Below, one piece after another: positions 1 to 64,000 of a DNA stretch of 64,000 nt. The position numbers and the translations under genes are program-made. Location of the stretch: the NCBI RefSeq assembly GCF_002554795.1, contig NZ_PDEQ01000003.1, positions 248,001 to 312,000 on the forward strand, given 5' to 3'. The stretch is from Longibacter salinarum (lineage in GTDB: Bacteria; Bacteroidota; Rhodothermia; Rhodothermales; Salinibacteraceae). Every line of letters starts with the position of its first letter. Positions within the stretch are counted from its first letter, which is position 1. Below the pieces are notes generated by a model. That model saw nothing but the letters and a program-made list of their open reading frames with translations, had not been told where the DNA came from and made no database searches.

Positions 1-67
1 CGACGACTTAACCGGACGCGCGGCTCAACACCCGGCTGAGATCCTGCTTGACGTTCTCGATCAGTGA
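1..67 (+). CDS. C-terminal tail of an upstream gene (partial)
   Basis: From base 2 one frame reads about 21 sense codons to a TGA at 65-67, giving a peptide ending PAEILLDVLDQ with normal coding composition. It would be the last residues of a gene entering from the left edge. The stretch is too short to assign a family, and it could be chance. The next gene on the same strand starts about 75 bases later. Confidence 0.35.
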   Translation, partial: DDLTGRAAQHPAEILLDVLDQ

Positions 68-141
68 GATAGGGGACGAGTAGCTGCGTGTGTCGTAGCT
101 TAACGTTGCGCGTTCTCCCGACCATGCGTCGATCGATTGTC

Positions 142-822
142 ATGATTCTCGTCTTCGATGTCAACGAAACCCTTCTGGACCTGTCTGGCCTAGACGATGT
201 GTTTGGCGATGTATTCAGCTTGCCGGACGCCGATGGCCGGTCGGTTCGGGAGGACTGGTTTACCGAGTTGCTCCATCAGGCGCTCGTCACGACGGTAACG
301 GGGCCGTTCGTCGACTTCGGTACTCTGGCGAAAAGCGCAATGCGGGTCACGGCCTTCCGGCAAAACCACGAGCTGTCGGAGGCGCATGTCGAGGCAGTGA
401 TGCAGGCCGTGCGCACGCTTCCTCCGCACGAGGATGTCGTCCCGGCGCTGGACCGGCTTGCTGAGGCAAGCATCCCGCTCGTGGCCCTGAGCAATGGCAC
501 GCCGGACGCCCTCGACGCACAGCTACGGAATGCCGGACTGACGGACCGCTTTGATCGAATCGTGAGCGCGCAGGCCTCCGGGCGGCTAAAGCCAGCTGCT
601 GAGCCGTATCTGTGGGTTGCCGAGCACCTTGGTGTCGAGCCTGACGAACTGTGGATGGTCGCTGCGCACGCGTGGGATACGACGGGAGCACTGCGCGCGG
701 GTCTTCGGGCGGCATTCGTCCGGCGACCGGGCAAGCACATCGCACCGGTTGATTCGAAGCCCGACGTCGCAGGCGATACGCTGGTCGATGTCGCGGAGCA
801 GCTGGCGAATGTGGCCGAATGA
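142..822 (+). CDS. Haloacid dehalogenase type II (HAD superfamily hydrolase)
   Basis: This is a 226-residue HAD-superfamily enzyme of the (S)-2-haloacid dehalogenase type, a soluble hydrolase that would attack a haloalkanoate or a similar small substrate through an aspartyl intermediate. Motif I is FDVNETLLD with nucleophile D6, motif II is SNGTPDAL (S117, N118), the conserved lysine is K150 in SGRLKPAAEPY, and the acidic motif contains D179 in AHAWDTTGA, followed by the family's RAAFVRRPG segment. I chose the ATG at 142 because the HAD core begins at once; ATG 124 and GTG 88 are in frame but add no domain. True substrates of such proteins are often unknown, so dehalogenase activity is a family inference. 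It appears to be a single-gene unit. Confidence 0.85.
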   Translation: MILVFDVNETLLDLSGLDDVFGDVFSLPDADGRSVREDWFTELLHQALVTTVTGPFVDFGTLAKSAMRVTAFRQNHELSEAHVEAVMQAVRTLPPHEDVVPALDRLAEASIPLVALSNGTPDALDAQLRNAGLTDRFDRIVSAQASGRLKPAAEPYLWVAEHLGVEPDELWMVAAHAWDTTGALRAGLRAAFVRRPGKHIAPVDSKPDVAGDTLVDVAEQLANVAE

Positions 823-1358
823 ATCTGGGCTAGAGGGGAGAAGACGAAAGCGAAGCTGGACGTATCGTCGTGCGCAGACCGGGGCACGGGGGCTTAGGGT
901 ACGCCGGACGGAACAGGCACGAGGATGCACGCGCCCCGTGGATGCGGCTGCGCTGGCTAAAGAAGCGATGTCGGAATACGTGGCGGCCGATTTTTATTAT
1001 CAAAATGGTGATGCGACATGTCCCTGTCCCTGATACCGAGGGAAAATGTGAGGCGATCGCGTCTGGGATTTGGAAAGAGTTGGCTCGACATTTCAGGGGG
1101 TAAGTCATACGTTGATAACGTGTTTGGCGGATGTATCGCGACACAGTAAACCCGATCGTTTAGATCTATTCGCACGCCTGAAGGTGAGCCTTTGGCACGC
1201 ACGATGTAGAATCGGTGCACGAAATCAAAGCCCTTTTGTGTTGCGAGCAAAGCAAGGACCGACCGTTGGGAGGTCCGTACCTTCGGATGGCCGAAGGCTG
1301 TCCGCCAAACAGGTTCTGATCGATTCCATTCTGTGTTTGTCCTACCCGTCGAGGCCCC
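823..1358. other. Intergenic region without a recognisable gene
   Basis: These 536 bases separate the dehalogenase from the helicase. Short open frames exist on both strands, but none has a family motif or coherent protein-like sequence. I see no hairpin with a T-run and no RNA-gene signature. The helicase promoter is presumably in the right-hand half. Confidence 0.4.
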
Positions 1359-4300
1359 ATGCCCGATCTGTTCGACTCGCTTGAGACCGATTCTGCATCG
1401 CAGCCCGTGGAGGGAGCGTATGACGGGCAACAGGAATCTGCGTCGGAGGATGTAGGGTGGCCCGATCTGAATGACGCGCAGGAACGAGCGGTCCGTGCGT
1501 CGCTGAAACCGCAACTCGTCGTAGCCGGACCGGGGACGGGCAAGACTCGGGTGCTCGTGTGCCGCGCCGCGTACTTGCTGACGAAATATAGCGAGCAGCT
1601 ACGTCCGTCGGATCTGGCGGTCATCACGTTTACGCGGAAGGCCGCCCGGCAACTCACCTCGCGGCTGGCGGGCATCGTCGGCGCAAAGGCGCAGCACGTG
1701 CGTGCGGGGACCATCCATCGGTTCTGCGCGGAGATCTTGCAGGAGCACGGCGAGGCCGTCGGGGTGCCTGAGGATGTGGTCGTTGCCCCGGAGGCGGTGA
1801 CAGACGCGTTCTGGCAGCGCTGGTTCGAGGGGAACGAGTCGTGGGCGAAGTCGAACGATATCTCCAGCTTCCGTCAGGCCAAGCTGAGCATCAGTCGGGC
1901 CAAGCTCGGCATCGAAACCGTGACGAGCCGACTGCAGACGGCCCGCCGGGAGTACGACGAGATGCTTGCGTCGCGTGGGATGCTCGATTTCGACGACCTG
2001 CTCGTCAAGGCCCGTGACGCGGTGAACATCAATAGCGTGCGGGATGCCGTGCGCGAGACAACGAAGGCGATCCTGGTGGACGAGTTTCAGGACACCGATC
2101 CCGTACAGTTTCACGTCGTGCGCCAGCTCGCTGCGCGATCGCCTAAGGAAAAGGGAGCTCATCTCTTCTGCGTGGCGGACGATGATCAGTCGATCTACGG
2201 GTTTCGCGGCGCGCGGCAGAAGAACATCAACGATCTGATCGACCGCTTCGGGTGTTCGCGGGACTCGGGACGTCTGCACATTCTCCAGACGAACTACCGC
2301 TCGAATCGGGCGATCTACGAAGTTGCAGAATCCGTCCTGCCGCCAGAGCAGCGGCTGAAGCGGAGGGGCGAGATCGAGACGGCGAATGGCGATACGTCAC
2401 CGGTCGTCCTGTCGTCGTGGCCGGACGAGTCGCAAGAACTCGACGGCGCACTGCAGCAGGTGCGCGAGTGGTTGGATGATGACGTCTCTCCGCGAGAGAT
2501 CGCTGTTCTCGCGCCCTGGAATACCGCGGTTCAAGCTCTGGAGCGGCGGTTTCTGCGCGCAGGCATTCCCTGCGAGGCCAGCTCAACGGAGCCGATCCTG
2601 CAGACGCCCGCGGTACGTCGCCTGATGACGACCTTTGCGCTGGTCGAGCGGGTTCTTCGTTCCGGGGAGATCGCCGACGATGCATTGGCCGACGTGATGG
2701 ACGTGGTACTACCGGAGGATCTCACGACGCGGGTGCGGGATATCGCTCATCGGTCGAAGGCTGGGCTGTGGGGGATTTTCCAGCGCCTTGCAACAGACGC
2801 CGATGCGGCCGAGCGAGCCGGGCTGGGGGCCGAAAGGGGGCAGCTAGAGCGTGTCTACGCCGCGATCGGAAATATTATGCAGCATGCGCGATCCAGCGAT
2901 ACGACCATCGAGAGTCTGGCCGAGGAAGTGCTTCGTCAGTTCGGGGGGACGACGCACCTGCTCGCCGAGGCGGCGGATTCCCTGCGAGACCCTCTGCAGG
3001 CGGATGGGATGGCAGAGGCGGCGGATCGACTGCGCCGCTGGCTCGAGCGCATTCGGAACGGAAACGGGCACGGTCGGCTCCTACTTTACGAGCGAAACAC
3101 GCGGCTCGTGCAGGTTCACCGCGAGATGATTCGCCACGCGCTCGACCTGGCGAATCGTGAGGGCCGTGTGCCGAACCAGTCGCCCGCCGCGTTCGTGGTC
3201 TCAGATGAAGACCACCCGCGTCCACTAGACAAGAACGATCTCGTCTGCACCTCTGACATCGACGCTTTTCTCCGCTGGGCCGAGCGAAATGGAGCCCTGG
3301 GCGAGACGTTGCCGCAGGTGCTGGAGATCGGCGGGGTTGCGACCGGGCGCGAGCGGCTGACACTTGCCGGATTTGATGCCGACCAGGTCACCCACGTTGC
3401 CCCTGCAGCGTACCGGAGTCCCTCGCTTCGGCTGTTTTCCCTGCTACAGACGGCGGTTGCTCCGGCTGAACCCGAGCCCGCGTTTCCAGATTACGTGATG
3501 GTGGATCTGGAGACGACGAGCCTAGACGTGAAGTTGTGCCGCGTGGCGGAGATCGGCGCGATCCGCGTGAGGGACGGAAAGGAGGTGGACTCGTTCGATG
3601 TGCGGGTCGAGCTTCCCGATGACCTGACCGACGAGGAAGCGACCACGCTGCGGGACGTCTGCGGGATGGACCTGGAGGAAGACTTCGTCGATGCGCTTCC
3701 GCTGGAGGAAGCATGGTCGAGGTTCTGCGCCTTCGTAGATGGGTGCCCGATCATAGCACACAACGGCCAGCGGTTCGACTTCCGGATCCTGAAGCGATTG
3801 CATCGGGAACTCGGATCGGGAGCGGCGCCGTGGACGATGACGTCTGACACGCTTCCGATGGCCACGCGCCTCTGCCCCGATCTGCCTCGACACACTGCAG
3901 AGCACCTGCGGACTGAACTGCTGGATCAAAACGAGCCGACGGCGCATCGCGCGCTGGCCGACTGCCGGGATCAGCAGGAGATCCTCGCTGCACTTCAGGT
4001 GCGAAAGGCGACGCTTCAGCGGAAGACGGCCCTGGAGCCCATTCTGCCCGCCGCCCTGACCGGCACATTGATCGACATCACGGCGCGCGATGAGGGGGAG
4101 ACATCGCCGACATGGAGCGAGGGCGAGCGCGTTCTCCTTGAGGTCGGGTATCGCTGGGCGCTCCGGGATGCGTCGCAGATCACGGCTACGCTGCGCCGTT
4201 TGCTCCCCCGATCGCTTCCGGCGATGGTCCGTGCGACACCGGCGCTGTACGAGGCATTCGACGAAGAGCGGCTGCTGTCGGGCGATGACGACGCGCGACC

Positions 4301-4694
4301 CGGACTCACAGAGCGGCTGGATGCTCTTCTGGCACCGTATCGGTCCGACTCGGTGCGCGAGGGACTTCGGCGCGTGCTCTCACATCTTGCACTCTGGGGA
4401 AACGACGAGGCGCGCACGCGGGAGGACGTCGTCACGCTATCGACCTACCACAGCGCGAAGGGGCTCGAGTTCGAGTGCGTCATCTGCACGGGTGTTCACG
4501 ACAACGCCTTTCCTGCCTACTACGCGAACTCGCCGGAAGACCAGGCGGAGAGCCGACGTTTGCTGTATGTCGGGTTGACGCGGGCCGAGAAGCAGCTCGT
4601 CGTAACCTACATGGCGAAGGATCGGTTCGACAACACGCGGCGCCTGTCTCCATTTCTGCGCTCCGCTCCATCACAATTGCTTAAACGACGATAG
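1359..4694 (+). CDS. UvrD/Rep-family superfamily 1 helicase with embedded DEDDh (DnaQ-like) exonuclease domain
   Basis: This 1111-residue protein should unwind DNA 3'-5' with ATP and also carries a 3'-5' exonuclease, so it is probably a repair or recombination enzyme. The UvrD N-terminal half has Walker A GPGTGKT (K62), Walker B VDEFQD (D241, E242), motif III DDDQSIYGFRGA and motif IV LQTNYRSN. A DnaQ-type domain follows at about residues 710-890, with all DEDDh residues visible: D716 and E718 in VDLETTS, D807 in HNGQRFDF, H863 and D868 in HRALADC. The helicase fold then resumes with TYHSAKGLEF (about 1029) and motif VI with R1075 in LLYVGLTRAEKQL. The exonuclease therefore lies before the C-terminal helicase motifs rather than at a terminus. 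MPDLFDSL at the extreme N-terminus faintly resembles a clamp-binding peptide; that is a guess. It is monocistronic and convergent with the M1 peptidase gene. Confidence 0.93.
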   Translation: MPDLFDSLETDSASQPVEGAYDGQQESASEDVGWPDLNDAQERAVRASLKPQLVVAGPGTGKTRVLVCRAAYLLTKYSEQLRPSDLAVITFTRKAARQLTSRLAGIVGAKAQHVRAGTIHRFCAEILQEHGEAVGVPEDVVVAPEAVTDAFWQRWFEGNESWAKSNDISSFRQAKLSISRAKLGIETVTSRLQTARREYDEMLASRGMLDFDDLLVKARDAVNINSVRDAVRETTKAILVDEFQDTDPVQFHVVRQLAARSPKEKGAHLFCVADDDQSIYGFRGARQKNINDLIDRFGCSRDSGRLHILQTNYRSNRAIYEVAESVLPPEQRLKRRGEIETANGDTSPVVLSSWPDESQELDGALQQVREWLDDDVSPREIAVLAPWNTAVQALERRFLRAGIPCEASSTEPILQTPAVRRLMTTFALVERVLRSGEIADDALADVMDVVLPEDLTTRVRDIAHRSKAGLWGIFQRLATDADAAERAGLGAERGQLERVYAAIGNIMQHARSSDTTIESLAEEVLRQFGGTTHLLAEAADSLRDPLQADGMAEAADRLRRWLERIRNGNGHGRLLLYERNTRLVQVHREMIRHALDLANREGRVPNQSPAAFVVSDEDHPRPLDKNDLVCTSDIDAFLRWAERNGALGETLPQVLEIGGVATGRERLTLAGFDADQVTHVAPAAYRSPSLRLFSLLQTAVAPAEPEPAFPDYVMVDLETTSLDVKLCRVAEIGAIRVRDGKEVDSFDVRVELPDDLTDEEATTLRDVCGMDLEEDFVDALPLEEAWSRFCAFVDGCPIIAHNGQRFDFRILKRLHRELGSGAAPWTMTSDTLPMATRLCPDLPRHTAEHLRTELLDQNEPTAHRALADCRDQQEILAALQVRKATLQRKTALEPILPAALTGTLIDITARDEGETSPTWSEGERVLLEVGYRWALRDASQITATLRRLLPRSLPAMVRATPALYEAFDEERLLSGDDDARPGLTERLDALLAPYRSDSVREGLRRVLSHLALWGNDEARTREDVVTLSTYHSAKGLEFECVICTGVHDNAFPAYYANSPEDQAESRRLLYVGLTRAEKQLVVTYMAKDRFDNTRRLSPFLRSAPSQLLKRR

Positions 4695-4754
4695 CTGATG
4701 GTTTCGTTCGCCCGCTACGCTGGCCTGCTGGCGACGAGGTCACCAGAAAGACAG

Positions 4755-4783
4755 CTGCCCCGGACGCCGAGGCGCCGGGGCAG
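4755..4783. terminator. Strong GC hairpin between convergent genes
   Basis: Nearly perfect stem: CTGCCCCGG at 4755-4763 pairs with CCGGGGCAG at 4775-4783, with a further CGC/GCG inside and a CGAG loop. It sits between the helicase stop and the peptidase stop. On the minus strand it is followed by a moderately T-rich run, so it most likely ends the peptidase transcript and may serve both genes. Confidence 0.6.
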
Positions 4784-4817
4784 AGCGTGCTGTCTGTTGG
4801 ACCGGTGGAGCGAGCAG

Positions 4818-6851
4818 TTAATTCGCGGGCATCCACGTGTTGTTCGACCGATCGATATCCGGGAAGTGATGGTCGGCGTCAATGACCACCGACTGCACCG
4901 ATGAGGGATCCACGTTGACTGTTGTGGTTGCGGATGTGCGCCCGCTGAGCCACACGTCGACGGGAATCTCGCGCTCCACCGTTGAGCCGTCGTTCATCTT
5001 GACGGAGAGCTGCACGGGCATAAAGGCACGTCCCTTGTCCTCCACGGTCACTTCCAATCTGTCGCCTCGGGGTGTGACCGAAGCAACGGCGTGATCGAGC
5101 GTCCACGTTTCGTAGTAGTACGACGACCAGAACCAGTCGAGGTCGCGGTTGCTGACCCGCTCGAACGTGTTGAAGAAGTCGGTCGGGTACGGGTGCTTGT
5201 ATTGCCAGTCGCTGAGGAACGACCGGTAGGCTTCGTTGAACGTCTCCTCGCCCAGCACGCCGCGCAGAGCCACGTAGAGGGTCGCCGGTTTGCGGTAGGA
5301 CGCGATGCCGAAGTCCTGACCCGAGTAGTGGTAGTTCGACCAGCGCATGATCGGTGCGTCTCCTCCGTTTTGAACGAAGCGAACGTAGTCATCGCGATCC
5401 GAGGCGATGGCGTCCGACTCGTTGAAGTAATCGCCTCGCGCCATGTTTTCGTTGAACGACGTTGTGCCCTCATCCATCCAGGAATAGCGGCGCTCGTTCG
5501 TGTTGACCATCATGGGAACCCACATGTGGGCGAGCTCATGGGCGGTCACCGCGTACAGCATGCGTGCCGAATTATTTCGATAGTCGCCCATGATCGTCAT
5601 CATCGGAAACTCCATTCCTCCGCCGATGATGCCACCGCCCTCGACGGCGGACATGTGCGGCCACGGGTACGCGATGCCCATATACTCGGAAAAGTAGGTG
5701 ATCGCGTGCTGCTGATATTTCGTCACCTCCGCCCATTTCGGTGCGGACTCCCGCCAGAACGTATGGATCTCTGTGTAGTCCGTCTCGCCGTCATCGTCGA
5801 GGCCGCCCACCTCCGTACGGGCGGCTTCCCAGTAGCCTTTCGTCAGGCTGAATGCGACGTCGCGAACCTGTTCGGCCTGAAAGGTCCAGGTCAGCTGTCC
5901 ATTGTTGCCCTCAGCGGTTACGCGTTGACCGGGCTCCGCGATCATTGTCGGCGAGTCGCTCTGAATTGCAGCGGTATACCGTTCGAATGCGTCATCGCTC
6001 AGCACCTGATTTGCGTTTTGCAACTTACCGGTGGACTGAACGAGCCACTCCGCCGGTGCGGAGATCGAGATGTCGTAGTCTCCGAAGTCGGAATAGAACT
6101 CCGCCGTCCCCAGGAAGGGGTCCGTCATCCAGCCGACGACATCGTCGTAGACCGTCATCTGCGGGTACCAGTATGCGATGAAGACAAGGTCGTCTCCGTC
6201 GTATCCCATGCGCCCACTTGCTCCCGCCTGCGGGATGGTGAAGCTGTAGTCGATTTCGATCGTCGTCGTGCCAGCGGGGCGGACCGGGGCGGTTGGGGCG
6301 ATCACCAGATTCGTGTTTCGAACGATGTATCGGGGGCCTTCGACCTGTTGGCGCGGGCTCTCGACTTCGGTTGCACTCGCTCCATTGACGGCCACCCGCT
6401 CGAGTTGAATGCCGCCGGTTACCTCTGAGATCGTATTACGCTGAACTCCTTCCTTATGCAGGTTTTGAGCGAGTTCGACGAAAAGCTGTCTGAGCGTGTC
6501 CGGCGAGTTGTTGGTATACGTGATGGAGGCGGTGGCCTCAACGCGCTTTTCTTCGGGGTGAACCGATGCATCTAGGTCGTAGGAGACGTCCTGGGTCCAG
6601 TACTTTTCGCCCGGGTGTCCCGTGAGCGTGCGAGCACCCGCCTCCACAGCGTCCATGAATCCTGACGCGGGGTCCGGTGGATGCGGGAGGGGGCGGTTGG
6701 ATTGCGAGGTGACCTCCGATGGAGCGGGAGGCGGCGAAGGCGGTGATGCGGTCTGCTGGGTCTGATCGGCCGCGTTTGGCATGGACGAACAGCCGGCCAC
6801 GAAGAGCGTCGCGGCAACCAGAAGGGGAAGCCAGCGGAAGCGGGGCGTCAT
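4818..6851 (-). CDS. M1-family metallopeptidase lipoprotein (gluzincin)
   Basis: A 677-residue zinc aminopeptidase-like protein. The zinc site is HELAH (H438, E439, H442) followed 19 residues later by E461 in SWMDEGTTSFNE, the HExxH-X18-E pattern of M1 enzymes. A glycine-rich GGGMEFPMM stretch about 30 residues earlier is the counterpart of the GAMEN exopeptidase motif. The ATG at 6851 was chosen because it gives a lipoprotein signal, a hydrophobic run ending FVAGC with lipidated Cys21, then a Ser/Pro-rich linker; the longer upstream frame has no signal. It should act on peptides in the periplasm or at the outer membrane. The two genes upstream on the same strand (DUF4019-like, S41 protease) are also exported. 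Confidence 0.92.
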   Translation of the reverse strand: MTPRFRWLPLLVAATLFVAGCSSMPNAADQTQQTASPPSPPPAPSEVTSQSNRPLPHPPDPASGFMDAVEAGARTLTGHPGEKYWTQDVSYDLDASVHPEEKRVEATASITYTNNSPDTLRQLFVELAQNLHKEGVQRNTISEVTGGIQLERVAVNGASATEVESPRQQVEGPRYIVRNTNLVIAPTAPVRPAGTTTIEIDYSFTIPQAGASGRMGYDGDDLVFIAYWYPQMTVYDDVVGWMTDPFLGTAEFYSDFGDYDISISAPAEWLVQSTGKLQNANQVLSDDAFERYTAAIQSDSPTMIAEPGQRVTAEGNNGQLTWTFQAEQVRDVAFSLTKGYWEAARTEVGGLDDDGETDYTEIHTFWRESAPKWAEVTKYQQHAITYFSEYMGIAYPWPHMSAVEGGGIIGGGMEFPMMTIMGDYRNNSARMLYAVTAHELAHMWVPMMVNTNERRYSWMDEGTTSFNENMARGDYFNESDAIASDRDDYVRFVQNGGDAPIMRWSNYHYSGQDFGIASYRKPATLYVALRGVLGEETFNEAYRSFLSDWQYKHPYPTDFFNTFERVSNRDLDWFWSSYYYETWTLDHAVASVTPRGDRLEVTVEDKGRAFMPVQLSVKMNDGSTVEREIPVDVWLSGRTSATTTVNVDPSSVQSVVIDADHHFPDIDRSNNTWMPAN

Positions 6852-6940
6852 GATGAGAAGACGGTTGGGGAAGAAGAGCGTTGAGGAAACGTACGCTAGG
6901 TGATTCGCGCGACCGTGGACGGTTGTTTCTGGTCGAAAAC

Positions 6941-7501
6941 TTACGGCTCTGGATAGTCGATCATCGGAGCCCCAATGTCCTCGTTCTCCCGGAGGACGGA
7001 CATGTTCGGCATGATCTGATACGAGAGAATGTGCCACCTGTCGTTCTCAAGGCGAAGGAGAAGGATTTCTGAGAAGGTGCCGAGGTCGTATTCGCCTTCG
7101 ATTAAGAGCGAAACAAATGGGCCGCCGTCGAACGAGTCGACAGACGGACGAAACTGCGGAAACGGATCGTCCCGGCTTGTGGGCGGATCAATGTACTCTC
7201 GGGCGGAATCAAGCTCGGCGACAAAGTGCTCTCGGGAAATGAGCCGCGGTAGTTTCCCCTCCAGACGGTCGTAGGCTGCGCCGAAGTCATTATTGTCGAC
7301 GAGCGCCAGAAAGCTTCGAGCGGTGTCAGTGGCTGCTGCTTTTGCGGCATCCTTCTCGGCGTCCGTGTACGTCGCAGCCGGGGTCGAGTCGGTATTCTGA
7401 GCGAGAGCCGGAGGGGTGGCTGTCAGCAGCAACAGAAGCATGAAACCGGCTACGGCTACAGCTTGGCGAAGACGAGTCGACAATCCAGATTGCATAGGCA
7501 T
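6941..7501 (-). CDS. DUF4019-like exported protein
   Basis: 186 residues with a clear Sec signal peptide (hydrophobic stretch FMLLLLLTATPPALA, predicted cleavage after ALAQ). The mature part contains a helix-rich segment, roughly TARSFLALVDNNDFGAAYD, then a beta-rich half ending in ILSYQIMP. This fits the DUF4019 pattern of small periplasmic proteins with an NTF2-like fold. No catalytic residues are evident. An alternative start is the Met at 7495. It lies 89 bases upstream of the M1 peptidase, so the two may be co-transcribed. The family assignment rests on overall pattern and is moderate; the molecular role is unknown. Confidence 0.65.
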   Translation of the reverse strand: MPMQSGLSTRLRQAVAVAGFMLLLLLTATPPALAQNTDSTPAATYTDAEKDAAKAAATDTARSFLALVDNNDFGAAYDRLEGKLPRLISREHFVAELDSAREYIDPPTSRDDPFPQFRPSVDSFDGGPFVSLLIEGEYDLGTFSEILLLRLENDRWHILSYQIMPNMSVLRENEDIGAPMIDYPEP

Positions 7502-7652
7502 AGGCGGTTTTGTGTCTGCTTGATAATGGACTTAATGTTGGGGCTTCGAGAGCGTGCCAGTAGCAAAACGTTTGTTACCGTAGCTTGCGTCCGAGGTGTG
7601 TTTATAAGTTCGACCGTGTACCCGGGAACGCGATACCACTCCGCGTGCATAC

Positions 7653-7687
7653 AGAAAAGGCCGCATGCTGGATGCACGCGGCCCTTT
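7653..7687 (-). terminator. Rho-independent terminator of the S41 protease gene
   Basis: Reading on the minus strand, GGGCCGC pairs with GCGGCC and the stem is followed by TTTTCTG. It lies about 30 bases past the protease stop codon and separates it from the DUF4019-like gene. Confidence 0.75.
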
Positions 7688-7713
7688 CGTTGTCGTCTTG
7701 CTGTTTACCAGGC

Positions 7714-9399
7714 TCAGTTTTGTCCCGACGCACTTGATCCCGCGGCGGCGTGGAAGGCTGACAGCTGGTCGGCGCGGGTCCACAGTGAGAGAGCCTGCTG
7801 GAACGTCGGATCGACGGAGTTAAAGATCGGGTACATAGCGCTCGATCCGTAGAGCTGACGGGCAACATTGCCCTTCAGATGGGTTCGGACGTATTCGCGA
7901 GCACCCTCGGCCTCCGATTTCGGGAAGATGGCCTCGCCCCGATTGACGGAGTCTGCGTTCGCGGTGAGGGACATGCCCTTCTCCTCGGCGAAGGCCCAGA
8001 AGGAGTCGACGACGGCATTCGGCACCGTGTAGCTGGAGGCAAATGCGTCGGGTTTCTCACCCCAGGCCTCTCGGATTTCCGTTTCGTGCTTCGGGAACCA
8101 GTCGATAATGAACGCCAGGGTGAGGCCCGATCCGGAGACGAACCGCTCGATCGAGCTGGTATCCGGCTTCACAACGAAGTCCGGAAGGATGCCACCGCCG
8201 CCGAAGACCGTCCGGCCGTGGTCCGTCTCGTACGCCAGCGAGTCTGGAATGCTATCCTTGTACTCGCTCGGGTTGAAGAGCGCCTTCTCGTATGAGTCGA
8301 ACTTCTGGTCGTAGTAGTCTTGCTTGTTGCCGTCTTCGTACGGCGTCTGGATGAGGCGGCCGACCGGCGTGTAGTACCGGCCCACAGTCATCTGCAGCAG
8401 GCTGCCGTCGTTGAGTTCGAACTGCTTTTGCACGAGTGCTTTGCCGAAGGTTCGCTCGCCCACGAGTAGAGCGCGATCGTGGTCCTGAAGTGCGCCGGCC
8501 AGAATTTCGCTTGCAGAGGCCGAGGCGCGGTTGATCAGCACGATGACCGGTTGCTTCTCGAAGCTGTCGCCGCCGGTAGCGCGATACTGGTTGTTGATGC
8601 TCGGCTCTCGACCCTTCGTTTCCACAATCATCATCCCGCGACTGAGCATCTCGTCTGCGATCTGAATGGCGGATTGCATGACGCCTCCAGGGTTGTTTCG
8701 GAGGTCGAGAACGAGCCGCTCCATACCCTGCCCTTCGAGTTCCCTGAGTTTCTTCATGAACTCGTCGTAGGTGGTCATCGCGAACCGGTCGATCTTGATG
8801 TAGCCGGTCTCGCCGTCCACCATGTAGGCGCTGTTGATCGAGTACAGCGGGATTTCCTCCCGTTTGATGGTGAACTGAAAACGCTCACCCACGCTCGGGC
8901 GGTAGAATGTGACGTCTACCTCGGTTCCGACCGGCCCCTTTAGGCGCTTCTGGATCCCGGTCGAGGACAGCTCCACGGCAGACGAGTCCTCGATCTCCAC
9001 GATGCGGTCCCCGGCCATTACGCCGACCCGTTCACTCGGTCCGTCGGTAATCGGCTTGACAACGCGCGCCGTGTCGTTCGTAACGTCGAACATGATGCCG
9101 ATGCCCCCGAACGAGCCTTCATAGCTCTGCCGAACCTCCGGTACCTCATCGGATGGGATGTAGCTGGAGTGCGGGTCGAGCTTCTTCAGCATGCCGCTGA
9201 TTCCTTCCTCTGCGACCGCTTTGGATTCGACAGGGTCGACGTACTGACGATTGATGATGACGAAAGCGCGCTCAAGCTTTTTCAATTGCTCGAATGCGTC
9301 GCCGTCGGAGACGTACGAGTTCAGCGATACGCCCATCACCGCGCCCAGCAACACGAGGGCGACAGCAGGGAGGATGTAGTACCGGTGCGTGCGCGTCAT
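7714..9399 (-). CDS. C-terminal processing peptidase, S41 family (CtpA/Prc-type) with PDZ domain
   Basis: A 561-residue serine protease anchored or secreted through an N-terminal hydrophobic segment (residues 8-25). A PDZ domain occupies about 95-180 (GIGIMFDV to IKREEIP). The S41 catalytic domain follows: the serine is S295 in RASASASE and the general base is K320 in GERTFGK, exactly the 25-residue Ser-Lys spacing of E. coli Prc, with GGV of LRNNPGGV ahead of it. CTP enzymes degrade or trim periplasmic and outer-membrane proteins from C-terminal ends. The C-terminal 150 residues lack a known motif. It has its own terminator, so it is likely a separate unit from the two peptidase-region genes downstream. 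Confidence 0.95.
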   Translation of the reverse strand: MTRTHRYYILPAVALVLLGAVMGVSLNSYVSDGDAFEQLKKLERAFVIINRQYVDPVESKAVAEEGISGMLKKLDPHSSYIPSDEVPEVRQSYEGSFGGIGIMFDVTNDTARVVKPITDGPSERVGVMAGDRIVEIEDSSAVELSSTGIQKRLKGPVGTEVDVTFYRPSVGERFQFTIKREEIPLYSINSAYMVDGETGYIKIDRFAMTTYDEFMKKLRELEGQGMERLVLDLRNNPGGVMQSAIQIADEMLSRGMMIVETKGREPSINNQYRATGGDSFEKQPVIVLINRASASASEILAGALQDHDRALLVGERTFGKALVQKQFELNDGSLLQMTVGRYYTPVGRLIQTPYEDGNKQDYYDQKFDSYEKALFNPSEYKDSIPDSLAYETDHGRTVFGGGGILPDFVVKPDTSSIERFVSGSGLTLAFIIDWFPKHETEIREAWGEKPDAFASSYTVPNAVVDSFWAFAEEKGMSLTANADSVNRGEAIFPKSEAEGAREYVRTHLKGNVARQLYGSSAMYPIFNSVDPTFQQALSLWTRADQLSAFHAAAGSSASGQN

Positions 9400-10141
9400 A
9401 GAGTCGAAAGTGCGACCCGGAGGGTCATTAATGGCGATAGCTTACGTCACGGTGAGCGGTCAGCCGGAAGAAGTGAAGTCTGACGCGGGCGTGTCGATAA
9501 TGACGACAAGCGGCTTGGCGTTTCCGCCGCATGCATCGTCCAGACGAACGACCGGGGTCCTGGCATCACCGTGTCTTTAGTATTTCGTAACCCGCGCTTT
9601 GTTGCACGGCACGTCGGCTTCCGTGTGGTACGAGGCAGAACGTGACACGTCCGTTCCGCTCTGGCAAATCCGTCAACGGGACAATCTGGTCGTCACGTGC
9701 GACAACGGATTCATGCCGTTCTGCAAGGTGTCAGGACGATAACCTGTTTGGCGAGCAGCCTGGGGCACTCAGGGGTACAGACTTCATGGCAGTCGTCTTC
9801 GCGACGCCCGCAACTGTGAGGCATCGCGGATCTCATTCATCGTGTCTACGTCATCCGTGTCAAACGATGACCTTGGGCCGTACCTGCGATCTCGACCTTC
9901 TGTCCTTACTTCTTCGCGCTCCATCCTTGAAACAGGTTGAGAACGATTCGTACTGGGCAATTGTACATCAAAGCAAGTGCCAGGTCTTGCATTTTGCCAA
10001 AACCAATCACGGCTTCGAGCGGGCCAGGGCGATATTCGCAGACACTGCAATCGCTAAGAGTGAACGCTGTCTCCTGGTTACAGCTCGCCCGAACAGGTCG
10101 AGTGATCCGAGGCATCTCCTCCTCGTCAACATCCATCCACT
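9400..10141. other. Long intergenic region, no gene seen
   Basis: 742 bases between the divergent S41 protease and a hypothetical gene. Open frames here (for example about 9642-10226 plus) have no domain or coding-like sequence, and the plus-strand one overlaps a better-supported frame. I find no terminator, tRNA or repeat. It must hold two divergent promoters; a small RNA is possible but not visible. Confidence 0.4.
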
Positions 10142-10780
10142 ATGTTGCACGCACCTACTGTTGCTGACGATACCGTTCGGCGATACTACTACATTTACGA
10201 CAGTCGAACCGTTCGTACGCTTGTGATGGATCGAGTCACGGGTGACGAGTTTCGCTGGGAAGAGGACGTTCGGCTGCCGCTTCTCGAGCACATGGTGGCT
10301 CGCCGATCAGAGCGTTATCTTCGGCGGTTTGCGCTGTGGTGTGCTCGTCAGGTGATGCCGCACGATGTCCGAGCACAGACCGAAGAGGCCGGTCATGGGG
10401 ATACGCCGACAGACATAGCCCGGTACCTGATCGCTGCGGTGCAGGGCGACCTCGACAGCGGGGGCATTACCGCATGCCGGGACGAAGCGCGCCAGACGAC
10501 CGTTGATGCTGTGGTACATGCGGCCACGATCGGACTTTCGCAAATGAATCCAGAGGCCGCGCGCCTCCTCTCCGCCCAGTCGTGCACGCACCCAGATGCG
10601 ACGCAAGCTGCTATGGATGCTGCGCATATGGCCGAGCGGTACGCTGAATTTGTCGCTTTTCGTCGACGCGAAGAGCATCATGATCCATCGCGTGTTCCGA
10701 CGCCGGGTGAGGCGGTTCGCAACATGCGACAGCGGCAGATCGACGCGATCCTCGATCATTTGATCGAAGATCTTGGCTAG
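10142..10780 (+). CDS. Hypothetical protein, helical, about 212 residues
   Basis: No family recognised. The sequence is soluble, rich in Arg, Ala, Glu and His, and probably all-helical, with a coherent C-terminal helix (MRQRQIDAILDHLIEDLG). No signal peptide or membrane segment is visible. Two histidine-rich spots (about residues 180-185) and two cysteines are not in a recognisable metal motif. The start is uncertain: ATG at 10142 or ATG at 10226 (MDRVTGDEF). It ends about 110 bases before phosphopentomutase on the same strand, so co-transcription is possible. Confidence 0.55.
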   Translation: MLHAPTVADDTVRRYYYIYDSRTVRTLVMDRVTGDEFRWEEDVRLPLLEHMVARRSERYLRRFALWCARQVMPHDVRAQTEEAGHGDTPTDIARYLIAAVQGDLDSGGITACRDEARQTTVDAVVHAATIGLSQMNPEAARLLSAQSCTHPDATQAAMDAAHMAERYAEFVAFRRREEHHDPSRVPTPGEAVRNMRQRQIDAILDHLIEDLG

Positions 10781-10892
10781 CCCGCGGAACCGAAGGAACC
10801 GGTCGTCGCTCCGGCTCTACATCAGGAGCACGACGGCATGTCCGATGCATGCCGACCGCATCTCTGCCTTCCATCTGTGTCTCTCGTCAATT

Positions 10893-12095
10893 ATGCCTCT
10901 CTTCGTATCCATCGTTCTGGATGGTGTGGGCGTAGGTGCCCAGCCGGATGCCGACGCCTACGGCGATGTCGGCAGCAACACGCTTGGCCACGTCTGTGCG
11001 GCCCAGCAGCCGGATCTGCCGAATCTGCAGCGCCTCGGCCTCGGCAATATCGCCGAACTGGAAAATGTAGAGCCGACGGATGAGCCGGAGGCTCTGTTCG
11101 GTCGGATGCGCGAGGTCTCTGCCGGAAAGGACAGCACCACAGGGCACTGGGAGCTCGCCGGACTGCGGCTCGATGCCCCGTTCCCGACATACCCGGATGG
11201 GTTCCCCGACGAGGTCATCGACACATTTCTGGAGGCGACCGGATGGGACGGCGTTCTGGGCAACCGCGCAGCCTCCGGCACGAAAATCGTTCAGGAGCTG
11301 GGCACGAAGCACCGCGAGACCGGCTACCCGATCGTTTACACGTCGGCGGACAGCGTCTTCCAGATCGCAGCTCACAAAGACGTGATTCCGCTCGACCGGT
11401 TGTACGAGCTGTGTCGCATCGCCCGTGAAGACGTGTGCGTCGGAGACCACGCCGTAGGGCGGGTCATTGCACGCCCGTTCGTCGGGACGGAAGGAGAGTA
11501 CACCCGCATATCATCCGAGCGAAAAGACTTCTCTCGACGGCCGGATGCGCCTCCTGTCCAGGATGTGCTACAGGAAAACGGCGTTCGCACAGTGTCGGTC
11601 GGCAAGATCTACGACCTCTTCGCACGAACCGGTTTCGACACATCGATCAAGACGAAGTCCAACGCTGACGGAATCCGATCGACCATTGATCAGATCGAAG
11701 CCTACGCGGCCGACCCCTCGCCGACGTTCGTTTGGACGAACCTGGTCGACTTCGATCAGGAGTATGGCCACAGAAATAATCCAAAAGGCTTTGCGGACGC
11801 TCTTGAGACGTTCGATGCAGCGCTACCGGACATTCGCGCGGCGCTACCGGATGATGCTCATCTCGTGATCACGGCCGATCACGGCAACGACCCGACGACG
11901 GCGAGCACCGATCACAGCCGGGAATACGTCCCGCTACTGTACGTCGCGCCCCGCGGACCCGCATCCGGCGAACGGGATCTCGGTCTTCGGCCGTCGTTCA
12001 ACGACCACGCGGCCACGATTGCGGACGTTTTGGGTGTGGACTTCGAGACGGAAGGGACATCCTTCGCGGTCGTGAACCAAGCCGCAACGCCGTAA
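10893..12095 (+). CDS. deoB: Phosphopentomutase
   Basis: A 400-residue alkaline-phosphatase-superfamily enzyme interconverting (deoxy)ribose 1-phosphate and 5-phosphate in nucleoside salvage. The N-terminal metal motif VLDGVGVGAQPDA (D10) and the KDSTTGHWEL motif are present, with T83 matching the phosphorylated threonine of characterised DeoB. Further metal ligands are in VDFDQEYGHR and TADHGNDPT near the C-terminus. The ATG at 10893 is chosen because the conserved strand begins directly there; the longer upstream frame is unlike the family. Full length for DeoB. It is convergent with pcm, only 22 bases apart. Confidence 0.96.
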   Translation: MPLFVSIVLDGVGVGAQPDADAYGDVGSNTLGHVCAAQQPDLPNLQRLGLGNIAELENVEPTDEPEALFGRMREVSAGKDSTTGHWELAGLRLDAPFPTYPDGFPDEVIDTFLEATGWDGVLGNRAASGTKIVQELGTKHRETGYPIVYTSADSVFQIAAHKDVIPLDRLYELCRIAREDVCVGDHAVGRVIARPFVGTEGEYTRISSERKDFSRRPDAPPVQDVLQENGVRTVSVGKIYDLFARTGFDTSIKTKSNADGIRSTIDQIEAYAADPSPTFVWTNLVDFDQEYGHRNNPKGFADALETFDAALPDIRAALPDDAHLVITADHGNDPTTASTDHSREYVPLLYVAPRGPASGERDLGLRPSFNDHAATIADVLGVDFETEGTSFAVVNQAATP

Positions 12096-12117
12096 TTTGC
12101 TCAATACTTCGGCGTCG

Positions 12118-12795
12118 TTACTTGTCGCCCTCATCGACGAGGGGGACGAAGCGGAACGAGTGGAATTCCTCCAGTTCGAGGTCGTGCGGGCCGGTTCCTG
12201 TTTTCCTGATCAGCGTCATCGTTTGTCCGCCTGATCCTCCAACGGGGATCACCAGTCGGCCCGCGCGGTGATCATCGTCCGCCGCCCGAAGTTGCTTGAT
12301 CAGGGCGTCCGGAATGTCCACAGCGCCGGCCGTGACGACAATGCCATCGTACGGGGCGAAGGATGGCCAGCCTTTGGTGCCGTCCCCGTGCTTGGTTGTG
12401 ACGCGATATCCGAGGTCATCGAGCAGAGATCGCGTGCGCTGGAGAAGAGGTTCGTGACGCTCGATCGAGAACACGCGGGCACCGAGTTCGCAGAGGACGG
12501 CGGCCTGGTAGCCACTACCTGTACCGATTTCAAGGATACGGTCGTGCTCTCGCACCTCCAGGAGCTCGGTCTGGTACGCGACGGTGAAGGGCTGCGAGAT
12601 CGTCTGATTGAGTCCGATGGGTAGGGCCTCGTCGGCGTATGCCCTCGGGCGCATGGCATCTTCGACAAACAGATGCCGCGGCACCGCATTGATCGCCTTC
12701 AGCACGCGCTCATCCGAGATGCCGCGCTGACGGAGTTGGTCGACCAGTTGCTGGCGCTGTCGGCGAAACTTGCGTTCGTCGCGAGACTCAACCAT
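12118..12795 (-). CDS. pcm: Protein-L-isoaspartate O-methyltransferase
   Basis: 225-residue SAM-dependent enzyme that methylates isoaspartyl residues to start repair of damaged proteins. Visible marks are the PIMT N-terminal helix with VPRHLFVEDAMRPRAYADEALPIG, the substrate loop QTISQPFTVA, and the SAM motif ILEIGTGSGYQAAVL, then HGDGTKGWP and the C-terminal VIPVGG. Length is typical. It is encoded downstream of cdaA on the same strand with a 136-base gap, so it may have its own promoter. Confidence 0.96.
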   Translation of the reverse strand: MVESRDERKFRRQRQQLVDQLRQRGISDERVLKAINAVPRHLFVEDAMRPRAYADEALPIGLNQTISQPFTVAYQTELLEVREHDRILEIGTGSGYQAAVLCELGARVFSIERHEPLLQRTRSLLDDLGYRVTTKHGDGTKGWPSFAPYDGIVVTAGAVDIPDALIKQLRAADDDHRAGRLVIPVGGSGGQTMTLIRKTGTGPHDLELEEFHSFRFVPLVDEGDK

Positions 12796-12931
12796 AAAAG
12801 AAAGAAAAGAAGGAAAGGTGCTGGGAGAGTGGGATTGAGTCGCCGGGACGATCGGTAACTCAGGACAATGTACGGTGGATCACGTGAAAGACGCCACGCT
12901 GACCCGTTAACGTGGAAACCTCTCGGCTGTG

Positions 12932-13738
12932 TCAGGCAGGGACGCGTGAGCGGGGCGACGGTGCCGAGACGCTGGGCGATTCGACGGACAGGGCGTTCGA
13001 GAGGTACGTTTGCAGCTCGTCCGTCGTAATATTTGATATGAGCGCTCCATCGCGCGAGACGCTGATGTTACCTGTCTCCTCGGAGACGACCACGACGAAT
13101 GCGTCCGTCTGCTCCGTCAGGCCCACAGCGGCTCGGTGACGAAGGCCCAGTTGGGGGCTGAGCTTCATACTCGTAGACACCGGCAAGATGCAACGTGCAG
13201 CTTCGATCCGGCGACCACCGATGATCACCGCGCCATCGTGCAGTGGGTTCTGTCCGTAAAAGATCGTGAGCAAGAGGTCACGCGATACGTCGGCCCCGAG
13301 GGGTTCGCCCGTCTCAATGTAGCTCCGCAGCCCCGTCGTGCGCTGAAATGCGATGAGCGCGCCCGTCTGAGTGGACGCCATTTCTTCGACTGCGCCCACG
13401 GTTTCTTTCACGACTTCGCTCTGATCCGAGGAGGTTACGAAGCGACGCACGATCGGGTTTTTTCCAAGAACGAGGAGCAGCCGGCGGATTTCTGGCTGGA
13501 AAATTACGATAACCGCCAGGAGGAACACCTGGTTGAAGTAGTTGAAGACGGTGCTCAGAACCGTCATGTCGAATGCCCAGACGACGCCCTGGACGACGAA
13601 GAGCGCTAGCAGACCGACGGCGATCTGCACCGCGATGGTTCCCCGCATCAGCCGGTAGAGCTGGTACAGGATGAACGCGACGAGACCGATCTCGACGACA
13701 TCTCCGAACCCGAGCCTGAGAATATCAAAAAGAGTCAA
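12932..13738 (-). CDS. cdaA: Diadenylate cyclase (c-di-AMP synthase)
   Basis: 268-residue membrane-bound enzyme making cyclic di-AMP from two ATP. Three transmembrane helices fill about residues 12-80 and a DAC (DisA_N) domain follows. The two signature motifs are intact: D168-G169-A170 in LHDGAVI and R200-H201-R202 in GLRHRAAVG. The organisation matches CdaA/YbbP rather than DisA. The C-terminus after about 250 is a Ser/Pro tail. It lies 183 bases downstream of folP on the same strand, an order common in Bacteroidetes. c-di-AMP typically controls potassium and osmolyte balance; that role here is inference. Confidence 0.95.
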   Translation of the reverse strand: MTLFDILRLGFGDVVEIGLVAFILYQLYRLMRGTIAVQIAVGLLALFVVQGVVWAFDMTVLSTVFNYFNQVFLLAVIVIFQPEIRRLLLVLGKNPIVRRFVTSSDQSEVVKETVGAVEEMASTQTGALIAFQRTTGLRSYIETGEPLGADVSRDLLLTIFYGQNPLHDGAVIIGGRRIEAARCILPVSTSMKLSPQLGLRHRAAVGLTEQTDAFVVVVSEETGNISVSRDGALISNITTDELQTYLSNALSVESPSVSAPSPRSRVPA

Positions 13739-13921
13739 GGGCGGGATACCGGACGTGTGAGATGGTCGAGGAAGAAGGGATTATGTTGGACCGATAACCC
13801 GACCGAGCGTTTCACGGTTACCCGGCTGTCATAGGGTCGTTATTGTTACACGTCGCTTACCGGCAGCACACAGGGGAGGGCGTCAGCGAAAGCAGTGCTT
13901 GCGCGTCTAGCGATGGCGCAA

Positions 13922-14818
13922 CTAGCTCTGTAGCGTCGCATGCATCGCATGGAGCATTTCGAGCGTAGGCTGAACGTCATGCGTGCGGATGATCGTCGCT
14001 CCGCGGAGGAGAGCAATGGCGGTTGTACCCAGCGCGCCGAAGAGACGTTCGTCCGTTCCGACGGGCTCGTCCTCGGAGCCTAAGAGTTTTCCAAGAGCCG
14101 ACTTTCTGGAAATGCCCGCGAGTACCGGGAATCCGAGACGTAACAGGTCGTCGATGTGATTGATCAGGTGCAGATTTTCCGACACCGATTTCCCGAACCC
14201 GAAACCAGGATCGGTGACGATATGGTCAACCCCGGCGCTCTGTGCCGTTTCGATTGCGGACCTTAGCGTGCCGAAGACGTTTTGGTCGAGATCGTCGTAG
14301 TCGGGGCGTTTGGTGAGTTTGCCGGGCGCACCAACGGAGTGCATCAAGATCAGCGGTGCGCCAACGTCGGCGGCCACGTCGGCTGTCTCCGGGTGATGGC
14401 GAAGACCCGTTACGTCGTTGACGATGTGAGCACCGGCTTCGAGGGCCGACTGTGCCACGTCCGGCTTGTAGGTGTCGATCGAAAGGACGGCTTCAGGGAA
14501 ACGCTGGGAGATCGCGTCGATCACAGGCACGACGCGGTCGATTTCCTCTTCTTTGTCGACCGGTTCTGCGCCCGGGCGGGTCGACTCGCCGCCGATGTCG
14601 ATAATCGACGCACCCTCGGCGAGCATCTCGGCTGCACGGGAAACGGCCGCTTCCACGGTGACGAATTGCCCGCCGTCAGAGAACGAATCGGGGGTTGTGT
14701 TTAGGATGCCCATGACGTGCGCCCCGTGCGGCGGTGCTCCGGGCCGCAGGTCGAGTTCGTGTCCGCGAGCGTCGATAATGAAGCGGTCGGCAGGGTAGTC
14801 GGCGGAAGAGAACGACAT
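13922..14818 (-). CDS. folP: Dihydropteroate synthase
   Basis: 298-residue TIM-barrel enzyme joining p-aminobenzoate to the pterin pyrophosphate in folate synthesis. Diagnostic blocks are MGILNTTPDSFSDGG (36-50), DIGGESTRPGA, and the pterin-binding region with DPGFGFGKS and GISRKSALGKLL near the C-terminus. The ATG at 14818 was chosen because residues upstream of it in the longer frame are low-complexity Arg/Ser with no homology. Full length for FolP. It is the first gene of a probable folP-cdaA unit. Confidence 0.96.
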   Translation of the reverse strand: MSFSSADYPADRFIIDARGHELDLRPGAPPHGAHVMGILNTTPDSFSDGGQFVTVEAAVSRAAEMLAEGASIIDIGGESTRPGAEPVDKEEEIDRVVPVIDAISQRFPEAVLSIDTYKPDVAQSALEAGAHIVNDVTGLRHHPETADVAADVGAPLILMHSVGAPGKLTKRPDYDDLDQNVFGTLRSAIETAQSAGVDHIVTDPGFGFGKSVSENLHLINHIDDLLRLGFPVLAGISRKSALGKLLGSEDEPVGTDERLFGALGTTAIALLRGATIIRTHDVQPTLEMLHAMHATLQS

Positions 14819-15295
14819 GGTGGAGGAGTTGAGAGCGCTGGGCGAGTGGGTGTTTCGATCGCTCTGTGCCCTGTGGCTGCATTTTCTCGATGCCGTTGGC
14901 AGCTTGATCGAGCGTGTCTTGCTTCGGGCCGTTGAGACGGGCCGGAATGAACAAGGGAGGCGTGCAGAAGGAAAACAAGGTATGCCTGAACTTTTCAGAC
15001 GGAAAAGAATACATAAGCGCGTGTTCAGCCTCACCCCGGTGATCCGTTTTGGCAGAAACTTTTTGCGGACCGGCCTATCTTACGGCGTCTTTTTTGAAAC
15101 GAATGCGTACAGCGCATGCATCCGAGTATCGAGGTTTTGATGCCCGAACCCCTTCATTGTGCGAGAAGAGTCGCTCGTTCGGCCCGTCTCGCCTTCGTGG
15201 CAGTATCGATTCTCTAATCGCGATCGTTTTTGCATCGCTCCCTCATGCTCGGGAGTGTTGAGCCGTTTTGACGAGTCCCACACGTATCTGCCTCA
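14819..15295. other. Divergent promoter region between folP and the GH3 gene
   Basis: 477 bases with no supported gene. Around 15047-15082 there is a TTTTGG, then TATCTTA about 24 bases on, loosely like a Bacteroidetes -33/-7 pair for the GH3 gene, but the spacing is imperfect. No terminator or RNA gene is visible. Confidence 0.3.
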
Positions 15296-16837
15296 ATGAA
15301 CGACGCACTTCGCTCCGTTCTTCGCCGCCTCGGCCCTCTCGCGAAGGTTGAGTCTTTTAAAAAGGAACCGGTTGCCACGCAGCGCCGCCTCTTGCGATCG
15401 CTGCTGAAGCGTGCCGCCGACACCGAGTGGGGGCGCTCGTACGGGTTTGCCGACATTGCCGACGCGGACAACGTCGTGGAGGCCTACCAGGAGCGCGTTC
15501 CGCTTCACACCTACGAAGATATTCGCGAAGATGCCACGCGCGTCCGCCGCGGTGCCGCAGATGTAATGTGGCCCGGTCGCATTTCAAACTTCGCGGTTTC
15601 GAGTGGGACCGTCAGTGACGGGAAAATTATCCCGGTGAGCCAGGAGATTATCGACAGCAACCGTGCGTTCAGCATGGGTACGGGTTTCAACTACCTGGTG
15701 AATACGTTTAACATCCAGTTGCTGCTCGGGAAGCATTTGACCTTGCCCGGTCGGATCGATGAGGACGAAAACTTTCCCGGCACGCTCGTCGGCGAAATTA
15801 GCGGATTGCTTGCAGAGAATGCACCGGGGTATTTCCGGGCGATCTTCCAGGCTGTTCCGAACGAGGTTTCCTTCATTCCGAACTGGGAGGAGAAGCTTCA
15901 GAAGATCGCGGACCGGACGGTCGATATGGACATCCGGCTCCTCGTCATGGCCCCCACGTGGGCGCTCGTTCTCTTCGACAAGCTCATCGACACGTACAAC
16001 CGACGGCACGGAGCATCCGTGTCGACGGTCGGTGAGGTCTGGCCCAACCTGCAACTCTTTATCGCCGGTGGCGTCGCCCTACGGTCGTACCGCGACCTGC
16101 TCGACGCCCAGATTGGGATCGACATCGATTATCTGGAAACGTACGGTGCGTCGGAAGGCTTCTTTTCGTTCCAGAACGAGCTCGACGACCCGTCGATGCT
16201 GCTTCACCTGGATAACGGCGTCTTCTACGAGTTCGTCCCGGCGGAGGAGCAATACACCGACAACCCCACGCGACTCACCATCGAGGACGTGGAGCCGGGC
16301 GTTCGATACGCACTCTATATCACATCCTGCAGCGGGCTCTGGAGTTATGACGTTGGGGACGTGATCCGCTTTACGAGCGTCGACCCCTACAAAATTCTTG
16401 TGGCCGGTCGAACCAGCGAGATGCTCGATAAGTATGGAGAAGCGGTGTTTGGAGACGAAGCGCGAGCCGCACTGAAGCACGCGTGCGAACAGACCGGCGC
16501 CCACGTCTCGCACTATCACGTCACGTCGCGCACCGTTGAAGACGGCGACCTGCCCGGACATCAGTGGCTGGTGGAGTTCGAAACCGCCCCGTCCGATATT
16601 ACCGTCTTTGAAGAACATCTCGACATTCATCTGCAGGACGTGAATCGACACTACCAGATTCGTCGAGAGGCCAAGGCATTTGCCGGGCCCTCCGTCGACG
16701 TTCTGCCTGAAGGTGCGTTCTATCAGTGGCTTAAAGCCACGAAAGACAACATCAGTGGTCAGACGAAAGTCCCACGGATGAGTGAAGAACGAACCGTGGC
16801 CGAGGAAATTTTAGACGTTCTCGGTATGAAACGTTGA
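15296..16837 (+). CDS. GH3 auxin-responsive promoter family protein (acyl-adenylate amidosynthetase-like)
   Basis: 513 residues matching the bacterial branch of the plant GH3/JAR1 fold, a member of the ANL adenylating superfamily. Features are the N-terminal helical block with TEWGRSYGFADI, the SSGTVSDGKIIPVS loop (equivalent to the ATP phosphate-binding loop), the YGASEGFFSFQN segment typical of adenylating enzymes, and YDVGDVIRFTSV with GRTSEMLDKYGE at the hinge. Plant members link amino acids to jasmonate or auxin; the bacterial substrate is unknown. Full length. Single gene, with no terminator evident behind it. Confidence 0.88.
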   Translation: MNDALRSVLRRLGPLAKVESFKKEPVATQRRLLRSLLKRAADTEWGRSYGFADIADADNVVEAYQERVPLHTYEDIREDATRVRRGAADVMWPGRISNFAVSSGTVSDGKIIPVSQEIIDSNRAFSMGTGFNYLVNTFNIQLLLGKHLTLPGRIDEDENFPGTLVGEISGLLAENAPGYFRAIFQAVPNEVSFIPNWEEKLQKIADRTVDMDIRLLVMAPTWALVLFDKLIDTYNRRHGASVSTVGEVWPNLQLFIAGGVALRSYRDLLDAQIGIDIDYLETYGASEGFFSFQNELDDPSMLLHLDNGVFYEFVPAEEQYTDNPTRLTIEDVEPGVRYALYITSCSGLWSYDVGDVIRFTSVDPYKILVAGRTSEMLDKYGEAVFGDEARAALKHACEQTGAHVSHYHVTSRTVEDGDLPGHQWLVEFETAPSDITVFEEHLDIHLQDVNRHYQIRREAKAFAGPSVDVLPEGAFYQWLKATKDNISGQTKVPRMSEERTVAEEILDVLGMKR

Positions 16838-17262
16838 CTTTGGCCATAGGATGAGCGAATATAATCCGTTTGGCCCGGAACAACACGTTGCGTAACTCGT
16901 GGTGAGTTTGCGGTACGCCGAACGGCATTTTACAGCCCTGTTACTGGTTTGACGGCCTGATCATCTCGGGTCGTTCTCATCGCCTCCTTCCACGGGGCGA
17001 GCCGGCTCGTCACCGGCCCCGGAAGCAGACGGCTCTTGCCTCTGAACGAAAGCCAGAGGGTGAGGCCGAGGAAGGGACGAAGGACGCTCTTCCGCTGTGC
17101 GCTGCCCTGCTCGAACGGAGGTCGCCCCGTGCGTCCTGCACCGGACGGATGTGGTGAGCAGGCTCGGCTTTTCGCTTTGTACCCGGTCATGCGCATGCTC
17201 TCGTGCGCAGACCACTGTCCTTATCGCTTACGCTATCGTCACGACAGACCGACAGGAGCCAT
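16838..17262. other. Leader and promoter region of rpoD with hairpins
   Basis: 425 bases with no credible gene. Between about 16996 and 17060 it is structured: the palindrome GAGCCGGCTC near 16998-17007, and CCTCTG (17039-17044) pairing with CAGAGG (17054-17059). No T-run follows. A rare AGGAG at 17254-17258 precedes the rpoD ATG. Confidence 0.35.
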
Positions 17263-18102
17263 ATGTACGTTCCGCGCGAGCAACGGATGCTGGATCAGTA
17301 CCTCCAAGAGATTGGAAAAATTGACCTTCTTGAGCCGGAGGAGGAGGTTGAGCTGGCACGGCGCATCAAAGAAGGAGACGAAGAGGCGCTACATAAGCTG
17401 TGCCGCGCCAACCTTCGCTTCGTCGTCTCCGTCGCCAAGAAGTACCAGGGGCAGGGCCTGTCCCTTTCAGACCTCATCAACGAGGGGAATTACGGCCTTA
17501 TCAAAGCAGCCAAGCGCTTCGATGAGACCCGCGGGTTCAAATTCATCTCGTACGCCGTCTGGTGGATTCGCCAGGCCATTCTGCAGGCACTCGCCGAGCA
17601 GAGCCGCGTCGTCCGTCTCCCGCTGAACCGGATCGGCACCATCTCGAAGATCCGGAAGGCCAGCGCCCGGCTTCAGCAGGAGCATGAGCGCAAGCCGAAT
17701 ATCGAGGAGCTTGCGGAAGAGCTTGAGATCGATGTTCGCAAGGTGCGCGAGGCGATGCAGCACACGTCCCGCCATCTCTCAATGGATGCGCCTTTCAACG
17801 AAGAAGACGACAACAGTCTTCTCGACGTCCTGCCGGATGAGGAGAGCGACAATCCGGATGACGAGATGATGGGCGAGTCGGTGAAAATCGACATCGAGCG
17901 CGCTCTCAGCATGTTGCACGACCGCGAGGCGGAGATCACTCGACTGTACTTCGGGATCGGCCGCGAGCACCCGCTCACCCTCGAAGAGATCGGCAAACGG
18001 TTCGACCTGACCCGTGAGCGCGTCCGCCAGATTAAGGAGAAGGCGCTCCGGAAGCTACGTCAGCGTCACCGGCGTGAAGATCTGCAGACGCACATCGGAT
18101 AG
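17263..18102 (+). CDS. rpoD: Primary RNA polymerase sigma factor (sigma-70, group 1, Bacteroidetes type)
   Basis: 279 residues, short because it lacks the long N-terminal region 1.1 and non-conserved insert of proteobacterial RpoD, as usual in Bacteroidetes and relatives. Region 1.2 ([11 protein letters not shown]), region 2 ([47 protein letters not shown]), region 3 (RLPLNRI) and region 4 ([29 protein letters not shown]) are all complete. Start ATG 17263 follows an AGGAG four bases away, one of few clear Shine-Dalgarno sites in this window. A strong terminator lies about 135 bases downstream, so it is monocistronic. Confidence 0.97.
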
Positions 18103-18234
18103 TTTCTCGACGAACCCCCGACGACGATTTGATCTAACGGCTACGATTGCGTATGACTTGATATGGCGTTCGGCGTGGACGCTCGCTCGCCCCGAACGCA
18201 TCGCTGCAAAGCGTACATACCGGTTGAAGCATCC

Positions 18235-18276
18235 AGAGGGACGTCAGCCATGTGGCTCGATGTCCCTCTTTTTTTG
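18235..18276 (+). terminator. Rho-independent terminator after rpoD
   Basis: AGAGGGAC at 18235-18242 pairs with GTCCCTCT, with an inner AGCC/GGCT stem, followed by seven T. It ends the rpoD transcript before the convergent Sel1 gene. Confidence 0.88.
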
Positions 18277-18306
18277 ACGTTTCATCGGCACGTGCGCGAA
18301 CGGATA

Positions 18307-19071
18307 TCACGGTGTTGACTCGTCGTCGCCGTTGGCGGAGGAGCGTATACTGTCGGAAGCAGCCGCACGAAGGGCCTGGAGCCGAATCATGGCAGAGGAG
18401 TCACCGTGTGCTGCGGCGCGACGAAGCCACACCATGGCAGAGTCTGTATCGGGCGTCGTCCCGTAGCCATCCTGGTACAGGAACGCGAGAAACGCTTCTG
18501 ACGCTGCGTGCTCCTCCTGGGCCGCGCGACGGGCGAGGCGAAAAGCACGAGAATGATGGCCCGACTCGAAGCGCGCGACGGCCAGGCGGTACTGTGCTTC
18601 GGGGAAACCAAGATCCGCGGCCGCTCGCCAGTGGGAAAGCGCCGATGCTGTATCTCGCGCCACGCCGTATCCGCGGTACAGCATTTCGCCCAGTAGAACG
18701 TGAGCCTGGGCAGACCCCGCTTGCACCGAGTCCCGAAGCGCACCAGCCGCAGCCGAAAACCACTGCTGGGCCGCCGCCGTGTCGCGGTCGACGTACGCGA
18801 TGGGGGAGCCGTCGCTGGATTTGAACGCCCCGGTTCGTAAAATCAATGCGAGCTCATACATAGCCACGGGGTGCCCACACTGAGCTGCGCGGCGATACTC
18901 AAACATCGCTTCTTCGAAGCGACCCGCATCGGCATGCTGTTTCGCCGCGTGATACGATTCCGTGGGAGCGGGGTCGGAGGTGCAGGCCGCGATGAAAACG
19001 ATCCCGATCAGAGCACTCAGCAGTCCGACGGGAAGAAAAACCGGGAAGGCTTGGGGCGAAGTCAGCATCAC
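18307..19071 (-). CDS. Sel1/TPR-repeat lipoprotein
   Basis: 254 residues. A lipoprotein signal ends in FIAAC (Cys30). The mature protein consists of about four to five Sel1-like repeats of some 36-40 residues, such as AMYELALILRTGAF, AHVLLGEMLYRGYGVARD and AFLAFLYQDGYGTTPD, each followed by the A..W...AA half. Such repeats form solenoids for protein-protein contacts, here presumably on the periplasmic face of a membrane. No catalytic domain. It is divergent from the HlyD-like gene. Confidence 0.85.
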   Translation of the reverse strand: MMLTSPQAFPVFLPVGLLSALIGIVFIAACTSDPAPTESYHAAKQHADAGRFEEAMFEYRRAAQCGHPVAMYELALILRTGAFKSSDGSPIAYVDRDTAAAQQWFSAAAGALRDSVQAGSAQAHVLLGEMLYRGYGVARDTASALSHWRAAADLGFPEAQYRLAVARFESGHHSRAFRLARRAAQEEHAASEAFLAFLYQDGYGTTPDTDSAMVWLRRAAAHGDSSAMIRLQALRAAASDSIRSSANGDDESTP

Positions 19072-19236
19072 GAGGGGGAGTGGTGCGCGTCTGGTCTATC
19101 CTCGAAAACTCTTGATGGATGTGGAGGATTCAGATCCCGGTGGGTGGATGCAGTCTACCGATCGCATTTGAGCTATCGCACATGTACATTTTCGGCATGC
19201 GGCGACATTTTGATACCCATTACTCCGGTCCGCCAC

Positions 19237-20043
19237 GTGGTAGCAAAAACTGAGCAGAAGCATAACCAAGGAGCTGATCGCGGGTCGGGACTGGCGCTCC
19301 CGGACATTCCGGGAACCGACGCTGGCGCGCATCTCGCTCGCCGGGCGGTGAGCCTGGCGTTTGCCATCTTCGGGGTGATGGTGGGTGCGGGCGTTCTCGT
19401 GGGACTTTTCGTCGAGATCGACATCACCGTTGATGCTCCCGGCACTATCGAGCCGGCGGTCGTCCAGGCGGTGAGGAGCCCGGCATCCGGGGTCCTGGTG
19501 GACGTTCGCTTTGCTCCGGGCGATACAGTTACCTCGGGCGCCATACTCGCGCGGCTGGAGCCCCACGACGCAAGTGAGCAAAGGACGACGCTCCGCTCGT
19601 CAATACATGGCGTCGTGCGCAAACCGGCGATGCCCGGATCGACGGGGCAGGTGGTCGAGAGAGGGGAGGCGGTTGCGGAGGTCGCGAGCATCGACCGGTG
19701 GCGCGCCGACCTGATCGTCGGGGAACGCGATGTTGGCACCGTTCAGATCGGGGACGAGGCGAAGGTCGATGTCATCGCACTGCAGTCCGAGAAGAAGGAC
19801 CTGATACGCGGGACGGTGACATCCATTTCTCCCGAGCCCACAATGATTCAAAGCGATACAACTGCGATTGCCGATCACGGTGCTGAACGTGGGTACCGTG
19901 TCACGGTACAGCTGGACACGAAGGAGATGGCGGCCACGTCCGATCGGCAGCTTCGAGACGGCTACTCCGTCACCGGGAAAATTATTACGCGTCGAGGGCG
20001 AATCTTGCCTCTCGTCTGGCGTTATCTCCGTCGGAGTGCCTAG
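19237..20043 (+). CDS. HlyD-like membrane-fusion/adaptor protein (biotin-lipoyl-like domain), orphan
   Basis: About 268 residues from a GTG start at 19237; no ATG is suitably placed before the transmembrane helix (about residues 38-58). After it comes VDAPGTIEPAVVQAVRSPASGVLVDVRFAPGDTV, the first half of a lipoyl/barrel-sandwich domain, then SIHGVVRKP with GQVVERGEAVAEV, the second half, and a beta-barrel module (IGDEAKVDVIAL to GRILPLVWRYLRR). This is the layout of type I secretion or bacteriocin-exporter adaptors, but shorter and without a long coiled coil. No ABC transporter or TolC gene is adjacent. It ends 27 bases before the convergent histidine-kinase gene. Confidence 0.75.
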   Translation: MVAKTEQKHNQGADRGSGLALPDIPGTDAGAHLARRAVSLAFAIFGVMVGAGVLVGLFVEIDITVDAPGTIEPAVVQAVRSPASGVLVDVRFAPGDTVTSGAILARLEPHDASEQRTTLRSSIHGVVRKPAMPGSTGQVVERGEAVAEVASIDRWRADLIVGERDVGTVQIGDEAKVDVIALQSEKKDLIRGTVTSISPEPTMIQSDTTAIADHGAERGYRVTVQLDTKEMAATSDRQLRDGYSVTGKIITRRGRILPLVWRYLRRSA

Positions 20044-20070
20044 AGCGAAGGGCCCGGTAGGACCTCCTTC

Positions 20071-21516
20071 CTACTCGACGAAGCGCTGAATCGTAGCCTG
20101 CAGTTCCTCCAGCTTGAAGGGTTTCGACAGAACGGCTTCGACATCCTTAACGGCCTTGTCCGTTTCCGTATACCCCGTGAGTAGGATCACGGGGAGCCCC
20201 GGGACGCGCTGGTGAATGATCTGCGCAAGTTCGGCCCCGGTCATCTCGGGCATGCCGAAGTCTGTAAACACGATATCGTAGGTGTTGGCATCGATAAGTT
20301 CGAGCGCTTCGGCGCCGGAATCGGCCAGATCGACGTCGTGTCCCTTCAGTGAAAGCAGTTGCGTGACGATCGACCGCACCATCTCCTCGTCGTCCACGAC
20401 CAGGACGCGCGCGGCGTCGGCAGGGGTTTTCTCTGGCTCCTTCTTTTCGGGAAGTGTACCGCCCGAGGGAGGAAACGTGATCCGGAACGTCGTTCCCTCG
20501 CCCGGTTCCGTGTCGACATGGATCTGGCCCTCATGCTCCTGTACGATTCCATAACTGGCAGCGAGACCCATGCCCGTGCCCTTGTCGCCTTTCGTTGTGT
20601 ACAGCGGCTCGAAGATGTGGCGCTTCGTCTCGCTCGTCATGCCGATGCCCGTGTCTTCGACCTCGACGCAGACATTTTCGTGGCGGTCCGTGAACGAAGC
20701 GACGCGGAGCGTGCCTCCTTCGGGCATCGCCTGGACGGCGTTGAGGATCAAGTTGACAAATACCTCCCGAAGCTCGGATGGGACACCCTGGACCGGCGGG
20801 ACCTCTTCGTGATCCTGTTCGATCGAAATCTCGATGCCCTGCCGCCGCGGTTCGTTATACCAGTACGGCTGGGTGAGCGTGACCGAATCTTCGAGCAGCG
20901 TGGGCAGGTCGACCGGTTCGAAATGGGCTTGCGTATCTCGACGGATGTAGCGCTGTAATTTTTCGATCAAGGCCGCTCCATCCTCGGCGGCCTGCTCGAT
21001 GGTCGACAGTGATCCACGGATGGAGTCGGCCGAAAGCTCGTTGCTTGCTCGCTCCTTGAGGAGTTCAATGTGACCGATGAGGCCGCTGAGCAGATTGTTC
21101 AGGTCGTGCGCGACTCCCATCGTCATGCGGCCGAGCGCCTCCATGCGGTGACGCTGCGTCTGGCTAATCATCCACGACGACGGCTCGGCCATGACTTCAC
21201 CGGACACCGTCACGGCCGAAATCACGCGGTCGTCGTCCGTGTCTTTACCGCTGTAAACTGGGACGAAGTGGAGTAGAACGGGAAGGGGTTCATCTCGCTC
21301 CGGGGTGGCTGCGGAGACGATCTGGTTTGTGACCAGCGTGCCGGTCGCAGCCTCGAGGACCGCGGCATTCGCAATTTCCTGATCACTCTCAGCGAGTTGG
21401 CTCCAGGGCTCGTCCACGGTGCCGAGTACGGATTGCCAGGCACTATTGCAGTGCGTGGCTTCTCCCGTCGGAGCGCAGGTCGCAACGAGTAACTCGGTTT
21501 CTACGGTAGGTAACAT
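20071..21516 (-). CDS. Hybrid sensor histidine kinase with C-terminal receiver domain, soluble
   Basis: 481 residues, no membrane segment. An N-terminal PAS-like region (about 1-110) is followed by a HisKA-type H-box GVAHDLNNLLSGL with H137, the N-box VFVNLILNAVQAM (N259), DTGIG (G1) and GTGMGLAASYGIV (G2), then a receiver domain from 368 to the end with acidic pocket DDEEM, phospho-acceptor D419 in FTDFGMPEMTG and K465 in LSKPFK. A phosphate would pass from H137 to D419. Start ATG 21516 keeps the PAS region whole; the upstream frame is Arg-rich non-homologous sequence. No output regulator is encoded beside it, so it signals to an unlinked partner. Confidence 0.9.
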   Translation of the reverse strand: MLPTVETELLVATCAPTGEATHCNSAWQSVLGTVDEPWSQLAESDQEIANAAVLEAATGTLVTNQIVSAATPERDEPLPVLLHFVPVYSGKDTDDDRVISAVTVSGEVMAEPSSWMISQTQRHRMEALGRMTMGVAHDLNNLLSGLIGHIELLKERASNELSADSIRGSLSTIEQAAEDGAALIEKLQRYIRRDTQAHFEPVDLPTLLEDSVTLTQPYWYNEPRRQGIEISIEQDHEEVPPVQGVPSELREVFVNLILNAVQAMPEGGTLRVASFTDRHENVCVEVEDTGIGMTSETKRHIFEPLYTTKGDKGTGMGLAASYGIVQEHEGQIHVDTEPGEGTTFRITFPPSGGTLPEKKEPEKTPADAARVLVVDDEEMVRSIVTQLLSLKGHDVDLADSGAEALELIDANTYDIVFTDFGMPEMTGAELAQIIHQRVPGLPVILLTGYTETDKAVKDVEAVLSKPFKLEELQATIQRFVE

Positions 21517-21886
21517 AAGAAGTCGCCAAAACGAGATGGAGCGATGACGCGCAGGTTCTAAGCTACGACGAGGTGGCGAAAAATCAACCGTCGTTCGGTC
21601 TCCGCGTCTGACTTTTTTTGTTACTCCGCGTAGAATGCGGAGCGAGGGTTCACGCGCAATCCGAACGTAGGCCGTGATCTCGACGGCACTCTTTCGTACA
21701 ATAATAAAACGGGATTCGCTGGGCCGAAGGTTGATCGCCGCTCCGTCCGCCATTAATCTTGGAGGACGGGTGCTGGAACACTTTCGGTGAAGCTGGGGTG
21801 CGCACCGCGCGCCGCCGGTCGACACGACGGAGCCGGCTTACCCGCCTGAATTGGTTTTGCTTTCCGAACGGACTTCGATACGCACC
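21517..21886. other. Divergent promoter region, no gene
   Basis: 370 bases between the hybrid kinase and the cystathionine beta-synthase gene. No terminator, RNA gene or convincing frame is visible; it should contain both promoters. Confidence 0.35.
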
Positions 21887-23290
21887 ATGTGGCACGACAA
21901 CATTCTGGGCGCGATCGGCAATACGCCGCTCGTTCGAATAAATAACGTCGTTGAAGGTCTCCCTTGCACCGTGCTGGGCAAGGTGGAATTCTTCAACCCA
22001 GGCGGCTCGGTGAAAGACCGGATCGGTGTGACGCTGATCGAGCGTGCCGAGAAAGAAGGCAAAATCGAACCGGGAGGGACGATCATCGAGGGCACGAGTG
22101 GCAATACGGGTGCAGGCCTTGCTATCGCCGCCATCGCGAAAGGCTACAAGTGCATCTTCACGACCACAGACAAGCAGAGCCAGGAGAAGGTCGACGTGCT
22201 TCGCGCGCTCGGGGCTGAAGTACTCGTCTGCCCGACGAACGTGGAGCCCGACGACCCGCGCTCGTACTATTCTGTGGCCCGACGCCTGGCGGAGGAGATT
22301 CCGAATTCGGTCTACCTGAACCAGTACGACAACAGCGCCAACCCGAAGGCTCACGTCGAGACCACCGGACCGGAACTGTGGAAGCAGACCGAGGGACGCA
22401 TCACCCACTTTATCGCTGGAGCCGGAACGGGCGGCACGATCAGCGGCACGTCCCGCTACCTGAAAGACCAGAATGAAGACATTCAGGTCGTTGGTGTAGA
22501 TCCGATGGGCTCCGTCTTCTACAAGTACTTCCATGAGGGCGTCTTCGACGAAGACGAGATCTACCCCTACTTCACGGAAGGAGTCGGTGAAGACATCCTG
22601 CCGGAAAACATGGACTTCGACGCGGTCGACGACTTTGTGCAGGTGGACGACAAGTCGTCGATGCAGATGACGCGTCGCCTCGCACGAGAAGAAGGTCTCT
22701 TCGTCGGCCAGTCGTGTGGCATGGCCATGGCCGGTGCCATTCAGTGGCTGAACGATCACAGTGCCGAACTCTCGGAAGACGACGTCGTGGTCGTCCTGCT
22801 GCCTGACTCCGGCTTCCGGTATCTCTCAAAGACGTACAACGACGAGTGGATGAAGAACCACGGCTTCCTGGAGTCGCGTCCGGAGGTTACGGCCGATGAG
22901 GTCGTGAAAGCGCGTAAAGCGCCGAGGACCGTGATTTCTGCTGCCCCGGATGACACCATCGGCGACGTGATCGAACGGATGACCGAGCAGAGCATCTCAC
23001 AGGTGCCCGTCGTTGACGGCGACGATGTGGTTGGAAGCGTCACCGAGTCGCGTATCTTGAATCGCCTCGTCGAGAGTCCATCTGCACGGGATGAGCCGGT
23101 GCGTACGATCATGGGTGACCCGTTCCCCGTCGTACCGGCATCGCTTCACCTCAACCATCTAACGTCCTATCTCGAAGGCGACACCGGGGCCGTGCTCGTG
23201 GAACGCGATACTGGCTACACCGTGGTCACCAAGAGCGACCTGATCAGCGCACTCGCGCGCATGGGACGGAACGGAAACGGTTCGTCCTAA
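21887..23290 (+). CDS. PLP-dependent cystathionine beta-synthase / cysteine synthase with tandem CBS domains
   Basis: 467 residues. The catalytic fold-type II domain has the PLP lysine K43 in GGSVKDRIG, the substrate loop GTSGNTG, and the PLP phosphate-binding GAGTGGTISG. After about residue 330 two CBS motifs follow (TVISAAPDDTIGDVIERM and VRTIMGDPFPVV), the regulatory module found in cystathionine beta-synthases. The enzyme condenses serine (or O-acetylserine) with homocysteine or sulfide in sulfur amino-acid metabolism. Domain order fits CBS better than plain CysK, which lacks CBS domains. Start ATG 21887 is chosen from the conserved MWHDNILGAIGNTPLV. A terminator follows. Confidence 0.92.
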   Translation: MWHDNILGAIGNTPLVRINNVVEGLPCTVLGKVEFFNPGGSVKDRIGVTLIERAEKEGKIEPGGTIIEGTSGNTGAGLAIAAIAKGYKCIFTTTDKQSQEKVDVLRALGAEVLVCPTNVEPDDPRSYYSVARRLAEEIPNSVYLNQYDNSANPKAHVETTGPELWKQTEGRITHFIAGAGTGGTISGTSRYLKDQNEDIQVVGVDPMGSVFYKYFHEGVFDEDEIYPYFTEGVGEDILPENMDFDAVDDFVQVDDKSSMQMTRRLAREEGLFVGQSCGMAMAGAIQWLNDHSAELSEDDVVVVLLPDSGFRYLSKTYNDEWMKNHGFLESRPEVTADEVVKARKAPRTVISAAPDDTIGDVIERMTEQSISQVPVVDGDDVVGSVTESRILNRLVESPSARDEPVRTIMGDPFPVVPASLHLNHLTSYLEGDTGAVLVERDTGYTVVTKSDLISALARMGRNGNGSS

Positions 23291-23320
23291 CCCTTCGAGT
23301 TCCGTCGATGGTTGCATCAG

Positions 23321-23358
23321 CGCCGGTTCGAGATCTCTCGAGCCGGCGTTTCTTTCTT
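23321..23358 (+). terminator. Rho-independent terminator after the CBS gene
   Basis: CGCCGGTTCGAGA at 23321-23333 pairs with TCTCGAGCCGGCG (one G-T), followed by the T-rich TTTCTTTCTT. It lies 30 bases past the stop. Confidence 0.85.
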
Positions 23359-23455
23359 GAGAGGTGACGTCCCAGTTTCGCAATTGAACAGGACGTTCGT
23401 TTCCTTCAAGCTGTCGCATTCGGACATTTTCATTCCAACACGCTAGACCTCACTG

Positions 23456-23776
23456 ATGGAAGACTTTGGCGCCCAGCAGGACCCGCAGGAAATGAATATC
23501 GAAATTGATGAGGACACGGCCGAGGGCACATATGCGAATCTCGTAATGGTGTCCCATACTCCGGAAGAGTTCGTGATTGACTTCATCCGAATGGTGCCCG
23601 GTGTGCCGAAAGCGAAGGTGAAGCATCGCGTGTTGGTTACGCCGAGCCATGCGAAGCGAATCCTTGCTGCTCTCGAAGAAAATGTAGAACGGTACGAGAA
23701 CGCCCACGGCGAAATCGACCCACCCGATCATCCGGACCGCCCGATGAACTTCGGTGGGGGCGTCGGAGAAGCCTGA
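23456..23776 (+). CDS. DUF3467 domain protein
   Basis: 106 residues matching the small DUF3467 family: the core EGTYANLVMVSHTPEEFVIDFIRMVPG, HRVLVTPSHAKRILAALEENV, then NAHGEI and a flexible Pro/Gly tail is the whole domain. Members are widespread in bacteria; function is unknown. It is acidic and soluble with no signal peptide. A truncated beta-barrel frame starts only 8 bases after its stop. Confidence 0.9.
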   Translation: MEDFGAQQDPQEMNIEIDEDTAEGTYANLVMVSHTPEEFVIDFIRMVPGVPKAKVKHRVLVTPSHAKRILAALEENVERYENAHGEIDPPDHPDRPMNFGGGVGEA

Positions 23777-23819
23777 TACGTGAGGGGATAACAGTCACGG
23801 TGCGCAGACGGGCGTGACC

Positions 23820-24251
23820 ATGAATCCGGCGCTCTCCCGCCGCGGAAACGTCCAGTATGATGTGGCTACTGGTCTCAGCGCGCAAGCAGGCGTTGAGCGG
23901 AGCCGGTTTGGCTGTTCCGGCGGATTTTGCGACGGTGCGGATGTGTCGTATACTGCGACCGGGATCGCCCTGGGCATACGCTATGGATCGACCACGTCCG
24001 GTGGTCCTTTCGGTCGCCTTGGGGCTGTTGACCACACGCTCTATGCAGAAGCAAACCAGGGCACATACGAAGAAATCAGCGACGGAGGGCTCGGGTTCGA
24101 AATGGGAGGGGGATACGCGATTGCGGTACCGCCGAACGTGTATCTCACACCCGGCGTCGCATACACGCGCTGCAGCGTAGAATCGGCCGATGGTGTAAGC
24201 AGTCCGGTTGTCGTCATGGTTCGTCGGATCGGTGTTCGCTACGCATTCTGA
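23820..24251 (+). CDS. Outer-membrane beta-barrel fragment, apparently 5'-truncated
   Basis: About 143 residues made of alternating, Gly-rich amphipathic strands (VQYDVATGLSAQAGVERS, ATGIALGIRYG, VYLTPGVAYTR) and ending in RIGVRYAF, the terminal aromatic typical of outer-membrane barrels. It lacks any signal peptide. The frame stays open upstream only to a TGA at 23781, and the residues there already look like barrel interior (GAQTGVTMNP). It therefore looks like the 3' part of a barrel gene whose 5' end was lost at the junction with the DUF3467 gene. It could not reach the outer membrane as it stands. Alternative start GTG 23814. Confidence 0.5.
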   Translation: MNPALSRRGNVQYDVATGLSAQAGVERSRFGCSGGFCDGADVSYTATGIALGIRYGSTTSGGPFGRLGAVDHTLYAEANQGTYEEISDGGLGFEMGGGYAIAVPPNVYLTPGVAYTRCSVESADGVSSPVVVMVRRIGVRYAF

Positions 24252-24289
24252 GACACGACATGGTAGTGTCTGGTGCACGACCCTACATG

Positions 24290-24329
24290 AAAAAACGTCT
24301 CGCCACGAATTGTGGTCGGGACGTTTTTT
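24290..24329. terminator. Bidirectional rho-independent terminator
   Basis: AAAAAACGTC at 24290-24299 with TCG and CCAC inner stem pairs back to GACGTTTTTT, leaving T-runs on both strands. It sits between the convergent barrel fragment and the LptF/G gene and can end both. Confidence 0.88.
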
Positions 24330-24412
24330 CGTTCATTTGGCGTTGGTAGCAAACCGCCGCAGCGATAGAGAAGAGGAGTGCGTGCGGTTGGCCTGTCGGG
24401 GACGAAGCCCCG

Positions 24413-25570
24413 TTATTTTCGCGTGCGCCACAGAACGATGACAGCGATCGCAGCAAAAGCAACATGCGGAAACCAGGCGGCGAAGGCCGGCGGGAGCGTC
24501 CCCGCGTAGCCGAAGGGCTCTGCAAGCTTCTGTAGAGCGAGGTACACAAATGCTGTGAGTAGGCCGATGGCAAATCGGGAAGCTTGTCCGCCGCGCCGTC
24601 GCACGGCCGCGAGGGGGACACCGATCATGACGACGATCAAATTAGCAAACGGGTACGCGTATTTCGTGTAGTAGGCCACGAGCGGGCGCCCGAGATGGCC
24701 GGCACCCGAGCGGCGCAAGGCGTCCAGGTATTCAGCAGCGACCGGGATCGTCATTGCTTCCACGTCCCGTTGCGTGCGTGCGAAGTCGCGGGGGAAAACG
24801 TGTAGGGTGGTATCTGCAGTTCCAGCTTCCTGTTCGCGCGTCATGCCCGTGTCGTCGAACCAGCGCCTCGTCACGGAATGCAGCTGCCACGTCTCGGTGG
24901 AGTCGACCCAGACAATGCGGTTCGCATCCACACGATACTCGAGTTGCGTAGCGTTTTTGAACTGCTGAATGGAGACGCGGTGGCCGGTGTTGTCCCGGCG
25001 GTCGTAGTAGCCGACGCTGATGATGGTGTTCGGGCCATTCTGACGGTGCACCTCGCTTACGTCGACGGTACTCGAACTCGGGTTCAGGTACTTGTTGTCG
25101 TACGCGACGACGGTTTCGTTGGCCTTTGGTACGATCCACCCATTGAAGCCGAACATCGCGACGGTGACAAGGAGGCCGACGCCGAGGTAGGGGACCATCA
25201 GACGGTAGAGGGACACGCCGGACGTCTGTAGGGCTGTCAGCTGGAGTTCCTGAGCGAGTTTACCGGTATGATAGATGCACGCCAGAAAGAGGGCGAGCGG
25301 CGACGTGAGCCGGACGATTTCCGGGATGTAATTCGGATAATAGACGAGGAAGACTTCCTGGAGTGTGGCGCCACGATCCAGGAAGTCGTCACTGTACTCG
25401 ACCCAGTGCAGGACGATAAAAAAGATAATCAGCGCACCGACAAAGAGAACGAATCCCTTGATCAGGCGAGCAGCGATGTGGCGTTCGAACCGCGTCAATG
25501 GAAGGCGCAGAAACGATGGAATGGAGCGGATTACCTCATTACGCAGGAGACGGAGGCGGGTTTTGACCAC
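24413..25570 (-). CDS. LptF/LptG-family permease (YjgP/YjgQ)
   Basis: 385-residue inner-membrane subunit of the Lpt lipopolysaccharide exporter. A cytoplasmic amphipathic start (LTRFERHIAARLIKGF) leads to TM helices near 38-60, 90-110 and 128-150, a periplasmic beta-jellyroll about 160-300 (with EVHRQNGPNTIISVGYYD), and three C-terminal helices (PLVAYYTKYAYPFANLIVVMIGVPLAA onward). The conserved ALQTSGVSLYRLMVPY coupling region is present. Whether it is F or G cannot be decided. An LptD-like gene lies 1.5 kb away beyond sucC. It is divergent from sucC. Confidence 0.9.
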   Translation of the reverse strand: MVKTRLRLLRNEVIRSIPSFLRLPLTRFERHIAARLIKGFVLFVGALIIFFIVLHWVEYSDDFLDRGATLQEVFLVYYPNYIPEIVRLTSPLALFLACIYHTGKLAQELQLTALQTSGVSLYRLMVPYLGVGLLVTVAMFGFNGWIVPKANETVVAYDNKYLNPSSSTVDVSEVHRQNGPNTIISVGYYDRRDNTGHRVSIQQFKNATQLEYRVDANRIVWVDSTETWQLHSVTRRWFDDTGMTREQEAGTADTTLHVFPRDFARTQRDVEAMTIPVAAEYLDALRRSGAGHLGRPLVAYYTKYAYPFANLIVVMIGVPLAAVRRRGGQASRFAIGLLTAFVYLALQKLAEPFGYAGTLPPAFAAWFPHVAFAAIAVIVLWRTRK

Positions 25571-25783
25571 CCGGCGAAGGACGCTTACGGAACGGGGAAT
25601 CGGCGTGGTTTATCGTTGGGCAGCCCCTTTCGGTGCGTTCACACAGTAGTGGGGTCGCGTTCTTCGCGTCTCACGTGGAAACGTTGGGAAGATTCGAGGC
25701 TGCCAAGGGGCATGGTAGATTCTTTGTCATAGAGCACATACTTTACTCGCCCGTTCCCTGATCACGCAACACGTCCCGCGTTC

Positions 25784-26959
25784 ATGAAACTCCACGAATA
25801 CCAAGCGAAAGACATCCTGAACGAGTACGGCGTAGCGGTCCAGCCGGGCGTCGTGGCCGAGTCGGTCGACGAAGCCGTTGAGGCCGCCAAGAATCTTGAG
25901 GCTGAAGGCGCAAGCATGTTCGTCGTGAAGGCCCAGATCCATGCTGGTGGACGCGGGAAAGGCGGCGGTGTGAAGCTGGCCCGGTCGGTCGAGGAGGTGG
26001 AAGAGCACGCGTCCAACATCCTCGGCATGACCCTTAAAACGCATCAGACGGGGCCGGAAGGACAGCTCGTCCGCAAGATCCTTATTGTGGACGCGGTTGA
26101 TATTGAGAAGGAGTTCTATGTTGGCGTTACGCTCGATCGCGAGAAGAGCATGAACGTCATCATGGTCTCCAGCGAAGGCGGCGTCGAGATCGAGACGGTC
26201 GCGGAAGAGACGCCCGAAGCGATTCACAAAGCCTGGATCGATCCAACGATCGGTCTTCGCCCGTTCCAGGCCCGCCGTCTCGCGTTTGCTCTTGGTCTCG
26301 AAGGCAAAGCATTCAAACAGGGCGTCCGCTTCATTATGGCGCTGTACAAGGCCTTTGAGGAAACGGATTCCACGATCGCCGAAATCAACCCGCTCGTGCT
26401 TACGGGCGATGGCGATGTCATTGCCGTCGATGCAAAAATCAACATCGACGACAACGCGCTCTTCCGCCACGACGACATCGCGGCGATGCGCGACATTCAC
26501 GAGGAAGATCCGACGGAGGTGGAGGCTGGAGAGCACGGCCTCAGCTACATCAAGCTCGACGGAAACGTCGGTTGCATGGTAAATGGCGCCGGGCTCGCTA
26601 TGGCGACCATGGACATCATTAAGCTCGCCGGCGGGGAGCCAGCGAACTTCCTGGATGTGGGTGGATCGGCCAATGCGGAGACGGTTGAAGCAGGCTTCCG
26701 TATCATCCTGAAGGATGAGAATGTCGAAGCGATCCTCGTCAACATCTTCGGAGGTATCGTCCGTTGCGACCGTGTCGCGAAGGGCGTCATCCAGGCCGCC
26801 AATAACGTGGACATCACGGTTCCACTCATTGTTCGCCTCCAGGGCACGAACGCCGAAGAAGGAAAGGCTCTCCTTGACGAGAGCGACATTGAGATCGAGT
26901 CGGCGGTCCTGCTGAAAGAAGCTGCCGAGAAAGTCCAGTCCGCCATCGGTGTCGCATAA
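25784..26959 (+). CDS. sucC: Succinyl-CoA ligase (ADP-forming) subunit beta
   Basis: 391 residues, full length. It makes succinate, CoA and ATP from succinyl-CoA in the TCA cycle together with an alpha subunit (SucD), which is not encoded in this window. The opening MKLHEYQAKDILNEYGV, the ATP-grasp loop with QIHAGGRGKGGGVKL, and the CoA-ligase domain motifs GNVGCMVNGAGLAMATMD, LDVGGSA and VNIFGGIVRCD are all present. A bidirectional terminator follows at 27007. Confidence 0.97.
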   Translation: MKLHEYQAKDILNEYGVAVQPGVVAESVDEAVEAAKNLEAEGASMFVVKAQIHAGGRGKGGGVKLARSVEEVEEHASNILGMTLKTHQTGPEGQLVRKILIVDAVDIEKEFYVGVTLDREKSMNVIMVSSEGGVEIETVAEETPEAIHKAWIDPTIGLRPFQARRLAFALGLEGKAFKQGVRFIMALYKAFEETDSTIAEINPLVLTGDGDVIAVDAKINIDDNALFRHDDIAAMRDIHEEDPTEVEAGEHGLSYIKLDGNVGCMVNGAGLAMATMDIIKLAGGEPANFLDVGGSANAETVEAGFRIILKDENVEAILVNIFGGIVRCDRVAKGVIQAANNVDITVPLIVRLQGTNAEEGKALLDESDIEIESAVLLKEAAEKVQSAIGVA

Positions 26960-27006
26960 CGCCGAAGGCCTGCAGGTTTTTGGTGCCGCTTGGCACGAGA
27001 AAGAAA

Positions 27007-27040
27007 CGCACCGCCCCGTTCCAGGGCGGTGCGTTTTTTT
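27007..27040 (+). terminator. Rho-independent terminator after sucC
   Basis: CGCACCGCCC at 27007-27016 pairs with GGGCGGTGCG and is followed by seven T. The minus-strand side is also T-rich, so it may also stop the LptD transcript coming from the right. Confidence 0.9.
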
Positions 27041-27120
27041 GATTGTGCTATCCCTCGTTTCTGCTTCGGGACAGAGGACTCATCGCATGACGTTTGCGGA
27101 GCCTGCCGGTCGCGTTTGTT

Positions 27121-30100
27121 CTAAAACCCGCCCGTGCCGCCTGCTGCACCTGCTGCCGACTGTCCGACCCGGGACCCGATGTCGCGGAAGACATTGCTGT
27201 TACCGCCTCGCGGAATATCGAGTCGGAGCAGGTTCGATAGCATGCCTTGATTGACTGCCAGGCTGAAGCTGTAGTACTGCCTCCGGCCGATGGGGGACCA
27301 GCCAAAAGATAGTGACCAGCAGCCGAGGTCGCGGCTGACGCTGAAGTTGGTCTGGCGCAACTTCATTTCGACGAGGTCCAGATTGCTGTCAACATTGATT
27401 CGCCACTTGGGTGTTGCAGCAACGCTCCCGCTGATGCGCGTGGACGCACGGCGCTCATAATCGACAAAGCGCTTTGAGAGCGAGTACGTCAGGTCCAAAT
27501 TCAGCCGCCAGTTCGTGTCGAATTGCGGATAGCCTGTGTACGTCCGGTAGGCGGCGTACGGATCTACGCCTCGAAAGGAGCCGGTACCATTCGGTCCTCC
27601 TGATTGGTTCGGGCCCATCGACCGATTTCGACCCGGGGAGGCCCCATTGGGAGAGAGGCTCATGCTCATGCTGAGGCTCAGATCCGTAAATCGGAGTGGC
27701 TTCCACGGCGTATCGGCCGCCTCGTACCGATCGATGAGCTGATACCGCACGTCTTCTGATCCTGAGCCGGGGAGTCGCGTGAACTGGTACGGTGTCATCG
27801 TGACGCTCGACTGGATGTTAACCAGATCGGCAATCGTGGTCCTCGCATTGACGCGAACATCTGCAAGATTGAGGCTATCGGCGGCAAAGTTATACGAGGT
27901 TGACACATCCACATCCAGGAACTTGATGCGATTCTCCTGTTGTTCTCCGGTCGAGTCAACACGGACGCGCTTCGTTTCGAACTCGTTTCCCGCCCGAAAA
28001 CTGATGGCTAACTGCTGGCTTCCCTGACCGACGAGCTGTCCCGTACGGATGTCATACAACTGATTCTCGCCTGTCCGGTCGTTCTTGACAGGTTGTCCGT
28101 CTAACCCTTTCAGCACGCGTGTCTGCCCCCAGAACGGGTTGTTGAAATTGGGTTGATAGTTGAGGCCGATGCTGGGCGACAGACGATGCAAGAGACCTTC
28201 GAAGCGGCCCGCTTTGAGGGGAAAGACGCCAAACACTTCTGTCGTCAGGTTGAGGCTCGTGCTGAACTCATTCTGACTGTAGAACCCTTGAACGTTCTGC
28301 GGAACGCTGACCGTGTCGATACTCGATTCATCGACATTGGGTGTAGACGGATCGTCTTCGGTTTCCTGCGTCTCGCGGACGAGGCGCTGTGTGTAGAGGT
28401 ACCAGTTGGAATTGTAGCGTACGTTGGGCGTTACGTTGAGGTTGAACCGCGACACGCGATACGAGGCACTGACGGGGATGCTGTGCGACATTTCCGGATC
28501 GAGTGGCGTTTCGTTGTTGCCGGTCGCACGGCGGTACAGGTCCGGGTTGAACAGCGCGTCGTACCATTCTGCTTCGGCGGCGGTGGTGTCCCCTTCCGCC
28601 AGCAGATCTTCCTCGCGGCGCGGGTTGAACCGGTACTGGTTGTCAAACGACATGTCGTAACTGAGGGCGATCTTCTCGTACCACTGCGGTTCGTTCAGAT
28701 TCTCCTCATTACGAAACGGCTTGAACTGACTCTGGGTGAAGTTGACCGTGGGAAGGCCGACAGTGGCGCTTCCGGTAGATAGTTGTTGGTTCTGCTGTGC
28801 GGAAATCGACAGGCTACGTCCCCCGTCTGGCCACTGCTTCCGGTATCGAATGGTCGAGCTAATTGTCTGGCGGACGGCGTCGTTTACGTTTCTCGCGTTG
28901 TCCTGGAGGTAATCACCAGACGTGACGAGGTTTACGTTTCCGTTTAACGAGGCTGTGGGGCTTAGTGTCTGCGAGTGCTGCCAGTTCAATCGGCCTTCTT
29001 GACGTCGGATCACGTCGGGGTCTTCCGATTCTCCGATGCGCTCGCGAAGGTATTCAAGGCTCAGGGTCCCGGAGTACCGGTATCGCTTCGTATAACGGAA
29101 GCGAGGCTGGATTTCGAAACTCCCCTGCGACCATAAACCGCCCCGCAAGGTCAGGTCGACGTAGTCGTTCATGGCGAAGTACCATCCCCAATTGCGCAGG
29201 TAGAGGCCGCGTTGATCCTGGCCGTACTCCGGAGGAAGCGGTCCGCTACGCCGCCCCTGCGTATTTGGAAGGAAGCCGAAGGGGAGCCAGAGCGGCGTTG
29301 GCACCTCAAAGAGGTACATTTGAATCGGCCCCGTATAGACCCACTTCCCCTTGATCTTCATGCGATCGGACCGAAGGGAATAAGAGGGCGTCTCGTCCGG
29401 TTCGCAGTCGCACGTGGTGTACGAGCCGTCCTCGATAAACAGCGTGCTGTCCTCGTACATTTTGACGGTCTGTCCGGTCACGAATCCGCTTTGCTGCTGC
29501 GCCTGTGTCTGGGCGCTCACGACGCGGCCACGACTTGTGGCCAGGTTGAAGGAGAGGCGCGAACCGGTAAAGGATTGTTCGGAGCCACGCTTGAACGATG
29601 GCGGCTCGAGCCGAAGACTGTCAGGTTGCTCTCGTTGCGGTTCGGGCCGGCCGATGACATTTCCGACACGCTGCTTGCGGCGAATCGTCTCGGGGGGGCG
29701 AGCCGGGGCCTCTACGCTATCAGGTGCAGCGCGCCGGCGACCGTAGGCGGTGACCTGGTCTTTGTCGAAGTTCATCTGCACGACGCGCGCGGTGAGCGTC
29801 GCGTCTTCGTACTTGATCTGCGAGTCGCCGAAGAGCGTGCCCGTATCGCCACTGTCCTCGTTGAAGGTGATGACGAGGGAGTCCCGGGACGTGAGCGTCA
29901 CCGGCTTGTTTACGCCCTCGTTTCCGCCTGACGCGGACTCGCCCGTCTGCGGTCCATCGGGTCCAGTTCCGGGCGGCGTGCCCGCGAGAGTATCTGCATC
30001 CACGGAGTCTGTTCGAACCGTGTCTGCTTGGACGGTGTCGGCAGGCGGGGGCGTTGTGCGTGCCGTGTCTACCTCGGTTGTGTCCGATCGCAACGTATCG

Positions 30101-30189
30101 GCGGGCGCCTGATTCTGAGCCTGTGCGACGGGCGGCGTGCAGAGACACGCAGCGAGAGCACAGCTAACAAGGAGGGCGCGAACGAGCAT
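27121..30189 (-). CDS. LptD-like outer-membrane LPS assembly protein
   Basis: 1022 residues with a signal peptide ending VAQAQ. A Thr/Asp-rich linker is followed by an OstA/LptA-like jellyroll (SLVITFNEDSGDTGTLFGDS, then YEDATLTARVVQMNF), a cysteine pair (CDCEP) as used for disulfides in LptD, and a long C-terminal barrel beginning near PTPLWLPFGFLPNTQGRRSG and ending in alternating beta strands with Gly-rich tail GGTGGF. Length and order fit the long Bacteroidetes LptD homologues. It would insert LPS in the outer leaflet. ATG 30189 is chosen for the signal peptide. The last residues do not end in a classical aromatic. Confidence 0.88.
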   Translation of the reverse strand: MLVRALLVSCALAACLCTPPVAQAQNQAPADTLRSDTTEVDTARTTPPPADTVQADTVRTDSVDADTLAGTPPGTGPDGPQTGESASGGNEGVNKPVTLTSRDSLVITFNEDSGDTGTLFGDSQIKYEDATLTARVVQMNFDKDQVTAYGRRRAAPDSVEAPARPPETIRRKQRVGNVIGRPEPQREQPDSLRLEPPSFKRGSEQSFTGSRLSFNLATSRGRVVSAQTQAQQQSGFVTGQTVKMYEDSTLFIEDGSYTTCDCEPDETPSYSLRSDRMKIKGKWVYTGPIQMYLFEVPTPLWLPFGFLPNTQGRRSGPLPPEYGQDQRGLYLRNWGWYFAMNDYVDLTLRGGLWSQGSFEIQPRFRYTKRYRYSGTLSLEYLRERIGESEDPDVIRRQEGRLNWQHSQTLSPTASLNGNVNLVTSGDYLQDNARNVNDAVRQTISSTIRYRKQWPDGGRSLSISAQQNQQLSTGSATVGLPTVNFTQSQFKPFRNEENLNEPQWYEKIALSYDMSFDNQYRFNPRREEDLLAEGDTTAAEAEWYDALFNPDLYRRATGNNETPLDPEMSHSIPVSASYRVSRFNLNVTPNVRYNSNWYLYTQRLVRETQETEDDPSTPNVDESSIDTVSVPQNVQGFYSQNEFSTSLNLTTEVFGVFPLKAGRFEGLLHRLSPSIGLNYQPNFNNPFWGQTRVLKGLDGQPVKNDRTGENQLYDIRTGQLVGQGSQQLAISFRAGNEFETKRVRVDSTGEQQENRIKFLDVDVSTSYNFAADSLNLADVRVNARTTIADLVNIQSSVTMTPYQFTRLPGSGSEDVRYQLIDRYEAADTPWKPLRFTDLSLSMSMSLSPNGASPGRNRSMGPNQSGGPNGTGSFRGVDPYAAYRTYTGYPQFDTNWRLNLDLTYSLSKRFVDYERRASTRISGSVAATPKWRINVDSNLDLVEMKLRQTNFSVSRDLGCWSLSFGWSPIGRRQYYSFSLAVNQGMLSNLLRLDIPRGGNSNVFRDIGSRVGQSAAGAAGGTGGF

Positions 30190-30420
30190 CGGTCGAGAAG
30201 GGGCGGGTACAGCGGGGAACGCCGGGTTACAACGAAGCAACGACGGGACGATGAAACGGGAGGATTGGACGGTTTCGTATGTGGGCGCGCGGCGTCGTAT
30301 GCCTCACCTCATCTATCCAGACTCCCGTGGTACCTGAAGATATGCAACCGAACTGAGAGCATTGAAGTCCACGTGGGAAGACGCGTTGGATTTGTGCGCT
30401 CGATGAGAGGGAGACGAACG

Positions 30421-31395
30421 TCAGTCGCCGACGTGCGCGTCGTCGCCCGCAAAGATCATCTGTGCTGCGCCCAGCAGGCCGACCTCATTTCCCATCTCCT
30501 CTCGTTCGATTCGGAGTCCCTCTCGGAGTGCTGTGGCTACGTAGCGGCGGAGCGCCTCCCGGGCGGAATCCAGAATGTAGTCTCCCGCCGCCGAAACGCC
30601 ACCGCCAACGACAATGACACGGATGTCGAGAAGGTTGACGGCAGAGCCGAGGACGCAGCCCAACTTGTGACCGACCCAGGCGAAAATGTCGCGAGCAGCT
30701 GTATCACCGGCCTCCGCCGCATCGAACAACACCTTCGGGCTGAGGTCGCCCAAGTCCTCGCCGGCAAGATCGTAGACCTTGCTGTCCGGGTAATTGATGA
30801 GGTGATACCGTGCGTGCCGGGTCAGGAAGTTTTGGCCCGCGTACGCTTCGATTGCGCCGGCAACACCGGAATTGGCCACCGGGCCTTCATAGTCAATCGT
30901 CATGTGGCCGATTTCACCGGCAGCGCCCGTACTGCCGCGAAACATCCGGTTTTGATAAATGATCGCGCCACCGACGCCCGTCCCAAGCGTAGCCATGATG
31001 AACGAGTCGTGCGGCTGACCGGCCCCGTGGTAGGCAGAGCCAAGGGCGGCAACGTTGGCATCGTTCTCGACGATGACCGGACGTTCGCCAGCAACCTCTG
31101 AGAGTTCATCGCGCAAATTGACATGCTCCCAGCCCGGGAAGTTCGGAGGATTGCTGACGGTCGTTCGCTCCCAATTGATCGCTCCGGGAGAGCCGATGCC
31201 AACACCGACGACAGATCCTGGAGCTTCTTTTATCAGCTCTTCCACCGTTTCCACAATTCGAGCAACGACGCGGTCGGGGCCGGTCGCTGCTTCCGTCGGG
31301 TGTTGAACAGACGAAACAACGCCATCGTCACGATGGACGAGGGCGGCTTTGAGATTGGTGCCTCCAAGGTCGATGCCGACGGCAAATTCGCTCAT
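30421..31395 (-). CDS. ROK-family sugar kinase (glucokinase-like) lacking the zinc cysteines
   Basis: 324-residue ASKHA-fold kinase. Phosphate motif GIDLGGTNLKAALV, the sugar-binding VENDANVAALG with catalytic D112, TLGTGVGGAI, and E161/H164 in GAAGEIGHMT are conserved. The family zinc motif CxCGxxGCxE is present in position but reads ANSGVAGAIE, with all three cysteines replaced (A174, S176, A181) while G177, G180 and E183 stay. It probably phosphorylates glucose or a related sugar; specificity is not certain. It lies 58 bases downstream of ftsB and likely shares its transcript. Confidence 0.88.
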   Translation of the reverse strand: MSEFAVGIDLGGTNLKAALVHRDDGVVSSVQHPTEAATGPDRVVARIVETVEELIKEAPGSVVGVGIGSPGAINWERTTVSNPPNFPGWEHVNLRDELSEVAGERPVIVENDANVAALGSAYHGAGQPHDSFIMATLGTGVGGAIIYQNRMFRGSTGAAGEIGHMTIDYEGPVANSGVAGAIEAYAGQNFLTRHARYHLINYPDSKVYDLAGEDLGDLSPKVLFDAAEAGDTAARDIFAWVGHKLGCVLGSAVNLLDIRVIVVGGGVSAAGDYILDSAREALRRYVATALREGLRIEREEMGNEVGLLGAAQMIFAGDDAHVGD

Positions 31396-31453
31396 GCGCG
31401 GGGGCGCGTCAAAATATTAGATTAGATAAAGCAACCGGCAGAACCGGACGAGT

Positions 31454-31753
31454 CTACTTCCGCTCGATGCGGTACACGGTTTCGCCCGGACGGATCATAC
31501 CGTAGTCCTCTCTCGCAATTTGTTCGACGGTCTGATCCGACAGCGGCTCTGCGAGCTGCTCGCGGAGTTTTTCCGTCTCGCGCATCAAGCGCGCATTCTC
31601 CTGCGTGAGCTGCTCGAGTTCGGCATGCCATTGATACCGCTGTAGCAGGCTATGGCTGTCGAAAAACAGAATCCATAGCACGAGAAAGGCACCAGCGCCA
31701 ACGAGCAACCAGCGGCGAAGGCTGGAAAGAGAAAGCGGAAAGGAGAGAGACAT
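31454..31753 (-). CDS. FtsB/DivIC-family septum formation protein
   Basis: 99-residue bitopic membrane protein: short cytoplasmic N-terminus, TM helix WLLVGAGAFLVLWILFF (about 13-30), a coiled coil (LEQLTQENARLMRETEKLREQL), and the C-terminal IAREDYGMIRPGETVYRIE, which is the DivIC/FtsB hallmark. It bridges division proteins at the septum. Start ATG 31753 is used because the longer frame runs through the eno terminator. As in many genomes, it follows eno. Confidence 0.92.
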   Translation of the reverse strand: MSLSFPLSLSSLRRWLLVGAGAFLVLWILFFDSHSLLQRYQWHAELEQLTQENARLMRETEKLREQLAEPLSDQTVEQIAREDYGMIRPGETVYRIERK

Positions 31754-31772
31754 AGCCGTGCAGATGCTGCAG

Positions 31773-31811
31773 AAAAAACGCCCTGCGGCCACTTTGCGTT
31801 TGGCCGCAGGG
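31773..31811 (-). terminator. Rho-independent terminator after eno
   Basis: CCCTGCGGCCA and TGGCCGCAGGG (31781-31791 and 31801-31811) form an 11-bp stem; on the minus strand it is followed by GTTTTTTCT. It falls between eno and ftsB, ending 20 bases before the ftsB start, so ftsB depends on read-through or a promoter inside this stretch. Confidence 0.88.
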
Positions 31812-31821
31812 TAGAAGTCGG

Positions 31822-33441
<1,620 letters not shown>

Positions 33442-34818
33442 TTAGGCCGGGTCACGCACGGTGGTTGTCTCGTTGATCCACGAGTAGCAGCCATAATCGA
33501 TACGGACGCTCTGGCCAACTTCCCACTCGTCGACGTAGAAAATGTCTTCCTGCGTCGGCATGTATTGGCTATAGGTCCGGATGTTATTGTTGGCCTGCTG
33601 CTCAAGTGACGGGTCAACTTGCTTGGCACGCTGGTACATGTCGAGAGCGAGCCAGTACACCGCTTTGTCTTTCCGGCTCATCTTGCTGCCGCCGCATTCG
33701 GAGACAGCGGAGACGTAGACATCGCCGATGGCCATGTACGCCTTACCAAAGTCCGACTGCGCGCTAATGGCCTTGCGGTAGTAGCGGCGGGCCTGCGGGA
33801 GATCGCCAGTACGACGCTTGGCGGTTCCCATGTTGAAGTAATCCGTCGCGTTGAGTTCGGCACCAGCCGCCATGGCCTTCTCGTATGTAGAGAATGCCTG
33901 GGTCGGGCGGCCGTCCGTCAACTGCATCTGGGCAATCGATCGGTACGTCTCGGCTGGCAGGTCACCCGCTTGCAGTAGCTTCTCCGCGAGCTGCGACGCC
34001 TCCTGAATGTAGCCCTGGTCGGTCAACGCCTTGAAGAGCTTCTTCTGCGTCTCCAGGTCGCCCGGATTGTTTTCGAGCTGCTTCTTCAGGAAGTCGATCT
34101 GCGCCTGCGGGTTCTTGCCGAAGATGTCTTCGCGGGCCGAGGAGAGGATTTTCTGTACATCCTCATCGCTTCCACGCTTTGCCTGGACTTTGTTCATAAA
34201 CTCGAGCGCTTCGTTCTGCTTGTTTGCTTCGGCGTAGCGCTGGATCACCTGGTTGATGTAGTACGGGTCGATCCGGTCCGGAGCCAGCTCAAATGCTTTC
34301 TCATAATGGTATGGCGCGGACTTCAGGCCCTCAACCTCGCTAGGAACCATGTCTCCGTGCATCTGAAGGAACCGGCCTTTCTCGATTTCCCACTTGTACT
34401 TATCGTAGGACAATCCGGCCGCTTCCATTTTCTCAGGAGCGGTGCGAAGAATCGTTGCCGCAGTGTCGATGTAGGCGCGCTGCGTTGCCTGATCGTCTGT
34501 CTGTTCTGCAAGGCCCGCGTAGAGTTCGACGGCGCGCTCGAAGTTCCTGTCGTCATTCTTTGGGAAGCCAGGAGCATTGTCGAGAACCCACCGCAGGTCC
34601 GGGCGGGCATCTGCGTAGTTTTCGTTCTTCAGATTCTCGTAGTACAGGCTGTAGTGCATGGCCTTATCCTGCTGGCTTGGCCCATTGTCGCCTGACGACT
34701 GTGCCACGGCCGTAGCCGGGGCAAGCGTGGAGAACAGCAGCGTGGAGAACAGGACGGCTGCGGCTGTTTGCAGAATCCTCAACGAGTACGAGGCCGGGTG
34801 GGTGGATTGCATGCTCAT
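33442..34818 (-). CDS. Exported TPR-repeat protein
   Basis: About 458 residues: a signal peptide (core with a duplicated LFSTL, cleavage after AVAQ), then several TPR units, for example YYENLKNENYADARPDLRWVL, YHYEKAFELAPDRIDPYYI, STYEKAMAAGAELNATDYFNMG and RRYYRKAISAQSDFGKAYMAIG. A C-terminal non-TPR tail includes two cysteines (CGGSK, YGCYSWI). Starts at 34818 or 34812 are both possible. It is the third gene of a minus-strand set with the outer-membrane protein (87-base gap) and the DUF4270 lipoprotein. It likely acts as a periplasmic scaffold. Confidence 0.85.
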   Translation of the reverse strand: MSMQSTHPASYSLRILQTAAAVLFSTLLFSTLAPATAVAQSSGDNGPSQQDKAMHYSLYYENLKNENYADARPDLRWVLDNAPGFPKNDDRNFERAVELYAGLAEQTDDQATQRAYIDTAATILRTAPEKMEAAGLSYDKYKWEIEKGRFLQMHGDMVPSEVEGLKSAPYHYEKAFELAPDRIDPYYINQVIQRYAEANKQNEALEFMNKVQAKRGSDEDVQKILSSAREDIFGKNPQAQIDFLKKQLENNPGDLETQKKLFKALTDQGYIQEASQLAEKLLQAGDLPAETYRSIAQMQLTDGRPTQAFSTYEKAMAAGAELNATDYFNMGTAKRRTGDLPQARRYYRKAISAQSDFGKAYMAIGDVYVSAVSECGGSKMSRKDKAVYWLALDMYQRAKQVDPSLEQQANNNIRTYSQYMPTQEDIFYVDEWEVGQSVRIDYGCYSWINETTTVRDPA

Positions 34819-34904
34819 ATGTCTACTGTGGAAAACAGTCGGCAACTTAGGGTGTGTACTCCAGTGGACGCCCGGCGGTGGGTCCCAGCGTCCGAACGGA
34901 GGGG

Positions 34905-36254
34905 TTAGCGGAGCTTCGGTTTCGTGAACCAGCGCTCACCAATGCTGATAGCGAGCGATCCGCCGTAAAAAAGGTCCTGAACGAGGTCAGGCTCCGAGGT
35001 CCCTCGCGTTCCTACATGAAACGTTAGGTCAACACGCGTGCCAGGCACTGCTGTAGGGAAGCTAAATCCTCCTGTTGCTCCCATAACGTACACGTTGGTG
35101 CCGGGATCCGACGTGGTGTACTGCTGCTCCACGAAGGTACCGAGTCGATAACCGGTGCGTGCGAAGTAACTGCGGAACCGGTCGTCGCCCGCAGGAATGA
35201 ACTCGGAGCCGGCGGAGAGACGCCAGCGATCGTTCAGGGTGCCTTCGCCGCCGAGCGGGAATTGCCCCAGCGACGAGGCGCTATTCTCAAACGTGGCGTC
35301 AAACGTGCTCCATGGTGCGTAGACGCCGTCGGCCACAAACTTCCAGCGTTGACCCATATGGTAGGCAACGCCCGCTTTGATCTCGTAGGGAAGCGACATC
35401 TCACCATCAGCGACTGCGACGGTGTCTGCGTCAAGACTCTCGTCAAGTGTTCTCGTGCGGTCACCGGACAGGGTGGCGGGGAGGGAAATGCTTGCTCCGA
35501 AGCCCAGTAGATCGTTTTCCTGGAAGACATCGGGAAAGGAAAATTGAGACCCGACGGTGCTTGTGACACCGCTGACGCGCGTCTGGACCGTGGAAACGCT
35601 CGGCGCAAGTGTACCGGCCGGAATATTGGGGAAGCGCGTTCGAACGGTATTCTTGATACTACCGAAGATGACGTCGACCGTTGCTCCCAGTCGGACGTTC
35701 TCCGTCACGCGCCCACCCAGTCCGCTACGAAACAGGTACAGTCCTCCTCGTCCTTCGTACGCCGTTTCGTAGGCCGCTTCGGTTACCTCATCCACACCGA
35801 CGTCGACCGTTCCCTGGCGGAAGACTTCGTAATTGCTCGTGGAGTATGGCTGGAGGGCCAGTCCCACGCCGAGCCGCGAAGTGTACAGAGGAAAGCTGAT
35901 CTGTAGCGCCTCAAGCGAGCCAGCGCCGAGGACAGCTGAATTGCCGCTCGGACCTTCCGTGTTGATCACGTTGACACGCAGGGCGCCGGTCGCCCGTGTA
36001 TAAATCTGATCGGCCCAGAGCGCTGGGTTGGCCACCGGGTTGTAGTTCGTCGTTCGTAGTGCGAATGCTCCTTCGCCTAACGCCTCACTCTGGGGCGAGG
36101 AGAACGATTCCAACATGCCAATGCCATAGCGAGAATAGTAACTGCCATCCCCGGACGACTGGGCGGCGGCGGGGGCGACGGTCATGATGGCAAGCATCAC
36201 CGTACAGACGAGCCGGTTCCAGTGAGGAGAATGAGTGGGAAGCGGTAAGCGCAT
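34905..36254 (-). CDS. Outer-membrane beta-barrel protein
   Basis: 449 residues with a signal peptide ending TVAPAAAQ. The mature start YYSRYGIGMLESFSSPQSEALGE and the NYNPVANPALWAD segment resemble FadL-like/TodX-type Bacteroidetes barrel proteins that begin with a small periplasmic plug. The rest alternates strands (GVGLALQPYSTSNYE, GFGASISLPATLSG, EIKAGVAYHMGQRWKFVADG). The last residues RWFTKPKLR do not end in Phe. Ligand unknown. It is between the DUF4270 lipoprotein (92-base gap) and the TPR protein. Confidence 0.82.
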   Translation of the reverse strand: MRLPLPTHSPHWNRLVCTVMLAIMTVAPAAAQSSGDGSYYSRYGIGMLESFSSPQSEALGEGAFALRTTNYNPVANPALWADQIYTRATGALRVNVINTEGPSGNSAVLGAGSLEALQISFPLYTSRLGVGLALQPYSTSNYEVFRQGTVDVGVDEVTEAAYETAYEGRGGLYLFRSGLGGRVTENVRLGATVDVIFGSIKNTVRTRFPNIPAGTLAPSVSTVQTRVSGVTSTVGSQFSFPDVFQENDLLGFGASISLPATLSGDRTRTLDESLDADTVAVADGEMSLPYEIKAGVAYHMGQRWKFVADGVYAPWSTFDATFENSASSLGQFPLGGEGTLNDRWRLSAGSEFIPAGDDRFRSYFARTGYRLGTFVEQQYTTSDPGTNVYVMGATGGFSFPTAVPGTRVDLTFHVGTRGTSEPDLVQDLFYGGSLAISIGERWFTKPKLR

Positions 36255-36346
36255 CGAAAGGTATCAGGAGTCGTGAAAAGACGGTGTCGACGGCGCAGAC
36301 AGTCACGCGTCGGCTGTCTGCCGGGGCAGAAACAACGAGGAGATCG

Positions 36347-37660
36347 CTATTCCTGTGGTACGACCGTTACCTGGAGTTGAGGATTGGGATTACTGGAGTT
36401 CTCAACGGGAGCAAAGAGGAGGAGAGGCGTGATCGTCGGCTCACCCGCTATCTGCTCCAGAATGTATTTATCGAAGAGAGGGGTGTCTTTCGCCGCACCA
36501 TATTCTGCGGAAATGCTCTCTTCCACGAGCAATCGCATCTGGCTGTTCGGGCCACGTAGCGATGCGCTTGATGTGGCGAGATTGATCAAGCACGACGACT
36601 CAATCGTCGTTTGAAGCCCGAGTCCACGGCAGAGAGCAAGCTCACCGGTGTTGGTTACGTTGCGGCGGTCTTCGGCCACCTGAGCGCGCAAGAAGAGGCC
36701 TTCCGGGTCGGGGCGCACGAAGTTGGCAGGCGTCGACTGACTCACAGTTGTGCTGTCGATCGGAAGGTTGAGCTCGGCGCGGTTGACGGGAACGAGTCCG
36801 AGCGAGGCGAAGGGTTCGGCGCTGAAATCAAAGCTTGTGACGAGCCCGGTTCCGATACCGTCAAGAAGAAGTTTGCGTCCGGGCGGCGTGGAGGCCGTCG
36901 ACGTGCGTTCGATGTGGGTAAACGACTTCGCGCCGGTGAACTCAATGGTATCCTGTGACGCCGAGTCCGGGCGGTAGGCAATTTCGAGGAAGCTGGATTC
37001 ACGGTCAAAGCCGGTGACGCGGTTACCGGACTGTGTCGTTAGGACGAGCCCTTCAAAAAGTGCGTCATAGGCGTTATTCCCTGAGCTGGTTGAGAAGAAA
37101 CGCGGGCCGTTCAAGTCAACCCAATTGCTCGGCAGGGGGACGGTCACGACCGTATCCTCCGCGGCAAGGTTGAAAGAGGTGAGGACGTTGCCGACCGAGA
37201 TCCCCTCCTCATCTGCCGTCCACCCCGACTCAATTTCCATGTCGGCTTCGCGGACATCGATCGTCTGGACGCCCGTGGTATCACCATAGCGATATTCTGT
37301 CTGAAGCACGAGATTGATACCCTCGATGCTTTCGAAACCACCGATATTTGCAGGCTGCCGAAAATCGATGTGACCGCGTGTAGCGATCGTGCCCACGAGT
37401 GGGTCAGTAACCGTTCCGACGAGAATGCGGTGTCCGTTGGATGGAATGCTGTCTGGGCTCGTGGCGACCTGTGAAGTCACGTCGACGCTTGTGAAGGTGT
37501 CGAACGTGTCGGGCAGGGCACTGACGGCTGTCGGACGGCCATCAGCCAGAGAATCCGGGCCACCGACTCCGAGGCCCACAGTCGAAGAGTCGTCGCAGGC
37601 AGAGAGGCTGAGGAGCAACGCGCCGCTCAGCAAGGCGGCGAAGAGACAACGATACGTCAT
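36347..37660 (-). CDS. DUF4270 family lipoprotein
   Basis: 437 residues. The lipoprotein signal ends in LSLSAC (Cys22), followed by DDSSTVGLG. The sequence pattern (LVGTVTDPLVGTIATRGHIDF, then NLVLQTEYRYGDT, a long beta-rich body, and a C-terminal LLLFAPVENSSNPNPQLQVTVVP) fits DUF4270, a surface or periplasmic family of Bacteroidetes with unknown function. In Bacteroidetes it is often next to a short GlgA-like gene, as it is here (38112-38879). Start ATG 37660 chosen for the signal. Confidence 0.85.
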   Translation of the reverse strand: MTYRCLFAALLSGALLLSLSACDDSSTVGLGVGGPDSLADGRPTAVSALPDTFDTFTSVDVTSQVATSPDSIPSNGHRILVGTVTDPLVGTIATRGHIDFRQPANIGGFESIEGINLVLQTEYRYGDTTGVQTIDVREADMEIESGWTADEEGISVGNVLTSFNLAAEDTVVTVPLPSNWVDLNGPRFFSTSSGNNAYDALFEGLVLTTQSGNRVTGFDRESSFLEIAYRPDSASQDTIEFTGAKSFTHIERTSTASTPPGRKLLLDGIGTGLVTSFDFSAEPFASLGLVPVNRAELNLPIDSTTVSQSTPANFVRPDPEGLFLRAQVAEDRRNVTNTGELALCRGLGLQTTIESSCLINLATSSASLRGPNSQMRLLVEESISAEYGAAKDTPLFDKYILEQIAGEPTITPLLLFAPVENSSNPNPQLQVTVVPQE

Positions 37661-38111
37661 GAGCAAGGCAGAAAGCACCGTTTCGTGCAAAGGACAATGG
37701 GAGCGGCCACCCTACCCTCAGAATCATCTCGTTCAAGGGCGGCCTGCAGTCATCGACGACGCGTCTACGTGCTCGGCGAGAAGTTTGCGCCGCACACGAC
37801 CGGTCGGGAGCGTTAAGTACGGGCCGTCGGTTGGGTATCGCGGCGTCTAGGTTCTAACGCGCGAGGCCGGGCAATTCGTATGCCCGTCGCGGAGGATCAG
37901 GACAGGTTGGGATTCCGGTAGGGCGCCGAAAGAGGACCGGATCTCAACAACCGCCGGAATCACGTGGTCTCTCGATTTGCACCGGATGCAAAAAGAGGGT
38001 AGAAAGGCCTAGACAGCCGAAAACCCCATCCGACGCAAGCGCCGATGGGGTTCGTCGGAACCACGCGTATGAATGCGACCCGTTCGCGCGCGGTTTCACG
38101 TACGTAAAAAG
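37661..38111. other. Region between DUF4270 gene and GlgA-like gene
   Basis: 451 bases. It contains the hairpin at 38020-38052 and, by position, the promoter of the DUF4270-OMP-TPR set. No convincing gene on either strand. Confidence 0.4.
38020..38052 (-). terminator. Probable terminator of the GlgA-like gene
   Basis: AACCCCATC pairs with GATGGGGTT; on the minus strand the stem runs into GGGGTTTTCGG. The T-run is short, so efficiency is uncertain. It lies about 60 bases past the stop. Confidence 0.65.
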
Positions 38112-38879
38112 TTACGCAGGGACTTCACTCAGCATGTGGGTGTAGAGAGAAGCCAGCTGCTCTCCACGCTCTTCGTCCTCTTCGGTGAAGACTGACACGC
38201 CGTCTGCGGCTCCCATGCTCGGCGGGTTCACCACGAGGTCTGCATGGCGCGTTGCAAGCTCCGTCAGGGAGGCGGGCAGATTGTCGACATCGAGGCCGAG
38301 CGCATCCGCAACGGCGTCGGTGACGGTGGCCTGCTCGTCTAGTTCGTCTGGCGTGAAGACGACTTTCGTATCGGCGAGAAGCTCTTCGTCAGCAAACTCG
38401 GTTGCAAGCAGGAGCGGGACGAGACCGCTGATCCAGCCGAACGCGTGAATGACCTCGGGGCCCCAGCGCAGTTTGCAAACGGTCTCGATCACGGCGCGAT
38501 TGAAGAACGCTGCGCGACGAGGGTTGTCCTCGAATGCGTCTCCGTCATCGTTGCGGTAGACGGCGTCGCGTCCGAAGTACTCCTCATGGTCCATGAAGTA
38601 AACCTGCACTCGCGTATCCGGGATCGAAGCAACTTTTACGGTCACCTCGTCCTCTTCGTCGCCCATTGGAACGGGAGTGCCGGACAGCCGGATCACTTCG
38701 TGGAGGTTGTTTTTCCGTTCGCTGATGGTCCCGTAGCGAGGCATCATCAGCCGGGCATCGTAATCTCCGACCTCTTGGAGAGCCTCAGGGAGGGTGCGCG
38801 TCAGTCCGGAGATCTCGGTAATTTCGGTGAAGGGGGCAACCTCTCCGGCGACGAACAGGATACGTGTGGAACGGGCCAT
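38112..38879 (-). CDS. Short glycogen/starch synthase-like protein (N-terminal GT5 domain only)
   Basis: 255 residues matching only the N-terminal Rossmann domain of GlgA (MARSTRILFVAGEVAPF, DARLMMPRYGTISERKNNLHEVIRLSG, VYFMDHEEYFGRD, FFNRAVIETVCKLRWGPEVIHAFGW). Full GlgA is about 480 residues, and the ADP-glucose-binding KxGGLADV motif near residue 20 is replaced by EISGLTRTL. The C-terminal nucleotide-binding domain is absent. Bacteroidetes carry such a short form beside DUF4270 genes, so it is probably a stable family rather than a fresh truncation. Glycogen synthesis is unlikely. No signal peptide. Confidence 0.82.
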   Translation of the reverse strand: MARSTRILFVAGEVAPFTEITEISGLTRTLPEALQEVGDYDARLMMPRYGTISERKNNLHEVIRLSGTPVPMGDEEDEVTVKVASIPDTRVQVYFMDHEEYFGRDAVYRNDDGDAFEDNPRRAAFFNRAVIETVCKLRWGPEVIHAFGWISGLVPLLLATEFADEELLADTKVVFTPDELDEQATVTDAVADALGLDVDNLPASLTELATRHADLVVNPPSMGAADGVSVFTEEDEERGEQLASLYTHMLSEVPA

Positions 38880-39298
38880 GCTGGCGTAGTTTGTTGATGA
38901 ATGAACGTTCGCGTGGAGTCGATGGCCCAGTGAGTCGGGCATCGCTCAAGCGGGAATATGGCGGAGCCGGGTCAGGCGGACTCGCGGACAGGTTGCGGAC
39001 TCGCGGACAGGGTGCTGCGTCTCGTTGCGATAGGACGCATGCAGGAAGACCGGAAATGCCGCAATCGAGGGAGCGCTCAAGAGTCGTTCTTTCCGCGCCT
39101 AGCCATCGACGAATCGTGCGGCTGAGATCCAAATAATCGGCGGAAAACCGCAAGAACGTCGTCACAATGTAACAGACGCCGGCTGCAAATTCAATGTACA
39201 CAGGACGTGCAGCGGCTCTATAGCATCAATCTAAGACGAAGGAGGGGGCGGCAGGCTGCGAGTTGGCGAATCGGGGTAGAGGCGCGAATGGCACCATC
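38880..39298. other. Intergenic region with a 19-bp-period direct repeat
   Basis: 419 bases upstream of the GlgA-like gene and downstream of chrA, both minus. No gene seen. It holds the tandem repeat described at 38976-39011. Confidence 0.4.
38976..39011. repeat. Two-copy 17-bp direct repeat
   Basis: GCGGACTCGCGGACAGG occurs at 38976-38992 and again, identical, at 38995-39011, a 19-bp period (about two helical turns). It is upstream of the GlgA-like start by about 100 bases, so it could be a pair of regulator sites or simply a slippage product. Confidence 0.8.
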
Positions 39299-40528
39299 TC
39301 ACATGACTGTCAGAAGATATCCGATGAGAGCACCGCCAAGCACGATGTATAGTGAGCTGAGTCGAAGGGCGAACACCGCGATCATGGCGAGAAGAAAAAC
39401 GATCGCGTTCGGAAGGGAGGTGAGCGTCGCAAGTCCGAGTTCGGCTGAAACGACCGCCATGAGGGCAACGGCACTCACGTTGACGGCGTCCATGAACGAG
39501 GCGGACCAGATCGAATCCCTCAATCGGGGCACAATTGGGTTGAGCAGAGCCACAAAGATAAATGAGGGGAGGAAGATGCCGAGCGTTGCAACGGCGGCGC
39601 CTGCAAGGCTCATTTGAAGTCCCTGTTCGGCCATCACGACGAAGCCAATAAAGGTAGATGTCGTCAGTACGGGTCCCGGTGTGAATTGTCCGGCCGCGAT
39701 GGCGTCGAGTAGTTGCTGTTGGGTCATCCATCCGTACTCGCCGACAACACTTCCCTCGAGGAATGCGACGAGAACATACCCGCTGCCATACAGAATCGCG
39801 CCCACTTTGAGGAAGAAGAGGAAGACATTTGTGAGCGTTGGTGACGTGGACTCCGATGAGAGGAGGGGCACGGGCGAGACCAGCAAGAACCACGACGCTC
39901 GACTAGTGCTCAACCGGTTCACGCCAACGAGTGCAAGCATGCCGATCACGCCGCCGGCGAGAAGTGACCATATTTCTCCCACGCCGAGAACGAGCAGTGC
40001 AGCCACACCGATAGCAATGGGCACGAGCTTCCAGCTCTTTAGTGCAGAGTCGCCGAGTCTCCAGAGAGCGCCGACGATGACGGCGAGAACCGCCGGCTTA
40101 ATTCCGATAAGAAACGGCTCTACGTTCGGGAGCTGTCCATACTGAACGTATAGCCATGCGAGCGTGCCCGTGAGAACGGCCGCTGGAAAGATAAAGCATG
40201 CTCCGGTTGTGAAGAGGCCGGGCCACCCTCGCCGCTCGAACCCGACGTGCATGGTCATTTCCGTCGAGTTGGGACCCGGAATGAGATTCGTCGCACCGAT
40301 CAGATCGAGAAAATGCTGGCGTGACATCCAGCCGCGGCGCTTGACGATTTCATCCTCCATCATGGCGATATGCGCTGCCGGACCGCCGAACGCAATTACA
40401 CCCAGCTTGAAGAAGAGTCGGGCTAGTTCGACGAGAGAGGTTTCATCGGTGTCGGAGGTCGACGTATCGTTTGTCGAGTCCGACGCCCGAGCATCGGCTG
40501 GATCAGGGCCCGGAGAGGAGTCCGCCAT
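39299..40528 (-). CDS. chrA: Chromate transporter, CHR family (two-domain)
   Basis: 409-residue multi-spanning membrane protein with two homologous halves. Each half has the family motif: IAFGGPAAHIAMMEDE with LIGATNLIPGPNSTEM in the first, GSGYVLVAFLEG with DAIAAGQFTPGPVLTTST in the second. An acidic Ser/Thr/Asp-rich N-terminal tail (about 30 residues) precedes the first helix. It is expected to export chromate; the family also has sulfate-related guesses. No chrB or reductase gene is nearby. Confidence 0.92.
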   Translation of the reverse strand: MADSSPGPDPADARASDSTNDTSTSDTDETSLVELARLFFKLGVIAFGGPAAHIAMMEDEIVKRRGWMSRQHFLDLIGATNLIPGPNSTEMTMHVGFERRGWPGLFTTGACFIFPAAVLTGTLAWLYVQYGQLPNVEPFLIGIKPAVLAVIVGALWRLGDSALKSWKLVPIAIGVAALLVLGVGEIWSLLAGGVIGMLALVGVNRLSTSRASWFLLVSPVPLLSSESTSPTLTNVFLFFLKVGAILYGSGYVLVAFLEGSVVGEYGWMTQQQLLDAIAAGQFTPGPVLTTSTFIGFVVMAEQGLQMSLAGAAVATLGIFLPSFIFVALLNPIVPRLRDSIWSASFMDAVNVSAVALMAVVSAELGLATLTSLPNAIVFLLAMIAVFALRLSSLYIVLGGALIGYLLTVM

Positions 40529-40744
40529 GGGTGGGGCAATCGAAAGGGGAGATCAAGGAAAGACGCGCGTACACGATACGATGTGTGGATATGAATCGAC
40601 AGTCGTGCCTGTTACCCTATAGAAATGCTCCTGCTCTCTGGAAACTACAGGTTAAGACGGAAGGTTTGATGACGTGATGTAGACGATGGGTCATGACCGT
40701 CTCTCGCGGCTTGCACGCCACCTCTCGACTTCTTCCGGCTCGCT

Positions 40745-41212
40745 ATGGAAACCGACGCTTCGACGTATCAGATGAACGGCCACATCAATCCTGCACACGT
40801 CGACACAGACGTTCTAAAGGATCATGGCGTGCTCCTCTTCGACGGAGTCTGTAACCTCTGCAATGGGTTCGTCAACTTTGTCATCGACCACGACCCCGGT
40901 GCGTATTTTCGGATGGCCGCCCTGCAGTCGGAGGAGGCGAAGCCGTACGTCGAGGCTTTTTCGATCGACACAGACCGTGTCGACAGTGTCGTTTTGATCG
41001 AAGGCGGACGGGTCTATCGGAAGTCAACCGCGGCGCTTCGTGTAGCGCTCCATCTACCGGCTCCGTGGCCGCTAACCGCCGCGTTTCTCCTCGTCCCGCG
41101 GGCCCTGCGTGACTACATCTACGACGTGGTGGCGGAGAATAGATACCAGTGGTTCGGCCAACGCAACTCCTGTCGTATGCCGTCCCCGGATGTCGATCGG
41201 CATTTTCTGTAG
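40745..41212 (+). CDS. DCC-family thiol-disulfide oxidoreductase (DUF393)
   Basis: 155 residues with LLFDGVCNLCNGFVNFVIDHD: a thioredoxin-like fold carrying the DxxCxxC signature (D33, C36, C39). The downstream AALQSEEAK and SVVLIEGGRVYRKSTAALRVA and C-terminal RNSCRMP also match DUF393. It may act as a redox protein, but physiological partners are not known. Single gene, with no terminator recognised; convergent with the DUF4175 gene. Confidence 0.9.
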   Translation: METDASTYQMNGHINPAHVDTDVLKDHGVLLFDGVCNLCNGFVNFVIDHDPGAYFRMAALQSEEAKPYVEAFSIDTDRVDSVVLIEGGRVYRKSTAALRVALHLPAPWPLTAAFLLVPRALRDYIYDVVAENRYQWFGQRNSCRMPSPDVDRHFL

Positions 41213-41253
41213 TCGACCGTCGCACGTCAAGCGACAAGACATCGACCTTCCGC

Positions 41254-44200
41254 TTATTCCTCGTTTTCCTCCAGTAGCTCGAAGTAGCGTTTGATTAGCC
41301 GCTCGTAGTCCGGAGCGTATCCGCTATCGAGTGCCCGGATAAGGTCGCGGCGGAGTTGCTCGATCTCTTCCTGTGGAGTGAGGTCCGCCGGAGAACGACG
41401 CTCGTAATCCCCGGGCTCTCGGCCTTCGCGCCGGTCATCTTTGCCCTGTTTGCGGAGAGAGCGCTGAGCGTTCAGAAGCCGCGTCAAAATCTGTTGTTGG
41501 CGTTCAACCGTCCGGCTGTTCTGCTGCCCACGCTGGAGCTCGCGGATGGTCTCTTCCATTTGTTCGGCAATCCGGTCGAGATCTCCAAGCACCTGGTTGC
41601 GCATCCCGTTCTCTTTGCCGAGTTCGTCCAGCTTCTTTTTGATCTCCGCCTGTTGACGAGCCATCTGCTGCAGCCGCTCCTTCTGGTCGACGGACAGACG
41701 GTTGCCCTGCATGTCGTTGAGGAATTGCTGGACTTGACGGTTGAGCTTCTGCTGCTGGCCTGACATCTGCTGCATTTGCTGAAGCATCTGCTGCATCGAT
41801 TGACCGCCGCCTCCGCCCTGCGCGTTCTGCATCTGTTTGAGCAGATCCGCTAGGAGGAGCGCGAGTTCGTTCAGATGCGTCATGGATGCCTTCTGCGTAC
41901 TGCTGGCCTGCGCGGCGTTACGTTCCGTCAGGGCCTCAGTTGCACGGTTCATTTCTCGCAATGCATCACCGCTTTCCTTCTGGACGACCCGCTTCATCTG
42001 CGGAATTTGCTTCGCCAGGGCCTGAATCGAGTCACTAACTGAAAGAAGACCGGACTTGAGCTGCTCCTGGTTTGGTGCATACGTGCGCAGGGTCGGGCTG
42101 TCTGCAGACAATTCGCGGACCGTTCCTCGCAGCGATTCCTGCCGCTCGGACAGCCGGAGTGTCGCTTGGAGCGCACGGTGGATGCCGGCGATGTTCATCT
42201 GTTGCTTCTGTCCGCTCATGCCCTGCTTCATTTGCTGCATCTGCTGGGACATCTGCTGCAACTGCTGCTGCATCTGCTGCTGACCCGACTGAGCGTCCTG
42301 AAGCTGGTCCTTGCGGAGTTGCTGGCTGTTCTGCTTCATCTGCTCCGGCATGTCTTGCTGCTTCAGACGCTGCTGCATCTGGCGCATCTGTTCGTTCGGC
42401 GCCTGCGGCGAGGACTGCATCTGCTCGGACAGCTCCTGCATCTCTTTCATGAGCTCCTGCATGCGCTCCCGCGCCCGGTCCTGCTCTCGCGCCAGGTCTT
42501 CGTTGGCACCGGCCTTCTGCTCCCCCGATTCGTCCGATGGCGTATTCTGATCGTTCGCCTGCTGGTTCTCCGATCCCTTCTCCTCTGACTGCTCAGACGG
42601 ATTGCCCTCGCTCTGCTGCCCAGCATCTTCCTGTGAGGCGGCCTCCTGGTTTTCCGGGGAAGACGCTTCGTCCGGGGCGTTTTCATCCGCGCGTTCCGCG
42701 TCATCCTGTGGATCCGTGTCCTGCTCGTCCGCCTGCTCGTTCATACGCTCAGACGTCTTTTCAGAGAGCTTCTGCTCCGTCTGGCCGAGTTCGTCCAGGC
42801 GCCGCGAAAGCTCCTCCATTTTCTGGGACCGACGGAGTTGCTTAAAGAGTTCGAGGGTCCGATCGAGGCGCTGGCGATACTGCTCCTCGTTGAACTCGAA
42901 GTCTTCCATCGCCTTCTGCATTTGCCGGAGGTCGAGGTTTTCCATCGACTCCTGCATCTGCTTCAGGGCGTCCATCAGCTCCGGCGAGTTGATCTCTTCG
43001 ATAACGCGCTGGAGCTCTTCGAACTTCTGCGCCGTCTCGGGACTTGTCAGGTTTTCCTCCTGCATCTGGCGCGTCATGTCCTCGACTTTCTTCGCCAGGT
43101 CGCTCACGCTCTTCTCGACCGACTCCTGCTGCTTCTTGAGGCGTTCGAGCTGCCGGCGGTCTTCCCAGCTGGCGTCTTGCTTCCGTCGGACTTCGTCACG
43201 GAGTTCGTTAAACTGGCGCTTTACATCGGAGGCTTCTTCGCGCAGGTTTTCGATGTCGGACGCCGTCTCCTCCTGCGTCTCGTCGAGGTCGCGGTATTTT
43301 TCAGTTAGGGAGGCCAGGCGCAGGCGCTGGGTTCCGGTGCGGCTGCTCTTGGCTCCCGCGAAGCCGTCGTTGTCCCAGACTTCAACGTAATACTCGACGA
43401 CATCGCCGGGAACGAGGTCGAGGCCCGACTCCTGGGCGAGCAGCCAGTCATGCGTGGTGACCTGGTCGACCTGTCGGGGATTCTCGAGAGGCAATTCGAT
43501 CGAGGAAAACTCCTTTTGTCCTTCTCCGAAGCGCTGCTCGGCGAGACGATAATGAAGTCTCAGTTTCGAGAAGCCGAAGTCGTCTCGCATGCGGAGGCGC
43601 AGGGAGGCAACCAGGTCTTCCTCGAGCTTGGCATCTGGTTCTGGCGCCAGAAACGCGATCGATGGTCGAGCGTCCGGGCGCGTGGAGATGCGGTACCGAA
43701 TTGGATCGCGGTTAGCAACGCCGTTAGCGCTGTGGAGAACGATGTGGTATTGCCCGTCACCGGTGATCGGAAACTGACCGGTAACGGATCGATCGGCGAC
43801 ATTGAGCGAGATCGTGGAGCTGTCCTCGAATACGACAGCCGCAGAATCAAGCTCTGGGCCAGCGACGTCCGCCTGCAGCCGGACCGTGCTCCCGGGAAGT
43901 CCCGTCACGTCGCCCACGTTCGCATCGATTGCTCGCTCCGGTAGGCCCGTGTATCGCGGCGGTTGTACGCGAAGCTGGAGGCCTCGCACAAGGGGGCGCG
44001 CTTCGACATCGGCGCGGAACCACCCCGTTTCGACTCGCCCGGCCGTGATACGATAATCGATATCTTCCCGGACGCTCGCCAGCGTATGACGGAAAATGCC
44101 GGCGGTATCGGCGCGCAGCGTAATGGTGGATGATGGTGCATCCGTCGTGGGACGAAGGTCGAGTTGCAGTTCGTCCGGCACATCGCCCGCAGCTCGAACC

Positions 44201-44865
44201 GAGATCGACAACGAGTCACCACGGATGAGGCGGACGTCGCCGGGATACACATCGACGGTAAAGGGCGCCGGGCGCTGGAATGTCGTGCCGGGTGCAAGAA
44301 GGCGCTGCGAGGCGCCGAGGAACGTGGATGGCGCGACGAGGAGGAACGCGAGTACGCCGACGATCGGGAGCGATGCCATGCGTGCCGCCTTACGGGCCTC
44401 CGCAAAATCCTCCGTTTGCTCGAACGGCACGGTTTGCACGTCCTCGCTGAGGCGGCGGACAGCGGCATCCACCATTGCGTCGGGCGCGTGAGAGCGGCTT
44501 CCCCCCGCGAGTTGCAGCAGGTTCAAGAGACGGTCGGACACCTCCGGGTAGCGTTCGCCCACCGTTCGAGCGACCGATTCCTCAGATGGCTGCGACCAGA
44601 GGCCAATGAGTTGGGCGACCGGTCGGGCAAGGAAGACGGCCGATACGCCGAGAACGAGAAGCGCTGTGACGCCGGTGAGAACGGTTCGCGGTCCCTGGTT
44701 GAGCCAGAAGCCGGCTTCGACGGCCGTGGCAATGAGCCAGATCGCGGCTGCCACGCCGAGGACGACACTCGCGCCCCGGACGACCTGCGCCAGGGTGATG
44801 CGACGGAGCGTGTCGCGGAGCCGGGCGCGAAGATGTTCGACGAGTTGGGCCGTTTGCTCGCTCAT
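41254..44865 (-). CDS. DUF4175 family membrane protein with long Gln/Met-rich coiled coil
   Basis: 1203 residues. Two TM helices near 32-55 and 60-82 precede a third (MASLPIVGVLAFLLVAPSTFLG). A beta-rich periplasmic region (about 190-480) is followed by long coiled-coil and low-complexity segments (DLDETQEETASDIENLREE onward), an acidic Glu/Ser-rich stretch and a Gln/Met-rich repeat region, e.g. QQQMQQQLQQMSQQMQQMK. This matches the DUF4175 proteins of Bacteroidetes and alphaproteobacteria; function unknown, possibly envelope-related. It ends 42 bases past the convergent DCC gene. Confidence 0.88.
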   Translation of the reverse strand: MSEQTAQLVEHLRARLRDTLRRITLAQVVRGASVVLGVAAAIWLIATAVEAGFWLNQGPRTVLTGVTALLVLGVSAVFLARPVAQLIGLWSQPSEESVARTVGERYPEVSDRLLNLLQLAGGSRSHAPDAMVDAAVRRLSEDVQTVPFEQTEDFAEARKAARMASLPIVGVLAFLLVAPSTFLGASQRLLAPGTTFQRPAPFTVDVYPGDVRLIRGDSLSISVRAAGDVPDELQLDLRPTTDAPSSTITLRADTAGIFRHTLASVREDIDYRITAGRVETGWFRADVEARPLVRGLQLRVQPPRYTGLPERAIDANVGDVTGLPGSTVRLQADVAGPELDSAAVVFEDSSTISLNVADRSVTGQFPITGDGQYHIVLHSANGVANRDPIRYRISTRPDARPSIAFLAPEPDAKLEEDLVASLRLRMRDDFGFSKLRLHYRLAEQRFGEGQKEFSSIELPLENPRQVDQVTTHDWLLAQESGLDLVPGDVVEYYVEVWDNDGFAGAKSSRTGTQRLRLASLTEKYRDLDETQEETASDIENLREEASDVKRQFNELRDEVRRKQDASWEDRRQLERLKKQQESVEKSVSDLAKKVEDMTRQMQEENLTSPETAQKFEELQRVIEEINSPELMDALKQMQESMENLDLRQMQKAMEDFEFNEEQYRQRLDRTLELFKQLRRSQKMEELSRRLDELGQTEQKLSEKTSERMNEQADEQDTDPQDDAERADENAPDEASSPENQEAASQEDAGQQSEGNPSEQSEEKGSENQQANDQNTPSDESGEQKAGANEDLAREQDRARERMQELMKEMQELSEQMQSSPQAPNEQMRQMQQRLKQQDMPEQMKQNSQQLRKDQLQDAQSGQQQMQQQLQQMSQQMQQMKQGMSGQKQQMNIAGIHRALQATLRLSERQESLRGTVRELSADSPTLRTYAPNQEQLKSGLLSVSDSIQALAKQIPQMKRVVQKESGDALREMNRATEALTERNAAQASSTQKASMTHLNELALLLADLLKQMQNAQGGGGGQSMQQMLQQMQQMSGQQQKLNRQVQQFLNDMQGNRLSVDQKERLQQMARQQAEIKKKLDELGKENGMRNQVLGDLDRIAEQMEETIRELQRGQQNSRTVERQQQILTRLLNAQRSLRKQGKDDRREGREPGDYERRSPADLTPQEEIEQLRRDLIRALDSGYAPDYERLIKRYFELLEENEE

Positions 44866-45086
44866 GTGGGTCGGGCGCGGTCCTGCAGACGAGAGGGATC
44901 TGAATCGCTACTTGGTACTTTCGGGGAGGAAGGGGTGTTTCTAACGAACACGAACGGATCTTCATCTCTCCCTTCGTACGGGGCCGGTGATTTTTGTCGG
45001 CGCCAGTGGCGGTGGGGCAAACCCAAACGGAAAAAGAGCGTATTCTATGACAACTTGCGACTGCACTCAAAAAATCACGCACTGTC

Positions 45087-45320
45087 ATGCTACTCGTAAA
45101 TGTGGGAGCTCACACAATCAATGTTGAGCAGGCGCTCGCTTTCCACGACGATGGTGACACCGTGGAGATCATTTTTGCCTCAGATGGAGAAGAGGATGAG
45201 CGGTATACGATTGAGCTTGATGGCAAGCAGGCGGAGCGAATGCGTGCGTGGCTCGATCGGAATGCAGAGGGGGTGCGTGGGAACGAGCGCGCGGGTTTTC
45301 ACATCGAAAGCGAGCACTAA
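45087..45320 (+). CDS. Small conserved-looking hypothetical protein (77 residues)
   Basis: A small acidic protein, MLLVNVGAHTINVEQALAF, then a beta-rich core DGDTVEIIFASDGEEDERYTIELDG and a helix QAERMRAWLDRNAEG. The strongly amphipathic layout and normal codon structure suggest a real gene, though I do not recognise the family. No signal or membrane segment. Start ATG 45087. Confidence 0.6.
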   Translation: MLLVNVGAHTINVEQALAFHDDGDTVEIIFASDGEEDERYTIELDGKQAERMRAWLDRNAEGVRGNERAGFHIESEH

Positions 45321-45492
45321 TCTCGACTCCCTCTCGGTGTGGTGAAAAAGGAAAAAAGATGCCTCGTCGGCATGTGATCCAGCCCGTCCGAGAGCTATAC
45401 TTACTCTGTTTCCAACCTGTGTCCGACGATCGGAAGCCTACCCGGCCGTCTGATACACGTCTCATCCTTTCGTCGTCGAAGACCCGGACATT

Positions 45493-46020
45493 ATGACCGT
45501 TCGTTCGTTCCGCCTCGTCCCCGTTCTGTTGCTCATCCTCGTCGTGACGGGATGCCGTACCTACGGAGACTATGGTACGGAAGCCGAGCTACAGGAGCAG
45601 ATCGCAAAGATCACCAGTGACTTTGCAGACAATCTCGCGCGAACCGAAGCTGATCTTCAGGTTCTAGAGCGGGCCGCTGCCGATCGCGGGGACCTCGCGC
45701 CTCTGGTCGAGCGCTTCAAGAGCAACCTCGAATCCCACCGCGAGCTTCTGGCCCATCACCGCGACATTGCCGAGCGTCTCTCGGACTCCGGAAACTACCG
45801 GGCCCTCCACCGCAATTATGGTGCGATCACGACGGAGCAGCGCATGATGCGACAAGGATACAACCAGACGATTCGTCGGATTCAGACGGTCGTTAGCGGC
45901 GATGCATCGTTCGAACTGAAGCCGCTGCCCTTGCGGAGCTTCTACTTCGTCGAGCCGCTCGAGTACGTCCGGATGGAGAACCCGCGTCAGATTACCATGG
46001 AGGAAGCGCTGAACCTGTAA
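45493..46020 (+). CDS. Coiled-coil lipoprotein of unknown function
   Basis: 175 residues with lipoprotein signal LLLILVVTGC (Cys21). The body is mostly helical, with long coiled-coil-prone stretches (LARTEADLQVLERAAADRG, RELLAHHRDIAERLSDSG), then a short beta-ended tail (ELKPLPLRSFYFVEPLEYV). No known family. It lies just upstream of another putative lipoprotein gene on the same strand. Confidence 0.75.
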   Translation: MTVRSFRLVPVLLLILVVTGCRTYGDYGTEAELQEQIAKITSDFADNLARTEADLQVLERAAADRGDLAPLVERFKSNLESHRELLAHHRDIAERLSDSGNYRALHRNYGAITTEQRMMRQGYNQTIRRIQTVVSGDASFELKPLPLRSFYFVEPLEYVRMENPRQITMEEALNL

Positions 46021-46158
46021 TTGGGCACCGTGTGGTGCCATTTCCTCCGATTGCGCCAAGCCTGGAGTAGACCTCGCCCGGTGCCTCGCCGATTTGACTC
46101 GGACGGTTCCGGGCGTCTCTCTTTCGCCACCCCAAAACGATCCTTCGTCGACGCAAGT

Positions 46159-46620
46159 GTGTCCGTGCGACCTTGTCCTCACAATTCGGCTCACGTATCC
46201 GGCTGGTGCACATCGCTCCTGTTGGCAGCGCTGACGCTCGTCGTTCTTGTCGTGGGCGGCTGCGAGGACGGACCGTCTCCCGACACGCATCCGGGTGAGT
46301 TTTCAAGCCTGCTGCGTGTCGTGGCGGCCGATGCCAGTACGCAGGGCGACTCAACGGCTCTCTATCTGCGAAATGACGAGAACCCGCAGCTTCGGACCCG
46401 AATGCTTGCGTTGCGGATCGACTTCGTCCGCTATGATCGCCGGGCGGGCCTCGTCTGCATGTGGCGAGGGGGCGGAATGAGCAGGGCGGGCGGGTACGCC
46501 CATCCTTTGCCCGCGACGACGCCGGTGCCGATCGACTCCGTGGGGGAGGCATGTTATCGCACCGGTCCGTGTACGGAGGTGCGCATCGATAGCAACTGGA
46601 CGCAGTGGACCTGTCCGTGA
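46159..46620 (+). CDS. Putative lipoprotein, unknown function
   Basis: About 153 residues from a GTG at 46159 (or 46165). A hydrophobic core LLLAALTLVVLVVGGC gives lipidated Cys35, followed by EDGPSPDTHPGEF and a beta-rich body containing four more cysteines (CMWRGG, ACYRTGPCTEV, TWTCP-like end), likely disulfide bonded. The longer frame to 46021 gives no signal peptide. No family recognised. Probably co-transcribed with the lipoprotein gene ahead (138-base gap). Confidence 0.55.
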   Translation: MSVRPCPHNSAHVSGWCTSLLLAALTLVVLVVGGCEDGPSPDTHPGEFSSLLRVVAADASTQGDSTALYLRNDENPQLRTRMLALRIDFVRYDRRAGLVCMWRGGGMSRAGGYAHPLPATTPVPIDSVGEACYRTGPCTEVRIDSNWTQWTCP

Positions 46621-46681
46621 CGGCGCCGAGCCGCTCGGGCCCGGACAGGGACGGCAACAACGCCCGGTCGCCGTACTTCCG

Positions 46682-46999
46682 TCACTTCGGCTCCACCTTC
46701 CGTGCGGGAGCATAGCTCTGTGCAACCGGTCGAGCGGCGAAGAGACGTTTGGCCGTCTGCCACGCTCCGCTAAACAGGTCGCTGTTGCGGTATGCGTCGA
46801 GAGCACCCTGGCTTTCCCAGTGGCTGTACGTCGTGCAGATGTTGGGATACCGAGCATCGCGCCACAACTCCAGGTGCGTGCAGCCCGGAAAGGATCGTAT
46901 GCGCGGAGACACGTCGTCGAAGTGATCAATGAAATCGTCCACCGTATCCGGGTGGAAGGTCATTCGGACGATGCGAACGAGCGGCTCAGCGTCTGGCAT
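46682..46999 (-). CDS. Antibiotic biosynthesis monooxygenase (ABM) domain protein
   Basis: 105-residue ferredoxin-like dimeric alpha/beta barrel. VRIVRMTFHPDTVDDFIDHF, then FPGCTHLELWRDARYPNICTTYSHWES and ALDAYRNSDLF match the ABM/heme-degrading small-domain family. Such proteins oxidise small aromatic molecules or act as stress-related quinol monooxygenases, and sometimes have no known substrate. It is a stand-alone gene. Confidence 0.88.
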   Translation of the reverse strand: MPDAEPLVRIVRMTFHPDTVDDFIDHFDDVSPRIRSFPGCTHLELWRDARYPNICTTYSHWESQGALDAYRNSDLFSGAWQTAKRLFAARPVAQSYAPARKVEPK

Positions 47000-47104
47000 A
47001 ACGAGGGAGGTCCGATACGCGGTGTAAAAATGAGGGCGACCGGTGCGTCGTGCTCATGCACGGTCATCTTGAAACGTACAAATCCTTGCGCCGACAATGT
47101 AGCA

Positions 47105-48589
47105 TCATCGCGGCTTGGCGGAATCTCCATTCGCCGTTTTTCCCTCTCGGTGGGAGAGAGGGCGCGAGAGCAGGTGGCGACCGATGTCGCATTGAAGGCA
47201 TCCCCCGCTCGAGCAATAGTTGCGAAAGAGCTCGTGCATTCCCTGAGCTTCCGATGCCGATCGTGCCCGCGTGCCGAGGTCGCGAAAGCGTCGGATGACA
47301 GAGTCGCGCTTGGCGGGGAGCAGATCGAGCAGGCCTCGTGCATGATCTTCGTGATTGTCGCCGTCGCCGGTCTCGTATTCCGCCAGTGCGAGCAGGAGGG
47401 GAGCGACGGCGTTTACGATCAACGTGTCGATCCGTGAGCGACCGAGCGCAGCCGAATGTTCTTTCGTGCGTGCCGTGAGGCGATAATGCGTTCGCCAGAA
47501 GGAGGTCGGTGTGGCCGTAAGGAGATTGCGGATGGTTGGGATGGCACGTTCTGTACACGCTGCTTCGCGAAGACGGTCGACCGGGGATGTAGAGAACAGA
47601 CCGCTCTCGCCGAACCAGGCGGCTGCCTGCGCGATTCGCAGCGGCGGAAGGTTGTTTGGGCGGAGCCGAAACGACGTCCATGCGGTAGGCTTCATGATGG
47701 GGACGGGCCGGTGTGCGTGGAGCCGGGCGAAGCGGGCACGGAGGTTCATGACCGCGTCTGCCGTCTCCCGGTCTGACGTCAGAAGTTTGCTCGGCTCTGG
47801 GAGCAGTCCGGCGATCCCGAGTAGCAACGCTTCCCGGTCTGTTGGATCCGAGATGTCGCGGAGGACGGAGGGAGGGGTTCGCCGCGCAAGATCCATCATT
47901 GGCGACGTATTTTTGGCGTAGCCGAGTCCGGCAAACAGGCGCTCGTGCAGCACGGTCGCGGGAGGCGTTCCCGTGCGAAGCCGCTCTCGAAGATGTTTAG
48001 CGCGGCGATAAAGGCGCTTTCGGCCGAGGGTGTCAATCCAAGTGCGCCGGATGCGTTTGGGTACGTCGTCCCACTGTGGAGCACACACCAGGTCGTCCCG
48101 GTCGCGCCGGTAGAAGGAGCGAAGCAAGGAACGAAGCGGACGCCTAAGGCGCGGGGCCAGGATAATCTCCGGGATGATCGAACCATCGCTTCGCGGAAGC
48201 GAACCGGTGTGGAGATCTGGATGGAGCGTGACATGCAGGACGACGCGGTCGTACCTCGGATCCTCATCGTGACCATGATCGAGCCAGGATCTTGACGTGA
48301 CGTGGATTTCCACATCCCCGTACCAGTCGATGCCGTCGATCTGGATGTGGGCGTGGGAAAAGTCGGGGCCGGCATCGGTGTTCAGCTGACCCGGATCCAG
48401 CACGCGAACCGGTGCACCGCTCGTTTCTGTCAGATCGGTGCGGTCAAATCGTTGTGCGTCCCAGAGATCCTGGACGAGCGCCTCGGGAACGGAGGCGCCG
48501 TCCGGAGCAGGCTCATGCACCTCGACACGGTCTGTCGCAAAGCGAGGTTCATGAACACGCGAGAGTCGTCGATCGGGTACGCGGAGCAT
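47105..48589 (-). CDS. DUF2851 family protein
   Basis: 494 residues matching DUF2851 throughout: LVQDLWDAQRFDRTDL, VLDPGQLNTDAGPDFSHAHIQIDG, WYGDVEIHVTSRSWLDHGHD, DPRYDRVVLHVTLH, and a C-terminal half with FSTSPVDRLREAA and an unusual GGCLQCDIGRHLL ending (cysteines near the end). It is soluble without a signal. The family is common in Bacteroidetes; function is unknown. The N-terminal start (ATG at 48589) leaves about 40 non-conserved residues; a later start is possible. Confidence 0.85.
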   Translation of the reverse strand: MLRVPDRRLSRVHEPRFATDRVEVHEPAPDGASVPEALVQDLWDAQRFDRTDLTETSGAPVRVLDPGQLNTDAGPDFSHAHIQIDGIDWYGDVEIHVTSRSWLDHGHDEDPRYDRVVLHVTLHPDLHTGSLPRSDGSIIPEIILAPRLRRPLRSLLRSFYRRDRDDLVCAPQWDDVPKRIRRTWIDTLGRKRLYRRAKHLRERLRTGTPPATVLHERLFAGLGYAKNTSPMMDLARRTPPSVLRDISDPTDREALLLGIAGLLPEPSKLLTSDRETADAVMNLRARFARLHAHRPVPIMKPTAWTSFRLRPNNLPPLRIAQAAAWFGESGLFSTSPVDRLREAACTERAIPTIRNLLTATPTSFWRTHYRLTARTKEHSAALGRSRIDTLIVNAVAPLLLALAEYETGDGDNHEDHARGLLDLLPAKRDSVIRRFRDLGTRARSASEAQGMHELFRNYCSSGGCLQCDIGRHLLSRPLSHREGKTANGDSAKPR

Positions 48590-48704
48590 GGGGTACAGGC
48601 AGCGAGAAGATTCTCAGGACCGTCTACCTGTAAGACCCATCCAGAACCAATCGCATAACGTCATCCTTCGCGACCTTTCATTTGTGCAGCGCGATGCCTC
48701 AAGC

Positions 48705-49538
48705 TCAGGCGCCAGCATCGCCGTTTAGCACGTCGCGAAGACTTTTCGCTGCTCGCGCCGCGGCATCGGCATAGTCTTCGTCTTCAGACGCGTAAATGAC
48801 GCTGCGACTGCTATTTACGACGACGAGGCCTTCGTCTGTTGCTGCTGCGTTCATGACGGCGGTCGGGTCGCCGCCCTGTGATCCGACGCCAGGCACGAGA
48901 AATGGGAGCGTCGGGCACGCCTGCCGCAGCTCGCGGAGGGCCTCCGGCGACGTGGCTCCGGCAACGAGGCCTGCTGTTCCCGCATGATCGTCGTTCCACT
49001 CATTCACGAGCTTCGCCGTCCGGAGATACAACGGCTCATCGTCGCACACGCAGGCTTCCTGAAAGTCGCGTGCGCCCGGGTTCGATGTGCGGGCCAGGAC
49101 AAAGGCGCATGTATCCTCTTTTTCCAGAAACGGGGTTACGCTGTCCCGTCCCATATACGGAGCCACAGTAATCGCGTCGCAGTGCATGTGATCAAAGACT
49201 GCCGTTGCGTAAAAGCGCGCTGAATTGCCGATGTCGCCGCGCTTTGCGTCGCCGATGATGATGCAGTTCTCTGGAATGATCGATGCTGTGTGTTCGAGCA
49301 CCGTAGCGCCCTCGGGGCCCAGCGCTTCGAAAAAAGCAAAGTTGAGCTTGAATGCGCACGCGTACTCTGCTGTCGCCTCTACGATCTCGTAGCAGAACTT
49401 CGCGACCGCATCGGCGGGAGCGTCGGCTCCGGACAACGGAGACGGCAAACGGCTCGGATCCGGGTCGAGACCTACACAGACAGCAGAATTCTTCGATTGC
49501 TGAATGGCGCGCAGTCGGTCGACAAATGCGTCGGGCAT
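48705..49538 (-). CDS. pyrF: Orotidine 5'-phosphate decarboxylase (type 2)
   Basis: 277-residue last-step enzyme of de novo UMP synthesis. The N-terminal VCVGLDPDPSRLP, FKLNFAFFEALG (K64), and the catalytic GDAKRGDIGNSA with D97, K99 and D102 (DxKxxDI) are present, with ATSPEALRELR and VPGVGSQGGDP for phosphate binding. Length fits the longer type 2 form. Start ATG 49538 is chosen from MPDAFVDRLRAIQ; the longer frame is not conserved. Confidence 0.96.
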   Translation of the reverse strand: MPDAFVDRLRAIQQSKNSAVCVGLDPDPSRLPSPLSGADAPADAVAKFCYEIVEATAEYACAFKLNFAFFEALGPEGATVLEHTASIIPENCIIIGDAKRGDIGNSARFYATAVFDHMHCDAITVAPYMGRDSVTPFLEKEDTCAFVLARTSNPGARDFQEACVCDDEPLYLRTAKLVNEWNDDHAGTAGLVAGATSPEALRELRQACPTLPFLVPGVGSQGGDPTAVMNAAATDEGLVVVNSSRSVIYASEDEDYADAAARAAKSLRDVLNGDAGA

Positions 49539-50369
49539 AACGGGGCGGGCTGGCAGGTGAAGGGCTGACGGAGATGCGTGCGGGACGGAATCACCGAAAG
49601 TGTACAGCCGATAAGCTATGGGAGCGCGGATCGTGTATCCACAAGCGACGATGAAAACGACCTGCGAACCCAATCTTTGAGACGTAGGGTCGAGAATGGA
49701 CGTTATCACTGGAGTAGCCGTAGACACGCGGCTGATATGGACGTGCTTGCTCCGTGTCGCCGGATGCTTCAGTAAATGACGAACGCCCTCATCCGGGGAG
49801 ACAGCAAAGAGGAATCGTCTGACAGATGACTCTGGCGTGGTGGACCCTGACGTACTGGGAAAAACGGCTCATACGGACGGGGATGGGCATGTAATGGGGC
49901 GGGTGGCCTGGAACCGACCCAATTCTCATACTTTACACGTCGCGAACTGTACTGGAAGCACTTCCAGAGGTACATTTGTTTACGGTGTTAAGTCTGTCTG
50001 CTTAAGAGGAGGTCGTCACGCGGGAGTAGCGGGGATCTGCTCTAGCGTAGACCGTCTCGTGCGGCACGTCAGCGTTCGTGGTTGCAATCGGCACGTCTAC
50101 CACTGCAACCCGTACGTTACCGCAGGTTTCGGTTGCGTTCTGCGTGATGGCAGTCTCTCGAGGACGGACCGCGTTCCGTACGGTTATGGCAGGAAGAGAA
50201 AGCGATGGATGCCATCGTCTTCGAAAGAACCACGGGTTCCGCCATACAGACTGCACCGGAGTCTTCCCAACTTGCAGCACGACTGAAGAACACAATCCGT
50301 CCGCGGGGCCAGGCACGGCTTTCGTCGACGGACCGATCACTTGCTACTCAAGAGCGCACCGAACACGTT
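49539..50369. other. Long leader region upstream of the acyl-CoA dehydrogenase
   Basis: 831 bases with no convincing gene, divergent promoters expected. A palindrome and -7 element lie at 49952-49978. Several short plus-strand frames exist but look non-coding. The region downstream of 49985 could be a long 5' untranslated leader. Confidence 0.4.
49952..49978 (+). promoter_or_regulatory. 16-bp palindrome abutting a Bacteroidetes-type -7 element
   Basis: CTGGAAGCACTTCCAG at 49952-49967 is a perfect inverted repeat (7-base arms, 2-base spacer). Three bases on, TACATTTG at 49971-49978 matches the Bacteroidetes -7 consensus TAnnTTTG exactly. No clear TTTG is seen at the -33 position. This could be an operator controlling the acyl-CoA dehydrogenase, but the start codon lies nearly 400 bases further on. 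Confidence 0.5.
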
Positions 50370-52469
50370 ATGGCCAACAAAGGCTTAAGCAATATCAAGG
50401 GTGTCTCGAAAGCGGATCAGCAGATGATCCAGGACATCGAGACGATGATGGGTCCGGAGCCCGAAGACATGGGCTTCATGAAGAACGCTTTCTGGGGCCG
50501 GTTCCGTGAGGACCTCGTCTTTCCGTACCCTCGCGAGAGCAAGGACGAGCGGGAGAAGTGCGATGCCCTTCTCGAAGAACTGGAAGAGTACCTCGAGAAC
50601 GAGCACCCGGCAGTTGAAATCGACCAGGAGCAGTACATCCCGCAGGAGTCCATCGATCGACTCTTCGATCTGGGCGTCATGGGAATGATCATTCCCGAAG
50701 AGTACGGCGGGCTCGGTCTGGGTGTGACGAGCTACAACCGCGTGCTAGAAATGATCGGTAGCTACTGTGCGTCGACGGCCGTCATGGTCTCGGCCCACCA
50801 GTCGATCGGTTGCAAGGCACTCGTTATGTTTGGTGACGAGCGGCAGAAGGAAGATTACCTTCCGATGGTCGCGCGTGAGAAGCTCAGCGCCTTTTGCCTG
50901 TCGGAGCCCAATGTGGGTTCGGATGCGGCCGGTCAGGAATCCTTCTCCGTGAAGACGGAGGATGGTGATTACATCCTGAATGGCGAGAAGAAGTGGTCGA
51001 CGTCCGGCGCGTTCAGCGGTCTGATGACCGTGATGTGCAAGAACATGGTCAAGAACGAAGAGACCGGTGAGCTCGAGGAGCGTGGCGTCAACGCGCTTAT
51101 CGTTACGCCGGATATGGACGGCGTCGAGATCTTCGAGAACAACCGCGCCAAGACCGGCATCCGCGGCACGTGGCAGGCACGTTTTCGCTTCAATGACGTC
51201 CATGTGCCGAAGGAGAACCTGCTTCACAAAGAGGGGGCGGGTCTCAAGGTTGCGCTCAACTGCCTCAACTACGGTCGTTGCACGCTGAGTGCCGGCGTCA
51301 CGGGGGCAGCCAAAGCGGCCATGAACCAGGGCATCAAGTGGGCACAGACGCGCTATCAGTTTAAGCGGCCGCTTGCCGACTTCGAGCTCGTTCAGCAGAA
51401 GATCGCCCGGATGTCCGCGCTGACGTATGCGATGGACGCCATGCTCTACATGATGACGGGCATGCTCGATCGCGGCGACAAGGACATCATGGTCGAGACC
51501 GCCATCACGAAGGTGTTCTGCAGCCACTACGGCTGGGAGGTTATCGATGACGTGATGACCGTCATGGGCGGTGAAGGCTACATGGAAGAGAACGAGCTGG
51601 AGCGCTCCTGGCGCGACAATCGTATTCACGCCATCGTGGAGGGCTCGAACGAGGTCATGCAGTCATTCATCTTTGCGTACGGCGGCAAGCAGCTCGCCGA
51701 GCAGATGATCTCGATCCAGGACGCGCTAACCTGGGACACCGACGAGTCGATCGGGGACAATCTGTCGCGCATGTTCAACGCAGCGACGAACCCGACCATC
51801 ATGCAGAAGGCCATCCCCCTCGGAGCGCAGCTCTTCCTCGGGTACAAGCCGAGCGCACCCGACATCCGGAGCGTCCACCCGGCCCTGCGCGAACAGGCCG
51901 AACAGCTTGCTACGCTTGTGCAGAAGCACTCGCACTACGTCAAGCTTGTCAGCAAGTGGGAGCGGGAGGACATCGTCAAGCATCAGGCGCAGCAGGCCCG
52001 CGTCGCCGACAACGCGATCTACATTTTCGCGCTGGCTACGTCGCTCTCGAAGATGGACGACCAGCTTCGCACCGGCGAGTACGGGCCGAAGTTTGAGCGC
52101 GATCGCGCCGCCTTCGAATACCTGTTCGACTGGTTCGACAACAAGATCCACCAGAACTTCGGCGAGATGCGTCGTAATGCCGACGAGAAGATGCGCGTGG
52201 CTGCAGAAGCCGCTCGCCGGTACAACGACACGCTCCCGAACAAGGAGTACTACATCCACGAAGGCTCGCCGCTCGGACGCGGGGCCGGCAAGGACGTGCC
52301 GACGGAGCACATCAAGCAGTTCCCGGGTGAAGGTCAGGATCCGCGTGCGATTGACCGTTCGCCGGGTGAGACCGCCGAGCTGGAGGTCGACGAGCTGGAG
52401 GAGAAGGCAGCCTCCGGCGATGGCGCGCCTGAAGAGCCGAAGCCGGCTGCAGAAGATGGTGTGGCATAA
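50370..52469 (+). CDS. Acyl-CoA dehydrogenase with C-terminal extension
   Basis: 699-residue FAD flavoenzyme that makes trans-2-enoyl-CoA in fatty-acid beta-oxidation. Motifs: FDLGVMGMIIPEEYGGLGLG, AFCLSEPNVGSDAAGQ (FAD/substrate loop), GIRGTWQARFRFNDVHVPK, TRYQFKRPLADFELVQQKIA, and the catalytic base E424 in HAIVEGSNEVMQ. Beyond about residue 440 comes a further helical domain with a Glu/Ala/Pro-rich tail, like VLCAD/ACAD9-type long forms. Start ATG 50370 (MANKGLSNIKG) is chosen; the longer frame to 50205 has unlikely sequence. Followed by word repeats and a terminator. Confidence 0.93.
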   Translation: MANKGLSNIKGVSKADQQMIQDIETMMGPEPEDMGFMKNAFWGRFREDLVFPYPRESKDEREKCDALLEELEEYLENEHPAVEIDQEQYIPQESIDRLFDLGVMGMIIPEEYGGLGLGVTSYNRVLEMIGSYCASTAVMVSAHQSIGCKALVMFGDERQKEDYLPMVAREKLSAFCLSEPNVGSDAAGQESFSVKTEDGDYILNGEKKWSTSGAFSGLMTVMCKNMVKNEETGELEERGVNALIVTPDMDGVEIFENNRAKTGIRGTWQARFRFNDVHVPKENLLHKEGAGLKVALNCLNYGRCTLSAGVTGAAKAAMNQGIKWAQTRYQFKRPLADFELVQQKIARMSALTYAMDAMLYMMTGMLDRGDKDIMVETAITKVFCSHYGWEVIDDVMTVMGGEGYMEENELERSWRDNRIHAIVEGSNEVMQSFIFAYGGKQLAEQMISIQDALTWDTDESIGDNLSRMFNAATNPTIMQKAIPLGAQLFLGYKPSAPDIRSVHPALREQAEQLATLVQKHSHYVKLVSKWEREDIVKHQAQQARVADNAIYIFALATSLSKMDDQLRTGEYGPKFERDRAAFEYLFDWFDNKIHQNFGEMRRNADEKMRVAAEAARRYNDTLPNKEYYIHEGSPLGRGAGKDVPTEHIKQFPGEGQDPRAIDRSPGETAELEVDELEEKAASGDGAPEEPKPAAEDGVA

Positions 52470-52475
52470 GGCAGT

Positions 52476-52518
52476 GTGAACGTATGAACGTGCGAAGGTG
52501 TGAACGTATAAAGGCCCT
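52476..52518 (+). repeat. Degenerate short-word repeat after the acyl-CoA dehydrogenase
   Basis: Immediately 3' of the stop, GTGTGAACGTAT occurs twice (near 52477 and 52499) around GAACGTGCGAAG, giving a run built from the words GTGTGAACGT, ATGAACGT and GCGAAG. It lies between stop codon and terminator. It resembles the run after serS in mRNA sense. Confidence 0.75.
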
Positions 52519-52556
52519 GCGGTGGTGATGTAGGGAATCGCGCCTTTGATCAAACG

Positions 52557-52597
52557 AAGCGCCCGCTCCCAGGATGGGGGTGGGCGCTTTTGTTTTT
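52557..52597 (+). terminator. Rho-independent terminator after the acyl-CoA dehydrogenase
   Basis: AAGCGCCC with CTCCC pairs with GGGG-TGGGCGCTT, followed by TTGTTTTT. It closes the acyl-CoA dehydrogenase unit. Confidence 0.85.
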
Positions 52598-52821
52598 CCT
52601 ACGAGGGATCGCTTGGCACCTCTGCGCGAGGATATTAACGATGCGTCGGAGCGGAAAATCAGGTTTTCGGCCCGGATTCCAGATCTCTCGCTTTTTGGCT
52701 GTGTCCGGTGTGAAATGAATTTGTCGCTATACAAGACGAAGGATCGGTGGGCATTTTACAGACCGCGCGTAATTCTGTGTGCCCGACCGGTACTACCCAC
52801 GTCTTTCTTCATTTGTTAAAT

Positions 52822-55290
52822 ATGCAAATGCCTGACGATACGACGAAGAATCACAATCATCCTCCATCGGTTTCGCCGGGGGATTCCATCGCGGATCGCG
52901 TCCGTAGAAACCCAGGCGGCAGCGTCCTTCGGGATGTTCTGACGTACACGGCCCAGGCTGCGCTTCTCGGGGCAGTCGCTGGTGCCGGTGTTGCAGCCGT
53001 GCCTCAGACGGCAAACGCACAGGCGGACTTCACCGAGCGACCTGGGACGAACAACCCGCTCGATGGCGTTGACGTTGGCGACAACAGCACGCCGCAGTTT
53101 TTCGATTATGAGAGCGATGGCGACCTCGACATCGCCATCGGTCGCGCAGATGGCACCATTGCCTTCTTCGAAAATACCGGGTCCGCAACCAGTCCGAATT
53201 ATGTGGAGCAGACGGGGTCGTCGAACCCGTTTGACGGGGAAGATGTCGGAGACAATGCCGCCATCGACTTTGGCGACATTGACGGAGACGGTGACCTCGA
53301 TATTGTAGCGGGCAAGAATGCCGGCGCTCTTCTATACATCGAGAACACGGGTTCTGCTACGAGCCCCAATTATGTTTCACAGTCCGGTACGGACAACCCG
53401 TTTAACGGTATCGGGGTAGGGACGAATAGTGCTCCGAAGCTCGCTGACTTCGATGGCGACGGGGACCTGGATGTTGTTGTCGGCCGTGCCGACGGGACGC
53501 TCGCGTACGTGGAAAATACAGGGTCGGCTTCCAGCCCGAACTACGTACAGCAAACCGGAGCGTCCAACCCATTTGATGGTTTCGATGCCGGAGACGATTC
53601 CATACCGGGTCTCGCAGATATCGATGGCGACGGTGATCTCGATCTCGCGGTCGGTAAGAACGAGTCGACCGTGAGCAACTCGATCACATATTTCGAGAAT
53701 GTTGGCTCGGCATCGGACCCAGACTATCAGCAGCGCACGGCATCGGACAATCCGTTCGACGGTTTTGCAGGCACTGACAGTGCGCCAGTCTTCGGCGACG
53801 TGGACGGTGACGGAGACGTTGACGCTGCGGTTGGGGCCGCGGATGGGCAAATCCGCTACCTGGAAAACACGGGCGATGTTACCCGTTCTGAATCGTTCGT
53901 CGAGGCCGAGAATAATCCACTGTCTGGCCAGAGCTTGACCGATGGCAACAGCGCGCCTGCCGTAGCCGACCTCGATGCCGATGGCGACCTCGACATCGTA
54001 GCCGGGAAAGGCGATGGTACGCTCGTTTACTTCAAGAATACCGGGAGCGCCACGAATCCATCGTACAGTCAGGAGTTCGGCGTCCTGCCCGGCAATGACT
54101 ACGGTGAAGACTCGGCGCCACTGGTTGTCGACTTTGATGCGGATGGCGACTACGACATCGCTGTCGGTCAAGGGGATGGCAACGTTAGTTATCTCGAAAA
54201 TACCGGTTCGGTCACGTCTCCTTCGTTCACCCAGCGTACCGGATCTAGCAATCCGTTTAATAGCATCGCGCTGCTCGACAAGTCGAAGTTGACGACAGCC
54301 GACATTGACGCGGATGGCGATCTCGACATTGTTGCGGGGAAAGGAGGCACGGATTCGTCCCTGCTCTACTTCGAAAACGACGGATCCCGTACGAGCCCGA
54401 ACTACGTGGATGCCACGGACGGGAGCGCGTTCGATGGACTGACCGCGACCGATGGAGCGCCGGAGTTCGATGACGTCGACAACGACGGCGACTACGACCT
54501 AACCGTTGGTACCGGTAGCGGTGCGGTGAAGTACTTTGAGAATACCGGAACGAAGACAAATCCTTCGTTTAGCGAACGCACCGGGACGGACAATCCATTC
54601 GCCGGCGCGACGCAGAATGGGCAGACCGCACCACGGTTTGCGGATCTGGACGGCGACGGAGACCGCGACCTCGTTCTCGGTCAGGATGATGGATCGTTCG
54701 ACGTCTATCGCTACGGCGACTCAGACGTCCTTCCTGTTGAGCTGACGAACTTCGCGATTCAGCCGGATGGGAATGCGGCCATGCTGACGTGGTCGACCGC
54801 GTCCGAGAAGAATAACTCGGGCTTTGAGGTTCATCGGATGCTCGGCGGAGGCATGTTCGAGAAGCTCGGCTTCGTCGAAGGTGCAGGTACGGTCAGCACG
54901 CCTCAGACCTATCGGTTCCGTACGGACGATCTGCCGAACGGCACACACCAGTTCCGCCTGAAGCAGGTCGACGTGGACGGCTCGTCCGAATACAGTAAGA
55001 CGAAGACCGTCGAGATCACGATCGATAGCAAGTACGAGCTCACAGCGCCGTCGCCGAACCCTTCGAGTGGGGAAGCGGCCGTGAAGCTCACCGTCGAACA
55101 GGCTCAGAACGTACGCGTCGAGGTGTTTGACCTCCTTGGCCGCCGCGTCTCCGTCGTCTTCGACGGTCAGATGGGCGCCCAGAAGGAACAGCGCTTCCGC
55201 GTGGGCGATGACCTGAGCGCAGGTACGTACTTCGTGAAAGTGACGGGCGAAGGGTTCGAGAAGAGCCAGAAGTTCGTCGTGGTACGTTAA
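52822..55290 (+). CDS. T9SS-secreted protein with ten FG-GAP/VCBS-like repeats
   Basis: 822 residues. An unusual long N-terminal segment of about 45 residues, with DRVRRNPGG, precedes an Ala/Gly-rich hydrophobic run (LLGAVAGAGVAAV) and a cleavage site after TANAQ. Ten repeats of about 55 residues follow, each with a calcium-type DxDxDGDxD loop such as DIDGDGDLDIVAGK, a YFENTGSATSPNYV strand and a NPFDG turn; they form a beta-propeller or beta-helix. A short FN3-like part (VELTNFAI, LTWSTASEKNNSGFEVHRM) leads to a T9SS type A sorting domain (SPNPSSGEA, VFDLLGRRV, GTYFVKVT, KFVVVR). It is exported to the cell surface or medium, likely for adhesion or polysaccharide binding. Start ATG 52822; the ATG at 52828 is also possible. 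Confidence 0.93.
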   Translation: MQMPDDTTKNHNHPPSVSPGDSIADRVRRNPGGSVLRDVLTYTAQAALLGAVAGAGVAAVPQTANAQADFTERPGTNNPLDGVDVGDNSTPQFFDYESDGDLDIAIGRADGTIAFFENTGSATSPNYVEQTGSSNPFDGEDVGDNAAIDFGDIDGDGDLDIVAGKNAGALLYIENTGSATSPNYVSQSGTDNPFNGIGVGTNSAPKLADFDGDGDLDVVVGRADGTLAYVENTGSASSPNYVQQTGASNPFDGFDAGDDSIPGLADIDGDGDLDLAVGKNESTVSNSITYFENVGSASDPDYQQRTASDNPFDGFAGTDSAPVFGDVDGDGDVDAAVGAADGQIRYLENTGDVTRSESFVEAENNPLSGQSLTDGNSAPAVADLDADGDLDIVAGKGDGTLVYFKNTGSATNPSYSQEFGVLPGNDYGEDSAPLVVDFDADGDYDIAVGQGDGNVSYLENTGSVTSPSFTQRTGSSNPFNSIALLDKSKLTTADIDADGDLDIVAGKGGTDSSLLYFENDGSRTSPNYVDATDGSAFDGLTATDGAPEFDDVDNDGDYDLTVGTGSGAVKYFENTGTKTNPSFSERTGTDNPFAGATQNGQTAPRFADLDGDGDRDLVLGQDDGSFDVYRYGDSDVLPVELTNFAIQPDGNAAMLTWSTASEKNNSGFEVHRMLGGGMFEKLGFVEGAGTVSTPQTYRFRTDDLPNGTHQFRLKQVDVDGSSEYSKTKTVEITIDSKYELTAPSPNPSSGEAAVKLTVEQAQNVRVEVFDLLGRRVSVVFDGQMGAQKEQRFRVGDDLSAGTYFVKVTGEGFEKSQKFVVVR
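53021..54725 (+). repeat. Ten tandem protein-coding repeats (about 170 bp each)
   Basis: The ten FG-GAP-like units share strongly similar DNA, especially GACGGnGACGGnGACCTC around the calcium loop and the GAAAATACCGG / AACCCGTTTGA turns. This suggests expansion by unequal crossing-over and possible copy-number variation between strains. Confidence 0.8.
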
Positions 55291-55314
55291 CCTACAGCGC
55301 AGCATGAGGCATGG

Positions 55315-55350
55315 AGGCCGGGGCGGTTGTCGCTCCGGCCTTCTGTCGTT
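55315..55350 (+). terminator. Probable terminator after the T9SS repeat protein
   Basis: AGGCCGGGGCG pairs with CGCTCCGGCCT across a GTTGT loop, followed by TTCTGTCGTT. The T-run is interrupted, so termination may be partial. Confidence 0.65.
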
Positions 55351-55449
55351 GATAGCGATGTAAGTTGATCGTGACGTAAGCGACAGATAGCCTTAACATG
55401 TAGCGACGCGTTTTCCTCGAAGTGACTTTCTCTACTACCCCAAGATTGT

Positions 55450-57651
55450 ATGTCTTCCTTCGCGTCCTTTCCACCAACCGTTTTCCAGGGATCCGGTGAT
55501 CTTCGGGACTGGCTACGGGAAACGGGGGCCAGTCTTGCACTTGCTTTACCCCGCTACAATCGCCTGGCTGTTCTCCGATCGGGGGCGACCCCGCAAAAGC
55601 AATCGAGCGAAGCGGTCCGTGATGACGAACGTCACGATTCTGACGCTCTGGCCGTGTCGCTTCATACCATCGAGACCCCGATGAAACTTCGGTCGAATGC
55701 GGAGCGCCTCTTCGTGTCGACTCGCCACCAAATGCACGAGTTCACCAATGTGCTTAGTGGCGATGCGACGTATCAGGGGCACGATTCTGCGTACATCCTT
55801 CGTCGTTCACACACGACAGGAGCGATTGGTGCTCACGATCTCGGATTCGGCGTCGACGGGGTTCTTCGGTTCGTGACGGCCCGCTACAATGCCGTTGCTG
55901 GACTCGACGACGTACACAGTTTCCGGTTGAGGTGGCAGTTGTCCGATCTCCGCGAGGAACTGCTTGGTTCCGACGCTCGACTGACGGGCATGGCTTACGA
56001 TGCCGACGATCGGCCACGGTTTGCTGCTGTGGAAGGGATTCAGCCCAGCTCAAACGACTCAACGTCGACGACGGGAGGCATCGTGGATGTAGCGTCCGGG
56101 GACATTCTGGCGTCTCAGCTAGACGCGCCACAGCATCCTCAATGCTACGACGGGAAGCTGTTTTTCGTGACAAGAGGGGACCGCAGTCTCTGGTGGAATC
56201 CGACGGAGCCCGCAGGCGAGCCCAAGCGGATCGCAACACTGCCCGGCTATCCGGTCGACATGGACGTGCTCGACGGATGCGCGATCGTCTCTATTTCGGC
56301 GACTCCCCCCGATCGGTCACCGAAAGAGAATGGGACAGAGGCTTCTCATCACGCGCAAGGTGATGACCTCCGAAACGGACTTTGTGTCGTCGATCTGTCG
56401 ACGGGTGACGTGATTGCAGAAACGCACGTCGCAGATACGCTCGGTCCAATCTCTGGCGTGTGCGTGCTCGACGACGCGCTCCATCCGACTGTTCTCACGG
56501 CGGATGACGATGAGCTTCGCCGCACAATCACGTTTGCGACGGATCAGGGCGCGGTGTATCACCGACTCCCTGATTCCGCCTCGTCCACATCCGGGGACAA
56601 GACTGAGGCTCACGCTGCATCGGCAAACGCTGAATCGACTCCGACATCGGCTGCTCCCGCTCCGTTTTCGGGGGGCTCTATCGATCAGTTAGACCTCGAC
56701 CTCTCGGAGGCGCGCCGGCGTGACACTCGTGTTAGGGCGGGTCAGCCATATCAGCTCTTCGCCGGGCAGATGCTGGCAAAAGATGTGATTAGCCGGTTTC
56801 AAGAGCTCCTACCAGGTCGATTCGTGCGGCGGGTTAAGACAGGAGCGGTGAGCGGAGATCTTCCGCTCGTTGGAGTCGTGGCGGTCGTTGGAAAACGCCC
56901 CATCGGGATCGCCGTCGCCGCCATCCCGTCGAATGCTTCAGCCTCTACGTTGCATGCGTTGAGTGTGCTTCCGGCTCAGCGCGGTCAGGGTGTCGGAACG
57001 GCGTTGTTGCAGCGTCTTGAAGCGCTTATCCAGACGGGCGGAGCAGAGGAACTGCAGGCCGAGTACCGACAATCGAATTCCTCTCGACAGGCGCTGGAAC
57101 GCGTTCTTGAAAAATCTGGATGGGACGCGCCACGCGCGAAACGCAAGCTCTATCAGGGAGATCGGGAAAACATTCCCAAACCGTTCCTGGAAACGTTGGC
57201 AAAGCGATCCCTGCAGGCCGGTGAGCTGTTTTCATGGAGTGACTTGACGACACAGGAGAAACAGAATTTGCAGGGTCGACTACGACCGGGGGCGGAACGG
57301 TCGATTCCCGTCCCTCTCAGTCCATTTCAGCTCGATGCCACGGTCGATTACGACTGTAGCCTAGGTCTTCGGCACGAGGATCGGGTGGTGGGCTGGATGA
57401 TTACCCATCGCCTCGCACCAGAAGTTCTTCAGTACACATGCCTGTACGTCGAGCCGGACATTCGGGGGCCGGGTGTGGGGCTCTCGCTCCTTGCTGAAGC
57501 TATGCGTCGGCAGGCCGAGCGGACAGACATTCCCCGCTTCATCTGGATGATCGATGCCGAGAACACACGAATGCATCGGTTCGTGGAGGGACGCCTTGCC
57601 TCGGTGATCGATAAGCAGGATACGTTACTTCACGCCGTGACCCGTTTTTGA
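55450..57651 (+). CDS. Fusion of a TIGR03032-like propeller domain with two GNAT acetyltransferase domains
   Basis: 733 residues, no signal peptide, so probably cytosolic. Residues about 10-375 match the TIGR03032/DUF4915 pattern: STRHQMHEFTNVLSG (from 90), RRSHTTGAIGAHDLGF, FVTARYNAVAGLDDVHSF, IVDVASGDILASQLDAPQHP and LCVVDLSTGDVIAETHV; this is thought to be a beta-propeller. A Ser/Ala/Thr-rich linker (about 380-420) joins it to a GNAT fold with acetyl-CoA loop QRGQGVG (R511-G516) and then a second GNAT with RGPGVG (R672-G677). Two catalytic acetyltransferase folds on a propeller is an unusual combination; substrate unknown. A T9SS sorting domain continues in frame after its TGA stop (57649-57651). 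Confidence 0.85.
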   Translation: MSSFASFPPTVFQGSGDLRDWLRETGASLALALPRYNRLAVLRSGATPQKQSSEAVRDDERHDSDALAVSLHTIETPMKLRSNAERLFVSTRHQMHEFTNVLSGDATYQGHDSAYILRRSHTTGAIGAHDLGFGVDGVLRFVTARYNAVAGLDDVHSFRLRWQLSDLREELLGSDARLTGMAYDADDRPRFAAVEGIQPSSNDSTSTTGGIVDVASGDILASQLDAPQHPQCYDGKLFFVTRGDRSLWWNPTEPAGEPKRIATLPGYPVDMDVLDGCAIVSISATPPDRSPKENGTEASHHAQGDDLRNGLCVVDLSTGDVIAETHVADTLGPISGVCVLDDALHPTVLTADDDELRRTITFATDQGAVYHRLPDSASSTSGDKTEAHAASANAESTPTSAAPAPFSGGSIDQLDLDLSEARRRDTRVRAGQPYQLFAGQMLAKDVISRFQELLPGRFVRRVKTGAVSGDLPLVGVVAVVGKRPIGIAVAAIPSNASASTLHALSVLPAQRGQGVGTALLQRLEALIQTGGAEELQAEYRQSNSSRQALERVLEKSGWDAPRAKRKLYQGDRENIPKPFLETLAKRSLQAGELFSWSDLTTQEKQNLQGRLRPGAERSIPVPLSPFQLDATVDYDCSLGLRHEDRVVGWMITHRLAPEVLQYTCLYVEPDIRGPGVGLSLLAEAMRRQAERTDIPRFIWMIDAENTRMHRFVEGRLASVIDKQDTLLHAVTRF

Positions 57652-57936
57652 TGGTTATCTTGGTTGAGTAGGGGCGTTGTCTTCGGCCGGCCGTCGCCCA
57701 ATCCAGTGCGAAGCCAGCTGGCATTCACGCTCGGCATGGCAGAGAGCCGCCCGGTGCGGATCGTGATGTACGACCTCCTCGGCCGACCGGTCGCGATGCT
57801 GTACGACGGCACGCCGACAGCGGGGCAGGAAGAGACGCTCACGCGCTCGCTGCCGCGCCTCCCGAGCGGACGCTACTTCCTTCGTCTCGAAGGCGAGTCC
57901 GTAAACGCCGTCCAACCCGTCACTATCGTCCGGTAG
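57652..57936 (+). pseudogene. Orphan T9SS C-terminal sorting domain, in frame behind the preceding stop
   Basis: Directly after the TGA of the propeller-GNAT gene, the same frame continues (WLSWLSRGVVFGRPSPNP) into about 80 residues of a complete type A T9SS sorting domain: SPNPVRSQLAFTL, VRIVMYDLLGRPV, RYFLRLEGE, PVTIVR, then TAG. No secreted passenger is attached. It looks like the remnant of a lost T9SS gene, or it is a stop-codon-separated extension; a TTG-started small protein at 57664 is possible but would lack a signal peptide. Its sorting domain is clearly different from that of the neighbouring repeat protein. Confidence 0.65.
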
Positions 57937-57993
57937 CGCACGTGCCGTGAATGGCAAAGGCACCCGTTCACGCACCATTTTCTGAGCTAAAAG

Positions 57994-58032
57994 AAAGGGC
58001 TGCCCCTCCACGATCGGAAGGGCAGCCTTTTT
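57994..58032. terminator. Bidirectional rho-independent terminator
   Basis: AAAGGGCTGCCC pairs with GGGCAGCCTTTTT, with T-runs on both strands. It lies between the convergent propeller-GNAT/sorting-domain unit and serS. Confidence 0.88.
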
Positions 58033-58044
58033 ACGTCATCTGAA

Positions 58045-58097
58045 GATGTTGATGAATCAATACGTCGACACGTCACCACATCCGTACCTCAACACGT
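58045..58097 (-). repeat. Degenerate short-word repeat after serS
   Basis: On the minus strand, just 3' of the serS stop, words such as GTGTTGAGGTACGG, ATGTGGTGACGTGT and CGACGTATTG follow one another, similar to the run behind the acyl-CoA dehydrogenase gene. It fills the space between stop codon and terminator. Confidence 0.65.
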
Positions 58098-59375
58098 TTA
58101 TTCGATCGTGTCAAATCCGGTGTACGGCTGCAGAACCTCTGGTATCAGCACGTTGCCGTGCTCGTCCTGGTACTGCTCGAGAATGGCGGCGACAATACGG
58201 GGAAGGGCGAGCCCACTCCCGTTGAGCGTGTGGACCAACTTGGGTTTTGCTTCGGCTTCCGGGCGGTAGCGAATCGCCATCCGACGCGCCTGGAATGCCT
58301 CGAAGTTCGAGATGGACGAGACCTCCAGCCAGCGTTGCTGGCCCGCGCTCCAGACTTCCAGGTCGTACTTCTTCGCCTGTGTGAATCCCATGTCGCCGGT
58401 GCACATCAGGAGACGGCGGTACGGCAGGCCGAGATCATCGAGCAGGGCCTCGGCATTTTCGCGGAGCGATTCGAGGGCACGGTAGCTGTCGTCTGGCTCC
58501 ACGACGTGAACGAGCTCCACCTTATCGAATTGATGCAGGCGGTTCAGGCCGCGCACGTCGGCGCCGTGCGACCCGGCCTCGCGGCGAAAGCACGGTGTGT
58601 AGGCGCACAGCTTGACGGGAAGCTCATCGGCCGAAAGAATTTCGTTCCGGAAGAAGTTCGTGACCGGGACCTCGGCTGTGGGAATCGGGAAAAGCTCATC
58701 CCGCTGAATCTCGTACATCAGATCCTCCTTGTCCGGCAGCTGACCGGTACCGCGGGCGCTGTCCTCGTTGACGAAGTGCGGGGCCTGTACTTCGCGATAG
58801 CCGTTTTCCTGCGCTCGGTCAAGAAAGAAGTTGATCAGCGCACGCTGCAGACGGGCACCCTTTCCAAGGTAGAACGGGAAACCCGCTCCTGTGACTTTCG
58901 CGCCTCGCTCGAAATCGACGAGGTCGTGCTGCTCTGTAATCTCCCAGTGCGGCTTTGGATCGAAGTCAAACGTCGGCTTCTCACCAACCTCCGCAGCCAC
59001 CTCGTTGTCCTCCTCCGTGGCGCCGACCGGAACGCTTCGGTGCGGGACGTTCGGAATCTCCAGCAGAAGCCGCTGCTGCTTTTCCTTCACCTCGCGAACC
59101 GTTTCTTCCAGCTCTTTGACGCGGTCCTTGAGCCGACTCGTCTCCTCAATCTTCTCCTGCGCCTCCTCGTCCTTGCCCTCACGCTTGAGCTGGCCGATCG
59201 AGCGGGAGACCTTGTTTTGCTTCTCCTGTGTCTCCTGCATCTCCGTGATCGCCGCACGCCTCTCCTCATCCACCTCCAGTAGCTGGTCGACGATGGCCGG
59301 ATCCCCCGCGCCTTTCGCCCGGATGGCCTCCTTGATTCGCTTCGGCTCTTTTCGGATGCGTTCGATGTCGAGCAT
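58098..59375 (-). CDS. serS: Seryl-tRNA synthetase
   Basis: 425-residue class II synthetase charging tRNA-Ser. The N-terminal antiparallel coiled-coil arm (EETSRLKDRVKELEETVREVKEKQQ region) is intact, motif 2 is FRREAGSHGADVRGLNRLHQF, and motif 3 is NGSGLALPRIVAAILEQYQ. Full length. Start ATG 59375 gives MLDIERIRKEP, the typical SerRS opening. Its 3' region has word repeats, then the shared terminator. Confidence 0.97.
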   Translation of the reverse strand: MLDIERIRKEPKRIKEAIRAKGAGDPAIVDQLLEVDEERRAAITEMQETQEKQNKVSRSIGQLKREGKDEEAQEKIEETSRLKDRVKELEETVREVKEKQQRLLLEIPNVPHRSVPVGATEEDNEVAAEVGEKPTFDFDPKPHWEITEQHDLVDFERGAKVTGAGFPFYLGKGARLQRALINFFLDRAQENGYREVQAPHFVNEDSARGTGQLPDKEDLMYEIQRDELFPIPTAEVPVTNFFRNEILSADELPVKLCAYTPCFRREAGSHGADVRGLNRLHQFDKVELVHVVEPDDSYRALESLRENAEALLDDLGLPYRRLLMCTGDMGFTQAKKYDLEVWSAGQQRWLEVSSISNFEAFQARRMAIRYRPEAEAKPKLVHTLNGSGLALPRIVAAILEQYQDEHGNVLIPEVLQPYTGFDTIE

Positions 59376-59455
59376 ACGGTACGATTCGGTGGTCGATAGA
59401 TAAGGGCAGAACGGGGACGCTAACTATAAAACGTACGAAGCGAATTCCACTCCGT

Positions 59456-59660
59456 CGTCAAAAGGTTTTCGAATTGCGGATTGCGAAATGCAAAGCGTCG
59501 ATTGGGAAATGCGGATTGTGAATTAAGGATTCCGGATTAGGTACGTTCGATTTTACGTACACTTCAGGAGCCCGAGAACGAAGCGCCGCTTTCCCATGGA
59601 ATAGCACATAGGCCGTGGAAAAGAATCCAATCCACCATCCACGATTAACAATCGACTGCG
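59456..59660 (-). repeat. AT-rich degenerate word repeat after the RmlD-like gene
   Basis: On the minus strand after the stop at 59661, the sequence is built from words such as AATCCG, AATTC and CATTTC: examples are TAATCCGGAATCC, CAATCCGCATTTCCCAATCG and TTTCGCAATCCGCAATTCG, and also GATGGTGGATTGGATTC nearer the stop. Its base composition differs from the flanking genes. It is a third dialect of 3'-flanking short-word arrays in this window. Confidence 0.7.
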
Positions 59661-60569
59661 TCACTTCATCTCATCCCGCACAGCGGCAAGCCCATCCCGC
59701 AGCGAATGCGGCGAATATCCGAGTTCGGTTTCTCCTTTCAGAATAATGAATCCGGTTCGCAGGGGACGATCGACGGCATCGTCGAAGTAGTCGCTCGAAA
59801 CGGGACGGATGAGGGTGTCGTCAAGGTCGCAGACATCGGCGACGGTACACGCGAGGTCGTAGACGGACACGAGTTCGCGTCCAGAAAGATGGAAGACACC
59901 GTCTTTCTCGAAGTGCAGAAGACGCTCGATTCCCGTTGCGAGGTCGACAACGTACGTCGGTGTTCGGTACTGATCGTCGACAACATGAATGGTTTCGCCC
60001 CGAGACAGGGAATTGACCACCCAGAGCACGAAGTTGGACCGGCTGAGGCGGTTGGCAGTGCCGTAAAGAAGGATGGTTCGCACGATCGCCCATGAGCCGA
60101 GGCCGGATGCGCGGACGGCGTTTTCCCCGGCGAGCTTCGAGCGTCCGTAGTAATTTACCGGGTCCGGGCGGGCAGATTCGTCGTATGGACCGTCTTCGCC
60201 ATCAAATACAAAATCGGTTGAGACCTGGACGAGACGAGCCCCGATCTTGCGGCACTCGTTCGCGAGCGTCTCGACCGCGGCTGCATTCACATTCCAGCAC
60301 CGCTCTCGATGATTCCGGCACTCGCCGACGCTCGAAACCGCAGCACAGTTGACGACCACGTTCGGCGTGAAGTCCTGGAACGTCCTGTGGACGGCCGAGG
60401 CGTCGGTGACGTCGAGCGGCGCGTACCCGAACGACCCTTTGTCAAACCGGGGGCCATCATCACGAGCCGTTGCCAGCACATCGTACTCTGGCAGCCGGCT
60501 GAGTCGCTGAACGAGAGCCTGACCGAGCAAGCCATTCGCACCCGTTACGAGTACGCGATTGTACAGCAT
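59661..60569 (-). CDS. dTDP-4-dehydrorhamnose reductase-like (RmlD family) oxidoreductase
   Basis: 302-residue short-chain dehydrogenase fold. RVLVTGANGLLGQALVQRL gives the NAD(P)-binding GxxGxxG, STDFVFDG the catalytic strand, and YYGRSKLAGE the YxxxK pair (the Tyr and Lys of the SDR catalytic triad). VDDQYRTPTYVVDLATGIERLL matches the RmlD substrate-binding half. Typically reduces dTDP-4-keto-rhamnose in O-antigen sugar synthesis, but rmlABC are not here, and the family has other members. The function is therefore moderate. Confidence 0.85.
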   Translation of the reverse strand: MLYNRVLVTGANGLLGQALVQRLSRLPEYDVLATARDDGPRFDKGSFGYAPLDVTDASAVHRTFQDFTPNVVVNCAAVSSVGECRNHRERCWNVNAAAVETLANECRKIGARLVQVSTDFVFDGEDGPYDESARPDPVNYYGRSKLAGENAVRASGLGSWAIVRTILLYGTANRLSRSNFVLWVVNSLSRGETIHVVDDQYRTPTYVVDLATGIERLLHFEKDGVFHLSGRELVSVYDLACTVADVCDLDDTLIRPVSSDYFDDAVDRPLRTGFIILKGETELGYSPHSLRDGLAAVRDEMK

Positions 60570-60702
60570 CGGCGACGGAGATAGACATCAGAAATGAGGG
60601 CAGTGCGACAACGCTGGCGTCGGACAGCAGGGTTCGACGTTTCACGTTACAAAGATGCACGGGAGAGAAGGACGCGGTGCAGCGGAGTGGGTTGGTCCGG
60701 TC

Positions 60703-61227
60703 CTAAAAGTAGTAGCGGAGTCCTACGCTACCACCAATGCGCGGTTTTACGTCGGGTTGGACTTGGAACCGAGGAATGATCTGGAGAAAGACTTCAAAGT
60801 GCTCGGCGTAAAAATTCAGACCGCCGATGGAACTGACGCCCAGGATGGGCGCCGGTTCGGTGGTCAGCTGTTCGGCTCCTCCGATGAGGCCGGGTCCAAA
60901 ATAAATCCAGAGGGGCGATTCCGGGATGGGTTGTTCCCAGACGCGGTGGAGGTACAGGACGGCACGGTCGTCGAGGTCGGTGCTCACGAGTAGATCGTAC
61001 GCTATGCTGTCCTCGCGGTACAGCTTCACGGAGGCACCACCGGGCAGACCGGCCTGTCCTCCCACGCCCAGAGCGCCGATCTGCCGCTGGGCGATCGCAT
61101 CGGTTGGCCATGCGATAAGAAGGAGCACAAGGACAGGGATCCCAACACAAGCGCCTCGACCCGAGAGGGAAACCACTAGCTGTCGAAACGGAGAAGGAGG
61201 TGGAGGGGTTGCCAGACGGGTCGTCAT
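60703..61227 (-). CDS. Small exported outer-membrane-like protein
   Basis: 174 residues. A long N-terminal region (Pro-rich) precedes a hydrophobic run VGIPVLVLLLIAWPTDAIAQ with likely cleavage after AIAQ. The mature part is Gly-rich and alternating (GALGVGGQAGLPGGASVKLYR, LWIYFGPGLIGGAEQL, SIGGLNFYAEHFEVFLQIIPRF) and ends in GGSVGLRYYF, the terminal aromatic of small beta-barrels. Function unknown. The start overlaps the thioesterase stop by ATGA (61224-61229), so they form one operon. Confidence 0.75.
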   Translation of the reverse strand: MTTRLATPPPPSPFRQLVVSLSGRGACVGIPVLVLLLIAWPTDAIAQRQIGALGVGGQAGLPGGASVKLYREDSIAYDLLVSTDLDDRAVLYLHRVWEQPIPESPLWIYFGPGLIGGAEQLTTEPAPILGVSSIGGLNFYAEHFEVFLQIIPRFQVQPDVKPRIGGSVGLRYYF

Positions 61228-61775
61228 CAGGAGTGAGATGGGGAGGCCTGAATGGCGGCGCGCATGTCCTCTCGCAGATTGGTTGCATCCTCCAGACCCA
61301 GACGCCCGGCGAGCACGAGGCGGATTTCGCGCCGCTTCGCCGCGGCATCATATCGTTCCTTTTCCTCTTCGGTCTCCGGTTGGATCGGTGGGATTTCGAC
61401 AGGGCGGCTTTCGTCGTCGAGTCCGACGAACGTGTAGAACGCGCGGTTGGACTTCAGCTTCGTCTGCTGCTTTGGGTTTTCCGCCCAGACGTTCAACTCC
61501 ACTTCCATCGACGTCCGAAACGCCCGGTTGACCTGGCTCTCGATGACGACGACATCCCCGCCTCGAATGGGAGCCTGGAACTCGACATTGTCAACAGACG
61601 CCGTCACGCACACGGTGTTGGCATGACGCTGCGCCGAGATCGCTGCGCATTTGTCCATCAGGTGCAGTAGCCGGCCCCCCATCATGTTGCCCAGACTGTT
61701 GGTATCGTTGGGCAGGACAATTTCGTTGATAATGGCGCGGGAATCCGCAACCGGCTTGGCCTTGGTCGACGACAT
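61227..61775 (-). CDS. Acyl-CoA thioesterase (hotdog fold, YciA/BACH type)
   Basis: 182-residue hotdog-fold enzyme. VLPNDTNSLGNMMGGRLLHLMDKCAAISAQRHAN is the hallmark (N23 to D41 region), followed by VTASVDNVEFQAPIRGGDVVVIES and MEVELNVWAENPKQQ. It hydrolyses acyl-CoAs. A Glu-rich C-terminal tail follows. It is first in a two-gene operon with the small outer-membrane protein. Confidence 0.92.
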   Translation of the reverse strand: MSSTKAKPVADSRAIINEIVLPNDTNSLGNMMGGRLLHLMDKCAAISAQRHANTVCVTASVDNVEFQAPIRGGDVVVIESQVNRAFRTSMEVELNVWAENPKQQTKLKSNRAFYTFVGLDDESRPVEIPPIQPETEEEKERYDAAAKRREIRLVLAGRLGLEDATNLREDMRAAIQASPSHS

Positions 61776-61869
61776 AGAGGCAGAGAAGCGAAGGGAGAAG
61801 GGGAGGCGATTCGGTCATTCAAAACGTACCCACGACACAATAGCAAAGGCCACCGAAGCACCGACGCGC

Positions 61870-63189
61870 TTACGTCTTTTGCTTCTTTTTCTTCGCTGCG
61901 GGAAAGAGAATATTGTTGAGGATGAGCCGATATCCCGGAGAGTGCTTGTGGAGGGCAAGATCGGTCGGCGGGTCACCGACGAAGTGTTGGTAGTCTTCCG
62001 GGTCGTGGCCGGCGTAAAACGTGAAGGTGCCCTGGCCAAGCGTCCCGTGCAGGTAGCGAACCTGGTCACGGTTGGGCGCTTCCGCGAGAATCACAACGTC
62101 ATCCTTGACGAGGCTCTTCTTGAACGCGGTCGTTTGCCCGACGAAACCCTTTACAGTCGCAACGTGGTTCTGCGTGAGCATTGTTGGCACCGGATCCCAT
62201 TTTGCACTGAACTCGAACAGGGTGAAGTAGTCGAGCGATGGGTCGCGGAGCTGGGGGGGCGGTGGCCCAACATCGATGTTCGAGTGCTCGTACTCGTGCG
62301 GGTTGAAGTTCGGCTGGAAGTTTTCGAAGGCGATGGTGTTCGAAAAATCAAGCTTGTCTATCGCATCCGGGTCGACCGGATCGCCGTCGTATTCGCGCGG
62401 CACGATGTCCGTCTGGTGTGCAGCGAGAGCGATGTCGAACGTGTCCGTTCCCGAACACATCGAGAAGAGGAAGCCGCCCTGTGACACGTAGCCACGGATG
62501 CGTTCGGCGACCGCGAGTTTCAGTTCGCTGACCTTGCGAAAGCCGTGCTTCCGGGCGAGCGTCTCGGCTTCCTGCTGCTGCTTGATGTACCATGACTGGT
62601 TGCGGTAGCGGAGAAACTTCCCGAACTGGCCGGTGAAGTCTTCGTGGTGCATGTGGACCCAGTCGTAGTCCGACAGCTTCCCGTCTAGAACCTCCGCGTC
62701 GTAAATCATGTCGTGCGGCACTTCCGCGTACGTCAAGGCCAGTAGCACCGCATCGTCCCAGGGGAGCGTCGCATCGGGCGCGTACACGGCGATCTTCGGT
62801 GGCTTCTGCAGCCGAACGACGGACATGTTGCTCCCCTCGGCTTCGACTTCGGAGATCACCTTCGAAGCCGTCCCGCCGTTCAGGAGCTCGAAGGAGACGC
62901 CGCGGACGCGGAGCTCTTGTTTGATCGATGGAGAGGCGGGCGCCATGAACGAGCCCCCGCGGTAGTTGAGGAGCCAGTCGACATCGATGCCCTGCTCCAG
63001 AGCCCAAAAAGCTGCACCGTATGCCTTGAGGTGGTTCGTCTGCCGGTCATCCATCGGGACGAGGATGTCCTCGCCGTGGGCCGGGCGTACCGCGAGCATC
63101 AGCACGGGCACCAACAATACGAAAAGCCATCGAAGCCCCGCTTGCTTTGAGGGTGCCACTGCTGTTCGATGATCGAGAGAAAAACGCAT
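61870..63189 (-). CDS. Secreted protein of the family often annotated 'asparagine synthetase B'
   Basis: 439 residues with signal peptide (LRWLFVLLVPVLMLAVRPAHGE). The mature start DILVPMDDRQTNHLKAYGAAFWALEQGIDVDWLLNYRGGSF is highly characteristic of this Bacteroidetes family. It has none of the marks of true AsnB: no N-terminal Cys nucleophile of a glutaminase and no PP-loop ATP site. It also contains MHHEDFTGQFGKFLRYR, FLFSMCSGTDTFDIAL and FYAGHDPEDYQHFVGDPP, with Asp/His-rich positions that may bind metal. The true activity is unknown. It is divergent from asnS. Confidence 0.85.
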   Translation of the reverse strand: MRFSLDHRTAVAPSKQAGLRWLFVLLVPVLMLAVRPAHGEDILVPMDDRQTNHLKAYGAAFWALEQGIDVDWLLNYRGGSFMAPASPSIKQELRVRGVSFELLNGGTASKVISEVEAEGSNMSVVRLQKPPKIAVYAPDATLPWDDAVLLALTYAEVPHDMIYDAEVLDGKLSDYDWVHMHHEDFTGQFGKFLRYRNQSWYIKQQQEAETLARKHGFRKVSELKLAVAERIRGYVSQGGFLFSMCSGTDTFDIALAAHQTDIVPREYDGDPVDPDAIDKLDFSNTIAFENFQPNFNPHEYEHSNIDVGPPPPQLRDPSLDYFTLFEFSAKWDPVPTMLTQNHVATVKGFVGQTTAFKKSLVKDDVVILAEAPNRDQVRYLHGTLGQGTFTFYAGHDPEDYQHFVGDPPTDLALHKHSPGYRLILNNILFPAAKKKKQKT

Positions 63190-63416
63190 GTCCGAACCGC
63201 GTCGCGCGTGGGAGGGAAGAATGTAGAGCGGTGATTCACAACGCTGAAGCCGGAAAGTCGTTCACTTTCGTGGGACCGATCGCGAGGGATACACCCATGT
63301 TCGCGCTACCAGACGCCGGAACATGAACGGTGCTCCGTGTATCACGCATGGGCCAAGACCCCGGCACCGTGTCCGGCCCTGTTCACCCTCTTTCCCACGC
63401 ATCCAACTCGTTCTGA
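63190..63416. promoter_or_regulatory. Divergent promoter region upstream of asnS
   Basis: 227 bases between the secreted-protein gene and asnS, with both start codons pointing outward. It should contain both promoters. I see no T-box-like structure, hairpin or terminator. Confidence 0.4.
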
Positions 63417-64000
63417 ATGTCCCAGACGCCCGACCCGATCGACGACTTTACACGGATCGAAGACTTGCCTGACCACGTCGATGAGACGGTCACCCTCAAG
63501 GGGTGGCTCCATAATAAGCGTGGATCGAAAGGACTCTACTTTCTGATTCTGCGTGATGGTTCGGGCTTTGTGCAATGCGTGGCCGCGGAGGATAATCTCG
63601 ATGATACGTCCTGGACGGCCGCCGACGATGCGAGTCAGGAAGCAGCCCTCGCCATAACCGGTTCTGTATCAGCGGACGATCGCGCCCCCGGAGGCTACGA
63701 GATTCAGGTGTCGAGCATTGAAACCGTCGGCTCATCCGGCGACTATCCGATCACGCCGAAGGAGCACGGCATCGACTTCCTGATGAACAACCGTCACCTC
63801 TGGCTGCGGAGCGAGAGCCAGTGGGCGGTCATGCGGATTCGCAACCGTACGATCATGGCGATCCACGAGTTCTTCCAGGATCGCGGCTTCATCCAGATGG
63901 ACGCTCCGATTCTCACGGGGAACGCGGTCGAGGGAACGTCGACGCTGTTCGAGTTGGATTACTTCGACGATCAGAGCGCGTACCTGACGCAGAGCGGCCA
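63417..64000 (+). CDS. asnS: Asparaginyl-tRNA synthetase (partial, runs off the right edge)
   Basis: About 194 residues of the N-terminal part. The OB-fold anticodon-binding domain (VTLKGWLHNKRGSKGLYFLILRDGSGFVQCVA) is followed by the AsnRS/AspRS junction ITPKEHGIDFLMNNRHLWLRS and the class II core start (MAIHEFFQDRGFIQMDAPILTGNAVEGTSTLFELDYF, motif 1 then LTQSG). The PKEHG-NNRHL spacing and SSGDYPITPKEH fit AsnS rather than AspS. ATG 63417 opens a standard AsnRS N-terminus. Confidence 0.9.
   Translation, partial: MSQTPDPIDDFTRIEDLPDHVDETVTLKGWLHNKRGSKGLYFLILRDGSGFVQCVAAEDNLDDTSWTAADDASQEAALAITGSVSADDRAPGGYEIQVSSIETVGSSGDYPITPKEHGIDFLMNNRHLWLRSESQWAVMRIRNRTIMAIHEFFQDRGFIQMDAPILTGNAVEGTSTLFELDYFDDQSAYLTQSG

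Follow-up and report, generated by a model that had tools for sequence, protein, structure and literature searches.

Positions 57676-57936 of the window (the whole stretch of 64,000 nucleotides from Longibacter salinarum that was analysed) very probably represent the 3' remnant of a gene for a T9SS-secreted beta-helix protein that formerly lay between a DUF4915-GNAT gene and serS. What is left of it is a sorting domain that follows the stop codon of the GNAT gene in the same frame. A domain continuing in frame past a stop codon suggested recoding at first sight, but comparison with one syntenic locus in a sister species shows the tail of a deleted neighbor. The arrangement is ordinary gene decay, a 3' gene remnant and not a hidden fusion protein. 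It provides a small example of the gain and truncation of T9SS substrate genes, and a warning that counts of sorting domains can take in remnants. The features of the region, in window coordinates, are as follows.

50205-52469, plus strand: acyl-CoA dehydrogenase gene at the left edge of the block, the name assigned by inspecting the translation
52747-55290, plus strand: T9SS substrate gene with FG-GAP repeats, carrying a sorting domain at about 55015-55287
55450-57651, plus strand: gene for a 733-residue protein with a DUF4915/TIGR03032-like domain and two GNAT domains, lacking a signal peptide by hydropathy
57649-57651, plus strand: TGA stop, the ordinary C-terminal end of the GNAT family as judged from homologues
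57652-57690, plus strand: proposed deletion junction zone, 39 bp as against ~2.7 kb in the sister species
57676-57936, plus strand: orphan T9SS type A sorting domain with its TAG stop, identified by TIGR04183, sister synteny and a tree
57998-58027, no strand assigned: GC-rich terminator-like hairpin, the 3' boundary common to the remnant and serS
58098-59375, minus strand: serS, convergent neighbor and synteny anchor, named from sequence and 95% identical to the sister protein

The names serS, acyl-CoA dehydrogenase and ilvE (the last used below) were given by eye from sequence, beyond the profile matches. The hairpin was scored on the minus strand and its stem is followed by a T run on the plus strand too; the sister species carries a similar G+C-rich inverted repeat at this position.

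The sorting domain and the stop codon ahead of it

The reading frame of the GNAT gene (55450-57651) continues after its TGA for 94 sense codons up to a TAG at 57934-57936. A preliminary description of this DNA had read these codons as a type A sorting domain, and profile searches of the post-TGA stretch bear this out: residues 16-88 match TIGR04183 (27.4 bits against a cut-off of 23, E 2.4e-6), and PF18962 falls just below its cut-off (26.9 bits against 27, E 6e-6). The stretch has the core sequence, ~80-residue length and terminal R-stop of the type A family, including the PNP, D-x-LGR and SGxYFxR motifs, and is 57% identical to a sorting domain of the sister species (E 3e-29). Judged by these matches, codons 57676-57933 are a real sorting domain. 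The copy differs from those of known T9SS substrates, in which an N-terminal Sec signal peptide and a passenger precede the domain, in having no passenger, signal peptide or start of its own, and is thus a domain remnant and not a substrate.

The host genome contains dozens of other sorting domains, together with a 1,783-residue frame that matches the T9SS sortase model at 180 bits (below the cut-off of 420). A search of the genome returned 54 sorting-domain matches at E <= 0.01. The orphan domain is unusual among them because the other 53 sit in open frames of at least 299 codons; it is the only match that does not tail a long open frame. The preliminary description was also right that the neighboring repeat protein, encoded by the FG-GAP gene, ends in a sorting domain of its own.

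In the protein encoded ahead of the stop, two GNAT acetyltransferase domains come after a DUF4915/TIGR03032-like domain that scores 125.7 bits in Pfam. A hydropathy scan (not SignalP) of its N terminus revealed no hydrophobic signal segment, the best mean over 11 residues being 0.9 as compared with 2.7 in the T9SS gene of the sister species. GNAT homologues in two other genera (full-length in genome G031, and consisting of the two GNAT domains only in G002) terminate in this column of the alignment, give or take one residue, and the GNAT fragment of the sister species (G001) stops with TGA at the equivalent place; in none of the three genomes does the GNAT protein extend past this point. Because homologues end there, the TGA at 57649-57651 is, on this alignment, the normal end of the protein and neither recoded, nor erroneous, nor a lesion.

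The sister-species locus and the proposed deletion

Synteny with G001, the single other genome of the genus that was compared, indicates where the domain came from. On contig C383 (locus L066), a serS that is 95% identical to that of the window over the part present lies convergent to a complete T9SS gene (1299-4073, minus strand). The open frame of this gene spans 938 codons and, from its own ATG, encodes a 924-residue protein with a clear signal peptide (MARFATTTTILAVLGALLLSFGATPAHA), a passenger of the right-handed beta-helix type and, at its end, the sorting domain that is 57% identical to the orphan one. A spacer of 187 bp separates the start side of the gene from a GNAT 3' end corresponding to residues 670-730 and 69% identical to the window protein. 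This GNAT gene (L066, 4276-4452, minus strand) is a 5'-truncated remnant between two T9SS genes, the second of which also encodes a beta-helix protein and is cut by the contig end further upstream; no other convincing pieces of the GNAT gene were found there. A tree was built from 60 sorting domains of the two genomes. In it, the orphan domain pairs with the domain of the G001 gene beside serS (support 97/97), and the domain of the upstream G001 T9SS gene joins that pair next (95/87).

The window thus keeps the 3' end of a gene whose ortholog is intact at the syntenic position in the relative, but has lost its start, signal peptide and main body. The GNAT stop is 39 bp from the PSPNP motif of the sorting domain in the window as opposed to ~2,717 bp in G001, and on this account ~2.7 kb is missing from the window. 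We propose that a deletion of this size fused the spacer sequence immediately after the GNAT stop with the front of the sorting domain. The downstream gene would have lost spacer, start codon, signal peptide and passenger in this event, and only the domain and the terminator would be left. The preliminary description had offered the loss of a passenger by a T9SS gene as one of two possibilities, and had asked for syntenic loci to be compared in relatives; the complete, independent gene at the sister locus agrees with such a loss, and in substance it is the very finding that the description had named as speaking against its own reading.

We infer that the change was a loss in the window and that it took place in a single step. 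The ancestral order of three genes is only partly reconstructed, from one sister genome in which the GNAT copy is itself truncated. No direct repeats of at least 12 bp, which might have pointed to a particular type of deletion, were found at the junction. Recombination between neighboring sorting domains, the route suggested in the preliminary description, is excluded: the GNAT gene lies intact between the two domains and would have been lost in such an event. The two domains are moreover just 31% identical, and the junction carries no direct repeat. Translocation of the passenger was also considered and rejected, as no ortholog of it was found elsewhere in the genome, where the best match (39%) lies within a complete T9SS gene.

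After the deletion, the remnant and its terminator would in effect serve the GNAT gene as a 3' untranslated region. GNAT transcripts probably run on through the remnant as far as the hairpin, and the remnant is presumably not translated. It resembles the pseudogene tails that deletions leave behind, in that the 3' end of a gene intact in the sister species persists together with a terminator-like hairpin, but differs from them in that by chance it shares the frame of the upstream gene and is still undegraded.

Alternative readings and the state of the remnant

That the TGA is read through at some rate, giving the GNAT enzyme a T9SS sorting domain, was the other possibility raised in the preliminary description. 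The frame is indeed open across the stop and the domain intact, but the stop is the end of the family in two other genera and in the sister species, which has the domain in a separate gene with its own start. The hydropathy scan found no N-terminal signal peptide, and a fusion lacking one would have no route to the T9SS via Sec. A C following TGA makes a leaky stop context; the base found here is T. The common frame is no evidence for a fusion, as one-third of deletions, whatever their end point, would give such a frame; it is not beyond chance expectation and is accidental. Recoding of this kind is therefore hardly credible. There is still less to be said for a sequencing error or recent nonsense mutation in a true fusion of GNAT and sorting domain, a reading that has in its favor the single base separating the two frames; the GNAT homologues of G001, G002 and G031 end at that place with no sorting domain fused to them, and the domain in G001 is part of a different gene. 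A nonsense mutation in particular is made very unlikely by these homologues.

A functional small open reading frame, translated separately from the TTG at 57664 (90 residues) and acting for example as a decoy for the sorting machinery, would account for the open frame and the conserved core motifs. It is very unlikely, however, given that no signal peptide, evident ribosome-binding site or promoter-like match is found ahead of the domain, that the TTG has no Shine-Dalgarno-like sequence, and that an ATG overlapping the GNAT stop is in another frame, which stops after six codons. False joining of two loci at 57652-57690 during assembly is conceivable in a draft genome of 22 contigs, but it has a negligible chance of being correct: on one side serS and the domain stand in the order of the sister species and on the other stands the GNAT end, the junction contains no repeat, and a search of the rest of the genome did not find the missing passenger. 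A little less improbable than any of these, though still a slight prospect, is that the sorting domain is still produced by low-level read-through of the TGA or by reinitiation downstream of it, giving a new fusion or orphan domain in the cell; such a product would be a starting point for a new T9SS substrate.

The deletion reading leaves the age of the remnant to be considered. The ~13 codons from the stop to the conserved P-S-P-N-P core (57652-57690) and the domain behind them contain no frameshift or further stop before the TAG. Since only ~3% of single-base changes in the stretch would create a stop, the open frame says merely that the deletion is not very old. The remnant shares 58% identity with the sister copy at a pN/pS of 0.43; this divergence is at the upper edge of, yet inside, the range of 12 other sorting-domain pairs between the two genomes (identity 54-90%, pN/pS 0.11-0.44), most of which have similar passengers too; as a test of decay, identity and pN/pS are uninformative here. 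The divergence fits a deletion after the species split with little decay since, and the sequence is compatible either with a recent deletion or with constraint on the remnant, which may be weak.

Two side observations concern other sorting domains. One in the sister species (G001, C380, 3113-3367) is broken by a single in-frame TGA, and two adjoining T9SS genes in the genome of the window (G000, C7, 172529-179005; L026 and L027) carry identical 86-residue domains, which a recent duplication or gene conversion may have produced.

Origin of the block

The neighbors of serS are different in other genera of the family, and the block of FG-GAP, GNAT and T9SS genes is absent beside it there. In one relative (locus L074), serS and the acyl-CoA dehydrogenase gene face each other across a short gap that holds a small gene, with no T9SS or GNAT gene between them. 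Because the neighbors of serS differ in this way, we suggest that this genus probably acquired the block (FG-GAP T9SS gene, DUF4915-GNAT gene and T9SS gene) and that its two species have since trimmed it in different ways, the window having lost most of the downstream T9SS gene and the sister species most of the GNAT gene.

The DUF4915-GNAT gene itself recurs beside genes of the same kind. A scan for its relatives across the genome contigs found five loci and no further member from the genus, and a literature search on TIGR03032/DUF4915 found no paper. The gene adjoins FG-GAP or beta-helix T9SS genes (window 52747-57651; L067, 3-3328; L068, 1-5931; L066) in three genomic settings, namely serS in this genus, an ilvE-like gene in G002 and a TPR/glycosyltransferase-41 gene in G031, and in G031 and G001 T9SS genes flank it on either side. 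Such recurrence suggests that the gene and T9SS repeat genes form a conserved pair, in which the GNAT protein is perhaps a modifying acetyltransferase for secreted repeat proteins. A further DUF4915-like match (28%, residues 70-274) at L035 (G048, C530) adjoins a gene for a TPR protein, a TPR neighbor as in G031.
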